From positions 25,050,927 through 25,114,926 of the forward strand of contig OX457028.1 in the NCBI GenBank assembly GCA_949752745.1: a stretch of DNA of 64,000 bases, read 5' to 3'. This DNA comes from Protula sp. h YS-2021. Lineage: Eukaryota > Annelida > Polychaeta > Sabellida > Serpulidae. How positions within the stretch are numbered: position 1 is the first letter of the stretch; each line of letters opens with the position of its first letter. A program made the position numbers and the translations under genes. Shown in pieces: positions 1 to 64,000 of the stretch. The notes under the pieces are model-generated. The model was not told the origin of the DNA and did not search any database. It saw only the letters and a program-made list of their open reading frames with translations.

Positions 1-309
1 AATATTCAATATATTTAAACGCCAAAACCTCTGTGAGGACTGAATTCATGAAATGTCTCTTAACCGACAAACAAAAATATGGCAACGTCTTGCAGGGATA
101 TCAACGATCCCAGGCAAAAGAAAAAAAAAAAAAAAAAAAAAAAAAAACTGCTGCACTTTTATATTTTAGCCCTTTGAAAAGAACAGATTAAATAAAGGTT
201 TTAGTTCCTTATGTGACTGATTTAGCAAAACAAACATGGTAAGAACCACGAAGTCCTTCCAGATAATAACATTTGTAACATAGTTAAAATGTAGCTTTTC
301 GTTCTTTTC

Positions 310-326
310 TTATTTATTTATTTATT
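310..326 (-). promoter_or_regulatory. Poly(A) signal cluster of the caspase gene
   Basis: Three overlapping AATAAA hexamers are read on the minus strand (TTTATT repeated on plus), about 270 nt past the caspase stop codon. Between stop and signal lies a (CTT)n/T-run at 464-512, which would be an A- and AAG-rich stretch in the 3' UTR. Confidence 0.5.
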
Positions 327-595
327 CATTTTTTTTTGGACATCACACACATACAACCCTAACTGAAACTGATTTTCAACTCCCGCAAATTGAAGACTTC
401 GTTTCATATAAAATCAAAAAGCAAATACAGAACGTGTGGTCAAACACAGCCTGGTACGCCACAGTCTTCTTCTTCTTCTTCTTCTTCTTTTTTTTTTTTT
501 TTTTTTTTTTTTGGATTTCACGACTAAAAACTTGACATAACTACATGAATAATAGCTTTGAGAAAATAGTAAATAAATTGTTTTGTTTGTCTCAC

Positions 596-3500
596 TTAAA
601 CAGCAGTGCCTTTGTTTTTCGGTGTGAAATACAGCTCTTTGGTCAGCATAGAAACAATCTGAGAAACTTGCTTTTTCTTGTTCATGTACTCCTTGCTGGC
701 ATTTGATTGGAACTCGTATGCCGTTATGTGATTGGTTCGCGTTAGGATCCACAAGATATCTTTTGTTTCTCCGAATTCGTTCAGAACTCGCGTCAACGCT
801 TGCACAAACCACGACCCTTTACTGGAATTTCGCCATGAGAAATAACCTAAAACCATGAGAAATAACCCCAGTTTTTACGCACATAGAGTTAATCCTTTTT
901 TACTGACTCATCTGAAGTTCCGCCTCCGATACATCGTGCACTCTTATTTAAAATTGAGAAAATACCAAATTCTCGACCTCGGATTTTAACACTTTTCCAT
1001 TATCAAATATCTTCTCCAATCTCATTTTATTTAAAGTTTTAGACCAACGCTATCTTCACTTCCTTTTTTTCAGATAAGATAACGGAAATGAAGGACAGAA
1101 TGCATCTATGTGTGAGCTCACCTGGCACAGTGGAATATGCATAGAGGATGTCCGCCTCCTGCGGTATCCTGTACACTTTCGGCTCCTCTACTTCGATGTC
1201 AGCGTCGGACATCTCCACCCCATGGTCCAGCTCTGTGCCCCTACACGCCTGCCGCACACATAAAGCAGACATGCTTCAAGTTAAACCTCTTTGACGAAAA
1301 GACTAGCGGTTCAGGGTCATTGGGTTTAGATGAATCTTGCTACAACTCGTACCTCAAAAAATGGAAATTCAGATCCTCACTCCCCCCCCCCCCCCCCCCG
1401 CCCCAATGGTATTTCTATGTTTGCTGGCAATTTAGATTAGGAAAAGCAAACAGGCTTAAGAACACTACAAAATGCCTCAAAACATCAGCCTGTCACAAGT
1501 ATTTTATTGTGGCCACAGCGCTTTCTTACTCTGCAATTACTATTACATCAAAATCCACTTTCTGGAATTTCCTAACCACTACTTTTCGCAGGCAATGCCT
1601 GACATTTGCCACTGTAAAATTTTATACGTTTGTGAAAATATTAACCAAGCTGTATTTTAAAACAACTTACATTTGTTTCTATGGAAAATTTAACCGCCTA
1701 GACAATGGTTATACAGTTGTATCACTATAACCATGTTTTCATAGTCATCAAAACATGACGGGCGCATGATTCATGTAAACATAACGCTGCAACCTTATAT
1801 CCATGACACAATTATGATGAGCTCAGGAACGCCAAATCAGGCAACTATACACTGACTTTCATTTCAAGACAAAAGTTATTTGTGCAAAACTTGCCAATAA
1901 TAATAATAATAAATTTCCGTTCAAATCCCCTGAAAGATTTGACTACCACAAGACAAGATCTAAACACGCTATTACCTGTATGAAAAATAATTTCGGTTTC
2001 CCTATAAGACTGGGGCATTTGTTGCCCTTGATTGGTTCCACCAGTTGATCGATCGGTATCGTACCATCGATTCCATATACGACGCCTTCGTCCCCGTGAC
2101 TCAGAATGGCACACCCGAAACAATCGGAATCCCTGTGGTTATATCCAGCAGCTGTTCGCAATCAAAACACTCGAGTCAACCAACCAATATATTTACTGAA
2201 GAAAACTGTGCTTATCTAGTTTCAGCGATTATGCGATATACTTTAAACGTCAATGAACGCCAAGGGTATTTTACAGTAATATGCAAGTGATCGGTTCATA
2301 CGATAAACCAATTTCATTTCAACAACCTTTTAACCACTCCCTACATATAATTAAAATATAAGACAACAAACCCAATTGCCATCTAATTCTATTCTAACAA
2401 TTGATAATATTAGTCAGCTGCAGATAAATGTAATCACCTAACTGCCAAAACGAGCTTAAACGCAATTTCGGCGGAGATAAAGTACAACCCTCGTTATAAC
2501 GACATGGCTAGGACAAAGAAATTATGTCGTTATATGCAATGGGTATTTACAACTGATCCTTTCAAACAAAGAAAAGCTCAGCTGCGGCTAACATTGTCAT
2601 TAACAGTGCAACGTTAAAAAGAGGTTCTACCATACATATGGTCAACACACAACCGACCTTCCTGCATGATATGTACCATCTGGCCACACGTCTGATTGGT
2701 GAAGACGTGCACTTCGAAGTCGAGATGTTTGAAGCTACCGTACAGGTTAGCTGCGTCCACATCAGTGCCAGACCTGCGAGAAGCAAAAGCACAAAATTAA
2801 AACGAGGGAGTGGTGTGGGGGGATGGGGTCCAGGAGAGACGATTCTAAGATGAATATAGACCTTTCAGGTACTAGCTGGAATATAAGAGACTTGTTTTTT
2901 CTCGAGACTCCCCTCCAACCCCTCTCCCATTTTTATTTCGTGGTTATATGGGTTACTTCGGGGGAAATATTGGGAAATCATTGAAGCACAATCACTAAAT
3001 ATTTTCAGGGAAGAATCTCAATCAGCAAAAATTCTGCGGTAGATTACATTTAAAAAGATACCAAGATAACGAACACATCAAGGTCAGACAAAAGGACCTA
3101 TGCTTACAGACAGGGCACAGACTAGGCTTGGGGAAAACAGGTCGCGATCATATAATGTCAGAGACTCACAACCTACCTTTCTCCCATGCTGGTACTTTTG
3201 TCGAAAGTTTTGTTATTGATGATAACAAAGAGACCCCTCTTCTTGTGGTCCATCCTGTAAACATACTGGCCGTCGCTGCCAGTTGCTGTGCCACCATACT
3301 CACTGCCACTGTACGAAACCATAATCATTACTGTATGAAATATTCAATAACACCAATGGGGCATTGTGCCCACCAGAAATCTAGTTATAACCCAAACGTC
3401 AACGTATATCTCATCTCATCAATTTAACCACTTCGCCCCTTCCAGGTTTCACCTGTGATCAAACCACCAGCATTTTCCCACCCTATAAATGTCCTGCAAA

Positions 3501-4109
3501 TATATATTACAGGACATTCCTGTTTCGTCACTTGGTCTAAATTTGATAGGTCTCGCCACTTCCTTATGAAGCAGCGAAAAGAAAACAACTCACCGTCAGC
3601 ACTCCCTAGAAAATAACTGAGAGCTATATTGATGTAATTGAGCCTTTTTTTCTGCTGTCTTATTTATTTTAGTATTATTAGTTTTTTCTGCTTTTCTCTG
3701 CCATTTTAACACAGGATCGGGAAACTAAAGGCCAACTGTGCAGCAATACAACGGCATCGTCAAAACCTTTGCATTCAATATTCTAACATAGGCTTTACGA
3801 GGTTTCAGCTAAATTGTTAATTTTGAGTTCTTGCGAGAAATAAAATGCCCTGTTTTCAACACGTACTAAGAATCTTCAAGAAAAAAAAACAAAACAAACA
3901 AACAAACAAAAAACAAAAATTGGGTATTGACCACGAAAGCGATCGGCAAAAAGTCAAGTAAGAGCCGCGCAATTTTTTCTTTGTAAATCGCTAAAATGAG
4001 GAAATTTAGATACAGTGGTGAAAACAGACCTTTTGCGGCCCTTGGCAAATGTCAGCTTGGAATCGGGAGTATCTCCTCCCTCAGCAACTCCATCCATGTT
4101 GTCACTCAT
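596..4109 (-). CDS. Executioner caspase (caspase-3/7-like), six exons
   Basis: Cysteine protease of the apoptotic execution step, cleaving after Asp; expected to be cytosolic. Exons on the minus strand: 4109-4030, 3308-3177, 2773-2658, 2151-1976, 1248-1122, 846-596. All joins are GT..AG and phase-consistent, giving 293 residues, the usual size for caspase-3/7. Residues 1-26 (exon 1) form a short prodomain with no DED or CARD. The large subunit has the MDHKKRGL start, catalytic His128 in LSHGDEG and catalytic Cys170 in QACRG, which is split across the exon 4/5 border. The linker is acidic ([11 protein letters not shown]) and could hold the processing Asp. The small subunit shows YSTVPGYFSWRN and GSWFVQAL, the substrate-pocket signatures. 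The start was chosen as the first ATG of the exon reading MSDNMDG. The exon 1 donor (AAAAG/GTCTGT) and exon 3 donor (GAAG/GTCGGT) are weak, so exon 1 is the least certain. Subfamily beyond 'executioner' is inference. Confidence 0.93.
2476..2540. repeat. Small fold-back with pogo/Tigger-like end sequence in caspase intron 3
   Basis: TATAACGACAT at 2495-2505 is inverted as ATGTCGTTATA at 2524-2534, preceded by GTACAACCCTCG. This resembles the terminal repeats of pogo/Tigger-like elements. Only end sequence is present and there is no transposase. Confidence 0.35.
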
Positions 4110-6690
4110 TGTTAATCACTTTAAAATATTCCTGAAACTTTAATAAACACGTAATGTGACATTAAGAAATTAAAGAAAATCGAATGTACATGTACAACCA
4201 TCAACTATCACACTGGTTTTGTTAATGTCGCCAGTACACAAAGCAATCTGCACTTGTAACAACCAGCAGAGTAGCATTTATATGTATATACAACCAAATA
4301 ACCATGGTCAATCCCCGCTCGTGTACTAGCTATGTTAGAGTGAAGTCACTGATAGAGATAATCTTCATTTACAACTGGCATAGTGGTCCATGTTCTTATT
4401 CAAACCGAATCATCAAGGTGCTATCCCAGGTAAATTCCCGGTTTGGGGCTTTTTTATGTGTCATCAGAAAATAAAAAAAAAAAATGACTGAGAAAAAAAA
4501 ACTAAAAATTTATTCTAGATTCTAGGTGGATCCTGTATATAAACCGAATCACACTTTGGGTGTTTCGAAATAAATGTACAAAAATTTTGAATTTCGACTG
4601 TGAGGGAACCGGTTAAAAATGAAAGAAACGATAGAAAAATACAACAACAACAGTTCACACTCGGAACATTAAGGAAATTGAAATTTTAAACAATTTGTTC
4701 AAACGTTATAAGTCAAATCATTATTGGCGTTCCGAATAAAAGACGCAAAATTATGTGTGTTCGAATACAAACTAACCGGGTAAAAAACTGAAGAAATGAT
4801 AGCGAGATTTCGCCTAAATGTGAAATTTCTCTTGCACCAAAGAGCAATAGTGTTTTAATAACCCGTGCGCTGTTCAAAATTTATTAAAAGTTTTAACAAA
4901 GAGGTTTAAGTTTAAATTTCCTTTATGTTCCAAGTAGGAGCTGTTTTTTGCTGTATTTCTTCTATAAGTTTGTACCATTTCTTTCATTCTTTTACCCGGT
5001 TCCCTTGGAGACGAAATTAAAAACTCTTGCGCATTTTTTCGAAACAAGCGACGTGTGATTAGGCTAAAGAGGGTTAACCGATTGGATCTTAAGCCAGTTT
5101 GTACTTTCGGTTTTTTTTCTGGATGTTGTGTCGTTTTGATTGCAAATTTCATTGGCATAAAGTAGTAAAATGGGAATTCACTCATTATTTATGTTTTATT
5201 ATATCCTTTTTTACCAATTCATTTCCACCTATAGTAAGGTCAAAACATTGATTTGCCAGCAAATTTTCTTGTGCTAAAAAAAGACAAGAAACAAAAGCTC
5301 CAGGGGGAAAACCCTGTGAGTGTGAATCATAGACCTTAACAAAAGTCAATACATCGCAGCAACGTTTGAAAATAAAAAAAAATGCTGCTTACATGAAAGA
5401 GTGTAAATCTACTATCTTCCGAGCTTTGTTTGGTTAATGTATTCCAGGAGTACCATATAAAATAACTGCTTTTAACTCCCTTTCTGAAAAGTAAACAAGT
5501 TTGTTTTGTTATCGAGAAAATACTAAACGCCGATCACCTTCAAACGTCTGGCTACTCCAAAATAATCAATGGGGAAGATCTTGATGCAAATTCTACACAA
5601 CTTTATTTTTTACAATTTTATTAAAACCTTCAGTGTACCTTTTATTCATAGTCATATAACTATGTTCGGAGAACTTAATAAAAAATGTCATTGTCAGTTT
5701 TGATTCTTTATGTTGACGCATGTTGCAAATAGAAACTATCGAAAATAAACATCTCGAACAACCAAAATTAAGGACGCCAAAAGATCTGTTTTTTTTTTTT
5801 TTTTAAAATATCTGTTCCTTAAAACATTTTTTGCGAAGGAATCATCCATTGTGAAACAGATAAAGCATATAGAATTTTTGTGATGTTGCTAGTAAATCTC
5901 AACTAAAGCACGCCCGGCTAGTGAATTTCTGGTTTATTAAAAGAATAGATCATTAATTAGTATTGACGGATTCGGCTAGATGGGAACAGTAATATGTATG
6001 TAGAGAATAAAGTAATAATTTTCTGAATCAGAAGTAATAAACACTGATATTTTAAAGCTGTAGTACACAAAAAATATTTTATTAAATTATTTATATTTGA
6101 GAAGGATAACAATATTAATATATTTGGTTGAAAATATATACGCATATCAAGTAAACATAAATTTCTAGACAGTTGAATGCCATACAAAAATCCAACGAAA
6201 AACCGGAAACGGATTAAATTTTCCAAAAATAGCAATGGTTATGTCTGGATACTATGTGAATTAAATGACATTCGTTAACCGAAATAGCAGTTCTTTCTGG
6301 CACAATATGTAAGCACTTTTTGATCTGTTCCTTTGCTGTGTCAGACAGAGTTTAACTTATGGCGCACAGGCAATACTAATATCTTGTATTTTTAGTCATT
6401 ATTTGTAGTAAATATAATCTATTGCATGAAAATTTCTTAATACTCAGTTTCATGAGTATCTTGTAAACGTAGAAGTCATCATAAGAGTTTTCCAATGTAT
6501 TAACATTGGTTATCGCGAACCATACTAAAATATTTGTGGGATATTATCGCGGTTCCACCCGACCGATCAGCATCAGTCACTTGATCGAATCATACCTAAA
6601 TTATCGAAAACCACGATCTCAACTGATGAGGAAGTGAGTGAGTATAAGTTATTTTACTCAAAGAAATGAGTATTAAAAATTAAATACTTC
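4110..6690. other. Gene-free stretch upstream of the caspase
   Basis: No recognisable exon on either strand; open frames here are short and AT-rich. The caspase promoter should lie at the start of this stretch, but I cannot point to a TATA box. Two loosely similar blocks (about 4530-4640 and 4730-4800, sharing CGAAT/AACCGG-type words) look like degenerate repeats. Confidence 0.5.
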
Positions 6691-6999
6691 AGTTTTCATT
6701 TCAAAATTATCGGATTGTAGACTATGAAGACTAGAACCAGTGGTGGAAACTGATCATCGAATGCATACGAACTGGTTGACACACCGTCTACAAGACATTG
6801 TGTAGGAAATACAGAGATCAGAGAAATAAATTCAATGAAAAGATTTAAATGAATGTGGTCTCTCCGTGAACTGCTCAGTACATCAGAATAAGCGTTGACG
6901 AGTGGGACCACAGCACGAACTGCCCATTGATACCAATAAAGTTTGAATGCTTGAACATAAATAACAGACAGCCTAGTACGAGCGCAGGCTCCCACCCTT

Positions 7000-9560
7000 T
7001 ACCTTAAAAGGAGGGGAATCTCAACACAACAAGACACACATGGTTGAACAATGTCTGCCGACCCGTTATAGTGCCATGTTGTACTACGTGCAAAACAACA
7101 CTGTCAGAAAACGACTGTGGTATAAAATGTAACTGTGCTGAATCGTCTTACATCTTGCCCAGAAATGGAGGCAATGGTTTAAAGATTTAAGGTTTAGGGT
7201 TCACTGCCTCACACGGACCATTGGCTTGATCGACTGAGTCTTCAAAAGCATGCATTTCTCAAGGATGTTTGCCTGATGCCAGTGCCATGAACAAAACGCA
7301 TTTCAGTGCAAGTAGTGTGTAAATGCCAAGGGAATGATGGAAGAGTATCGAAGTAAAATATTTCAAAACCAAGGATGAATCCCAAGAAACCACTGTTTTG
7401 TAGGCTATGGGATACTCAAACTCGAAGACCCTGAGCAAATTGACAATATATCACACGCAGACAACTCGACAAATAGTCCTTTTTTTAGGAGTCTTTGTGA
7501 ACCAGTTGAATATTCTGAAGTAAAATGGGAAACTCCTTGTTCCTCATGAAGAAAAGTTAAACAGCGAAGATTCGATGGAAACAACTAAGGATTTGGTTGG
7601 TAATATTCCCAATGAGGTTGCCGCAGTCTCGCCAACGGAATTCGAAGACTACTGTCGCACCATATCAGCATCAAAAAAGAAAACTAAAACAGTTCTGGAA
7701 GCCACAAGTAACAGATATTTCGGCTTCTCCTGACAGCACCACTGGATGCCAATGACACACTAACACATACATCGGAAACACTTCTAAATCTAGACAAGGA
7801 TCAATGTAAGGTGGAATACGGTGGCAGGGCGAGTGACAAACAGTCCAATAAAAAGCGAAATTCGCTAAGATCTACTCTGTATGCACGATTTCTGAATACT
7901 TGGAATTGACCAATAGGCCGAGAGCAAAGCACTGTTTGATTAACCTGACCAAATGATATAGAAGGACATCCTTGTTTCTGACGACTAGCAGCCATTCGTC
8001 CAGAATTAGTATAACCCCTTGTTTGCTCCAGCGTTCAATTACCTTCATAACCTAAATGAACACGAACGGTGCTGTCGACAACCTGAATTAAGGGTGAGAA
8101 ACCAATGACATACGCACCTTATCTTAAATCCCAGATAACAACGAGTGAATCTGAATGTGAAAGTAAGCACATGAAAGATCCACAGAGATAACCCACATAC
8201 CCCCGATCCAGCCTTGGTTTGATAGGATGTTGAGTCCATTTTGAAAGACTCCAGATGTGCGAACTGATAAAGTTTTGATAACTTTTTGACTAACCTTCAA
8301 ATGCTAGACTTTTTTGATACATTAAAGAAGCTTCTAAAAACCGTGAATGCTCACAGACATCTCTTCTATTGCTCTTTTGTCTAACAGTTCTTGAATCATC
8401 GTATTTAAAGCCAGTTGCGTGTCTGACTGATGCTCGTAGAACAAGATTAGAGAAGGATATGACAGCTTGCTACCGTTGAAAGAATTTGCTGAATCGTAGG
8501 GTGGCTCGCAAGCGGTAATGGTTATCCCATCACAACCACCAGACGACCTGTTTGTGAGAGAGCCCTTGCCAATTATTTTTTAGCCTTCATCGTTTGCTTA
8601 ATCCAGAATCCAATATCGGTAAGAATTTAAAGTATCTGAATGGGATCGGCGTGCTTTCTTGGGCGGATACTTTGACCGATTGCTACCTTTGCTTTTTAGT
8701 GTTGAACATAGCTTCTTGACTTGCAGTTTTGAAACTGTGGATGGCAGAGGTCACTTCTTGGCGGCTGGCGTTGATGGCATGGATAGTTCTCGCTGCCGAG
8801 GCCGATTGTGTTGTGACGTGCGATTTTACTACTATATTTGATCGTGGAAGCGCCTGGTCGCGTTGTAAAACCCCTTGAGCAAATGAGTAAAGCTTAAGTA
8901 AATCTGACGACGTTGCAACGACGGAGTCGAACACCTGATGAAAACGTGAAATGGCGTTCATCTAAAAAAACGTTCGAAAAGCGGCATCTTGAAAAGGGAG
9001 TGTGGCTAGGCTCTTCATCGTTATATATTCTAGAAATCTGTACTACCTTTCCGGTAGCTGCACACTTCACTTCTGGATGACATTCGGCCTCCACGGACCC
9101 ATGTTGCGAGGGTAGAGGGTAGACTGATGAGTGGAAGCCTTGACCTGTAGAAGCCTGAAGGAAGCAGATGCGACTACTGGTGCGGTTTCAAAGCTCGACT
9201 GCAACTCCTCCATCCTTGCATGTAACAAAATAACTACAAAAAGTGCCTCAAACAAACCCACAATCTTCTCTCAGCCGTAATTACAATTGGGCATCGAGAC
9301 ATAGAGACGGCCTCATCACATGAGGATTTGACGTCGCAACTGACAACGTAGAAATGTCATGACAATGTCTCTAAACAGACAGTCCACTGATGTTACCCAT
9401 GTAGTAGGCGCATCCTTCCACTCATCCTGTGCGGTTTCAAGCCTTGGCGGCATGGGCGTGCGTACTTGTTACAGAGGTCTATAATCCTCCAGCGCCATGA
9501 CGCATAGCAAATCCTTCTAGGAAAGTGTCACCGGGGCGCCAGTTGACGGCACTTGCGGTA
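7000..9560 (-). mobile_element. Decayed tyrosine-recombinase (DIRS/Ngaro-type) retroelement, remnant A
   Basis: Minus-strand translation of about 8250-7850 reads as a broken reverse transcriptase: VISVDLSCAYFHIQI, then LSTAPFVFI, then LILDEWLLV (the LDDWLLV-type catalytic motif with an Asp lost) and LIKQCFALGLLVNSK. These are the RT block order and wording typical of DIRS/Ngaro elements. Stops and frameshifts interrupt it, so it is dead. Open fragments at 8683-8961 and 8894-9261 precede the RT and are probably gag-like, but I could not match them to a domain. Outer limits are approximate and no terminal repeats were found. Confidence 0.7.
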
Positions 9561-9659
9561 CAAGTAATACTTTAAATTATAAAATAATACTGATTGTGAA
9601 ACTAGAAACATTTAACAAGTGTCGTAAGATGTGAAAATCCATGTCTAAAGTGCACGTTT

Positions 9660-11880
9660 AAAACCGTTTAAAGTTTGTTAATTTTTTTATCAAAGAGAAG
9701 AGAATTCTTGCATTTTAGTACAGCCAGTATTGAACAATCGTAGTTTATAAGAGTATGAACAGGAGCAGGTCTAACAATTAACAAATCTGTTGTATATCCG
9801 GGGGTTAAACCCAAGAATATCATTACAATCCATTTAAACATTTCTAAAAATAAACGTTTTTTGATGGGCAACCAATGCAATTCCTTTAAGAGCATATCTT
9901 CTGAAATCGTGTGTTACATGAACTTTCATGTCGAGTCCATGGTAACACCGTTTTATCGTTTGGTGACAGATTTCGTAATGATGCCTCCGTCTATGGCTAA
10001 ACAGTGACACTCTTCGCTCAATTCCTGGGACTCGTCATATCTATAAACTCAGACGTTGTTGCGTTAAGTTCTAACGTATCGTTAGTCTTCCATTTGGCAA
10101 GAACACTGATACATCGTTCCAGATAACTCAATAAAGTTTTCTGATCCTCTTCATTCAAAAATAAGAATCATTGGCGAAAAAGTAATATAGGAGCAGCGCC
10201 ACCCTAATGGGAATATCACGCCGCGAAAAGCGTAATCATTGTAAAGCCTTGGACCAAGTTTTGATCTTTGTGGTAAGGAGCAGTCTAGGGGCAATGGTTC
10301 AGACTTGTTCGACAAGTAAGAAAAAAACTGTCTAATTTGCGAAGAATGCGATGATCCATTCTATCAAGTTCTGCTGAGAGGTCCATCATCGCTACAAACA
10401 CAACTGTTGTTATCAAGACTTTATTAAGGAAGTTTCCTTGCTATGTTCAGATTGATATGTTATCAAAACTTTATTAAGGAAGTTTCCTTTCTATGTTCAG
10501 ATTGATATGCCGATAAGAGGGCTTCTATGCCATTGATGATGAGATGACGTGAAATATGTGACGCTTTCTTCAACAACGGTTTAACAACAGATATTTTATG
10601 CTGGGAGCATGTTCGAGGCCTAAGGCGAAAAGTTTATAATCCTCACAGTAATGGGTGCGAACAAATCAGAACACTGCTTGACCAAAGCAAATAGCAATGG
10701 ATCCAGTTGATAAATTAATCCGAAGTTTGTTTAATCATATTCTGCACATCGTCTTAAGTCATTCCAACGAAATATTCCATAGGTCAATCAAGCTGTTCAT
10801 ATCAAATACAAAGATAGGCTCAATATCCTCGCTAAAATGTTTTGGATTTGAAAAATACAGTGAATACACAGCTAAAGCTTTCTTGGCATTCATGTTCAGG
10901 AAGAAGGTTATTTTTTTAATTGTTCATGTTTTTGTTCATGTATAAAGCAGAATTTGTTTGGATTCGTGCCTATTGTAACTCAAGATATCAAAGGGATGTT
11001 TTTTCTTAGTTCGATCTTGCAACATAGTTCGCTCTTTGAAGGTTTCATCAAAATGCCTTTTTCCTTTTCATCGCGATATTTTCCATTCAAATCGGCACGG
11101 TACCAGAGCTCGAACTTTTTACTGGACCCTGTTTCCCAATTAAAATAACATGCGCATTGAGTATCACTGCTGGAAACTCCAACAAGCGTATCCAGATCAG
11201 ATTTAAGGAACTGATTGTATAAAGTGAGATCCGTGATGAGGAGGGAGCTTCGAAATTTATCCACATCGTACTTAGATGTATAACAGTTCGTTTTTCATTC
11301 TGTGGTTCCAAATACGTAATACGACAAAACCGTGATCGCAGACCACATCAGCCAAGTTCAATTCCTCTACACCAATGCTGTCACTATTTGCGGGTTATTA
11401 AAAGGTCAAGAATGCGACCTTTTACTTGAGTAACATGGTCTACATACTGACTTTGGCCAATCACAGTATTTGTGTCCTGAAAGCTCTCTCTGAACGCTCC
11501 AGTTACTGCATCCATATGGATACTGAAGCCTCCCATAAATATAACAGGAGGGCCTTCTAATAGAACAACGTCCAATAATGACGAAAAGTTGGTAATGAAT
11601 GCGAGAATCTGGACGGAACGATACGCCACGAGAATTCCTGAAAGCCATACTGTACGGACACAAATAAATGCTCAGTTTAATTATATTTCCCACAAGGGAT
11701 GATCATGGGCTGAAGGCTCTCATTGCACAAGACACCCATACTGCCGTCAGTTCTATTACCCCGATCTACAGGAAGAAGTGTATATCCATTTGGGCATATC
11801 TCGATTTCAATGCGTTCTGCGACTAGGTAGACTAGATTGCTATTTAAAGAATCCATAATGCTTTCTTAATGATATGGCAT
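9660..11880 (-). mobile_element. Decayed non-LTR retrotransposon (LINE) with endonuclease and RT remnants
   Basis: In minus-strand order: 11880-11384 is an exonuclease/endonuclease/phosphatase domain (PNGYTLLP-like block recoverable across stops, then VIFMGGFSIHMD and VTQVKGRILDLLITR). About 10400-10330 reads DLSAELDRMDHRIL, the RT palm motif DLSAAFD-I-DH with changes. About 10150-10080 reads CISVLAKWKTNDTLELN. 9895-9668 reads LLKELHWLPIKKR, a common C-terminal LINE motif. Many stops and frameshifts; inactive. I place it among CR1/L2-like LINEs only tentatively. Confidence 0.75.
10414..10512. repeat. Tandem duplication of a ~50-bp unit
   Basis: Two nearly identical ~50-bp units lie side by side, each with TTTATTAAGGAAGTTTCCTT followed by TATGTTCAGATTGATATG. 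It lies inside the LINE remnant, so it is a local duplication after insertion. Confidence 0.8.
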
Positions 11881-11999
11881 TCAAAGTTGCAATTGTTGCT
11901 TGTTTGAGCAGCCGATTGTGAGATTTTGTTACATCATTTGCAATTATGAAACTTTTATCTACCAGTACCAGTACCAGTAGCAAAACGCAAAAAAATATA

Positions 12000-14100
12000 G
12001 TACGTTTTAGGGGATATCTAGACACTCCGCAATAACACCATTAGTTCCACGGTCAGATCTAAGATCTAGGAGTTTGGTAGGTTTGGAGCCACAACGAGTT
12101 TCGGTCTCACCAACCAGATCGTCATCAAAACTGTAAGCGTTATCAAATACTGTGACTCGAGTCTTACCGCGCACTAGCACATCGGTAGCCAACACCGCTC
12201 AGTCAGGACACAGAGAAATGTAAGCTCAAAAACCATGGTTGAGACGGTTTGTGACCTGAGGAAAAAACCAAGATATTGACGCATAATCTAATGAAATATG
12301 CACTCCGCATGTAAGAAGGATCCGTGTGGAACTGAGTTGGTAATGCCGACCTAATGGGATCATCAATCGATATCTTTCAGTGTCAACGTGGAGATAAGAA
12401 ATCAGTTTGGAGACCTGTAACGACGCAACAGTTCCAGGACAAAACGTTGAAAATCGCAAAATAACCACCCGGCCAAAATGAGGGTTTATTCTGACAGTCA
12501 ACAGACCAATGGGAGATATCACGAGAAACACGAGGGTACTGGGTGTAGAGGCTCAGGTTTAGTTTCAATAGCTCTTGAATCCATAATTATTTTTTCTTTC
12601 TGCTTAACCAGGATTAACTCAAATTTTGTCTGACTCCTGACTTCTTGAATTTGGTCAAAAGGCCTATGGCGAAGCACTGTTTGAGTAACATGACCAACGA
12701 AAAAACAAGGATGTTGACTAATAACTTGTCGTCGAGATATCGGAATACTTTTTTGGCTTTTTTGTTTAGCATTTTCTGGTGTTAGAGCATCACCACCTCT
12801 AACGTCAGTTGCGTATCCCGCTGAACTCGTACCAAGTGACTGTAAAAGGATAGGGAAGCTTGAATAAGCGTGAAGAGAGGAGGATTTGCTGACCGGTACA
12901 GTCCTCGCAAAAAGAATCGATGCCGAATCACAACTCCCCTTTTAGGAGAACCAAATGCTTACCCAACTTGTCAACAATTTTTAGCCATCTTCCAGCGGGC
13001 ACATCTAACTTCAATTTGCTCAATCGCCGAACCAGTTTTACACAAGAACTTTAAATATATGAAAGACGCACGGTACAGATTTGTTCTGGCTTAGCTTAGA
13101 GGACGCAGATGTCTTTTTAGGGTCCAGTTTCGGTTTCTTGAATTGAGAATGGAGCCCTCTGGAAAACGGCGTGGCGTTTTGGCGGCTAAGGTGGCAACCG
13201 TACTTGCTAGTGTTGTCTTGGCCGGTCTTGCTACGGTGTCAAAGCCTTTCTCATAAGAGTATCCGGTGCTGCGTCAACAGCTTTGCTCAATAATCCGGAG
13301 AGGAACAGCTCAGACTACATTGTCTGTAGACGAAAACTGCAACTTGGGCTCATCTTCGGTGGTAGTTTTCGAGTAATAAACAGAATGGTCACGGCACAGC
13401 ACTAGCAACGATGATGATGAATATGCATTCAGTTTGATTAAGTCTCACTAGACTACAACTACTGGGTCAAGCAAACGAATAAACAAGCTGATGCAGTTCC
13501 TAGAAGTTTGTAGATGGTCGCACTCCGACACTGAAAAGAGCAAGTACTTGAACTCTCGCGTGCGGTCTCTTCAAACTATTTGCAATATCTTTCAGATAAT
13601 TGTACTGTCGATACTGGGTTGATGTTTGACAACCACAGACACATATTGCGGATTTTGTTTTTGGGGGGATACCGAGCTTGAAGCAACTCGTTGCTTTAAT
13701 GATTTAAAAGTCTGGAAGGCAACTGAAGTAATCGAGGCCGAGGTGTCGTGGCCTGGAGCATTTGCAATTCCTCCATAAGTGCATATAACGTATTTATAAT
13801 GAGGAGAGCCATTTACAAATCTGAAAATCTTCTTTGGGCTACAAGACATAAAGTACATAGGATAACCTGAGGGTATGATGTCGTCAATGGCAAATGTCAA
13901 AGAAACAGCTGATGCAATCTTAGCTTCAATACTCTGGGGAGGAGCGGCGTCTGGAGTAACGACTCCCCCTTCGGCAACGTTTGTTTCCAATAGGAAAGTG
14001 ACATAAAAGGAGAGAGGACGGCACCTGAAGTAACAGCACCTGGATCGAAAAGGCAATGAATGCACAATACGCGTATCAATAGCCGAAGGAAAGTCCACCT
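12000..14100 (-). mobile_element. Decayed tyrosine-recombinase (DIRS/Ngaro-type) retroelement, remnant B
   Basis: Minus-strand translation near 12730-12640 reads LLVNILVFSLVMLLKQCFAIGLL, interrupted, the counterpart of NKDVLLYHLVRLIKQCFALGLL in remnant A. Upstream DNA (12770-13080) also matches remnant A at 8380-8600 in scattered blocks such as CAGTTGCGT and AGGATTTGCTGA-type words. A 168-residue open stretch at 14098-13592 may be a gag remnant but shows no recognisable domain. 12531-12226 is in the place expected for RNase H but I cannot confirm it. Confidence 0.55.
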
Positions 14101-14109
14101 GTTATGTGT

Positions 14110-15060
14110 CAATAAAATGCGGTGACACTGGGGTGTTAAGATACCAGTATCTGATTTACCAACGGCCTCTGTGGTGGCTAGCGAATCAGGTTGTCTTAGT
14201 GTTGTCGACGTCGTGATTTCTCAAGTTCATGGTACGCACACGTTATAGCTGTCGCATGCTGCTGATGGTAGAGCGATAAATAATACTGTACTGTGAAACA
14301 TCGTAGCGCGTGCCTTATATATGTGCTTCAGTGTTAAAATAAATGCCCGTTATGCATGTACAGCCTTCCCCTGATTATCTGGCGAATAGCCAGGCTAGCG
14401 GATAATACGGGGTGTTGTTGCCACCCAGTTAGGTGTGTTAAAATACACAAAAATAAACTTTTTAATTAAGCAGAACTAAGTATCATGTATAGATCTTTAC
14501 ATTCAGTATACCACAAACAAGACATAAGGCTAGTTTTACTCAGTTCATCGTTAATATACACACATACGTTCACAATTTGTAGTTTTTTCTCAGTTCTTAG
14601 GATACAAACAAGACATATCACAAACGTTACTGAGCTCAGTTTTTTACACTCTTAAGTCCACACAACCCCTTGTGTGTTTAAGTAGCACATTCCACATGCA
14701 CATAAAATAAACCTGTTTAGTTATGATACAAAAAAATTGTGCTGTCTTCAGACTGCAGGAAAATCGGGGATGCTTTTACATAGAAATGAACATATAATAA
14801 AGTTGGCGAATGACGGATAGCGAGGGCGGGAGGTTGGTGAATAAACAACATTAGTGTCTATTGGTGGGCAATCCATTCCAGAGAATATCTGGCGGTTGGC
14901 GAGGGCGACGGAAAACCGAGGTTGGGCGGGCAATCGGGGCAGCACTGTAACATCAAAATGGAATTTCAAAACAAATTAAAAGAGGATCAACTAAACATGC
15001 CAGTTAGCCGGGCAAATGTGATCGAGACTGAGATCAATGTCGACTACTTTTTAATAACTA
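14110..15060. other. No gene seen
   Basis: AT-rich, no exon-like open frame. A short CCCCTGATTATCTGGCGAAT...GCGGATAATACGGGG block (about 14370-14412) has imperfect inverted symmetry and may be a solo MITE end. Confidence 0.4.
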
Positions 15061-15126
15061 TGCAAATTATGCAAATGAGCTTTGAAACACAAAAAATTCT
15101 CGAATAGAGTAAATAAACTAAAGCTT

Positions 15127-15636
<510 letters not shown>

Positions 15637-16048
15637 TTCAAAATTTCTAGAAAGACAATAACGCCTTGAAGATGAAAGTTCCAAGTGTAATAGCAATACC
15701 CGTTCTAAATATTTAAAGAAAATGTGTCATCTAACCACGCATGACATTCAATAAACAATAAACGTACTGGTAAATAACCACATAAATAATAAACAAAGTT
15801 GATTTAAAGAATATTGTTTGGACTGTCTTAATAAAAAATAACCCCGAAATCACCATTAGCAATAGTATATAAAAAACCTTCAGACTCTAACTATCTCAGA
15901 CCATATTTTAAAGGATTTTATCAGCTGCAAACGACATCATTACCAATATCACATACAGAACTTGCAGATGCATTGAACATGTCAAGGGCTCTGTACAGTC
16001 ACTGACTGGACACATTTACTGCAACACACCGTCCACAATTGCCGCATA

Positions 16049-19000
16049 TTATGAAAGATAGATCCTTATGGTTCCATGGATTTGTTCCCGACAGATGGGG
16101 CAGTGGTGCATTGCTGGAGCACAGTCACTGCAGCACACCAGATGCCCACATTTCAAGAAAACGATGTTTACCTGTAAATAAAACAATACGTTCATAAAGG
16201 TATATTTGCAGACATAGTTTCAGAAAAGCATTGTTAATGTTAATACCAGAAATCAAATATATAAATATGATAACGAAACACACAGTGGCGGCGACAGACA
16301 TTTCCGAATAGGATGGCACTGGGGGGAAGGGGGGGGGGGCACAACACACGTAAAGGGAACACATTGTAATTTTTTATTCTAACAATTGCTCAACTGTTAA
16401 ATACTCTCGACTTCACGGCAATATAATGGGTCGATTATTATGACTGGCTTAAGCAATCTGTTTTCTTCAGTGGGGAGGGGGGCAACTGGGGGGGGGGGGT
16501 GGTCACAGCAATTCTGGCCCCTCCTTCCCCCTGGCGCCGCCACTGGGAACACAATTGATAGAAGGTGCATCTATCAGTATTCCTACTCCCTGGTTTTTCG
16601 AACACTGTGATACTGACCTGAAGTTTTTTATTTAGAGGTCCCAATGTCGATCATTCAAATTAACTCTTCTAAAAGTTGCCTTTGTTTTTTTTTTTTTTTA
16701 AATTAAAATGTCTATGCTCCGTCTTTGCTGAAATGTTGGCAAATGATGATAGATACAGCATCGCGTTCTTATTTAACGTTTATATAATCCCATCATTTAC
16801 TTGGAAGACTGTATTTATTCACAAACTACGGGATTTATCCACACAGTCTTCGAGATTTTTTTCATTACTGGATAGCAAAATTTTTTCAAGCAGTTAATAG
16901 CATTTTAACACTACGCATTTGATTACGTTAAAGCTATAAACATTTTTCACTCGTATGTTTCAAAAAGTACATTGAATTGGATTTTTTTATGGTGAAACAG
17001 GAAGTTGAAACAAAGCAAAACCAAACCTCATTGTCCATGCAGACTTTACATAGCCGTTGATCTTTCAGTTTCAGAACTTCCACCTCCAGTGAAGCCCCTG
17101 GAAAGTTAATGCAATTCCTATTTTAAAGATTTGTTACAGCAATTTTCTCTCAGTTTATTTTTGATGTCTTCAGAATGTTCAACATAATAAACTGTAAATG
17201 TGATTTATGGGTTTTATTCAATGGCCTCTAGAAAGGTGTTGTCACAAAATATAAAATGGCAACTTCGGGAGGGTCTCACACAGTTTTAACGACGTTGTTG
17301 CGACGTGAATTGTAAAACAAACGTTAGGCGGAAAGTGAAGCTTCTGGCAACATCATAGAGCTCAACACACCGCTTGACATTAACAAGAAGTGCAACTCTC
17401 ATCATTTGCCACTTACACACTTAAATTTTTGCTTTAGTAATTCTAGCTACTCAGTCATTTCTGAATGCCATTTTCACATTTATTAGAGAATTATTGACAT
17501 CAAGGATTAATTTTTGATATCAAAGATTGATTTTTTTATATCAAGAATTAATTTTTGATCTAAAAAAAAAATCATATTTTGACATAAGGAATTAATTTTT
17601 TGCTATCTGCAATTATATTTTTGATACCTTAAATGTATTCTTGATCTCAAAAAATAATTGATATCAGTAAATATTTAGAGATATCAAGAAATATTTATTG
17701 ATATCAAAAATAATTTAAGGATCTCTAAAATTGATTTTTAGAGATCAAAAATTCAATTCTTGATGGCAAAAATGAAATATTTGATAGCAAAGCCTCAATT
17801 GTGAGCTAAATTTATTTTCCTTTTATTGATATCAAGAAGTTATTTCAAATGTCATTATTTCAGATTGAGACTTTTAATTTGTATTTTGAAATCCGCAAAT
17901 TATTTTTTTATCTCAATATTACTTTCTGATATTAAAATATCAGTCTATTTTTTATATAAAAAATCCAAAAGCACACATCTGTGAATAAAATAATGACTGG
18001 TCCTTGTATACAGATTCTTTTCACAGAATTTACTGTACAAACAAGAAGCAATTCTTGAGCTCAAAAATTGTGTTATTATTATTGATTTCAATAATTCAAG
18101 TTTTCATTTTCAAAATTAAATTGATGATTCGTTAAATTTTATATAAATCCGAGTCTTACTTCAGTTTTTTAGTTTGTAAGATTGATTGTTTGATCTCAAA
18201 AACAAATGTTTGCCATCTAAAATTCAGTTATTGATAGCAAAATATAAATTAATAACATCTACATCGATTTATTGATATCTTTAATTATGTTTTGCTAATA
18301 AAAAACATTAAAATGTTAGAGCGGCATTCCATACAATCAACTATTATTTATAGAGGGTTAAAAAATAACGCATGCATCAACCTGCCCATTACGTAAACCC
18401 AATTGTTTGTGCTCGGGTTGTGTTTGAGGGGGGGGGGGGGGGTCGCATTGGAGGGCATTGCAAACCTCTTTTCATCCTCCGCGTTATTAAAAAAAATCTT
18501 CCATTTTTTTAAGTGGGCGAAACCCCTTTCCATTCTGGAGTCGCAGTTTGGCTGAGACAAACAATATATTCTCGTAGACCCCTTTTCCTAAGATTATGTG
18601 GTTTTTGTACCTTGATCGTCTATTAAGCCTGCTGTGTGATTGGTCAAACCATTTGACGTATTATTTCTCTTCTTTTTTCTCTTTCTCCTAGTTTTCTTTT
18701 TTTCTGATTTTCCACTGTCCACTGCCCACGCTTCTTCAGGATTTTGCACTACAAATAATCAACAACATTTTGTATTAATGAGTTCATTTACACTTATTTA
18801 AGGCTTACTTATGAAACATAGGATTTTCATACGTGATCAAATAATAAGTAAAATTGTTCATTAATATTCTAATAGTTTGACATAATTATTGCATTAATAT
18901 AATCAGAATGAAACCGTGATTAAAGACATAAAATATTCGTTGAAATGGCAAACGCGTTTTGGGTGAGTTCAGTAGAATGCAATAGTTGATTTTCTAACAT

Positions 19001-19389
19001 ACTCGGGTCACTCTCGGAATCCGTGTCACGACTTCGCAGCTCCTCACTTTCAATGATACTGTCAACCAAACTCTCAATGTTTGGAAATTCCGTGCCTTTT
19101 TGCAAAGAAAATATATATGTGGTGTTATTTCATTGTAGCATGTATATGCTGTGATCAAGTTTGCGTTACTGTTTTTTTTTCTTTCTTTTTTTTTTGTGGA
19201 CATGCGAAATCCGTAATGCGATTAAGACATCGAAATCCTGTAATCGCACAGACCAGGCTCAACTACTGCTAGTTTACGTAGCGATGGAGAAGTCTTATGC
19301 CAAACAGCAAGACGCTGAATTTATAAAAAAAAAAGAAAGAAAGCATGTTTGCCATTGTTTAACAATAATTCTTATTGGATAATTTGCAA

Positions 19390-19423
<34 letters not shown>

Positions 19424-22268
19424 AAAATTAACTGCAAGTAAAGCGGCTGTCGTAAAATGAAGTGTCCAACCTAATTCGGCGAATCTTCTCATCACAATAT
19501 CTTGTAGTTGTGACATCGGATATCCCATGTCCTTTGCTTCTTCTATAATGTCACTGCGCATGAACTCTTCTATAACTTCCGGTTTCACCTTATGACACCG
19601 CTTTAGTTTTCTTACTGGTGGTTTCTTTGTCTGTAAGACAGAATATAATCTGTTCGTTTGGGGTCTGGTGTTCAGCGACCATTAAGGCTCTATTGGGACG
19701 CACTTGATAAAGGAACAAGAAAGAATAAAGAATTAGTAATTAGTAATAGCCAGAAAGAATTTCCCGATTCTTCGCATCCTACAGGTATGCAGGGAACAGC
19801 CAGCAGTGTGACCCCACCCCACCCTACCTCCACCCCACCCGACTGGTCACCTCCTACAGGTATGCACGGAACAGCCAGCAGTGGGACCCCACCCCACACC
19901 ACCTCCACCCCACCCGACTGGTCGCCTCCTACAGGTATGCACGGAACAGCCAGCAGTGGGACCCCCCCCCCCCACCCCACCTCCACCCCACCCGACTGGT
20001 CGCCTCCTACAGGTATGCATGGAACAGCCAGCAGGGGCCCCCCACCCCACCCCATCTCTCCACACACGACTGGTCGCCTCCTAAAGGTATGCACGGAACA
20101 GCCAGCAGGGGCCCCCCACCCCACCCCATCTCTCCACACACGACTGGTCGCCTCCTAAAGGCATGCACGGAACAGACAGCAGTGGGAGTTTTCTTACGAT
20201 TTCCAACCCGCAGTGGGGGGGGGGGGGTGAATAGACAGTAACATTTTCAATAAAAAACTTTACGTATAGTTCTTTCCTCGCTAATATATATGATCTGATG
20301 CCTGAATTATCATCCTGGTCATTTTTTTCAAACGTGACGAAGTGCTTCTAGAATGACCAGTTCTAAAGATGCATCCACTAAATATACCCTTTTCTGATTT
20401 ATTTAATGAAGTAGGGGTGGGGAATGTGGGAATAAAATTTACTTACTCCAGGTGTGGGATACTGCTTGGTGATGTGGTCCACATAGTCATCTCCCTTTTT
20501 TATTCGCAAATAGCCACACTTTGGGAACCAGCGTGCGTGCTCCAGCCAAGGATCGTCGTTGCCTTCCCAGTTACGTAACCCCCCTCCACAGAAGAAACAT
20601 TTCACATTGTCGGTTTGTCCTGAAAGAAGTAACGGAACTAATCAAGTTTTATCTGGATAAATAGATACATCCATATCTACATACATAGATAATATGTAGT
20701 TTCACCTAAATAAATACAGTAAACAAACAACACATATACGGATTATTTTTAATGTAATTAAATAATTTGTCATGCAAAAATTTCATAAAGAATCGTATTA
20801 ATGAAATACAGCATGGAAAAGTTCAATTGCTATGCGTTTCCTTATCGAAATTCACCAAAAATTATTTAACCTGTGAAGAAGAACCCCGCCCCAGCGAACT
20901 CTTCCGGTGTCCTGTTTGAGTCACTACAGAAATCCACCAAACTGGAAAGTCGTTCTGTCAGTGTTGCCATGTGTGGATATAGGGCTTGTGCCGTCAAGAT
21001 CCCCAGCTTGTCATCCTCCAGCTGCGAATCGACACAAAACAGACATTATTACAAGCGCACTTTTACATATTTCAATTATATCGTTTAACAACTGTCTTTC
21101 CCCTTCAGTAAAACACACACAAATGTATTTTTAAATTCAGTATTAAGAAGAGAGCGGTTAATTTCATCCAGACAGGGGTAAAGCTGCCTAAAGCTGTAGA
21201 TTAGTGGCAAACATAGTCAGCATCGAATAATATACAATACTATATCATTAATTAATATAAGCTAACCTCATGATCTGTTTGAATGTCTTTCCTGAGACGC
21301 ACTCCAGGCAGTTGACTGGCCAAGGGTATGTTTCCTTCAGACTTGGGATCGCGAAGGAACGGGCAAGAGGGAAAGTGTTTTTTATGTTCATCTAAAGCAA
21401 GGTCAGTTGGCTGCCAGTTTCTCAGAACGCCTTTGCAAAAGGCACATTGAACACGGTCTTCTGTGCCAAGGTAACAGAAACCAGCCTTAGCAAGCTCTGG
21501 TGGGCGAATGGACGAACTACTGGGCCAAAAGAGGTACGAATCCAAACGCGTCTGTTCATTCTTGAAGTTGTGCATGCCTTGTAGCTCATCATTCAATGTT
21601 GGGAGGGGCGGGGGAGGTCTCAACCAGGCAGGTGACTCCGAAAAAGTGTTATTGAGACGTAGTGCATCTGGAATATTGGTCACTGTGCTATTTGTAAATA
21701 AACCCGTGTTATTGTTTATCGCTGTTGCATTGCCTGATAGGCCATCCGGTTCATGGTGCTGTGGAGGAGTGGTAGGTTCGTCCGTATCCGTTTCAATACC
21801 ACCTGGACCTTGATACGCCCGATTCAGCACTTCATCTTGTCGCAGCTCCCGATACATTCCCTTGTCCTGACTTGTAATACATAATGGTGATACATCCGGC
21901 AACAGCTGTTTGAAATCTCTAGCTTTCCTTTGGAGCTGGCAATCTTGTGTTGTAAACGGTACATTTTCCTTGGCACCGTCAGCCAAGAAGGGACAAAGAG
22001 GGGATTGCTCCCTGTGCAATGTTAGTGGACTCTTGCATCCATCCATTGACGACATATCGCTTACTTCCAACCCGCATTTGAAACAGATAACTAAGTGTTC
22101 TTTCAGATTGTAATAAAACCCGGCGTTGGCCAGTGTCGAGGCAGATGTTCTGCAACCGGAAGGACGTTTACTAAATGTAGCCAACCGCAACCCTTCAAAT
22201 TTCATAGACTCTTCTAAGTTGGGCAGTTTGCCAGTTTTTAATTGAGCAAAATAAGGTTCCATAGACAT
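16049..22268 (-). CDS. Inhibitor of apoptosis protein: three BIR, UBA, C-terminal RING
   Basis: Likely caspase-binding E3 ubiquitin ligase. Minus-strand exons: 22268-21267, 21021-20871, 20619-20447, 19630-19471, 19095-19003, 18748-18611, 17097-17027, 16171-16049. All are GT..AG and phase-consistent; 636 residues. BIR1 ~24-97 is atypical: CFKC to the Zn-binding His is 19 residues instead of 16, and the usual Trp is missing. BIR2 ~239-306 has CAFC-x16-H-x6-C. BIR3 ~354-430 (exons 2-3) has [21 protein letters not shown], a full IBM-groove (type II) BIR. Exon 4 encodes a UBA-like helix bundle ([17 protein letters not shown]). Exon 6 is a Lys/Arg-rich linker. RING ~588-636 (CKVC, KCGH, CPIC) is split over exons 7-8. 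The architecture matches XIAP/cIAP2-type proteins without CARD. MSMEP was chosen as start because an upstream in-frame ATG (22304) is followed by an acceptor-like TTTAG. The exon 4 donor (TTAG/GTTGGA) is weak. Confidence 0.92.
16283..16547. mobile_element. MITE with CAGTGGCGGC ends in IAP intron 7
   Basis: Ends are CAGTGGCGGC (16283) and GCGCCGCCACTG (to 16545), inverted to each other. The hexamer AACACA flanks both sides (16277-16282 and 16548-16553), fitting a target-site duplication. The interior is G-rich with no ORF. It sits between the two exons that split the RING. Confidence 0.65.
17463..18330. repeat. Dispersed repeat built of degenerate TTGATATCAA-type palindromes (copy 1)
   Basis: About 870 bp of irregularly repeated words (TTGATATCAA, TTTTTGATCTCAAAA, GATAGCAAAAAT). 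It begins GAATGCCATTTT and ends GGCATTCC, short imperfect inverted ends. A second copy in the same orientation lies at 51289-52053 and shares its order of blocks, for example GACGATTCGTTAAATTTTAT versus GATGATTCGTTAAATTTTAT. Lies in IAP intron 6. Confidence 0.75.
19770..20180. repeat. Minisatellite, 74-78-bp unit, five to six copies, in IAP intron 3
   Basis: Each unit carries CCTCCTACAGGTATGCA, then GGAACAGCCAGCAG, then a C-rich CCCCACCCCACC block. The last two units are nearly identical to each other (CCTCCTAAAGG variant), showing recent turnover. Long open frames across it (proline/threonine-rich) are a by-product of the unit and run antisense to IAP. Confidence 0.9.
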
Positions 22269-22290
22269 TTTGAGGGTAAAACACGATTTA

Positions 22291-22944
22291 CTAAAGATAC
22301 ACAAGTCTATAAAATGTCGAAATTTTGTGATTTAATAAGGTTTTTTCGTGTTTTGTCTTTTTGCACAATGAGTTATGAGTTCTTTTATTTTTTAGTTGAT
22401 TTGCATGAGTTTGTTCTATAAGCGTGATGGTATTGAAATCATGCTTCAAGGTCCTGTTATGAGCGTAATTCCTTGCTTTTCTAACAAACCACTGAATTGT
22501 GTTGTGATTTGATTTTGGTTCCTCGTCCGGTAAATTTTCATCACCATAAGTAACGTCGTACACACGCGAAGTTGTACTCGGCGTAGAACCATCGACAGCT
22601 ATGTCGTTGGTTGAATGGCTGCTGTAGTCCGAAAAGCTCGGTAATCGTGATTCCAAATTAACTAAATGACTGTAAAACAATGGCCGGCAAAAGGCTGTGG
22701 TGTCCACACAGATTCTACTTAAAGAACTTCCTCTAAGTTCTCCCGGATCTATTGCTAACAAGGATGTATCTTGTGTAGCATAGAATTCATTTCTAATTTT
22801 GTGTTCTTTTGTTGGAACATCAAAAGCAAGAAATTCTTCTAAAGCTCCAATAATTGTATCAGGATTTGGATCTCTGTCTGTCTCAGCAGGAGCTATAGGC
22901 CGTGAATTGTTTTTGGAACCGTCTCTCAGCTCGTGAACCATCAT
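22291..22944 (-). CDS. Hypothetical protein, 217 aa, directly upstream of the IAP start
   Basis: Not recognised. A single uninterrupted frame starts MMVHELRDG and ends 22 bp before the IAP ATG. Residues ~1-150 have a protein-like mixed composition (GALEEFLAFDVP, VDTTAFCRPLFYSH, a Ser/Thr-rich patch). The C-terminal third is basic and low-complexity (KNKRTHNSLCKKTKHEK). An acceptor-like TTACAG precedes it at about 22970. It may be an upstream exon of the IAP transcript, an independent small gene or chance. No signal peptide or membrane segment. Confidence 0.35.
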   Translation of the reverse strand: MMVHELRDGSKNNSRPIAPAETDRDPNPDTIIGALEEFLAFDVPTKEHKIRNEFYATQDTSLLAIDPGELRGSSLSRICVDTTAFCRPLFYSHLVNLESRLPSFSDYSSHSTNDIAVDGSTPSTTSRVYDVTYGDENLPDEEPKSNHNTIQWFVRKARNYAHNRTLKHDFNTITLIEQTHANQLKNKRTHNSLCKKTKHEKTLLNHKISTFYRLVYL

Positions 22945-23860
22945 GTATTGTCTTCATTTCGAATCCCACCTGTAACATCCATTAAGTGCGTACGCAAAAA
23001 TTTGTCAAGTTTTGAATCCACTCCCCCCCCCCCCCTGTACGCACGTACGCAATATGTTGTGTTAGATTGAAAAAAAAACATTGTTTTCAAAACTATAATG
23101 TCAATTAATCAGTTTAGTTTGTCAATTTAGTTTGTACATCGATGTATTATGTTATTTAATTACATAAAAATACGTTTGAGATAGATGTTTAAAAACATGC
23201 GTACGAACGCAGCAGCCCGGACCCCCGGTTTTAGTTTTGGCTCCCAGTTTGGCCAGGTATCATACGTGTTGCTCAAAGAGCTTTCATCACAGTTACTAAT
23301 CACACTCGGACTGATACAGAGGGACGATTTTGTATCCACCGATAGAATGAAATGTTCGATTTTTACTTCATATGTTGTTGTCAAAATTCACTATTTTGTA
23401 CAAAATAGCGCCTTACCTTTATATACGACATGTATTGAGCTTATGCAACGTTAAATTCACAGTGTTTAAATTACAAGACATTGCGCCCAGCCGTAAAACG
23501 AAGACATTACAAAGGTGAAAGGAAAAACGGACCATTTTTTTACAAACTTCAGATTTGGTAGAAGTTTTTATTGGCTGCATTGTTATCAAAAGTAATCGGA
23601 CAGGATCAGTGGGACGAACAGCATTGTTCATGTTTCTATAAAGACTGTCCCGTTTTTTTTTCTATTTTGTCCAACGGATAACAAAAATATACTGCAACTA
23701 CACTGAAGATGTGCCGAGGATCAGGAAAGGCAGGGAGGAAAAAAAAAGAAAGAACGAAAAAAGAAATCAGTATAGACTTTTCTGTAGTGTGAACCTTTAC
23801 ATGCTTCCATGAGAGGCAGAACTATAAATATCGTTATAAACCCTCTGAAGGGAAACAATG
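22945..23860. other. Gene-free stretch with poly(C)
   Basis: Contains a C-run at 23023-23035 next to GTACGCACGTACGC, and otherwise AT-rich DNA with no exon-like frame. Confidence 0.5.
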
Positions 23861-23867
23861 AAAAAGT

Positions 23868-24352
23868 ACGCCTAGCAGGGGTTTTCTGGAAACCATCCAA
23901 CGAAAAAAATGGGAAGAAAAAAAAGGAAAAATGTTCGATTTTTTTTCATGATCTCCCTTTATCGGTTTAAAAGGCAATATTACAACGTGCTTCTACTTGA
24001 GGTTTCTTCACCAGTCAAAAGGCGTGGAAGACAGTCTCGTGTTGTGGAAGCCATGAGTTCAAACTCCTCCTGAAGCACTTTCATTTCCAGTTGCAAACTT
24101 CGTTTACAACTGGGTATAAGTTGTAGTTTTTTAAAGTTTCTGCGTTTTTTTCTTCCCTTTTTGCAGTTGGATGGTTTCGCGAAACCTCTGCTGTATAGAG
24201 GAAGAGGAAAGTTGGCACAAGTGTACAGGATGGCAAGGTCTCGGTAAATCTGCAGCTTTTTTTTATCTCAACGTCAAGGTCAAGTTCAAGTTGATGTTAA
24301 AGCTATTTTTCTACAAAATGGTTTCCAGAAAACTCCTCCTAGCGTTTGGGTA
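23868..24352. repeat. Inverted-repeat (MITE-like) element of about 485 bp
   Basis: GGTTTTCTGGAAACCATCC near 23880 is matched inverted by ATGGTTTCCAGAAAACTCC near 24318, with CCTAGCAGGGG/CTCCTAGCG extending the ends. A nested inverted pair (ACCATCCAACGAAAAAAATG / TTGCAGTTGGATGGTTTCG) lies inside. No ORF. Confidence 0.55.
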
Positions 24353-24409
24353 AGCGAAGGTCCATATTGGTACACTTACAGATAATCATAAAGTTCCGAT
24401 GAAACCGCA

Positions 24410-24890
24410 AATATTTTGACCTTGACATGAAAGGTCAAGGGCCAAAGTGAGGTCAAAATATTTTCAGAACGCCTATTTCTCACGAAAAGTAACCACATAA
24501 CTGCTCAAATCCGACACACATAAACGTATTCAGTAAGGGGTAACCCTGCATCTTGACCTTGAGAGTCAAGGCCAAAGGTCACGTAACTTCGTGTACCATT
24601 AATGATAGGACGACTTATTTCGAAAACGGTTAGAGAGTTTGGACATTTGGGCCTAAGCAACATGATATAAGTGGAACCTCGGTGACCTTGATCTTCTTGT
24701 CACGGTCAAAGTAAAAAACTGGAAGTTGATTATTATCTCGAAAACGGTTAGAAATAGAGCGATTTTCAACCCTTTGGGCCTTAACAATGTTACAGGAGCA
24801 GTGCCTCGATGACCTTGATCCTCTCGGTCACGGTCGAGGTCAAGAACCGAAAGTTGACTGCTATGTCGAAAACGGATAGATTTATCACGC
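24410..24890. repeat. Degenerate repeat rich in TGACCTTGA / TCAAGGTCA
   Basis: Successive ~120-bp blocks each contain 'TCGAAAACGGTTAGA' followed by a GATTTTCAA or similar word and then GACCTTGA...GGTCAAG pairs. TCAAGGTCA is the extended half-site bound by ERR/SF-1-class nuclear receptors in animals; whether these act as binding sites here is untested. Confidence 0.6.
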
Positions 24891-25139
24891 ATTGGGAGAT
24901 CGGGTTCTGTGTGACTTTGAAATGCAAACATTTTCTTTTCTGCGGTTTCTGCAAATGGGTCGTTCCGCTATCTAGCGGAATTCAGTCTAGTTTTACCAGT
25001 GGGTTTGTCTGCCGTACTTACAGTTCCGCCTCTCACCGAAGCTGAGACATTCAGCCAAATCTACAGTTTGTCAAAATTGGTAGGTTTCTCCCTTCACCTG
25101 TGCAATGCCTTCGATTTTTCGGTTGGCGACGAAAAACAT

Positions 25140-25850
25140 TTGGATTTAAAAGGCTGACATCCTCTAGTAAACAATGCGACGTTGGAACAATGTTGGTAGA
25201 GGTCTCATTCGACACTCTCTTCGACGTCTAATCAATGTTGCGAAAAGGTTGCAAATGGAAATCGAAACGTCCCGACGTTGTATCGGTGTCGTGGGAGCGA
25301 CATTGTATAGATGTCGAAAAACATTAATCTAGAAGGTGTCGTGGTCAGCCCTTAGTTAAAACAATCCCCTCCTTGAGTCATTTGGTGACACAAGATATGT
25401 CATGAGGTCAATTTTCATGAATATTTTTTAGACACAGGCGAGAACAAACTTGTGAGTTCCTGAAAGTCTCACGTTTTGCGCCGTTGTCTTTTGTCAATAT
25501 TCGAAGCGACCCGATATGGCTTCCATTTGCGGTGGGCAATAACATGACGAGGTCTTTGTTCAGTTGTGACCTCGACGTCTATTCAACGTTGCAGCAATGA
25601 CGTTGATTGGACGTCGGAGTAAGTGGGTTTTGATTGCCACCAAAAGCAACGTCTAAACAACGGGATTATCTAATGTCTATTCAACTTTGTGTCAAAGACG
25701 TTGATTAGACGTTGATCTATGGTTGCGACTTATCAACACCAAAATACAACCGGATTTAATGCTCGGATCGACGCCGCAACATCAATCAACGTTGGATCGA
25801 CGTCGGAATGTTTACTGGACCCGGGCAATTTTATCACCGTTTTTATTACG
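25140..25850. repeat. ACGTTGA-rich dispersed repeat, ending AATGTTTACTGG
   Basis: Irregular reiteration of AACGTTGATTAGACGTTG-like words, CGACGTC and GTCGGA words over ~650 bp, closing with ATGTTTACTGGACCCGGGC. A shorter relative is at 42245-42392 (GACGTTTATCCAATGTC ... GTATGTTTACTGGG). Probably a non-autonomous family. Confidence 0.55.
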
Positions 25851-25853
25851 AAA

Positions 25854-26082
<229 letters not shown>

Positions 26083-26099
26083 TGTAATTTCATTTTGGA

Positions 26100-27800
26100 T
26101 ATCCGAAATATATTTTTATAATTTATTTTTGCTTTTTATTTATAGATATCGTAATCATTTTGATATATATATATATCTCAAATCAAATAAGGGATAACAT
26201 TAACTGAAATTTAAGTGAAAAAGATCTAATGAAAAAAGTTAATCGGAGGCCGCTGAAGAAAAGGCTACACATATGCAAAGAAAACCAATATATATACTTA
26301 CAGTTGTCATTCAGATGCATCGCTGCACTTCAATTGCTCGTCAGTTCAACTGTTCTATGGTGATTTCCCACGAAAATTTGAGCCCAATGAACAAGTATTT
26401 CAAATGTATTCCGGATCGCTTTAAGTTACTCTGAATCTGTTGTCGAAGAAGACCCGAAAAGCTTTAATGAAGAAAAGTCTGGTTATAATTTGATGTATTA
26501 TGATCACAAAGCAACATAGACCTGGTTATATCTTATGCATAATGTTCTCATGCGCCACAACCAGATATACTGACGAGTGCAAATTCATTCATTTGACAGC
26601 TCTGTGTACTGTTCTTTGTGTGCTGTTCTTTGGTCTTGGTTATAGTCACGTCATCAATATTGCCGTGTGTTTCTTTGGTGTGACGAATGTTGTAAACACT
26701 GAAAACATAAACAACCTGCGCAGTGGAAAAAACAGCTGTTTGACAGCTGTTTGTTTACAACATACGTCAAGTGAAAGAAACGAGATTGTGACAGATTTTT
26801 AGTTATTTGAGGTCACGTGATGTTTACATATGCAACCTGACTGTTGATGCAAGTAGTGCTTACTATTCTGGCAGATAATCCTGTCAAGAGTTTCTCGAGA
26901 ACTCCGCGCTTTTACTAATTTTTGCCGTTAAATTATCTGATCGCCATTTTTTCTTTCCGAAAATCACTTCCAGATAAGTGTTCGAAATCACGTGACAATA
27001 AGAGGGAATATTGCGTCGTTTGGGTAAACACATTATTTGTTTTTATTAATTCATATTTGTGAATAATACAACACTACCCACAATTATTTGGAGTTTTTGA
27101 TCAGTACTGTTGACTACGTTGCCATTAACACCACGGTTTCTTATTAATTTTCGGCAAGAAGGTCAAGGTCGGTAGTTGACAGGCCCAAAAAGCTTAGTCA
27201 AATCTGTCAAAACACCTAAAACCGGAAACACGTTGGAAGCACGTTTTCAAGTGACTTGAAGTGCGAAAAAAACAGCAAGTCAATGACTTTTTTGACTTGA
27301 CAGACAGATCTGTCACAAAAGAAACACATGGTTGAATAACATGTAGTAAATAACTAAGCATTTCCGTGAATAGTACGGTCCCTATCCACATGCACCTATC
27401 CACTATGACAGGTTATCTATGTGCCAGATATCAAAGAAAACGGATTGTTAAACAGAGAAACTTCAAGCACAGATGGTTTCTGAATTAAAGAAACCACGAA
27501 GGTCGGGGTATTCTGGACGAAATAATACCCTACGAAGGAGGGTATTAATATCCACGAATATCCGCATCTAAGTGATTTCTTTCACTTATACCATGATTTT
27601 TCCAATAACACCCGTTCCGCTTCACTCCTTCCCCAGTGTGTATGAATCCAAAATTCAGATCTAGAGTAGGTTTATTGCATATCAAAAGAAATACAAGGTG
27701 TGAAAAAATAACACTCGGGACAAGTTACATGGGGTTTGCGCATGTAATTTTTCGCCATATTCCCAGAAGGTACATAGAAGTTAGTATCAAAATTTTAAGT
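26100..27800. other. Gene-free stretch
   Basis: No recognisable exon or RNA gene. Scattered GACAGCTGTTT and TCACGTGA words are present; nothing with a clear structure. Confidence 0.4.
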
Positions 27801-27821
27801 CTCAGCAGATTTGGCCTCAAA

Positions 27822-28243
27822 ATGGATGATGGGGAAAATATTTTTATAACGCAAAATAAATTTAAGGATGTTGATTTCGAAAAAGAAAACAGTGGCATAT
27901 CATTCTCGGATTTAAGAAGTTTATCAGAAACTTTGGAAGATATTAATGACAAATCTGGACCACAAACTGAAAAATTTGACAGTGACACGGATTTCCTTTT
28001 GTCTGAACTAGATTTCAACATTCTCCAGAATAATCCATTAGAACTGACTCGGTTTTCCAGATTGGATATTGAAAACGCAAGTCCCAGAGATGAATGGTTT
28101 GCCTCGCTTGATATAGAAAAATTGCCAAATTCTGCCCCGGATATGTCGAAAAATACTTATCATCCTTTGAGGATATTAGTGAATTGAACGGGTCTTCATG
28201 GGAAAATAATACACGCAAACAACAAAAGAATTTTGAGTTGTGA
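27822..28243 (+). pseudogene. Acidic hypothetical ORF with an apparent one-base frameshift
   Basis: Not recognised. From ATG 27822 a frame reads MDDGENIFITQNKF and continues acidic and Ser/Leu-rich (FSDLRSLSETLEDIND, TDFLLSELDFNIL, DEWFASLDIEKL) to a stop at 28187. Near 28140 the protein-like character jumps to another frame reading YVEKYLSSFEDISELNG and ending KQQKNFEL at 28243. Loss of one base would explain this. Either a young pseudogene, a sequence error, or a 3' exon in another frame. The composition is far from that of the surrounding repeats. Confidence 0.4.
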
Positions 28244-28433
28244 CGTCACAATCATGCTTTAATGGGTGAGGAATCATCTGTACGAGAAGATTTTAAAACA
28301 TAGTTCCACTGAAATATTAAATGTATGTATAAAAAGCCTAATTTTGCAGACTGCAATGACGCGCATCACTGACCAGCTTGGGTGAAGAATCCATGCATAT
28401 TGATTATTCAATATGTTGCAACCAATTCCTATC

Positions 28434-29400
28434 ATTGACCCAATGATATCATTGGGTCAATTTTCCTAAACGAATGATATCATTCGGTCAAGTGATTGTT
28501 TTAAATCAATCATTGATCCAAACAAGTATCACCAGAGCGAAATCTATCAGTGTAAACAAACGACTAGCTGTGCGAAATGCACCAGTGTTTACCTAAATAT
28601 AACCAAAGCTATCAGCACAACAAAATACGAAATAAACGAATAGCTCTGTTTGGAATACTGATGCGAATAAAAACTTTAACGAATGATATCAGCCGTGTGT
28701 AGTTCAGTGAGAAACACACAAGTCAATGAAATTTGATGCGAATGTTCAGTGAGAAAGCACATAAGTCAATGAAATTTGATATTTCTCATCAAACAAAGAT
28801 AATGTGTGTAAAAGAAGAGATTAAGATTCGTTTGTTAGAATGATATCATTGGCACAGGTTTCCTGGTCCAAAGCTGTCAGATTACCGTATAGTTAAAAAG
28901 ACACCACTTACATTATTTCCGCCCGTTATCAAATACTGATATCACTGGGTCAGCTGAACTGTTCATATCACGATCACTGTGTAATGTTTTATGTTTACCG
29001 TATTCTTTTAAAGACGCCACTCACAAAATTTGGCTCGAAATGAAATAATGATATCATTGGGTCAGCAATGGCTATCAACAGATGGCATCACTACATTGAA
29101 ATCTATGTAGCAGAATCATTTTAGGAGGGCGTAGGCCACTTTGCTATTAGAAAGGATTATTTAGATTCTTTTCTATTTTCTTTTCTATGTTAATATACAA
29201 ATTTATAAAGAAGAAAAAGCAAGTAAGATTGAAAACACGCATTAAAGGATGAACAGTATTTTTTTAATTTTTGTTTAAGTTTCAAATGCAACTATTCTCC
29301 TATCCCAACTCCTTAAGATTTTTTTCAAATAAAATGATACGATTCGCTCAGTTATCATTGAACCAAAGTTATCAGCACTGTGACTGAGAACATTCAACGT
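28434..29400. repeat. Array of degenerate ATGATATCATTGGGTCA palindromes
   Basis: A perfect 28-bp palindrome spans 28434-28461 around GATATC with TTGACCCAA/TTGGGTCAA arms. Partial copies recur near 28472, 28684, 28839, 28937, 29048 and 29335, interspersed with CTATCAGTGTAAACAAACGA-like words. The overall period is irregular. Confidence 0.7.
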
Positions 29401-30320
29401 TTCCTAAACAAACACCTAACAAAAACGTTTCCTAAACAACAATTTATATGTGAAGCCATGAATAAAAACATTCATATCTTTACAATTAAAATGTTATTTG
29501 GGTAGCCTTTCTTTGTGTATTTTTTTCACAGTTTCATACGAAAATAAACTGACCCAAACATGTATAACTGCTATAAATGTAAACAAACGAAACGTATCAG
29601 TATTTTTGTTTTGAACGATTCATGTACACAAACACACAAGTTTCGAGGTTGATGGGAATTGGTCACAACATCCGATGAAAAGTATACAGCACATACAAGC
29701 TCTATTTGCTTTCAACAGTATGGGTTGTTTTCTACCGACACAAATCTGATAAACATAACATTCAAACTGTCAGCGGTTACATCAACCATAACGAAACATA
29801 TGTGTCCACCTTCCGCGTCCATATCAACCGATACGAATTCGATACATACACTTTGACAAGTTGACATCAACTGAGACGATTTCATAGTACCAAGCAAAAA
29901 CACGTTGAAATCAACTCGTTAATTCCTCATGTACTTTTAGCGCGTTGCAATCAACTGTTTTTTCTAGGAGAACTGGCCTATTTTTTACACGTTATACACA
30001 AAATAATATTAAGACAATGAGATATAAACATTAAAAGTTGCCAAGTAAATAAAACTTTTGTAACAAGCAAACAAATGATTATAAAGCTGTATGCAAATTA
30101 TTTGATAAAACAATTCTCTTTTTGTCAATAGATTATATGCGATACAGATATTTCTTTGAGTGTCACACAATAACCGGGGTTAGTGTTTCACAATAATTAA
30201 AAAATTAACAACAATAACAATGCAATTTGATTGTCATTTCTTAACAAAGGATTATTTCTTTGAATTCAGGGATTAGCTAATTCAGATAAAAATACATTTT
30301 TGCTATACTTCAATTTTTCC
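29400..30320. other. Gene-free stretch with CATCAAC-rich words
   Basis: 29690-29960 repeats short words such as ACATCAACC and CCATATCAACCGATACGA, apparently a decayed tandem repeat. The rest is plain AT-rich DNA. Confidence 0.4.
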
Positions 30321-30329
30321 CAGACTAAT

Positions 30330-33260
30330 TTTATAAATATCAATATGATTGCCCTGAGGCTTTTGAGTGAGCTGTGACAGCGTGTGCTTTATATATGGGT
30401 TTCAATGACAAAATTTCAATGTCATTTTATTGCATATGAAATGCAAATAGTTTTTTTTTTAATGAGGTCCAACTAGACATGCTACAGCATAGTAAACCCT
30501 TGTTAATTCGGACTAGTTAGACTGGTTAGTTGTGACTGACATAATTTGTGCGGTTAGCAAGGTGTCCGAATTACTCAGGTTATCCCATAATGGCTAAATT
30601 TGATTTGCTTACTAAATGGACCATTATAGGCAATACAGGCCAGCGTATTCTTCCCACAGTTTTATAGGTGGTAAAGAGCCCCCGCCACTCAGTTTTCCAA
30701 TATTCTATGATGTTATCAGTTGCAACTATCACAGAATGTGTATTTTTGCCATTATTTGCAATGCATGATCAATTGCACTGAGTGAAAATTGGTGTATTGC
30801 AATCATCATGGATTACAAATACACTATCATTCCGATATTCCGACATTACCCCTTGAGCTTATTTTAATCGGATGTTCAACAGACTTTGTGCAAAAACAGG
30901 AAAAAAACTTTATTTCTCAGTTAGTATCTTCAAACCCAAAAAAGACCAGTCTCAAACATCCACGCCGAAGTGAAGATATTCAGGGCGGGCAGGTAAGTGG
31001 TGTTCAAAATGTAAGGAATGAGTAGTTCCATACCAGTTAATTTCCTAAAGGTCCTTCGATAATATTTAAATAATTATATTTCATTTCCTTACCGCCATTT
31101 CCAATTTCGATTAGTACTATCATTCAGGTAATGTTTATTACAATTGAAACGAACAAAATACACTAACTTGCACATATAACAGGCATATTTGTTGTATATC
31201 ATTCTTAGTGACATGATATAGGAGAGGCAGGATTGCACCTTTGCCTTCTGAAAATGGACGAGTTATTCATACAGCAAAACACATAACTGGAACTGAAAAA
31301 AAACTGCATCCTGTGTCAGGAATAGAAAGGTCTCCGAATTGTTCTGATTATAATATAGAAACCAATGAAAAATTAATTTTTCCGAATTGGGGAGTTGTAT
31401 TAGGCGTCGTTTTTTCGTCACATCCACACCCAGACCTCACATCTAAAGAACAACCTTGTGTTCACCATAAATATATGCAATGATAGGTCGCTTAGATAAT
31501 TGACCAAAATGAGGGCATACAATGTGGGAATTGCCGAAGCGCACATGTTTATTCTCACCTGATTTTCAAAAATATTCATTGTAATTCATTTCACATATAC
31601 CTTGTGTTATCGGATAACCCCTGGGTATATCGTCGCTCATCAGACGTCTCAACAATGTCGGTTGGTAGATGTTGCAGATTCCACAATTAACCAAAACCAG
31701 GCGTTGATCCAACTCAAAATAATTATTTTGAAAAATGAACTATTATAACCTCAGAAGTATTAATTTTATGTCAGCAACATTGTGACAAATGGATGATTTA
31801 AGTTTAGCGAATTGTTTTAAGGAGTTAGGTGGAAAGCCAAAAATGGCAAAAAAGAAGAACTATAAAATCTCAGATTAAAAAATGAACCTTTAACCTGTTT
31901 GGAAGATAAGAGCATAAATAAAGAAATAAATAAAAAGCGATGGAAGAGAGATAGCTGTCAAGCCAAATATTTTTAATTTTCGGTCAAATGTAATTAGATT
32001 GAAATATGACAAGTAAACATCTCAGCTGAGACATTTGTTGTTCAGCTCTGTTTGGTCATTTATTGTCGACATTGGAACAATCAACATTATTGCGGCTGTA
32101 CTGTGTGGGACTTTAACGTATGTGCTATATATATTGGCTCCAAATACAAAAATTTCAATGTCAATTTTTGCATATAAAATGGAAAGTACTTTCCAAAAAA
32201 TTAGAGGTTGACCAGCTAGACATGCTACTGTATGTGTCTGCCGAATTATGTGTCTGCCAAATTATCTCAGCTGTGACCGTCTAAGACTACTTTTCCGTTA
32301 CAAGATGATGAGGAAAAAGAAATACGGAAACACCTTGTCGCATCGTGCAAATCCAATTAACTATGGGAATTGAAAATCCACAACTGTAACTGAGTTTATA
32401 TTCGCATCAAAAGATTAGGTTCAGCTTTCCCGCACCGCTGCCGAACTGCCAAACAATACAGTTGCTGCCCCAAAGACCTTGCGTGTGTTTGACCATCTCA
32501 TTAGTTTGATTACTAGAACAGCTTATTTCAACAACAGTTTGAGCAATGGTAAATTATATCAAGGAAGTCTTACTTTATGCAACTTTATGATACGATATTT
32601 GCACAAGGATGGAATTGACGTGTCTACACAATTACCAGGTTTTCACGCTACTTAATAAACTTCAAATGTAAGGTCAACACACGAAGCGAGAACAAAATGA
32701 AAATAGTAAAAATGAATAAAAATTACAAAAATTCCTATCATTACCAAGATGAAATTTTACACTTTCATACTGTTCAGAGAGTTTTAAGAACCAACCATAT
32801 TGGATCTCGAACACCGCCAGTGATCTTTATCCCCAAAATAATGTAATATTTACCATGTAAATCGATTGGCGCGTTTAGAAATGCCGATATTAAAATGTAT
32901 ATTTTGACAAATGTCATACAAATAGAGCATATATGTTTAATTGTCATATATTTTGAGGAAAAGTTGAACACTGCAATTAACATGTAACAGCTAAATGTAG
33001 TATTACATTAGCTAAAGTTACCCATTGTGACATAAAAGCAATGCAGGGCACACGCAGGATGTAGATAGTTGAATGTTAAATTTGATTCATGGACTATATT
33101 GCCATGCTGGACTAAAACAGGACTAAAAGACAAAAATTTCAATGTCATTTCGGCAGAGAAAATGCGAATGAATCGTTAACAACTCAAATTTGCCAACATT
33201 AGCACACTGCAGTACATATTTGGTCCTCACAGCCCCAGCTCTGTAAGACTAGTTAGCCGG
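30330..33260 (+). repeat. Three dispersed copies of one repeat family in the same orientation
   Basis: Copies at about 30330-30560, 32040-32285 and 33040-33260 share ATTTCAATGTCA, a preceding CAAAAATTTC/CAAAATTTC block, a GACATGCTAC-type word and GACTAGTTAG/GTGTCTGCC-type words. They are diverged from each other. The first contains GTAAACCCTTGTTAATTCGGA, resembling pogo/Tigger-type termini. Intervening DNA has no gene I can support. Confidence 0.55.
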
Positions 33261-33882
33261 CCGCTGTAGCGTGACAGTGAAATTCAGCTGCAAATGCCTT
33301 GTTGGAAGCTTTTACGATTTCAGCCACTTGCGAAATAATAACAAACCAACAAGTGCTTTTACATAACTCTTTGAACCGTTACTGTTTACGAGAAATGTTT
33401 TGTAATTAAGTAGCATCAATACACCTTAGCATTTAAATAATCAAAAGCACCTTTGTGTGTTTTGGAAGAACACAAAAGAATTAATTAACACATCCAAGCT
33501 TTGTATTGTGGGTCTCGCATTGAAAACAAAGAGAAGAACCTCAAGGAGATGTACATAATGGAAGGGAAGGATTCAAACTTATGTTAAACTAACCAGTTTC
33601 AGTCACATGTTTTCGCCTAAGTATAAAAAAGCAAAGCCGTTTAACCTGACTCAGTTAACTGGCCGTGCCAAATCATTTTTAATCCAATCTCTTATTCAAA
33701 CATATACTTAAGGACATTAAAATCGCAAGAGTGAAAAAGAAAAATTACATAGCAATATGTACTGTATCTATTTTATGAAATTTTTCAAATTAACAGCGCT
33801 GTAAGTCCTTCTCTGAGCACATGATTGTTTTTCTTGGACACTAGTTGCAACTGCCGCCATTGAATAAAATGTCTTTCTCATT

Positions 33883-34771
33883 TCAAAAATTTGCCATACA
33901 AATTTGGACTTGAAGACATTTGAAATGTTTACCAACGCGTGTGGGCACCTCGCGCGTTTGTAAGGGCATTTTTCCGTTTGGCCATTGAGTGTTCGATGGG
34001 ATGGGATTCATGTCGGACGAGTAAGGCGGCCACTGTAGAATGTTAATGTTGTTGGCGCCTAACCTATCCTGACAAATAGTGGATACGTGCGGACGAGTAT
34101 TATCATGCATGAATATTGTATGAGGATTTTGGTTGAAATAAGGCACAACATCCCCTTTTAACACAGTGTTAAGGTATCGCTGAGCCGTAAGAGTGCCGTC
34201 AATTATTATGAACCGATTTCCATCCGAACTTTATCGCTCCCTACACCATTGTACTACCACCTCCAGATCTGTCCATCTCACGGACACATGCATGGTAATA
34301 TCGTTCTATTACTTGTCGGTATACGCGTTGCTATGCATCATTGCATAATATCAGGAAACGTGACTCATCGTTAAATGCAACTCGGCTCCAAATTTGACGT
34401 TTCCAAAGTCTGCCCGAGTGGTTTTGTGTCCACCGGCGCCTTATACGCTGTCTACGGTTATCCAACACAGGTCCAACATAGGTCCGTTATGGCCGAATGT
34501 TGCGCTCACGAAAACGTCGCAACAAGGTAGCCACAGCACTTTGAAATCTATTGCGGAGGTGTAGCAGTGGAATTTCACGATAACCATGCATGGTCGTTAC
34601 TCGCGGCCGGCCTGTTCTGGGGTGATAGCGTGTCTATCCGGTTTCCTCGTAGTATGTTACGAGACGAAAAACTGTTGATCTAGCAACACCAAACTGTCTT
34701 GCTATATGCGAGGCACCACCCACCAACATCCCTATAGCCTGTAACCTTTCGTTTTTGGAATGTCGCGGCAT
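33883..34771 (-). pseudogene. Dead Tc1/mariner transposase
   Basis: The minus strand starts MPRHSKNERLQAIGMLVGG with a helix-turn-helix region (HIARQFGVARSTVFRL). It continues through GRPRVTT, RTGRP-like linker, RVAFNDESRF (first catalytic Asp region), GGGSTMVWG-like block with stop, then IFMHDNTRPHVS (second Asp) and NILQWPPYSSDMNPI (third acidic region). At least five stops and a frameshift near 34150 break it. The block order is that of Tc1/mariner DDE transposases. I could not define its terminal repeats. Confidence 0.85.
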
Positions 34772-34789
34772 GGTAACCCCATTAAATAG

Positions 34790-37491
<2,702 letters not shown>

Positions 37492-37495
37492 GAAG

Positions 37496-38566
37496 ATGGT
37501 TAGTAAAAACCAAAGAAATCAACTGATTCTTCTTTGTCTGTGTTATTATGGACAGTGGCAAACAGGTTAGTGTGTTTAGTACTGTACAACTGTTTAAGTG
37601 TTATACAGGTAGAATAAAAATAAAAAAAGCAAAATACTGAGATAAAGATAAGAAGTCAATTAATTCATTTAAACTTAATAAATATAATTTTAAAATAAAA
37701 AAATCTGAAGATTTTAAGTATAGCTTTTAAGTATACGGAATTGTTCTGATGTTTAGCTAACGGTCTCGGTTGCTTTGTCTGTACTTCGGAGAACAGCAGT
37801 GAGCCTCGTTGTGAGGATACATTCAATAACACTGCAGGCTTTTATCACTATTATTGCCAAGCTGGCCGCAAGGACCGTGCCGGTAGATTCCCCGCCACGC
37901 AATGTATTAAGATGAAAGCCGAAATTGGTAATTAGATTCTTAACAATACTTTAGTTTTTTTAACATTTTGAATTTTTACTTCACCTTACAACATGACTCC
38001 TTCTGAATTGAAATAGATATCAAATTAAGTCTTACTTTACTCTCTCTGTATAGATTAGGAACGCAATAGCCATTTTGCATCAGAAAAATTTCTAGATAAA
38101 ACTCTTTATGTATGTATTTTTTAACTGAATTTGGCAGAAAAAGACTGAATTTTTGCCTACATTTGTTTATGTTTTTATTTTTGACCCTAGCCAGGAAAGG
38201 AATACTTTTAGGTAAACTGTTATTTTGAACAATATATAGATTAAGCAATCACCCGAATTTTGCACCCCAGATTGTTGCATTAAAATTGCAGAGCCTGGAA
38301 TTTATTTAACGGTGCGTGACTGCGTAGTTGATAACGGTGGAGTAAACTCGGACACAGAAATTGGTCGAATGAGCCACTGCTCTGTCAGGAAACATTACTC
38401 GACTTGGATGGTTTATAATAATCATAAAATACCTGGTTGCATCCTCAGTTGTGACACGGATGGTTGTAATATTGCTGCTGGCATGCACAATAAGTCCTGG
38501 ATTCCTTTGTTCATGGCAGTTTCTATGTTATATGTCCGTCTCAACAATCACTGCATGTACTACTGA
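37496..38566 (+). CDS. Ly6/QVR-like GPI-anchored surface protein, three exons
   Basis: Small secreted three-finger protein, probably tethered to the outer membrane by GPI. Exons: 37496-37565, 37757-37927 and 38271-38566; an alternative acceptor for exon 3 at 38292 keeps the frame. This gives 178 (or 171) residues. Exon 1 is a signal peptide ([19 protein letters not shown]). Exon 2 has the finger cysteines: [39 protein letters not shown]. Exon 3 has [19 protein letters not shown] and DTDGCN, the closing CN of the fold. It is followed by a hydrophobic tail ([13 protein letters not shown]) as in GPI signals. Phases (1,1) agree at both introns. Donors are AG/GTTAGT and TG/GTAATT. The Cys pattern fits the Ly6/uPAR and quiver/sleepless superfamily; which member is unknown. 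Tail-to-tail with the S1 protease. Confidence 0.85.
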
Positions 38567-38972
38567 AATGTGAATATATTGTGAAATGGAGCACTGCAGC
38601 TGTTTAAGCGCTTATGCCTTGTTCAATTTGATGCTAAAATTCTAGAAAGAACACAGCTGGAATGAAACATCTAACTAAGCAATTTCTTTGGTTCAGTCTT
38701 CAGTTTATATTTAAAACGTGTGCATTTTAACTACAGTCAGTAGTGACTTTGTAATTTAGATTTACTTTAATGTGCCTATTTTGTGTAAGATATTATTGTT
38801 AGATGTATAGTCATGTTATAACGTGCTTATATAGTTTAATGCAATTCTGATATGCAAAGGTATTGAAATTATCGAAGATGACAATAACCTTTACATTAAT
38901 GAGCGAGCTTGACCGTTCTCTAGAAATGTGACCAATGAACATATTTAATAGTAAATAAGGATGTCGAAGAAC

Positions 38973-38978
38973 AATAAA
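38973..38978 (+). terminator. Candidate poly(A) signal of the Ly6-type gene
   Basis: First plus-strand AATAAA after the stop codon, about 410 bp downstream. Confidence 0.4.
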
Positions 38979-39592
38979 CTTATGTTATGGTTAGATTAAC
39001 AGATCTTCTCAAATTGTTTAAAATTATGCCCTCCAAAGAATATAATTCTACTTTTGTTTGTGTGGCTATGTGTAACTATACATCTTTTGTTTTTGTGACT
39101 TCAAAGAAAATTTCTATTTCTAGGAAACTTTATCAAATGTGTTCATTGCAAAAGATGCTTACAGTTCTTCTGCAGTCGGAATTTGCAGGCCAGTTTTTCA
39201 TAAAGTTGGTCTGCAAAGGGTAAGGTTGGCAACAGTTTTCGAAAGTGATTTTTTTTATTATATCCCTTGCTTTCTGTCTATTAGAAAGCATTTTTGAGAA
39301 TTGCCAATGACACGCTCTGGTACACTTATTTTATCAAATAAATAACAACAAACTGACTTCCGATAAACCAAAGAGTACAATACGCCAGGCATCTTGGTAC
39401 GCCTCACTCATATCCCACTCAGTATCGTTTACTGTGCACAGATATGTGCCAATCAAGTAAACATTACTGTTTCCACGGAAGGAAATATTTTCATGTTTTG
39501 CTTCATTCATGAAAGTATGAAAGTAGTGTAATTGAATAAAACACAAACATATAACTTTTGTTTTATTTCACAACAATATTTATCGCATTTAT

Positions 39593-42500
39593 TTAACAAC
39601 CCCCAGAACCAGGGGCGTTGTCACAAATCCATGGCTTTAGATTATCTCCTTCTCCGGTGTTATAAATTCTGGCATAAACTGATGGGTAGGTCGTAAAACA
39701 TCCCACCACACCCCACGACGTGACGCCACGCAGCTCAGGGTTACTACTGTGATCGCACACAAGAGGGCCACCACTGTCGCCCTATAAAGACATCATCTAA
39801 ACGACTATATTTTATTGCCATATTTAAGCGTTACTGTACTCCACGAAATCCTACAATTGACCTTTTATTTCTCAGTTTGTTTTTCAAAAGTAATTATTTT
39901 GCTAAGTATTGTCCCTACCACTTCTTATAGTTCTCTGACAGTATGAGCCATATGTTTAGTTAGTGAAACAGTAGTTTCTTTGCAGCAGATTTTATAATAA
40001 TGGAAAATTCAATGTTCAATATTTAATGAACATTCAATATTCAGTGTTCGAGACTAATGTTGTTATATATTTCAATTTCAAGGGACCAGTTAAAACTTCT
40101 ATTTTAACTCATTTTTTGCAAGGTAAATGCTACACCACTTTCTAAATCCAGTCATCATCTGGCCTATATTTGCTTGTATTTACTTACATTGCATGAACCC
40201 TTGTCAAGTCCGGGGCTAGTTATACAGATGTGAACATCACTTCTAAATTCGCTTCCCCATATTGCAGCACACTCTGCATCCGGCATAATCTGCATTTCAG
40301 CTTCGTTAAGTTGATCTGTGACTGATCCACCGCCGGCTGAAACACCACAAAATTATAATATAAAAATGGAATTTTATTTGACATTAGAGCTTATTGTCCT
40401 ATCAGTTAATTATCTAGTTGGCAATTAATTTTAAAAAAGATAGGTTCTAACTAATGTACATCAGTGTGTAACAATGTGCAGTGCCATATTAAGCGTTTAA
40501 ATTTTTAAGATATTAACAGATTTGTGTAGTTTTTAAAGAAGTATTTATAACACTATATAATGGTTACGTTTCAAATGGGTTCTTTTTACAGGAATATTAC
40601 TGGATACGACTTTTCCAAATTATTAGTTGAATCAAAATACTTTGAGGTATACAACATAAACATAAGGATCTGAGTTTCAGGGCTGTCAGCCAAATGTAGG
40701 TTAAAGTGGTATAAAAGGTTTCTAGTGTAGCATATGTCTCCGCAAGCTCCGTCTTACTAGTAAATTAGTGGTAGCACAGAATGGTAAGATCAGTATCTAT
40801 TCTAAAAGATGTCCACCTACGCAATCTTAAAAATACGTGAATAATTGTATTTATTTATGACTGCAAGAAAAAGAACGGATAGATCTTTCACACCTACGTA
40901 TCTGTCACAGCAATTTCTGCCCATTTTGAACAATGGCAAGGACGAATGGCTGAGGTTCAAAAAAGCAGTATCTAATATTGAATATGCTATGATCACCTAA
41001 AAATGGCATGTAAACATCGACAAATAAACAGCATAGTAAAATCATGAGATTTGGGATTGGAGAAACTGGGGATTTCGAAGATACCAATAGGAATTATATG
41101 ACAGCACAATCTCTTAAAATGACCTACTGGTATCAACACCCCAGCCAGAGATCCAACAGTCTGAATCGCTCTGAGCGGTGTCAAGTGCTACACCTGTGCG
41201 CGCGATAGGTGATTCTGGTTGGAGAACACACACGTCATGTGGAACAAAGCCACCAGTACCGTCATCGTAATCAGGATGCTACAAAGCAGTAAATTTTATT
41301 CAGAATTTTTGTAAACAAACTTTCAACCGGAACATATATTTCATTAATTCAAATTCATACAACTTTTTGTAAAGAAAAATATTTTAATAACTTTGAAATG
41401 TAAACTATAGATCATTCCTGTCGAAACAGTACCGATGAGGTCATGCTTTATGTCAAACGTTCCCAATTATATGTTATAAATGAGCTTCAAATTTGTTAAA
41501 GTTATATACGTTTCAAATGATCAATTGGTCGTTCAAGAAGTCATTCTGCCTATTGCAACTTCTTTTAATACCATCATTTTATTTGAAAGACAGTTATTTG
41601 CTCTGATGAGATCTTTAAAATAAAATTTTTAATATCAGAACAGAAATTTTGTAGCATAGAAATAATCGAGCATGCTTTGTATGAAAATAACATCCTCTGT
41701 AAATAATTCCTCTTTGTTATTGTATACTAGATGTTACATTTGAAAGCAAAATATAGTTTTGTCATTTTAATGACAGTGGATATATCGTGTTTCATCAGAA
41801 AGGATGATTTATGTTACTTCTGTGTCAAAAGAGCATACAGAAAAGCGTTTCACAAGCCGATTACTGTTCTTGTAGTTTTAGTTGTTGTACTTGCTTTTCC
41901 AAAATGAACATATGCTATAAGTGGCCAGAGTAAATATTAATAAAAATGAGACAAAAGTATCCAGTTGTTACAATGGACAGACATCGAGTTTTGGGTGTAT
42001 GTGGCATCCTAAAGGTCTTTTCTCCAACGCTTTGTAAGAGTGTCGGGGATACAACCAAATACAATCTCATCATTTTAATTGCGCAACAAAAATGGCGTCA
42101 TGTCTTTTGGAAAATGTGATTATTTCAATATAGGAATGTGATATAACTCCTACTTTTGGAAATAAGATTTGATAAGTATACATTTTAACACACGGAATGA
42201 TCCAAGGGGAGGGGTATTTTGATCGAGGGGCGACCATTGTATCTAAGGAATTTTCCGATGTCTAAACAATGACCTTTCCTTCGACGTTTATCCAATGTCA
42301 GGGGAAGACAATTTTCGTCTTTTACACACCACCAAATCTCCAAGTTGAACCGACGTCTGGTCAGTTGTGAAACGTCGTATGTTTACTGGGAATGGCTCTT
42401 CTTTGAAATAAAAGAATGATCGCTATATATAATTATTACCTCAGTTAAGGGATGGGTTTATTTTTACACGTTGTCATTCCAAAACCAATCAGTGATATTT

Positions 42501-43773
42501 ACATGTATATAATACTTACAGCTGTGATTACGCTGGCTGCATACTCGTCACCACCAACATCCCAATACAGGGTATTAAATGTCATTGTGAAGGCTGACCT
42601 ATACAATAATATATACGATATTCTTGTCAGTGACAAGATGTGTCGTTCACACAAAACTTTGGTAGCAAAATATGATTACAGCGGCATTAATTTATATTTC
42701 ATATGTAATGAGTTACTTCTTTCAGTAACAATTTGTAAAATCGAAATGCTCATCACGCTTGAAATTCTCGATAAGCATCTGTTACAAGGCTTGTTATTAT
42801 TCTTGAAATCCAAACAGATTATCAACATTTTTACAAAAAATGTTATCTTTATAACTGCGATCAATTCAAGTCGCAAGTATATATACGAATAAATGTGTCA
42901 CTAACCAGGTGAAACTGTCATGAATTTATACAAAAAAATCTCCACCCACGTATTAAATTTAATTCAAATATTCTTTGATGGCTTACGGATTTCCATCTCT
43001 GCCATCTGTACAGTGAGCAGCGGTCAGCACATAATCAGAGGTCAGTAACACACAACCACACGTGTGACCTCCCACAAACTGCAGCGAGCCCTGCATCAAA
43101 GCACACCAATTTATTTTTAACACTTGACATGTCAATGACTTGCAAAGAATATATTGAAACTGTGCTTATGATTTTTGATGTTCCGTCATTTTGTTCATAT
43201 TTCTCCTCTGAACAAACTGGTCTTAGGACCGCCAAATTATGCTTATATGAAGAATTTAAAATCACACGAAACGACCACTGTAAAGTTCTAAAATTTTTTT
43301 CTAGTCTTCTCGAAGGGAGCAATTAATGTAGTAATTTCATTTTTTTTTGCCAAGTGTTTAAGATTTCAATTTATAAAAAATATACTCGTTGTAGCTTATG
43401 TAATAAGAAATCGGTTTCTACAGGAACCTAAAGTAGCATAAAATATTTCTGATATGAAGGCAAAATTGTTGATGAACTTTAATTTAACTCCTGACCATGA
43501 ACCTTAATGGTGATAGCTAGGTGGGAGTGTAGGAGGGCAGGATATAATGCTACACCGAGGGAAATGTCGGGCTCCGCTAGCCCCAATCGATCACACCGAA
43601 ATTTTCGGCAAAATTTTGAACCCTAGTGCATATATTTTAAATATTTTTCAAATTAATTGTAGTACCTGCCAGGGATGTCTGCTGGTATCAGTCACAGGTG
43701 TCCCGCCAATAATGCGCTCAGAAGGAACCGCAAGGATCACAGGGAGCAAAGCCAATAGCCAAGTGTAAAGCAT
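39593..43773 (-). CDS. Secreted S1-family (chymotrypsin-fold) serine protease, six exons
   Basis: Minus-strand exons: 43773-43666, 43090-42987, 42598-42520, 41278-41128, 40336-40188, 39781-39593. All are GT..AG with matching phases; 259 residues, normal for a single-domain S1 protease. Signal peptide ~1-16, short propeptide, activation after Arg20 (SER/IIGG). Catalytic triad: His62 (LTAAHC), Asp112 (PHDVCVL), Ser200 (GDSGGPL). The S1-pocket position equivalent to chymotrypsin 189 is Gly (KGSCNGDSGG), 216 is Gly (SWG) and 226 is Ser (YPSVYARI). There is therefore no Asp189 and trypsin specificity is unlikely; chymotrypsin/elastase-like cleavage is inferred. An AATAAA overlaps the stop codon and another lies ~30 bp further. 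A Ngaro-type retrotransposon begins 227 bp upstream of the ATG. Confidence 0.95.
42245..42392. repeat. Short relative of the ACGTTG-rich repeat, in protease intron 3
   Basis: Shares GACGTTTATCCAATGTC-like words and the ATGTTTACTGG end with the block at 25140-25850. Confidence 0.45.
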
Positions 43774-43999
43774 TATTACACTGATGTTCTAACATTAAGC
43801 TCAGAACTGCTGCTATACCGGTGTCTCTGAAGTTTTGTGTTATCAACTCATGTCGCTCCTACTATGATAAATGTACCAGATGGTATACACATGGCAAGGC
43901 AAACATGTCTAATCACACTAGAGGTGACTCATTGCAGTGACTGATAAGAAACTGTTGCTTTCCAAACAAGCAAATGGGAAAATATAACATATATAAAAT
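43774..43999 (-). promoter_or_regulatory. Proximal upstream region of the S1 protease
   Basis: Only 226 bp separate the protease ATG from the A1 repeat of the retrotransposon. Read on the minus strand, TTTTATATATG near 43990 is the only TATA-like word; it lies right at the insertion border. No firm promoter call. Confidence 0.3.
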
Positions 44000-44189
44000 A
44001 AATTGCCGTTTAGGTCCGCCCACTGACCTAGACGGATTTATGAATAAGCCGTCCCTCTGATTTGATTGGTCTAAAATTATCTGTACTCAATGAGGGTAGC
44101 TGTTAAGCATTCAGCAACCTCATTCATTTTACTCTCCTCGCGTGTAACACATTTTATATAATTAAGCTAAGAAATAAATTTGTTTAAAT
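44000..44189 (+). repeat. Split direct repeat A1
   Basis: Starts AAATTGCCGTTTAGG and ends TTTGTTTAAAT; matches 48700-48889 almost base for base. Contains the element's left end and probably its promoter. Confidence 0.95.
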
Positions 44190-44492
44190 TTTGTTGGAAT
44201 ATCTCTATTATTTTTTTTTTCTTATATAGTATATTCTGGATACCTCTGGGACGCTTTAAACATTACTGCTGATATTTAAAGTATTTTCCTTTAAACTGGG
44301 ACGAATATTCGGATAGGTGTTGCTGTGACGTTTTAAACTGGATTCTTTTGTGTCGTCATTAGGATTCTGTTGTTTCGTCACAAGATCAGTTACTACAGTA
44401 AATAATTTTAAATAACCCAGGATATCTTGTTACTGACGCTCCGTGCAAACCTTGGATGATTTGTGAACCAGGAGAATTCCAGCTGAACGCGA

Positions 44493-44731
44493 GTGAGTAA
44501 TTTTTAAAATTTTACATCTTTTTTGATGTTATGTAACACCGTTTGGGCTTTTCATTTCAATTATCCATTCCAAACAGGAATTCTTTACTTTTTATTGTAC
44601 AAAACAATTAATATTTTTATAAATATCGGGACTCAGTTTGGACTTCATATTATTTACTTTATTACCTAGAACTCCAAACTAAACTCCCTATTATTACTTT
44701 TTACTTGCATCATTATAATAATAACGATTAA

Positions 44732-44776
<45 letters not shown>

Positions 44777-45023
44777 GTAATAATAATAATAATAATAATA
44801 ACGGGACTCGGTTTGGATTTCATAATTAATCTTAATATGTACTTTGAACTCCAAGCATGACTCCCTCACTTTTTACTGAAGCTTCATTGTTTCACTGGTT
44901 CGTTATTAAATTAGCAATAATTGCATCATTTTATTTAAGCTATTTTTTTTTCTTTTCTTAAGGTTTATCTTAAGTTATTTAGCAATTTTACACTTTTTTC
45001 TCCTCTTCCTGTCTTGTCTATAG
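44493..45023 (+). other. Candidate 5'-leader intron of the Ngaro-type element
   Basis: GCGA/GTGAGTAA at 44493 is a near-consensus donor. A long pyrimidine tract ending TCTTGTCTATAG at 45023 is a strong acceptor, three bases before the gag ATG. It contains a (TAA)n run at 44723-44803. Splicing would bring the leader next to gag; the unspliced RNA would be the genomic form. Confidence 0.5.
44723..44803. repeat. (TAA)n microsatellite inside the element's leader
   Basis: About 24 TAA units with two small interruptions (TGG, ACG). Confidence 0.95.
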
Positions 45024-45025
45024 AT

Positions 45026-45916
45026 ATGGCTCCAAAACGAAAGGCATCTAAAGCAACTGCTGCTTCCTCCAAGAAGACAAAAAAAGATGACATTGTCCAG
45101 GAAGTCGTCCAGCAGCTCCAACCAGTAATCGCCCAAGCTATACAGGACGCCATTGCGACACAAACGCCGGTCACAAATCGGGAAACATTAAATCAGGAAG
45201 ACCAAGACGAGGACCTTGAAGTTTTATTTCGGGATGCGGACGATCCACACCTTGAAGGTGAGCCTATCAATTCAGCCTCCAGTACTCTGCACCTACATGT
45301 CGCCAGGAACGTTCTGGACAAAATTAAGCGTGATCAGTACGTTTCCTTAGTTGAGTTGCTGAACCCGGATGAACAAGACATTAGCCTTAATATTTCACAC
45401 AGTGGCAGTGTGACTCTCAATAAGAAGGCCAAGCAGCTCAAAATTGCATCCTGTGAGCAATGGTTTTCAGCTTTTTTAATTTTCTCTTCAATTTATCAAG
45501 AATACTTTCCAGATAAGTCACGGCAGCTCTTTAAATATATGTCGTTTGTACAAGGCTTGTATAAATCGTTCGGTCTAGAAGCTGCTCTCAAGTACGATGA
45601 GGACTTCCGTAAATTCAGGGAGCGTTCCCCTGATCTTACATGGGATAGTCTTCATCAGGAAATTTATTTGTTGGCCGCAGCAAAATCGGCACAGTTGAAA
45701 CAGTTCCGTTCCCAAAGCCAGCCCTTTCGGAAAAACGTGTTCTGTCCCCCGGGTTATTGCAGACAATTTAATTCCCAGGGAATCTGCACATGGTCAAACT
45801 GCGTGTACAAACACGAATGCTTTAAATGTCAAAGTGACCACCCAGGCAGAACATGCCGCACCACTGAATTTACCAATGGCAAGCAAAACAAAACCCTCGC
45901 CAAACCTAAAAAATAG
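45026..45916 (+). CDS. Gag-like protein of the Ngaro-type element
   Basis: 296 residues from the ATG at 45026. It opens with a basic stretch (MAPKRKASKA, then KKTKKD) that could be a nuclear-localisation signal. A coiled, Gln-rich segment follows, then a central region WFSAFLIFSSIYQEYFPDKS typical of DIRS/Ngaro gags. The C-terminal zinc-binding region has CRQFNSQGICTWSNC, YKHECFKC and HPGRTC. It probably packages element RNA. It overlaps the next frame by up to ~80 nt, in a different reading frame. Confidence 0.88.
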   Translation: MAPKRKASKATAASSKKTKKDDIVQEVVQQLQPVIAQAIQDAIATQTPVTNRETLNQEDQDEDLEVLFRDADDPHLEGEPINSASSTLHLHVARNVLDKIKRDQYVSLVELLNPDEQDISLNISHSGSVTLNKKAKQLKIASCEQWFSAFLIFSSIYQEYFPDKSRQLFKYMSFVQGLYKSFGLEAALKYDEDFRKFRERSPDLTWDSLHQEIYLLAAAKSAQLKQFRSQSQPFRKNVFCPPGYCRQFNSQGICTWSNCVYKHECFKCQSDHPGRTCRTTEFTNGKQNKTLAKPKK

Positions 45917-47507
45917 TTATTCTTTACCCACACCAATTGATCCAGATAGGCTTGCCATATTGCTGCAAAATTACCCCCACAAACAGTTTTTGATTGACGG
46001 TTTTCGCTACGGCTTTAACCTCAGATATGATGGTCCCGATCTAAAATACGAACTTCCGAATAATAAATCAGCTACAGACCGGAAAGATATTCTTATTTCT
46101 AAGATCAATAAGGAGATACAATTAGGCCGCGTGTCAGGCCCCTTTTCACACCCTCCTCTTCCACATTTTCGCGTCAGCCCCTTAGGACTGGTACCCAAAA
46201 AGGAAAAAGGCAGCTTTAGACTCATTCATGACTTGAGTCAGCCAAAAGATATTTCTGTAAATTCTGGCATTGATGACATTTATTCTTCGGTCAGGTATGA
46301 GACTTTTGATCAAGTTGTAACATTAATTTTACAAAAAGGAAAGGGTGCATTAATGTCTAAATGTGATATCCTAGATGCATTTCGAATCATTCCTATAACT
46401 AAACGGGACCATCATTTGTTAGGTTTTAAAGTAAATGGCAAGTATTATTACGATACGGTATTACCTATGGGATGCCGCATAAGTTGTAATGTGTTCGAGC
46501 AATTTAGTACAGCAATGCAGTGGGTCATAAAGAACATTTATAAGTTCAGCGATATGTCGCATATTTTGGACGACTTCATTTTTGTTGGATCGGCGGGATC
46601 CTTTGAATGTATGCGGGGTCTTCAGTCTTTCATTCGACTGTCAAAATTTCTTGGTATACCTCTAAAAGAGTCAAAAACCGTGCTTCCAACTACATGTGCG
46701 GTTTTGCATGGTATAGAAGTAAACGCTTTGCAAATGCAGGCCAAGTTGCCCCAGGATAAAATTGACAAAGCAGTCGGTTTAATAAATCAAATCATAAAAC
46801 TACATGTTGTAAAACTGCGTGATGTTCAAAAAATCGTTGGTTTGTTAAATTTCTGTTGTAAATGTATAAAACCAGGTCGTGCCTTTCTCCGAAGACTGTG
46901 GGATATTACTTGTGGTCATGTGAACAGAGAACAATTAATTCCATTAACTATGTCCGCCAAACAGGATTTGCACACTTGGCTTGTTTTCTTACGAGAATTT
47001 AATGGCATCACGTTATTAAATACGGATATATGGCTATCTCAAAATCAGTTCAATGTTTTTACTGATGCCAGTAAATCCGTGGGTTATTCTGCGGTCTTGG
47101 ATAATGAGTGGTTTTACGGCACATGGGATGACTCTTTCAAACAATATAATATTGTTATCCTAGAGCTTATCCCGATAGTAATCGCCGTGCACCTGTTTTC
47201 ACAGAAACTGAAAAACAAAAGTGTGATTTTACACACAGACAACTTGGCTCTTGTGTCCATCATAAATAATCAAACAACAAAATGTACATTGACCATGCAT
47301 TTAGTTAGAAAATTAGTGGTTAGATCCTTGATAGATAACATATGTTTACACGCTGTCCATTTATCTTCATCACAGAATAGAATATCAGATTTGCTATCTC
47401 GTTTGAAGGTAAATGCCGCAAAGGAAATGGCACCTCATTTAGACGACGATCCTCTTATTGTTCCCAAGGAGCTGGATCCATGCTGTTTATTGCGACCACT
47501 ATGGTGA
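45834..47507 (+). CDS. Reverse transcriptase-RNase H of the Ngaro-type element
   Basis: Frame open from 45834 (first ATG 45876), overlapping gag, so expression may need frameshifting or re-initiation. RT blocks: GSFRLIHDLSQP, MSKCDILDAFRIIPI (first catalytic Asp), VLPMGCRISCNVFEQF, HILDDFIFVG (LDD catalytic pair), LGIPLKESKT. The RNase H domain follows: FTDASKSVGYSA, ELIPIVIAV (Glu), LHTDNLALVSIINNQ (Asp), and a C-terminal RISDLLSRL motif common in this class. Full-length, no stop or frameshift seen. Confidence 0.95.
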   Translation: MTTQAEHAAPLNLPMASKTKPSPNLKNSYSLPTPIDPDRLAILLQNYPHKQFLIDGFRYGFNLRYDGPDLKYELPNNKSATDRKDILISKINKEIQLGRVSGPFSHPPLPHFRVSPLGLVPKKEKGSFRLIHDLSQPKDISVNSGIDDIYSSVRYETFDQVVTLILQKGKGALMSKCDILDAFRIIPITKRDHHLLGFKVNGKYYYDTVLPMGCRISCNVFEQFSTAMQWVIKNIYKFSDMSHILDDFIFVGSAGSFECMRGLQSFIRLSKFLGIPLKESKTVLPTTCAVLHGIEVNALQMQAKLPQDKIDKAVGLINQIIKLHVVKLRDVQKIVGLLNFCCKCIKPGRAFLRRLWDITCGHVNREQLIPLTMSAKQDLHTWLVFLREFNGITLLNTDIWLSQNQFNVFTDASKSVGYSAVLDNEWFYGTWDDSFKQYNIVILELIPIVIAVHLFSQKLKNKSVILHTDNLALVSIINNQTTKCTLTMHLVRKLVVRSLIDNICLHAVHLSSSQNRISDLLSRLKVNAAKEMAPHLDDDPLIVPKELDPCCLLRPLW

Positions 47508-48388
47508 TCAATAGTCTGTCAGTATCAACCCGCTCTGTGTACAAAAGATCGTGGGAACATTTTCAAAAAACATGTAAAATGTTCGCTCAGCCAGCTTGTC
47601 CTGCATCAATCAATGCGTTGCTTATATATATTGCGTATTGCTCTTGTCAAGGTTTTTCATACAATACAGTGTTAACTCGCATGTCTGCAATTGCGTTTAT
47701 TCATCGCTTTAAACAGAAACCAGACCTCACCCAAGAATTCTTAATTAGAAAGGCTTTGGTTGGTTACAAAAATAAACATTATCATTCTGACCATAGAAAG
47801 CCCATTTCCGTGAGTTTGCTACACAGAATGTGTGACGTTCTTCCTCAAATATTTAGTGAATATTATAATCTTGCTTTATTTAAATCCTTATTTTTATTAG
47901 CATTTCATGCCTTTCTTCGTGTTGGTGAATTCACTTCCACATCCGCCAACAATCCAAATTTGTTATTAGCTAATAATATTAAAATTAAAAGGAAGCAAGG
48001 AAAACCAGTCGGTTTAACTATCCACTTTGAACAATTTAAGCATAGTAAGGGTAGACACTTTGATTTGCATATACCCTCTTCCCCCGGCCCCTTTTGCCCC
48101 GTTGAAGCGATGTCAAATTATTTAAAACTTCGTACACAAAAAGTTGGTTCTCTCTTCGTTTTAAAAAGCGGAAAGCCTATTTCTCCATCGTTTTTTAATA
48201 CCGTTCTCAAATCGGCATTAATTCTCTCCCTTGGTACTTGTAAGGGTTATACTTCACATTCCTTTCGAATAGGTGCCGCGACATATTGCCTCCAAAAAGG
48301 TTTAAATAAAACACGCATTTCTCATATTGGCAGGTGGCGTTCTAATGCTATTGATAAATATTTTCGCGTACCGTCTTTCACAGTGTGA
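47480..48388 (+). CDS. Tyrosine recombinase of the Ngaro-type element
   Basis: Integrates the circular DNA copy. The RT stop overlaps the ATGGTGA start/stop at 47501-47507; an earlier in-frame ATG at 47480 gives 302 residues. The N-terminal helical core-binding region reads STRSVYKRSWEHFQKTC and NALLIYIAYC. Catalytic residues: Arg in AFLRVGEF, a Lys in FEQFKHSKGRH, His-x-x-Arg in HSFRIGAAT, Trp in IGRWRS, and the Tyr nucleophile in AIDKYFR. The complete R-K-HxxR-W-Y set suggests an active enzyme. Confidence 0.95.
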   Translation: MLFIATTMVINSLSVSTRSVYKRSWEHFQKTCKMFAQPACPASINALLIYIAYCSCQGFSYNTVLTRMSAIAFIHRFKQKPDLTQEFLIRKALVGYKNKHYHSDHRKPISVSLLHRMCDVLPQIFSEYYNLALFKSLFLLAFHAFLRVGEFTSTSANNPNLLLANNIKIKRKQGKPVGLTIHFEQFKHSKGRHFDLHIPSSPGPFCPVEAMSNYLKLRTQKVGSLFVLKSGKPISPSFFNTVLKSALILSLGTCKGYTSHSFRIGAATYCLQKGLNKTRISHIGRWRSNAIDKYFRVPSFTV

Positions 48389-48417
48389 TTGCCCGTTTGT
48401 CTGTGGGGTTCTTCTGT

Positions 48418-48702
48418 GGGGATTTCAATTTGTTTGACCCCCAGACAAATGTTGGATCAGTGAATTATATTTTTTCTTTCTTATAAATATGTGTGATGTA
48501 ATTCTTCTTTATTGTTTTACATCTATCAATTATTGATGTTACGTAATTGGATTGATGTTACGTAATTGTACTGATGTTGCGTAATTGTATTGATGTTAAA
48601 TAATTGTAAATATATTAATTAAACATTGGCGGTACAAGAAATTTATAAAAATCCCACCTGCGTGTTTATTTTCGTGTTCACAGGACGGCTTGAAATCATA
48701 AA
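48418..48702 (+). repeat. Split direct repeat B1, with 19-bp tandem units
   Basis: Near-identical to 48934-49218. It contains four tandem units of TTGATGTTACGTAATTGDA (about 48531-48608), each with a TTACGTAA-type palindrome or variant. Confidence 0.95.
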
Positions 48703-48889
48703 TTGCCGTTTAGGTCCGCCCACTGACCTAGACGGATTTATGAATAAGCCGTCCCTCTGATTTGATTGGTCTAAAATTATCTGTACTCAATGAGGGTAGC
48801 TGTTAAGCATTCAGCAACCTCATTCATTTTACTCTCCTCGCGTGTAACACATTTTATATAATTAAGCTAAGAAATAAATTTGTTTAAAT
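48700..48889 (+). repeat. Split direct repeat A2
   Basis: Second copy of A1, directly abutting B1 and separated from B2 by a 44-bp C-rich spacer (48890-48933). Confidence 0.95.
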
Positions 48890-48933
48890 CCCTCCTCCGC
48901 CCCATCGCCTCCATATATTGTTTTGTTACGGTG

Positions 48934-49218
48934 GGGGATTTCAATTTGTTTGACCCCCAGACAAATTTTGGATCAGTGAATTATATTTTTTCTTTCTTAT
49001 AAATATGTGTGATGTAATTCTTCTTTATTGTTTTACATCTATCAATTATTGATGTTACGTAATTGGATTGATGTTACGTAATTGTACTGATGTTGCGTAA
49101 TTGTATTGATGTTAAATAATTGTAAATATATTAATTAAACATTGGCGGTACAAGAAATTTATAAAAATCCCACCTGCGTGTTTATTTTCGTGTTCACAGG
49201 ACGGCTTGAAATCATAAA
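48934..49218 (+). repeat. Split direct repeat B2 (right end of the element)
   Basis: Second copy of B1; ends GGCTTGAAATCATAAA, after which the sequence leaves the repeat. The one clear difference noticed is ATGTTGG versus TTTTGG near its start. Confidence 0.95.
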
Positions 49219-49930
49219 TAAATGTATGGGGGTAGGTTGCAGGTGCTAAGTGCTTGCGGAAATTGTATGTTCAATATGCAATGCCAGTATAGAATATCAG
49301 TACTGTATCCGACACATTATCAGCTGAAGTTGCTGCCTTATTTTACACAAGTCCCAAGGAGTAACTGCGTTACCAGCCATTGTGAAAGGCTTTCTTTCTT
49401 TTTCTATTTTGTTTTTATAAAAATTTCTTTCTCATTTTCTTTGTTTCCACTCCTCTTCTCTGAAACGGCTAGAGAGCTAGAGCTGGAAAATGATACGAGA
49501 CACAAAAATATCTCCAAATCGGTTGCACTTAGATCTTTGGAGTAAAATACGAGGTCAGGTCACTTTACGCAATGTGGGCAACTACCTTTTTGTTGTGACG
49601 TCACTATGAAGTCATTTTCTCAATTTTTGCAGGTCTGATGCTGATTTGAACTTCATTACATGAGAAGGAAGTTGAAGATAAATGACCTGGAAAGTCTAAA
49701 GTGCCATACCTCCGCTCACCCTCGTTCAATCCACAGGACGACAGATATGACACTAAAAAACTATTATTACGAACAGTACAGGTATACTAGCATACTTGCA
49801 TTATCGCTAGACTATTGAGCCTGCTGTTTAGTTATTGAGTAGTATGGGTTTCAGTGCCTGAACAGTGGCCTTAGTACGAAGCTCTATCTTGCTCATTTGT
49901 AACACTTTGTTTTCATTTTCAGTGCGAAAT
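49219..49930. other. No gene seen
   Basis: Host flank of the retrotransposon; open frames are short and unremarkable. Confidence 0.4.
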
Positions 49931-49933
49931 TAT

Positions 49934-50535
49934 TGCTAATTCGTGCTAATTTTTCAAAAACTTAGCACTAATTTTTTTTGAAAAAATTACATTTTTTGGC
50001 GAAATTAGTAACAACATTTTTAAAGTTATTGAAAAAATGATAAAAATTTGTCAACAATTTTTCTGAAAATGGATATCCTAAGTTTTACCTCTGTCATGTG
50101 ACTGTCATGTAACTCAACTTGTTCAATATGGCTGCTCACGTGCAAGGTTTGTAAACTTTATGTTTTGGAATATCAACTTATTCGCTTTGTAAAACTTTCT
50201 ATTAATTTGGTAAACATTAAAATGTCCTATCTATATTTGTCATTTTGTTTTTTTTCTATTGTTTCTGCATTTTTATGTTTCTTTTACTGAGCGGCACACT
50301 ACAAAAACAAAATAAAACAAGCTGATTATGTGACAAGATCTTTTGACAAGAAGACTAAAAAAACGGGTTTCAGTTTCGCCTTTAGCTTGTTGAAAATTTA
50401 TTAATTTTTTTTTTAGCTTTCAACAAATTTTGAACCCTTCTTTTTACTAATTTTTTTTCAATTAAATTTTCAATAAAAATGCTAATTTTTCAAATATTTT
50501 GCACAAATTTATCGAAAAATTAGCACGAATTAGCA
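49934..50535. mobile_element. MITE-like element with 22-bp inverted ends
   Basis: The 22 bases at 49934-49955, which contain GCTAATTCGTGCTAAT, are perfectly inverted at 50514-50535 (ATTAGCACGAATTAGC). The ~600-bp interior is AT-rich, partly repeats the GCTAATTTTTCAA theme, and has no ORF. Confidence 0.75.
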
Positions 50536-50569
50536 CGTTTTCTACTTTACATAAAACTAAATAAGTTGT

Positions 50570-51280
50570 TTTGTTTAATTACTGTTGTTATTTTCCTGTA
50601 AAATCGGCAGTTTTAATTTTTTTACACTGGACACTGAAAGTTCAAGGAGTCATTGTGTTACCGGGCAAGTTTTTCAAAGACGATGCACAAAGTCTTCAGA
50701 AAGGGAGGTGGGCAGGGGGGGGATACGGCAATGGGGAGGGGGGGACCACGTTGCAGCAGATGTGCCTACTTTTACCAAAAAAAAAAATAAATAAAATAAA
50801 AATAACGCAGAGTAAAGCCTGTTTGTAGTGGTCCCTTTTCACAAGTCTAGCCTGTCCATCGGTCTGTAAATTTTGATTACATGCTATTCCTTCTATAGTT
50901 TTCATTAGATCGCAACAAAAGTGTTATGTAGACATGTTCCACTGATGTGTGTATGTGTATGGGGGTGGGGAGCATGTAATTATTCTGTTTCGGATATTCG
51001 CCAATTTTCAGCAGTTTGGCGAAACATTGTTTGCTAATATCCACCTACAAATTCTTGAAATTGAGCATTAAGATGGTCAAGGTCAGGAAGAATTTTTTTC
51101 GGTGTTGTGTTTTAAAATATTCAGTCATGCAACCAGCATGGCGACATTACTAATAGCAGTTTTATATTTTTAAGCTTTCGGGATAATGTGTTTTCACCCC
51201 CAAGTGTAAATTTCTCTACTGGGTAGGTATCGAAATCGAAAGTGTTCTAGCCTATCTAATTGCTTTCTATTAATTAAAAA
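50570..51280. other. No gene seen; G-rich patch
   Basis: Contains a G-rich block at 50700-50745 and otherwise AT-rich DNA; no recognisable exon. Confidence 0.4.
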
Positions 51281-51288
51281 AAAATTCT

Positions 51289-52053
51289 GCAATGCCATTT
51301 TCGCACTTATTGGGCTATTATTCAAGAATTAAATTTTGATAGCAAACATTTTTATTTTGTAAGATAATTCATTTTTGCTTTCCGAAATTATATTTTTTGG
51401 TATCTCTAAATAAATCTTAGATCTAAAAATATTTTTTTTCTACAAAAAATTGGTTTTAAAAGAGATCAAAAATTCAATTTTCGATAGCAAAAATAAAATA
51501 TTTTATAGCAGAATCCCAATTTTAAGCTAAATAATTTAGTTTTTATTGATATCAAGAATTTATTTTAGATGCCATTTTTTCAGAATGAGACTACTTAATT
51601 GTATTTTGCGAATGAATTTTTGATCTCAAAGAGAAAAAAAACAACAAAATAGCAGGTTATTTTTTTAATACGTGTATTGAAACTTCAAAAGCAAATGTTT
51701 GTGAATGAAACAATGAAAGGCTCCTGTGCATAGAATCTTGCTTTTCATTTTGTACCACATAAATGAAGGATTTCTCAAGCTCAAAAACCGTGTTGCTGTT
51801 ATTGCTCTCAATAATTCAATTTTTACATCTCCGAAATTTATTGACGATTCGTTAAATTTTATTTAAATGTGTGCCCCTTTAAGATTTTTAAGTTTGTAAA
51901 ATTGACCTTTTGATCGCAAAAAGAAATGTTTGCTGTCTAAAATATCAACTATTGCAAGCAAAATATAAATCAATGAGATATACATTAATTAACTGATAAT
52001 ATTAATCGTATATTGATATCAAACATTAGCATTAAATGTTAAAAGGGCATTCC
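51289..52053. repeat. Dispersed TTGATATCAA-type repeat (copy 2)
   Basis: Same orientation and block order as 17463-18330, somewhat shorter, beginning GCAATGCCATTTTCGC and ending GGGCATTCC. Confidence 0.75.
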
Positions 52054-52669
52054 ATATGAAACGACATGTTAGTAACAAAAACTGTTCGGAAAAGCAGTTA
52101 CATTTTTGAACTGTTTATTTCATGAGCCCTCACACGAGCTGATAAGTTTTTGCCTGTAATCGGTAATAACACGATTTGAAGTAAACTAATATGCTACCAA
52201 AGTTTCTGGAAAGCAAGTTTTAAATCCTACAGAATTTAAAAAACTGAAATCTTTAGAAAACCTCTGCTTTAATACTATTGAATGATAATTAAAAGGTGCG
52301 TCAATCCTGTTTCTTAGTCGACGCTGGCTCGTTTTCAAGTTCTACCGAGACTAGCGGTCAATTGCGAGGGCAGTCTTCGGAGATAGATCCGTTATAGTTT
52401 TGATATCTTCCAGTTCAAACCCCCTCCCCAAGCAATTTTACCTCGTTTTCACCCCAATCTTTTTTTGTTCTCATTCCATTTTTATGTAACTGAAATTCTG
52501 TGTATCTTTTCGTCATTGCTACCTCTTAACCTTTCCCTACAGTTCCGCGACAGAAGCACAGTACTGGAAGGTCAGGTATATGAGTGCACTCTGAAACTAT
52601 TTCTGGTTGAAGTCATTGCGACAGGGACAAATACTGCACAAGCTTCTGATGACCCTGTGCTGGTATATC

Positions 52670-52856
52670 TGTAGTAGTAGGAAAATAAGGGTTCTGGAAC
52701 AGGAAGTGACGTCATCAGACCCCCCTCCCCCCTCCCCTCCCCCTCCCAGGGGTCGACTGTCAGAGGTGAAGATCCCCCTACCCCCCCTACCCCCACCCTC
52801 TACCCCCCTACCCCCCTCCCCCTACCCCCCCCTACCCCCCACCCCCCTACCCCCCC
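52670..52856. repeat. Extra G/C module outside the left arm
   Basis: Begins GTAGTAGTAGGAAAATAAGG, includes GTGACGTCATCAGACC (CRE palindrome TGACGTCA) and GGGGTCGACTGTCAGAGGTG, then a CCCCCTA-rich run. Same module as 53810-53945 and, inverted, 60133-60250. Confidence 0.85.
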
Positions 52857-53879
52857 TGGTTCAGATCAGTGACGGATACATTGTGGGAAATTGTTGGGGA
52901 GGGGGGGCCCTTGCCCTTTTTTATGAATGTCTCAAAGTTCTATGATTTACCATGATTTTCAGGGTTTGGTTATTGTGTGGGCGGAGGGCGGGGGGGGGGG
53001 GGGGGTTATGGGGCGAGGCCCCTGCCGATTTTCGTGACTGTCGAAAGTGTTGCGATTTGCCTTGATTTTCCGGGTTTGGTTATTGAATTCCCCGAGTGTG
53101 CCAAGGACCCCTCATTCCTGTAGGATAATCGACCAAGCGCTGCGGATTTGTAGAGACGACATATCAACAGCAACAGACACCGACTTTCTCTTCGACAGAG
53201 TATTATAACACCACAGTGATGTCAGCGGCGTTTTGGTTCGGTTGTCTGTATGAGTAGAATATTTACAGAGCAAAATCTTCACAGAGATACACTATTAAGA
53301 TTGCGGAACGTAGTTGTTGTGGGATGCGTCTCTTTCTAAGATGTAAATCATTGCAGTTTGCTTAATTAAGAGTATTTCGAGTTGGAGATGTCATCGAAAG
53401 GAGATTGTATTTTATTTTTCAAATTGGTATTTTCTTTTAGTTCATTTTGTGGTTTTGATTGTAGCAACTGCAATAAATTATACAACTCTGGCGTTTTATT
53501 CCATTCGCGTGCTTACATTAATTTCAGGGCCTTCACTGCTATACCAGAATCTTTGTGCTCTGTACGTAGCTTTTACCAATGCCTTGTGCGTTTTGTCTGT
53601 TACTTTCTCTTATATTTGTTTACTCCACGATGCAAAGTAAATGTTAAAACCTTCGAAAGACTGAATTTTTGAAGCGGTGAAAATGAGTAAAGTGCACAAG
53701 CGAATACCAAGACAGGAAAGAAGTAAAATTAATAACCTCTCCCTCCGTCCACTGCAGGCTTTTCCCATTGGGAACATCCTTGCTCCCCGCATGCCATATC
53801 GAACAGATAGTAGTAGGAAAATAAGGGTTCTGGAACAGGAAGTGACGTCATCAGACCCCCCTCCCCACTCCCCCCAGGG

Positions 53880-53945
53880 GTCGACTGTCAGAGGTGAAGA
53901 CCCCCCTACCCCCCTACCCCCCTACCCCCCTACCCCCCACCCCCC
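53880..53945. repeat. (CCCCCTA)n run in the left-arm module
   Basis: Several CCCCCCTA units in a row; the complement is TAGGGGGG, able in principle to form G-quadruplexes. The mirrored run is at 60133-60160. Confidence 0.8.
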
Positions 53946-55129
53946 CGGCTAAGAAAATTTTGCGATTTCAGCATAGTTATCCGTTTCAGACAATTCTAAG
54001 CAACTTTGGTTTTGAGGACCCCCCCCTCTTACTTAAAATTGCGATAACTTTCGTTATAGTTGACCGATTTGTATCAAAATTTCACTGTTTGATTCAGTTT
54101 TATGTAAACTTTTGTTATAAAGTAATCATAGGCTAGTTGCGCAGCTGGCTGTATGCATATTTATAGCATGTAGCCATTTTAACTTAAAACTGGGATAACT
54201 TTTGTTATACTTGACCGATTTACCTGGAAATTTCGCTGTTTGATTCAGTTTTCTATCTAGTTTTGACATAGTCATGGGCTATTTGCACACCATTTTGTTC
54301 AGTTATTTCTTGTGTTATTTCGCGGATGAATACCATTTTGGCTTGACCGCTAGATGTCTCTGCTGTACAGCTCTACAACTGTATGTGAGACATTCTGCTG
54401 AGTCAGCAATTTTAACGAGTTTGAACAAGTTACACACCATATTTTGATTGCATCGAAGTAGTATAAAAGCAGACCTTTTTGTTCTGCTTGGAAAAACTTG
54501 GACAAACTTTTAGTTTTTGGTTTTTATGACTCTATGACATTATGTGACAACATGTGACTGTGACATTTTGTAATCTATGACATTATGTGACTGTCTGTGA
54601 CTTTTTTTTTTAACATAATAGCCATATTTCTATGTCTATTTTCACTGTTATTATTATGCTAATATTTAATTAGTCATATTTCAATGGTTTTATTACAATA
54701 ACCACACGCACACACAGCATAGGAATAAGTACATGAAAGGTCTCAGAGTGTGGGGAAACCAATCAATAAATTTCAGAGTGCACTCGCTCAGAGCGTGGGA
54801 ACGATCAATAATTTGAGAAGGAATGGGATTTTCCCTACGTTAAGTCCAATGTTATGTTTTATGTTATAGTAGTTGGAAATGGTGCAAACTTTAGCAAATG
54901 TAGTTTTTGACAACATATGATATATAAAATAAGTTTTAGCATTTTACCATGGTACTTATTCAAATATTCTAAAGTTATAGTGGTGCAGAAATGGTGGTTC
55001 TAGACCAACTTAAACAAATATAGTTTTTCACGTTTCAAACAATTCTACCACTTGGTTGGTGGGTTGATTGTTGGAAAATGGGAAGTGAAAATGTGGATAG
55101 TTATGTAGGAAAACTGCGCCCATTCAAAC

Positions 55130-55235
55130 ATGTGTTCGAATGGCAAGCCCATTTAAAAGACGTGTTCGAATGGCAAGCCCATTTAAAAGACGTGTTCGAA
55201 TGGCAAGCCCATTCAAAACACGTGTTCGAATAATT
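55130..55235 (+). repeat. ~31-bp iterons in the arm
   Basis: Tandem GTGTTCGAATGGCAAGCCCA units followed by TTTAAAAGAC or TTCAAAACAC, three to four copies. Mirrored in the right arm at about 58715-58825. Confidence 0.85.
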
Positions 55236-55262
55236 TTTGGAAGATATTAGGTCGTGGTATTG

Positions 55263-55500
55263 TTCAACAAATTGTTCAACATGTTGAACATGTTCAACAA
55301 ATTGTTCAACATGTTCAACATGTTGTTCAACATGTTCAACATGTTCAACATGTTGTTCAACATGTTCAACATGTTCAACATGTTGTTCAACATGTTCAAC
55401 ATGTTCAACATGTTGTTCAACATGTTCAACATGTTGTTGTTCAACATGTTCAACATGTTGTTGTTCAACATGTTCAACATGTTGTTGTTCAACAAGTTGT
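55263..55500. repeat. Palindromic CAACATGTTG array, left arm
   Basis: About 19 AACATGTT cores spaced 9-12 bp apart (TTCAACATG units with TTG spacers). The array is self-complementary throughout and lies just upstream of a TATA box. The Asn/Met/Leu and Phe/Asn/Met open frames across it are artefacts. Confidence 0.9.
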
Positions 55501-55502
55501 TG

Positions 55503-55578
55503 TATATAAAGCTATGTTTAAAGACTTTCTCATCATTTGAATAGTGTAGGTTGAACCGAAAGGATGTATCAATGCAAC
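55503..55578 (+). pseudogene. Severed copy of the zinc-finger promoter and first codons
   Basis: TATATAAAGC at 55503-55512 and ATG at 55564 copy the right arm's promoter and start. The frame keeps MYQCNICSKSYNW and is lost where the arm ends at 55610. It is positioned to transcribe toward the PC4-like gene. Confidence 0.75.
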
Positions 55579-55661
55579 ATTTGTTCAAAATCTTACAACT
55601 GGCCACAAAGGCAAACGTGGTAAAGTTATTTCTATACATATTAAGTCAACTCACTATAAAG

Positions 55662-55669
55662 TATAAAAG
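55662..55669 (+). promoter_or_regulatory. TATA box of the PC4-like gene
   Basis: TATAAAAG, followed about 30 bp later by the presumed start site; it lies just inside the unique centre. A 28-codon upstream frame (ATG 55725, MSGVSEQQLPS) overlaps the main start in another frame. Confidence 0.55.
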
Positions 55670-55786
55670 GCAGCCGCCCTCAGACCTAACACAGCATTCT
55701 ATATCAAGATACTGAAGTGTGAACATGTCTGGAGTGAGCGAGCAACAACTACCATCTATGACAATGCTGTACAAAAGTCTGAGACA

Positions 55787-56290
55787 ATGCCTGCAGAAAA
55801 TTTTATGGTAAAGCCTGAGACAATACCTACAGCAAAGTCTAAGGCAATGCCCATGGTAAAGTCTAAGGCGAAGTCATGTCAGCAGCGTCAAAAGCGACCA
55901 CATCTTAGAAAGAGAAAAAGAGATGAGTTACCAGCTATGACGCCGCCGTGTAAAAAGCGAAAAATTAAGACAGAGCCTAAAATGAAGCGAGAACCAGAGT
56001 GTAAAGCTGCTACCACCATGAAGAAGATGGGTGTAGACGATTTACCGGTTATGATACCTATTGATGGAGAAATATATATTAAATTGGGGAAATATCAACA
56101 GAAAGTGATGGTTAACATTCGTGAATATATTACGGATCATACATCTGGGAGGTTACATCCTACCAAGAAGGGAATTTTGTTGTCATTGAACGATTGGCAC
56201 ATGCTGAAGAAGCAAATGACGTCAGTGGATCTCATGCTTCAGCAAATGGATTTGTATAAATGCAGTCACTGTCAGAAAATTGTTGAGTAG
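55787..56290 (+). CDS. Basic protein with a PC4/SUB1-like ssDNA-binding domain
   Basis: 167 residues. Residues ~1-80 are Lys/Arg-rich with two nuclear-localisation-like clusters (RKRKR ~41-45, KKRKIK ~56-61). Residues ~94-154 resemble the PC4/SUB1 (p15) C-terminal fold: IYIKLGKYQQKVMVNIREY, then TKKGILLSLNDWHMLKKQM and a hydrophobic helix (VDLMLQQMD). In SUB1 this fold dimerises and binds single-stranded DNA. The last ten residues include CSHC, possibly half a zinc site. No zinc-finger or catalytic domain. Transcribed toward the zinc-finger gene. An overlapping upstream start (55725) may tune translation, or a frameshift or unseen intron may separate a longer N-terminus. PC4 assignment is by eye; function in the element is inference. 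Confidence 0.75.
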   Translation: MPAENFMVKPETIPTAKSKAMPMVKSKAKSCQQRQKRPHLRKRKRDELPAMTPPCKKRKIKTEPKMKREPECKAATTMKKMGVDDLPVMIPIDGEIYIKLGKYQQKVMVNIREYITDHTSGRLHPTKKGILLSLNDWHMLKKQMTSVDLMLQQMDLYKCSHCQKIVE

Positions 56291-56576
56291 ACAGCGAGAT
56301 GACTGTATACATTTTAACTGCATGACGAGCTTAGTGAATGCTATGATTTCATCACCCTCAGTGTAGAAGATTGGACAAGAACTTGAAAATTAGGTTTGAC
56401 TCATATGGATATATACATTTGATATGTAGTTCAAATAAAATTGTCTTCATATGTAGGCTATGAAATTAACATGATGTATGTTAATGTGAAGTTTTTGTGA
56501 ATCTGCACATGTATTAACATAATATGTATTTGAAATAGTTTTGTTTGTATCATAATTGTACATATTTGCGATATTC

Positions 56577-56610
56577 AATAAAAACACATATGATGCTTTT
56601 CAACTTTTTA
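56577..56610. terminator. Overlapping poly(A) signals between the convergent genes
   Basis: Plus-strand AATAAA occurs at about 56578 for the PC4-like gene. On the minus strand, TTTATT near 56607 reads AATAAA for the zinc-finger gene. The two 3' ends therefore face each other or overlap. Confidence 0.5.
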
Positions 56611-56827
56611 TTTTTCTCATACAATACTTGAATATAATACATAATAATACAAAATTAACTATAATACCTAATATATGATATATGGTTTACGGGTCAATTA
56701 AAACCACGTCAGGAACCTTGCGACTTTATATGTTGCAAAGCAAGACATATATTAATACACAACGCTTAAGCGAATAAAATATTACAACATTTATAAAGTC
56801 TTTATCATAAAGTTTAGTCAAATAAGT

Positions 56828-58387
56828 CTATTTTTCTTCATCTGTTTCACTCTGCTCACTCTCCATGTCACTTTCTTCATCACTGCTGTCATACTCCTCT
56901 TCCTTATCTAGTAGCTCTTCAAAGAATGCATTGTTTTTCCTTATAGCAGCCTTTAGTGCCTTTGAATACTTGTAATCTTTTTCATCCACAAAGTACCGGG
57001 AGTTTCCGAAAAGAAGCTCCCCCCATATAAAAGCCCCGGGGCTTTACTGTTTCCCAATAGAAGCCCCGGGGCTTCTATTTGGAGTTAAAATAAAGACCTA
57101 AAAAAATCGTTTCCTAATAGAAGCCCCCTCCTTCCCTGCCAGTCTTTTAGAACTCATGTTTACTCGCAATGCAGACGCGGTTCACTTAATCCTTTGATAT
57201 GAGGCAGCCCCTAAACATGTTCTGCGTCGTTGTTTAATCCTGTGTTTTGCACAGGGCGAACAGACGCCTCCCCCCTTCCACTGCCACCTTTACTCTGGAG
57301 TATTACTAGAAATATAAGGGGCGGAGTACTGAAACAGGCGGCGTGAAGTTGCCCCCTCCTTCCCTGCAAGTCTTTTTAGAACTCGTGTTTACTCGCGATG
57401 CAGACACGGTGCACTTAATCCTTTGATGACAGGCAAACCCATAGACACGTTCTGCGTCGTTGCTTAATTCTGTGCTTCACACAAGGCAACCCCCTCCACT
57501 TTACCAGACTTGTTTAGTTACTGTTGTTTTTGTGTGTTTAGTTATTTATTATTATTTTTTTTTGGATATCCGCAGCATGTAGCGCTTAAATTGATGGTAA
57601 ATTTTCTTTTTTTCCAATAAAAACTTATCGACAACACCCCGTCCCCCCCCCAGCTAAAAAATAGAAGCCCCGGGGCTCTAATTAGGAAACTGTTTCCTAA
57701 TAGAAGCCCCGGGGCTTTTATTTGGTTCCGTAATGAGCGCCTGAAATCGGCCAGTTTCCAAATAGAAGCCCTGGGCTTTTTTTTCGGAAACCCCCGGTAA
57801 TTAAAGTCCTTTAAAATCTTTTGATAATGTTGGCTTTCTACTAGACGCTGGGTATATTTGAATAGTCTCATAAACAGTTGTTTAAGTCCATGTTTATAAA
57901 TGGGTCGAAGGTCATAGCTTGCCATTTCACGCGGATCTTCAAGTCCTTGTTCTTCATATTCTGAAACTTTTTCTTGAAATTTGTCATCATAGGCATCGTA
58001 GACTTCTTGAACCATATCATACCAGACAGAGTCTATTTCTGACTCACTTTCAGAGTCTGTTTCTGACTCACTTTCAGAGTCTGTTTCTGACTCACTTTCA
58101 GAACTCCTGTCATCGGCATCCTCACCACACTGCTCCATATGTTTGAGCAAAGCTTCTTCGCTGTTGTATAATGCACCACATTCTGCACAAGCATGTGCAT
58201 TCTTTTCAGCCATGTTAACGCTTTCACTTTCCATAGAAGATTCATCGAAAGTTTTCGTGAAAGGTAGTTTTACAGGGTTCTCCATATCCGATTCTTCGTC
58301 CACTTTTGACGTGTGAGCAACCTTTAAGTGTCTTTTAAGACTTTGTGACCAGTTGTAAGATTTTGAACAAATGTTGCATTGATACAT
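56828..58387 (-). pseudogene. Acidic C2H2 zinc-finger protein, interrupted by an 802-bp MITE
   Basis: ATG at 58387. The first finger is C4-x2-C7-x12-H20-x4-H25 (MYQCNICSKSYNW). The second (HACAECGALYNSEEALLKHM) is a C2HC-type finger. A Ser/Glu/Asp tract follows, coded by a short tandem DNA repeat at 58029-58105, then a helical domain (VWYDMVQEVYDAYDDKFQEK, RPIYKHGLKQLF). At codon 197 the frame runs into the insertion 56996-57797. Beyond it the frame resumes in register for 54 more codons, ending in an acidic tail at 56828. The uninterrupted gene was about 251 codons. The frame currently continues into the insert and stops at 57542. Probably a DNA-binding regulator; the target is unknown, but the palindromic array beside its own promoter is a candidate. 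Confidence 0.75.
56996..57797. mobile_element. 802-bp MITE with TA target duplication
   Basis: Ends CCGGGAGTTTCCGAAAAG and TTTTCGGAAACCCCCGG are inverted. TA flanks both sides (56994-56995, 57798-57799). The subterminal regions carry repeated AAGCCCCGGGGCTT palindromes (near 57040, 57063, 57665, 57706). The interior is two diverged ~220-bp direct copies (about 57125-57260 and 57350-57490 cores). No ORF of its own; TA duplication suggests mobilisation by a Tc1/mariner-superfamily enzyme. Confidence 0.88.
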
Positions 58388-58440
58388 CCTTTCGGTTCAA
58401 CCTACACTATTCAAATGATGAGAAAGTCTTTAAACATAGC

Positions 58441-58448
58441 TTTATATA
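58441..58448 (-). promoter_or_regulatory. TATA box of the zinc-finger gene, within the right arm
   Basis: TATATAAA on the minus strand, ~55 bp before the ATG, immediately after the palindromic array. Confidence 0.6.
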
Positions 58449-58452
58449 CAAC

Positions 58453-58690
58453 AACATGTTGAACATGTTGAACAACAACATGTTGAACATGTTGAACAAC
58501 AACATGTTGAACATGTTGAACAACATGTTGAACATGTTGAACAACATGTTGAACATGTTGAACAACATGTTGAACATGTTGAACAACATGTTGAACAACA
58601 TGTTGAACATGTTAAACAATATGTTGAACATGTTGAACATGTTTAACAATTTGTTGAACATGTTGAACATGTTGAACAATTTGTTGAACA
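58453..58690. repeat. Palindromic CAACATGTTG array, right arm
   Basis: Inverse counterpart of 55263-55500, upstream of the zinc-finger gene's TATA box, with slightly different unit spacing. Confidence 0.9.
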
Positions 58691-61184
58691 ATACCACGAC
58701 CTAATATCTTCCAAAAATTATTCGAACACGTGTTTGGAATGGGCTTGCCATTCGAACACGTCTTTTAAATGGGCTTGCCATTCGAACACGTCTTTTAAAT
58801 GGGCTTGCCATTCGAACACATGTTTGAATGGGCGCAGTTTTCCTACATAACTTCCCATTTTCCAACAATCAACCCACCAACCAAGTGGTAGAATTGTTTG
58901 AAACGTGAAAAACTATATTTGTTAAAGTTGGTCTAGAACCACAACTTCTGCACCACTATAACTTTAGAATATTTGAATAAGTACCATGGTAAAATGCTAA
59001 AACTTATTTTATATATCATATGTTGTCAAAAACTACATTTGCTAAAGTTTGCACCATTTTCCAACTACTATAACATAAAACATAACATTGGACTTAACGT
59101 AGGGAAAATCCCATTCCTTCTCAAATTATTGATCGTTCCCACGCTCTGAACGAGTGCACTCTGAAATTTATTGATTGGTTTCCCCACACTCTGAGACCTT
59201 TCATGTACTTATTCCTATGCTGTGTGTGCGTGTGGTTATTGTAATAAACCCATTGAAATATGACTAATTAAATATTAGCATAATAATAACAGTGAAAATA
59301 GACATAGAAATATGGCTATTATGTTAAAAAAAAGTCACAGACAGTCACATAATGTCATAGATTACATAATGTCACAGTCACATGTTGTCACATAATGTCA
59401 TAGATTACATAATGTCACAGTCACATGTTGTCACATAATGTCATAGAGTCATAAAAACCAAAAAACTAAAAGTTTGTCCAAGTTTTTCCAAGCAGAACAA
59501 AAAGGTCTGCTTTTATACTACTTCGATGCAATCAAAATATGGTGTGTAACTTGTTCAAACTCGTTAAAATTGCTGACTCAGCAGAATGTCTCACATACAG
59601 TTGTAGAGCTGTACAGCAGAGACATCTAGCGGTCAAGCCAAAATGGTATTCATCCGCGAAATAACACAAGAAATAACTGAACAAAATGGTGAAATTTTCA
59701 TGTAAATCGGCCAAGTATAACAAAAGTTATCCCAGTTTTAAGTTAAAATGGCTACATGCTATAAATATGCATACAGCCAGCTGTGCAAATAGCCCATGAC
59801 TATGTCAAAACTAGATAGAAAACTGAATCAAACAGCGAAATTTCCAGGTAAATCGGTCAGGTATAACATAAGTTATCCCAGTTTTAAGTTAAAATGGCTA
59901 CATGCTATAAATATGCATACAGCCAGCTGCGCAACTAGCCTATGATTACTTTATAACAAAAGTTTACATAAAACTGAATCAAACAGTGAAATTTTGATAC
60001 AAATCGGTCAACTATAACGAAAGTTATCGCAATTTTAAGTAAGAGGGGGGGGGGGGGGGGTCCTCAAAACCAAAGTTGCTTAGAATTGTCTGAAACGGAT
60101 AACTATGCTGAAATCGCAAAATTTTCTTAGCCGGGGGGGGGGTGGGGGGTAGGGGGGTCTTCACCTCTGACAGTCGACCCCTGGGGGGGAGGGGGGGTCT
60201 GATGACGTCACTTCCTGTTCCAGAACCCTTATTTTCCTACTACTATCTGTTCGATATGGCATGCGGGGAGCAAGGATGTTCCCAATGGGAAAAGCCTGCA
60301 GTGGACGGAGGGAGAGGTTATTAATTTTACTTCTTTCCTGTCTTGGTATTCGCTTGTGCACTTTACTCATTTTCACCGCTTCAAAATTTCAGTCTTTCGA
60401 AGGTTTTAACATTTACTTTGCATCGTGGAGTAAACAAATATAAGAGAAAGTAACAGACAAAACGCACAAGGCATTGGTAAAAGCTACGTACAGAGCACAA
60501 AGATTCTGGTATAGCAGTGAAGGCTCTGAAATTAATGTAAGCACGCGAAGGGAATAAAACGCCGCTTGGACAGAGTTGTATAATTTATTGCAGTTGCTAC
60601 AATCAAAACCACAAAATGAAATAAAAGAAAATATCAACTTGAAAAATAAAATACAATCTCCTGTCGATGACATCTCCAACTCGAAATACTCTTAATTAAG
60701 CAAACTGCAATGATTTACATCTTAGAAAGAGACGCATCCCACAACAACTACGTTCCGCAGTCTTAATAGTGTATCTCTGTGAAGCTTTTGCTCTGTAAAT
60801 ATTCTACTCATACAGACAACCGAACCAAAACGCCGCTGACATCACTGTGGTGTTATAATACTCTGTGGAAGAGAAATTCGGTGTCTGTTGCTATTGATAT
60901 GTCGTCTCTACAAATCCGCAGCGCTTGGTCGATTGTCCTACAGGAATGAGGGGTCCTGGGCACACTCGGGGAATTCAATAACCAAACCCGGAAAATCAAG
61001 GCAAATCGCAACACTTTAGACAGTCACGAAAATCGGCAGGGGTCTCGCCCCATAACCCCCCGCCCTCACAATAACCAAACCCTGAAAGTCATGGTAAATC
61101 ATAGAACTTTGAGACATTCACAAAAAAAGGGCAAGGCCCCCCCCCAACACCTTCCCACAATGCATCCGTCACTGATCTGAACCA

Positions 61185-64000
61185 TTCCTCAACATAATAA
61201 CCTTCTTATCAATACGCCCACTCCCGCAGAAATTAAATTATCATCGTGTTTCTTTCTTTTTATCTCAATTATGGTGTGGTTCAGAAGCTATCAAGACTGA
61301 TGTCATTAGTTTCACACCAATCTATGACTCTTACAAATGCTATTTATTTTTTCAGAACAAAATAAAGAGATGAAAGTGTATGGGGTCATCCGTAAACTGC
61401 GTACCGACAGATTTGGGATTTTTGACCTGACCTTTGTTACTAGTTTTCCATTTGTTTACACCTTTACATTAAAATTTGCTCCCTCACATTTTCAGACCCA
61501 GTCGGGTCGTCCTTTGTTTTTGTTTCTTTGATTATTTGATGACCCCAGTAGACGCGGGGAAGGGGAAGGGCGGAGTTTGCGAGCGTTGAAAAACAAGGTT
61601 CCCCCCCCCCCCCCCCACTCCTTATGACTGGACAACTTAGTTCACTTAAAGATTGAACAGATTCATAAATAAAGTAAACGTCATTGGAGACAATCTAAGA
61701 ATAGCAAAATATGCAAATATATAAATAAAGCAATGCCATGCTTGCAAGATTAATCAATGTTCTTAATTGGCTATATCTACACAGCACTAACCAAGAACTA
61801 TGCAACTGTAATAATTAATGGTGTAAAATATAAAAAAAATAATAGGAGTTGTGCAATACTGAACACACGTAGAGAAAAAAAATCATTGTACAATCACTTT
61901 GATTGAATGCATGTTGCCGTAAATAACACCTTAAATGCCAGAAAAACGCGTGCAATAAACGAGGTGGGGAAACAGCTGAAATTGAATGCGCACAAAATGA
62001 AGCAAAGGTTACGAAAATGAAAAAAAAAAACAGCCGCCAGTACCATTGGCATTTAACAATTCGCGATTTCTCTAGTAAAAGCACAAGAACCGCAATAGGC
62101 AGCGGGCTTTGTTGAAGGACAAAAACAACATAATCTGCCCGGTTACATGACGCGAAAAGTGCTTTCAAGTGCAATAATTACAGAAGCAATATGCACTTTT
62201 CATTTCACTATTTCTTGTAGCCCAAAGGTAATTTTTTAAACTTTATACTTAACACAGCTAACCCTTTGTCCGACTTGCCATCTAATTTCGATCTGAATAC
62301 ACGCCAAGGCCCATTTATACAGTTCGTACTCGATAACTGAACAATATTATGCAACCAGAGGCCCTGTCTGAAAGCATCGGTGTGATTCCCCACTGTTAGG
62401 GAATTGTCAATATTCGACGCTTCCAAACTGAAGTAAAATAGACACCCAAGCGGGTACAAGTCTATTCAATGACTGCATAGAAATGAAAAAAAAGTTAACG
62501 TCTCGTGGTCTGTCAAAGAATTGGTAATCGGTACGTGAAATGGGCAACTTTCTGCGCACAAGCTGTCGGCTGTTTCCAACATCACAGGTCATGGGCCATC
62601 TCCCGTCTCCCAAAATGTCGAAAAGAGAAAAAAAAACTGCGCTGGAAATGAAACAGTATCGCAAAAAAGCTCGTTATTACAACCAGGTGTTACTTTGAAG
62701 GTTTTTTTTTTTTTTAAATCGAAACTCTCGCGTTGAAGTTGCCTTTTCGAAAAGCCACCCGTCGCTTGAATACATGGTCACGTCATCAAATCTTTACTGT
62801 GTTTTCTGTAACACAAGACTTCATGAAATAGCACAGGTTGAAAGAGGAATGTACGCATTCGTGGAAGTGAAAATTAAAACTTTGGCGGACATTTACACTG
62901 CATCAAAGGGTAGCTTTATCTAATGGCATACGACACCCGTCATTATACAAGTTGTTAAGTGCTACATTTCATCAAAAAATCCGGTAAAATAATTACACGT
63001 AATTGTGTATAGCAACGAAAGGAAATAATTTAAAGCTTGCGTAACATTTCAACATTTCGTTCAAGAATACAAGAGAAGAATACAAGAAATTCTATAACAC
63101 AAATAAAACTATTCATAAATCGAACTCGGTAAATAAATGCACACTGAATAGATTTGTATAGGAATGTAGCCAATTTTATACAAATATTTTTCTGTTTAAA
63201 AGGTGACATTGTAGATTTCGGGATAAAATCAACAATTAACAGTAACATATAGCTAACGGCAATAAAACAATGAACCTATTTACATTAAAAATTTACAAAT
63301 TAACACCTGGAAATGACCAAAAACTATTCAAGTGCATTTTCTTTCTATGACAAAAAACACCCGAATCCCACATGAAACGTTCTCACAAAAATGTGCCGGT
63401 TCTCCGCTTCGAAAATAACTTGGGAAAAGTTCAATTTGCGGCTATTAGCACTGATATACTTATGTCGAAGAATCAACACTTAAAAGATGCATATGTTACA
63501 GTTCAACTGTCAAAAAGCTACATTGCAGTCTGGCTGAAAAGTTCAGGTAGATTCTAACGTAGCCGGTCGAACCAGGCACTTTGTAATCTGCCTGAAATTT
63601 TTAGCCATATTACAATGTTGCTGTTTAGACAGTTTGACTGTAATACATATGATGCCTATAAAACACCACCTCACCACTCCACAGAACGCATGATAACAAA
63701 TTTATTTGTTCTCTTGCACACTGAAACTGAACATTTGACCAATCCGCGCATATATTTCACAGCTGTGTCCAGTTTACCTGGGTCACAAAATAATACAAAT
63801 GTACGATCTACATAAAATGTCTCACTTTCCTCTGGCATTGCCTCTGGACAATTTGCAAATTGGCAAACTGTAACTAAAGATGAAGGCACAGTAGATTGTT
63901 GCTGAAGTAAAAAAAAAAAAAAAAAAAAACCGCACCGAGAACACTGCAAACGATAATTAATTGACGTTAATCAACACACCAAGACAATCCTACTCCTATG
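61185..64000. other. Gene-free right flank
   Basis: No convincing gene. A C-run sits at 61599-61616. A short plus-strand frame near 62615-62685 (MSKREKKTALEMKQYRKK, followed by CAG/GTGTT) looks slightly exon-like, but has no partner exon I can find. 63372-63557 is open but unrecognised. Confidence 0.4.

What the first reader, a model, noticed from the sequence alone, without database searches (positions are those of the whole stretch)
52670..61184. Undescribed-looking 8.5-kb inverted-repeat element with PC4-like and zinc-finger genes
Sequence shows 2.8-kb inverted arms, a 2.7-kb centre with two convergent non-transposase genes, and arms loaded with palindromes, iterons and G-runs. A PC4-like ssDNA-binding protein together with hairpin-capable termini hints at replication through single-stranded or fold-back DNA, as in some ssDNA viruses and fold-back elements. 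No known class I can name has this gene pair. Function is inference.
Basis: partly seen in the sequence, partly recalled or inferred. Interest (0 to 1): 0.92.

Follow-up and report, generated by a model that had tools for sequence, protein, structure and literature searches.

The report
Gene-carrying satellite of a Polinton transposon
This is one of many copies of a short mobile DNA element that carries the ends of a Polinton (a virus-like giant transposon) but none of its enzymes, and keeps two small genes of its own, so it probably lives as a passenger of full Polintons in the same animal-like genome.

Summary
The inverted-repeat structure is real: a copy of a dispersed family of non-autonomous Polinton (Maverick) elements. 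Ends are AGTAGTAGG...CCTACTACT with 6-bp target duplications (14 of 14 small elements; both full Polintons; looser rule 17 of 20 pairs including the window, slid control 0 of 120). The same tips bound 16.6-kb Polintons in this genome (integrase, PolB, ATPase, protease), which also carry a PC4 gene beside PolB (29 of 41 PolB copies). Of 19 small elements, none matches the Polinton integrase, PolB, ATPase or protease; 17 have PC4. pN/pS is 0.29 for the zinc finger and 0.55 for PC4, whose interval reaches 1.02. A scrap of a downstream Polinton gene follows PC4. The window copy is damaged: an 802-bp insertion splits the zinc-finger gene and the PC4 start is out of frame. Best reading: a gene-bearing Polinton satellite mobilised in trans; the function of its genes is inferred.

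The parts
52667..52672 (.). target site duplication ATCTGT, left
   Evidence: matches 60245-60250
52673..52856 (+). outer left terminus of the element (AGTAGTAGG... then C-rich CCCCCCTA repeats)
   Evidence: shared with other copies; end and TSD
52857..53808 (-). inverted copy of the right flank lying between the outer tip and the inner end; read as host DNA, not part of the element family
   Evidence: 97.6% identical over 928 ungapped columns; matched only at these two places (query ended at 53670)
53809..55610 (+). left element arm (terminal inverted repeat, about 1.8 kb): tip, subterminal repeats, 43-bp, 30-bp and GTTCAACAT-type repeats, TATA-like boxes, truncated copy of the zinc-finger gene start (last two read by eye)
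55787..56290 (+). PC4-like gene (167 aa in frame; 187 aa in L009, L011 and L013 from an upstream ATG that is out of frame here)
   Evidence: PF02229 5.8e-12; 150 genome matches, capped
56831..56995 (-). 3' part of the zinc-finger gene, cut off by the insertion
   Evidence: 99.4% identical to the L009 gene
56996..57797 (.). 802-bp insertion with TA on both sides and inverted ends CCGGGAGTTTCCG/CGGAAACCCCCGG, splitting the zinc-finger gene
   Evidence: ends read by eye
57798..58387 (-). 5' part of the C2H2 zinc-finger gene
   Evidence: zf-C2H2; 97.5% identical to the L009 gene
58341..60244 (-). right element arm (terminal inverted repeat), overlapping the start of the zinc-finger gene
60245..60250 (.). 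target site duplication ATCTGT, right
60245..61184 (+). right flank, source of the inverted duplication

Best explanation
The element is a non-autonomous, gene-bearing derivative (a satellite) of PC4-carrying Polintons. Shown: it shares tips and 6-bp target duplication size, and in most copies tested subterminal repeats, with 16.6-kb Polintons of the same genome; it lacks their enzymes and keeps two genes; its PC4 gene has a homologue beside the Polinton PolB; a scrap of a Polinton gene two places past PC4 follows it. Inferred: it arose by internal deletion of a Polinton; a helper Polinton's PolB copies it from the shared ends and the helper's integrase inserts it with a 6-bp duplication; PC4 coats or melts single strands during protein-primed copying or boosts promoters in the arms; the zinc-finger protein binds the arm repeats and sets expression or replication. 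In the window copy a later template switch through the inverted arms copied 0.95 kb of right flank, inverted, into the left end; a separate insertion broke the zinc-finger gene.
For: Ends and TSDs: 14 of 14 small elements, 2 of 2 Polintons, 17 of 20 pairs under a looser rule with 0 of 120 slid controls. Subterminal repeats shared with L015/L017 at 84-92% identity in 3 of 4 satellites compared. In the 16.6-kb elements: rve 6.1e-9, adenovirus-type protease 3.3e-4, A32-like ATPase 0.0066 (last two below Pfam's curated cut-offs); PolB with relatives named DNA-directed DNA polymerase. In 19 small elements: 0 match integrase, ATPase, protease, PolB or two capsid-region ORFs, 17 match the Polinton PC4; positive control found each protein in Polinton pieces. 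PC4 beside PolB in 29 of 41 PolB copies and in both 121-aa-class loci examined. PC4s 45% identical over 65 aa, 61 bits. Downstream remnant, E 7e-8 against eight Polinton pieces. Zinc-finger relative P0002 has a Polinton-type ATPase N terminus, 39%, 4e-27. At least 150 copies. Zinc-finger pN/pS 0.29, bootstrap 0.17-0.57.
Against: No mobilisation was observed. PC4 pN/pS is 0.55 with 33 of 1000 bootstraps at or above 1, and copies came from top-scoring hits, so constraint on PC4 is weak evidence. L033 shares no detectable arm stretch with L015 or L017, and the one Polinton right end compared (L016) matches satellites less well, 68-91% in short pieces. No zinc-finger homologue was found in the eight Polinton pieces; its origin rests on one 2.3-kb contig (P0002). 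The PC4s are only 45% identical, so the split is old and the direct parent is not identified. Flank copies differ by 2.4%; the inner arms by 0.65% outside the short-repeat array but 2.4% with it; if the lower figure holds, a simple post-insertion duplication needs later exchange or conversion. L032 lacks a matching TSD and has unlike tips.
Confidence: 0.82

Rival explanations
1. Ordinary non-autonomous Polinton debris: an internal-deletion derivative that amplified by luck, whose PC4 and zinc-finger genes are passengers without function.
For: The 2.2-kb L014 and 3.8-kb L012 elements have the same ends and 6-bp duplications and no PC4 or zinc-finger match (L012 holds 200 N), so the genes seem not to be required in cis for insertion. 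PC4 pN/pS interval reaches 1.02.
Against: Zinc-finger pN/pS 0.29 with 1 of 1000 bootstraps at or above 1; 135 of 150 PC4 and 114 of 150 zinc-finger matches without an internal stop (counted by eye, top-scoring matches only); zinc finger found at least in part in 20 of 20 loci fetched for their PC4.
Confidence: 0.25
2. A fold-back or ssDNA-virus-like element that replicates through hairpin ends with a PC4-type single-strand-binding protein.
For: Long inverted arms, PC4-like protein, C/G-run ends; inverted neighbouring copies recur (for example C2:69575465-69579754 and C1:79721119-79725069).
Against: Ends with 6-bp duplications shared with integrase/PolB elements; no Rep-like ORF noticed in L009, L010 or L013 (read by eye). 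G4-forming ends are not constant: 0 in L030 and L033.
Confidence: 0.05
3. A cut-and-paste transposon family (for example Ginger-like or Foldback/Galileo) with captured host PC4 and zinc-finger genes.
For: Long repetitive arms resemble Foldback/Galileo; integrase-type transposases also move Ginger. These resemblances are recalled, apart from the Ginger passages.
Against: Ginger duplications are 4 bp, or 5 bp in TDD-4/5 (PMC2836005 passages), not 6; tips are those of Polintons; PC4 is a Polinton gene here.
Confidence: 0.03

Closest known systems
Polinton/Maverick
   Same: 6-bp target duplication, long terminal inverted repeats, near-identical tips to full Polintons of this genome, PC4 gene shared
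   Different: no match to their PolB, integrase, ATPase or protease; the gene-bearing elements measured are 4.8-7.1 kb instead of 16.6 kb; long arms for its size
Non-autonomous DNA transposons / MITEs
   Same: mobilised in trans through shared ends (inferred), high copy number, internal-deletion origin (inferred)
   Different: carries two genes, at least one under purifying selection, which such elements normally lose (recalled)
Virophages, transpovirons and other satellites of large DNA viruses
   Same: would work like them: smaller element with own genes that depends on a helper
   Different: no capsid gene found; dependence and packaging not shown; helper is an integrated Polinton
Foldback / Galileo
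   Same: long, internally repetitive inverted arms
   Different: 6-bp duplication and Polinton tips; no P-type transposase relative was looked for beyond ORF reading
PC4/p15 host coactivator
   Same: PC4 domain (PDB 4usg, 1pcf, 6ycs match)
   Different: encoded in mobile elements, with its own basic N-terminal region

Membership tests
Polinton/Maverick | 6-bp target site duplication | tested here: met
   14 of 14, 2 of 2 full Polintons, 17 of 20 pairs with looser rule, control 0 of 120; definition in PMC8969392 passage
Polinton/Maverick | terminal inverted repeats of hundreds of bases | tested here: met
   arms reach 0.4-2.5 kb in the 15 elements examined
Polinton/Maverick | 5'-AG terminus (recalled) | tested here: met
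Polinton/Maverick | protein-primed PolB gene | tested here: not met
   0 of 19 small elements, window included, match the Polinton PolB; control positive
Polinton/Maverick | retroviral-type integrase gene | tested here: not met
   0 of 19; hence a non-autonomous derivative, not a full Polinton
Polinton/Maverick | ATPase, protease and capsid genes | tested here: not met
   0 of 19 for ATPase, protease and two capsid-region ORFs; those two ORFs are called capsid only by place and size, no significant Pfam match
Satellite of a Polinton | shares cis ends with a helper present in the same genome | tested here: met
   tips; subterminal repeats in 3 of 4 satellites compared; helpers of other tip variants not identified
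Satellite of a Polinton | moves or replicates only with helper proteins | not testable with these tools
   needs experiment
Satellite of a Polinton | own genes maintained by selection | tested here: inconclusive
   zinc finger pN/pS 0.29 (16 copies), PC4 0.55 with interval to 1.02 (27 copies); copies chosen from top-scoring hits
Ginger cut-and-paste transposons | 4- or 5-bp target duplication | tested here: not met
   6-bp duplications; definition from PMC2836005 passages
Foldback/Galileo | 7-bp target duplication (recalled) | tested here: not met
   6-bp duplications
Foldback/Galileo | P-superfamily transposase in a longer relative | not tested
   no search made

The most novel reading that the evidence does not exclude
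A true satellite of an animal Polinton: an element with its own regulatory and replication-accessory genes (PC4 and zinc finger) that parasitises the helper's polymerase and integrase, swaps its tips to match different helper lineages, and perhaps travels in helper capsids, an animal counterpart of virophage or transpoviron systems within one genome.
Probability: 0.35. Interest if true: 0.82.

Novelty: new variant of a known kind. Interest (0 to 1): 0.62.

Why it matters
Non-autonomous elements normally carry no working genes (recalled). Here one reaches at least 150 copies with two genes, at least one showing purifying selection, and both with Polinton links. It makes testable whether Polintons, which have been argued to be viruses (title and abstract start of PMC4028283), have parasites of their own, and it points to a PC4-type protein as a candidate single-strand-binding partner of a Polinton PolB. 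I found no paper joining Polinton and PC4 in the held library (0 papers; related searches), which lacks most subscription papers.

Tried and rejected
Read as one 8.5-kb element with 2.8-kb arms: rejected, since the inner left end is preceded by ACAGAT, the reverse complement of the right TSD, and 52857-53808 mirrors the right flank. PolB by Pfam alone: PF03175 missed the helper's PolB, so it was settled by protein relatives; PDB sequence search gave none. PC4 in the 5.8-billion-protein set: 31 candidates, none at E 1e-3. Relatives in viral contigs: 178 and 191 pattern stretches, none confirmed. PHROGs on four Polinton proteins: only an endonuclease VII stretch in the PolB ORF. Fold of the zinc-finger protein: mean pLDDT 63, helical C-terminal part, no viral match at E 0.001. 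Bay scallop PC4 paper (PMC9223095, outline and passages): five genes, no word beginning 'transpos'; not shown to be related. G-quadruplex ends as a constant feature: rejected. The looser end rule gave a spurious pair in L037 and a mismatched pair in L032, and missed L033 and L034, which one search had found with matching TSDs. PMC9683012 held no passage on target duplications.

Rows dropped: zinc-finger genes that were split, shifted or partial were left out of the pN/pS set (from L021 one copy, L026, L028, L029, L035, L036, L037, L039, L040; also L011 and the window), 16 kept; L010 was kept although it has one internal stop, that codon being skipped. Genome searches scored only 40 of 833, 150 of 6653, 150 of 6204, 150 of 6336 and 41 of 11147 candidates, so copy numbers are lower bounds. 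Of the 32 papers (20 listed) I looked into four by passages only (PMC2836005, PMC8969392, PMC6431247, PMC10294476).
Full report
What was checked. The window is a stretch of contig C5 of an unnamed 863-Mb genome. The inverted arms are real: ungapped blocks up to 495 nt at 96-99% complementarity. The convergent gene pair is real: PC4 (PF02229, 5.8e-12) and a C2H2 protein.

True ends. Searching the genome with the first kilobase of the left arm gave, outside the window, 36 places that share only its outermost 90-185 bases or so, many as facing pairs 2-16.6 kb apart (40 of 833 candidates scored). I fetched eight such pairs. All eight begin AGTAGTAGG, end CCTACTACT and are flanked by identical hexamers: six smaller elements (2.2-6.7 kb) and two of 16.6 kb. 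Twenty further loci, picked by eye at intervals down the PC4 match list, gave eight more pairs, all with matching hexamers, so 14 of 14 small elements. With a looser rule that admits other tip variants, 17 of 20 pairs match, the window included; sliding the left hexamer by 1-3 bases gave 0 of 120. The three misses are L032 (unlike tips), a spurious internal end in L037, and the window's inner left end. The looser rule missed L033 and L034, which one search had found.

The window copy. The matching pair in the window is the outer left tip (52673) and the inner right end (60244), duplication ATCTGT. The inner left end at 53809 is preceded by ACAGAT, the reverse complement, because 52857-53808 is an inverted copy of the right flank 60245-61184: 22 mismatches in 928 ungapped columns. 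The likely cause is a template switch between the near-identical arms, entered at the C-rich tip (inference). The arms differ by 0.65% outside the short-repeat array (9 of 1392) and by 2.4% with it (local alignments over 1638 columns); the flank copies differ by 2.4%, with most differences far from the element by eye. If the lower arm figure is the true one, later exchange of the flank with other haplotypes, or conversion between arms, is needed; neither was tested.

Helper elements. The two 16.6-kb elements, read piece by piece, carry an integrase (rve, 6.1e-9), an adenovirus-type protease (3.3e-4) and an A32-like ATPase (0.0066), the last two below Pfam's curated cut-offs (all three scored on L020), and, in L018, a 1139-aa PolB ORF. 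Pfam missed that PolB, but the 120 relatives listed are 52-75% identical, 8 carry PF03175, and two are named DNA-directed DNA polymerase (Mytilus edulis, Pinctada imbricata). A 463-aa ORF sits where a capsid gene would, without a Pfam match. They fit the Polinton features given in passages of PMC8969392 and PMC12220804. Both also carry a PC4 gene (PF02229, 1.1e-8) just downstream of PolB. A second, 121-aa PC4 class also follows a PolB ORF in both loci examined.

Link between small and large elements. In 19 small elements with both ends, the window included, a translated search with eight Polinton queries found PC4 in 17 and the other seven (integrase in two pieces, ATPase, protease, PolB, two capsid-region ORFs) in none; the control found each in Polinton pieces. 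The small elements share the tip with the Polintons. Against the left ends of L015 and L017, three of four satellites compared share subterminal repeats of about 88 bp at 84-92% identity; L033 shares none, and the one right end compared (L016) matches less well, 68-91% in short pieces. Satellite and Polinton PC4 are 45% identical over 65 residues (61 bits). Past satellite PC4 lies a 39-bp stretch, 87% identical (E 7e-8 against eight Polinton pieces), from the Polinton ORF two genes past PC4, still reading DELSECYDFITLSVEDW against DELTECYDYITLNTVEW. The zinc-finger protein has three relatives at E 1e-3 in 5.8 billion proteins; one, P0002, has an N-terminal part 39% identical (4e-27) to the Polinton ATPase. 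No zinc-finger homologue was seen in the eight Polinton pieces.

Abundance and constraint. The zinc finger was present at least in part in 20 of 20 loci fetched for PC4, and in three of the four PC4-bearing elements fetched by their ends (L011 has only the gene start). pN/pS is 0.29 (0.17-0.57) for 16 zinc-finger copies and 0.55 (0.33-1.02) for 27 PC4 copies. Copies came from top-scoring hits, which favours intact ones, so PC4 constraint is suggestive only. In the window the zinc-finger gene is split by an 802-bp insertion and the PC4 start is out of frame; copies without these faults exist (L009, L013).

How it probably works. Each gene starts in or just inside an arm that carries TATA-like boxes and short-repeat arrays (read by eye). 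A helper Polinton would supply PolB and integrase, which act on shared ends; the satellite would supply PC4 and zinc-finger proteins. That PC4 serves as a single-strand-binding protein in protein-primed copying is inference. It has a functional parallel in the protein-primed phage Bam35, whose SSB stimulates replication (PMC8276246, abstract), though that protein has a different, OB-fold-like domain. The satellites use several tip variants, which I read as exchange with different helper lineages; the helpers of the other tips were not identified.

Novelty. Non-autonomous Polintons as such would be unsurprising. A high-copy one that keeps two Polinton-linked genes is, as far as my searches went, undescribed: Polinton with PC4 gave 0 papers; no paper held 'polintons' with any of four phrases for non-autonomous Polinton or Maverick; PC4 does not occur in the main texts of PMC11071308, PMC10120064 and PMC12220804. 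But 32 papers hold Polinton, non-autonomous and terminal inverted repeats, of which I looked into four by passages, and the library lacks most subscription papers and repeat databases.

Noticed in passing
window 56996-57797: 802-bp insertion with TA on both sides and inverted ends CCGGGAGTTTCCG/CGGAAACCCCCGG inside the zinc-finger gene; a small TA-duplicating transposon by its look.
   Followed up: partly
G000 C2:69575465-69579754, C1:79721119-79725069, C4:18670798-18673600 and others: PC4 and zinc-finger matches recur as inverted neighbours (8 inverted PC4 pairs within 6 kb by my reading), like fused inverted dimers; in the part of one such locus that was fetched (L027) no tip was found between the copies.
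   Followed up: partly
L025, L026, L027, L028, L032, L036, L040: Satellites with similar arms but different terminal 30-50 bases (for example AGTAGTAGGAAAACGACAG..., AGTAGTAGGGAAATGGGCGTTCTACCACAG...), as if tips were swapped to fit other helpers.
   Followed up: partly
L041:628-1675, L042:2024-3084: Three small ORFs between the Polinton PC4 and protease genes share, by eye, a weak YxxITLNxxEW-like motif; 15-21% identity to PC4, no Pfam match. Possibly diverged PC4-like paralogues.
   Followed up: partly
L018:1151-4564 (-), residues 529-573: Endonuclease VII-like stretch inside the Polinton PolB ORF, with C2H2-like motifs at its N terminus by eye.
   Followed up: no
window 44939-48388: ORFs that read like a DIRS-type retroelement (gag, reverse transcriptase, tyrosine recombinase); by eye, not tested.
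   Followed up: no
window 21252-22331 (-): ORF with two BIR-like (IAP-type) repeats; by eye, not tested.
   Followed up: no
L014 (G000 C3:89332900-89335500): 2.15-kb element with the same ends and 6-bp duplication and no PC4 or zinc-finger match, so insertion seems not to need the genes in cis.
   Followed up: partly
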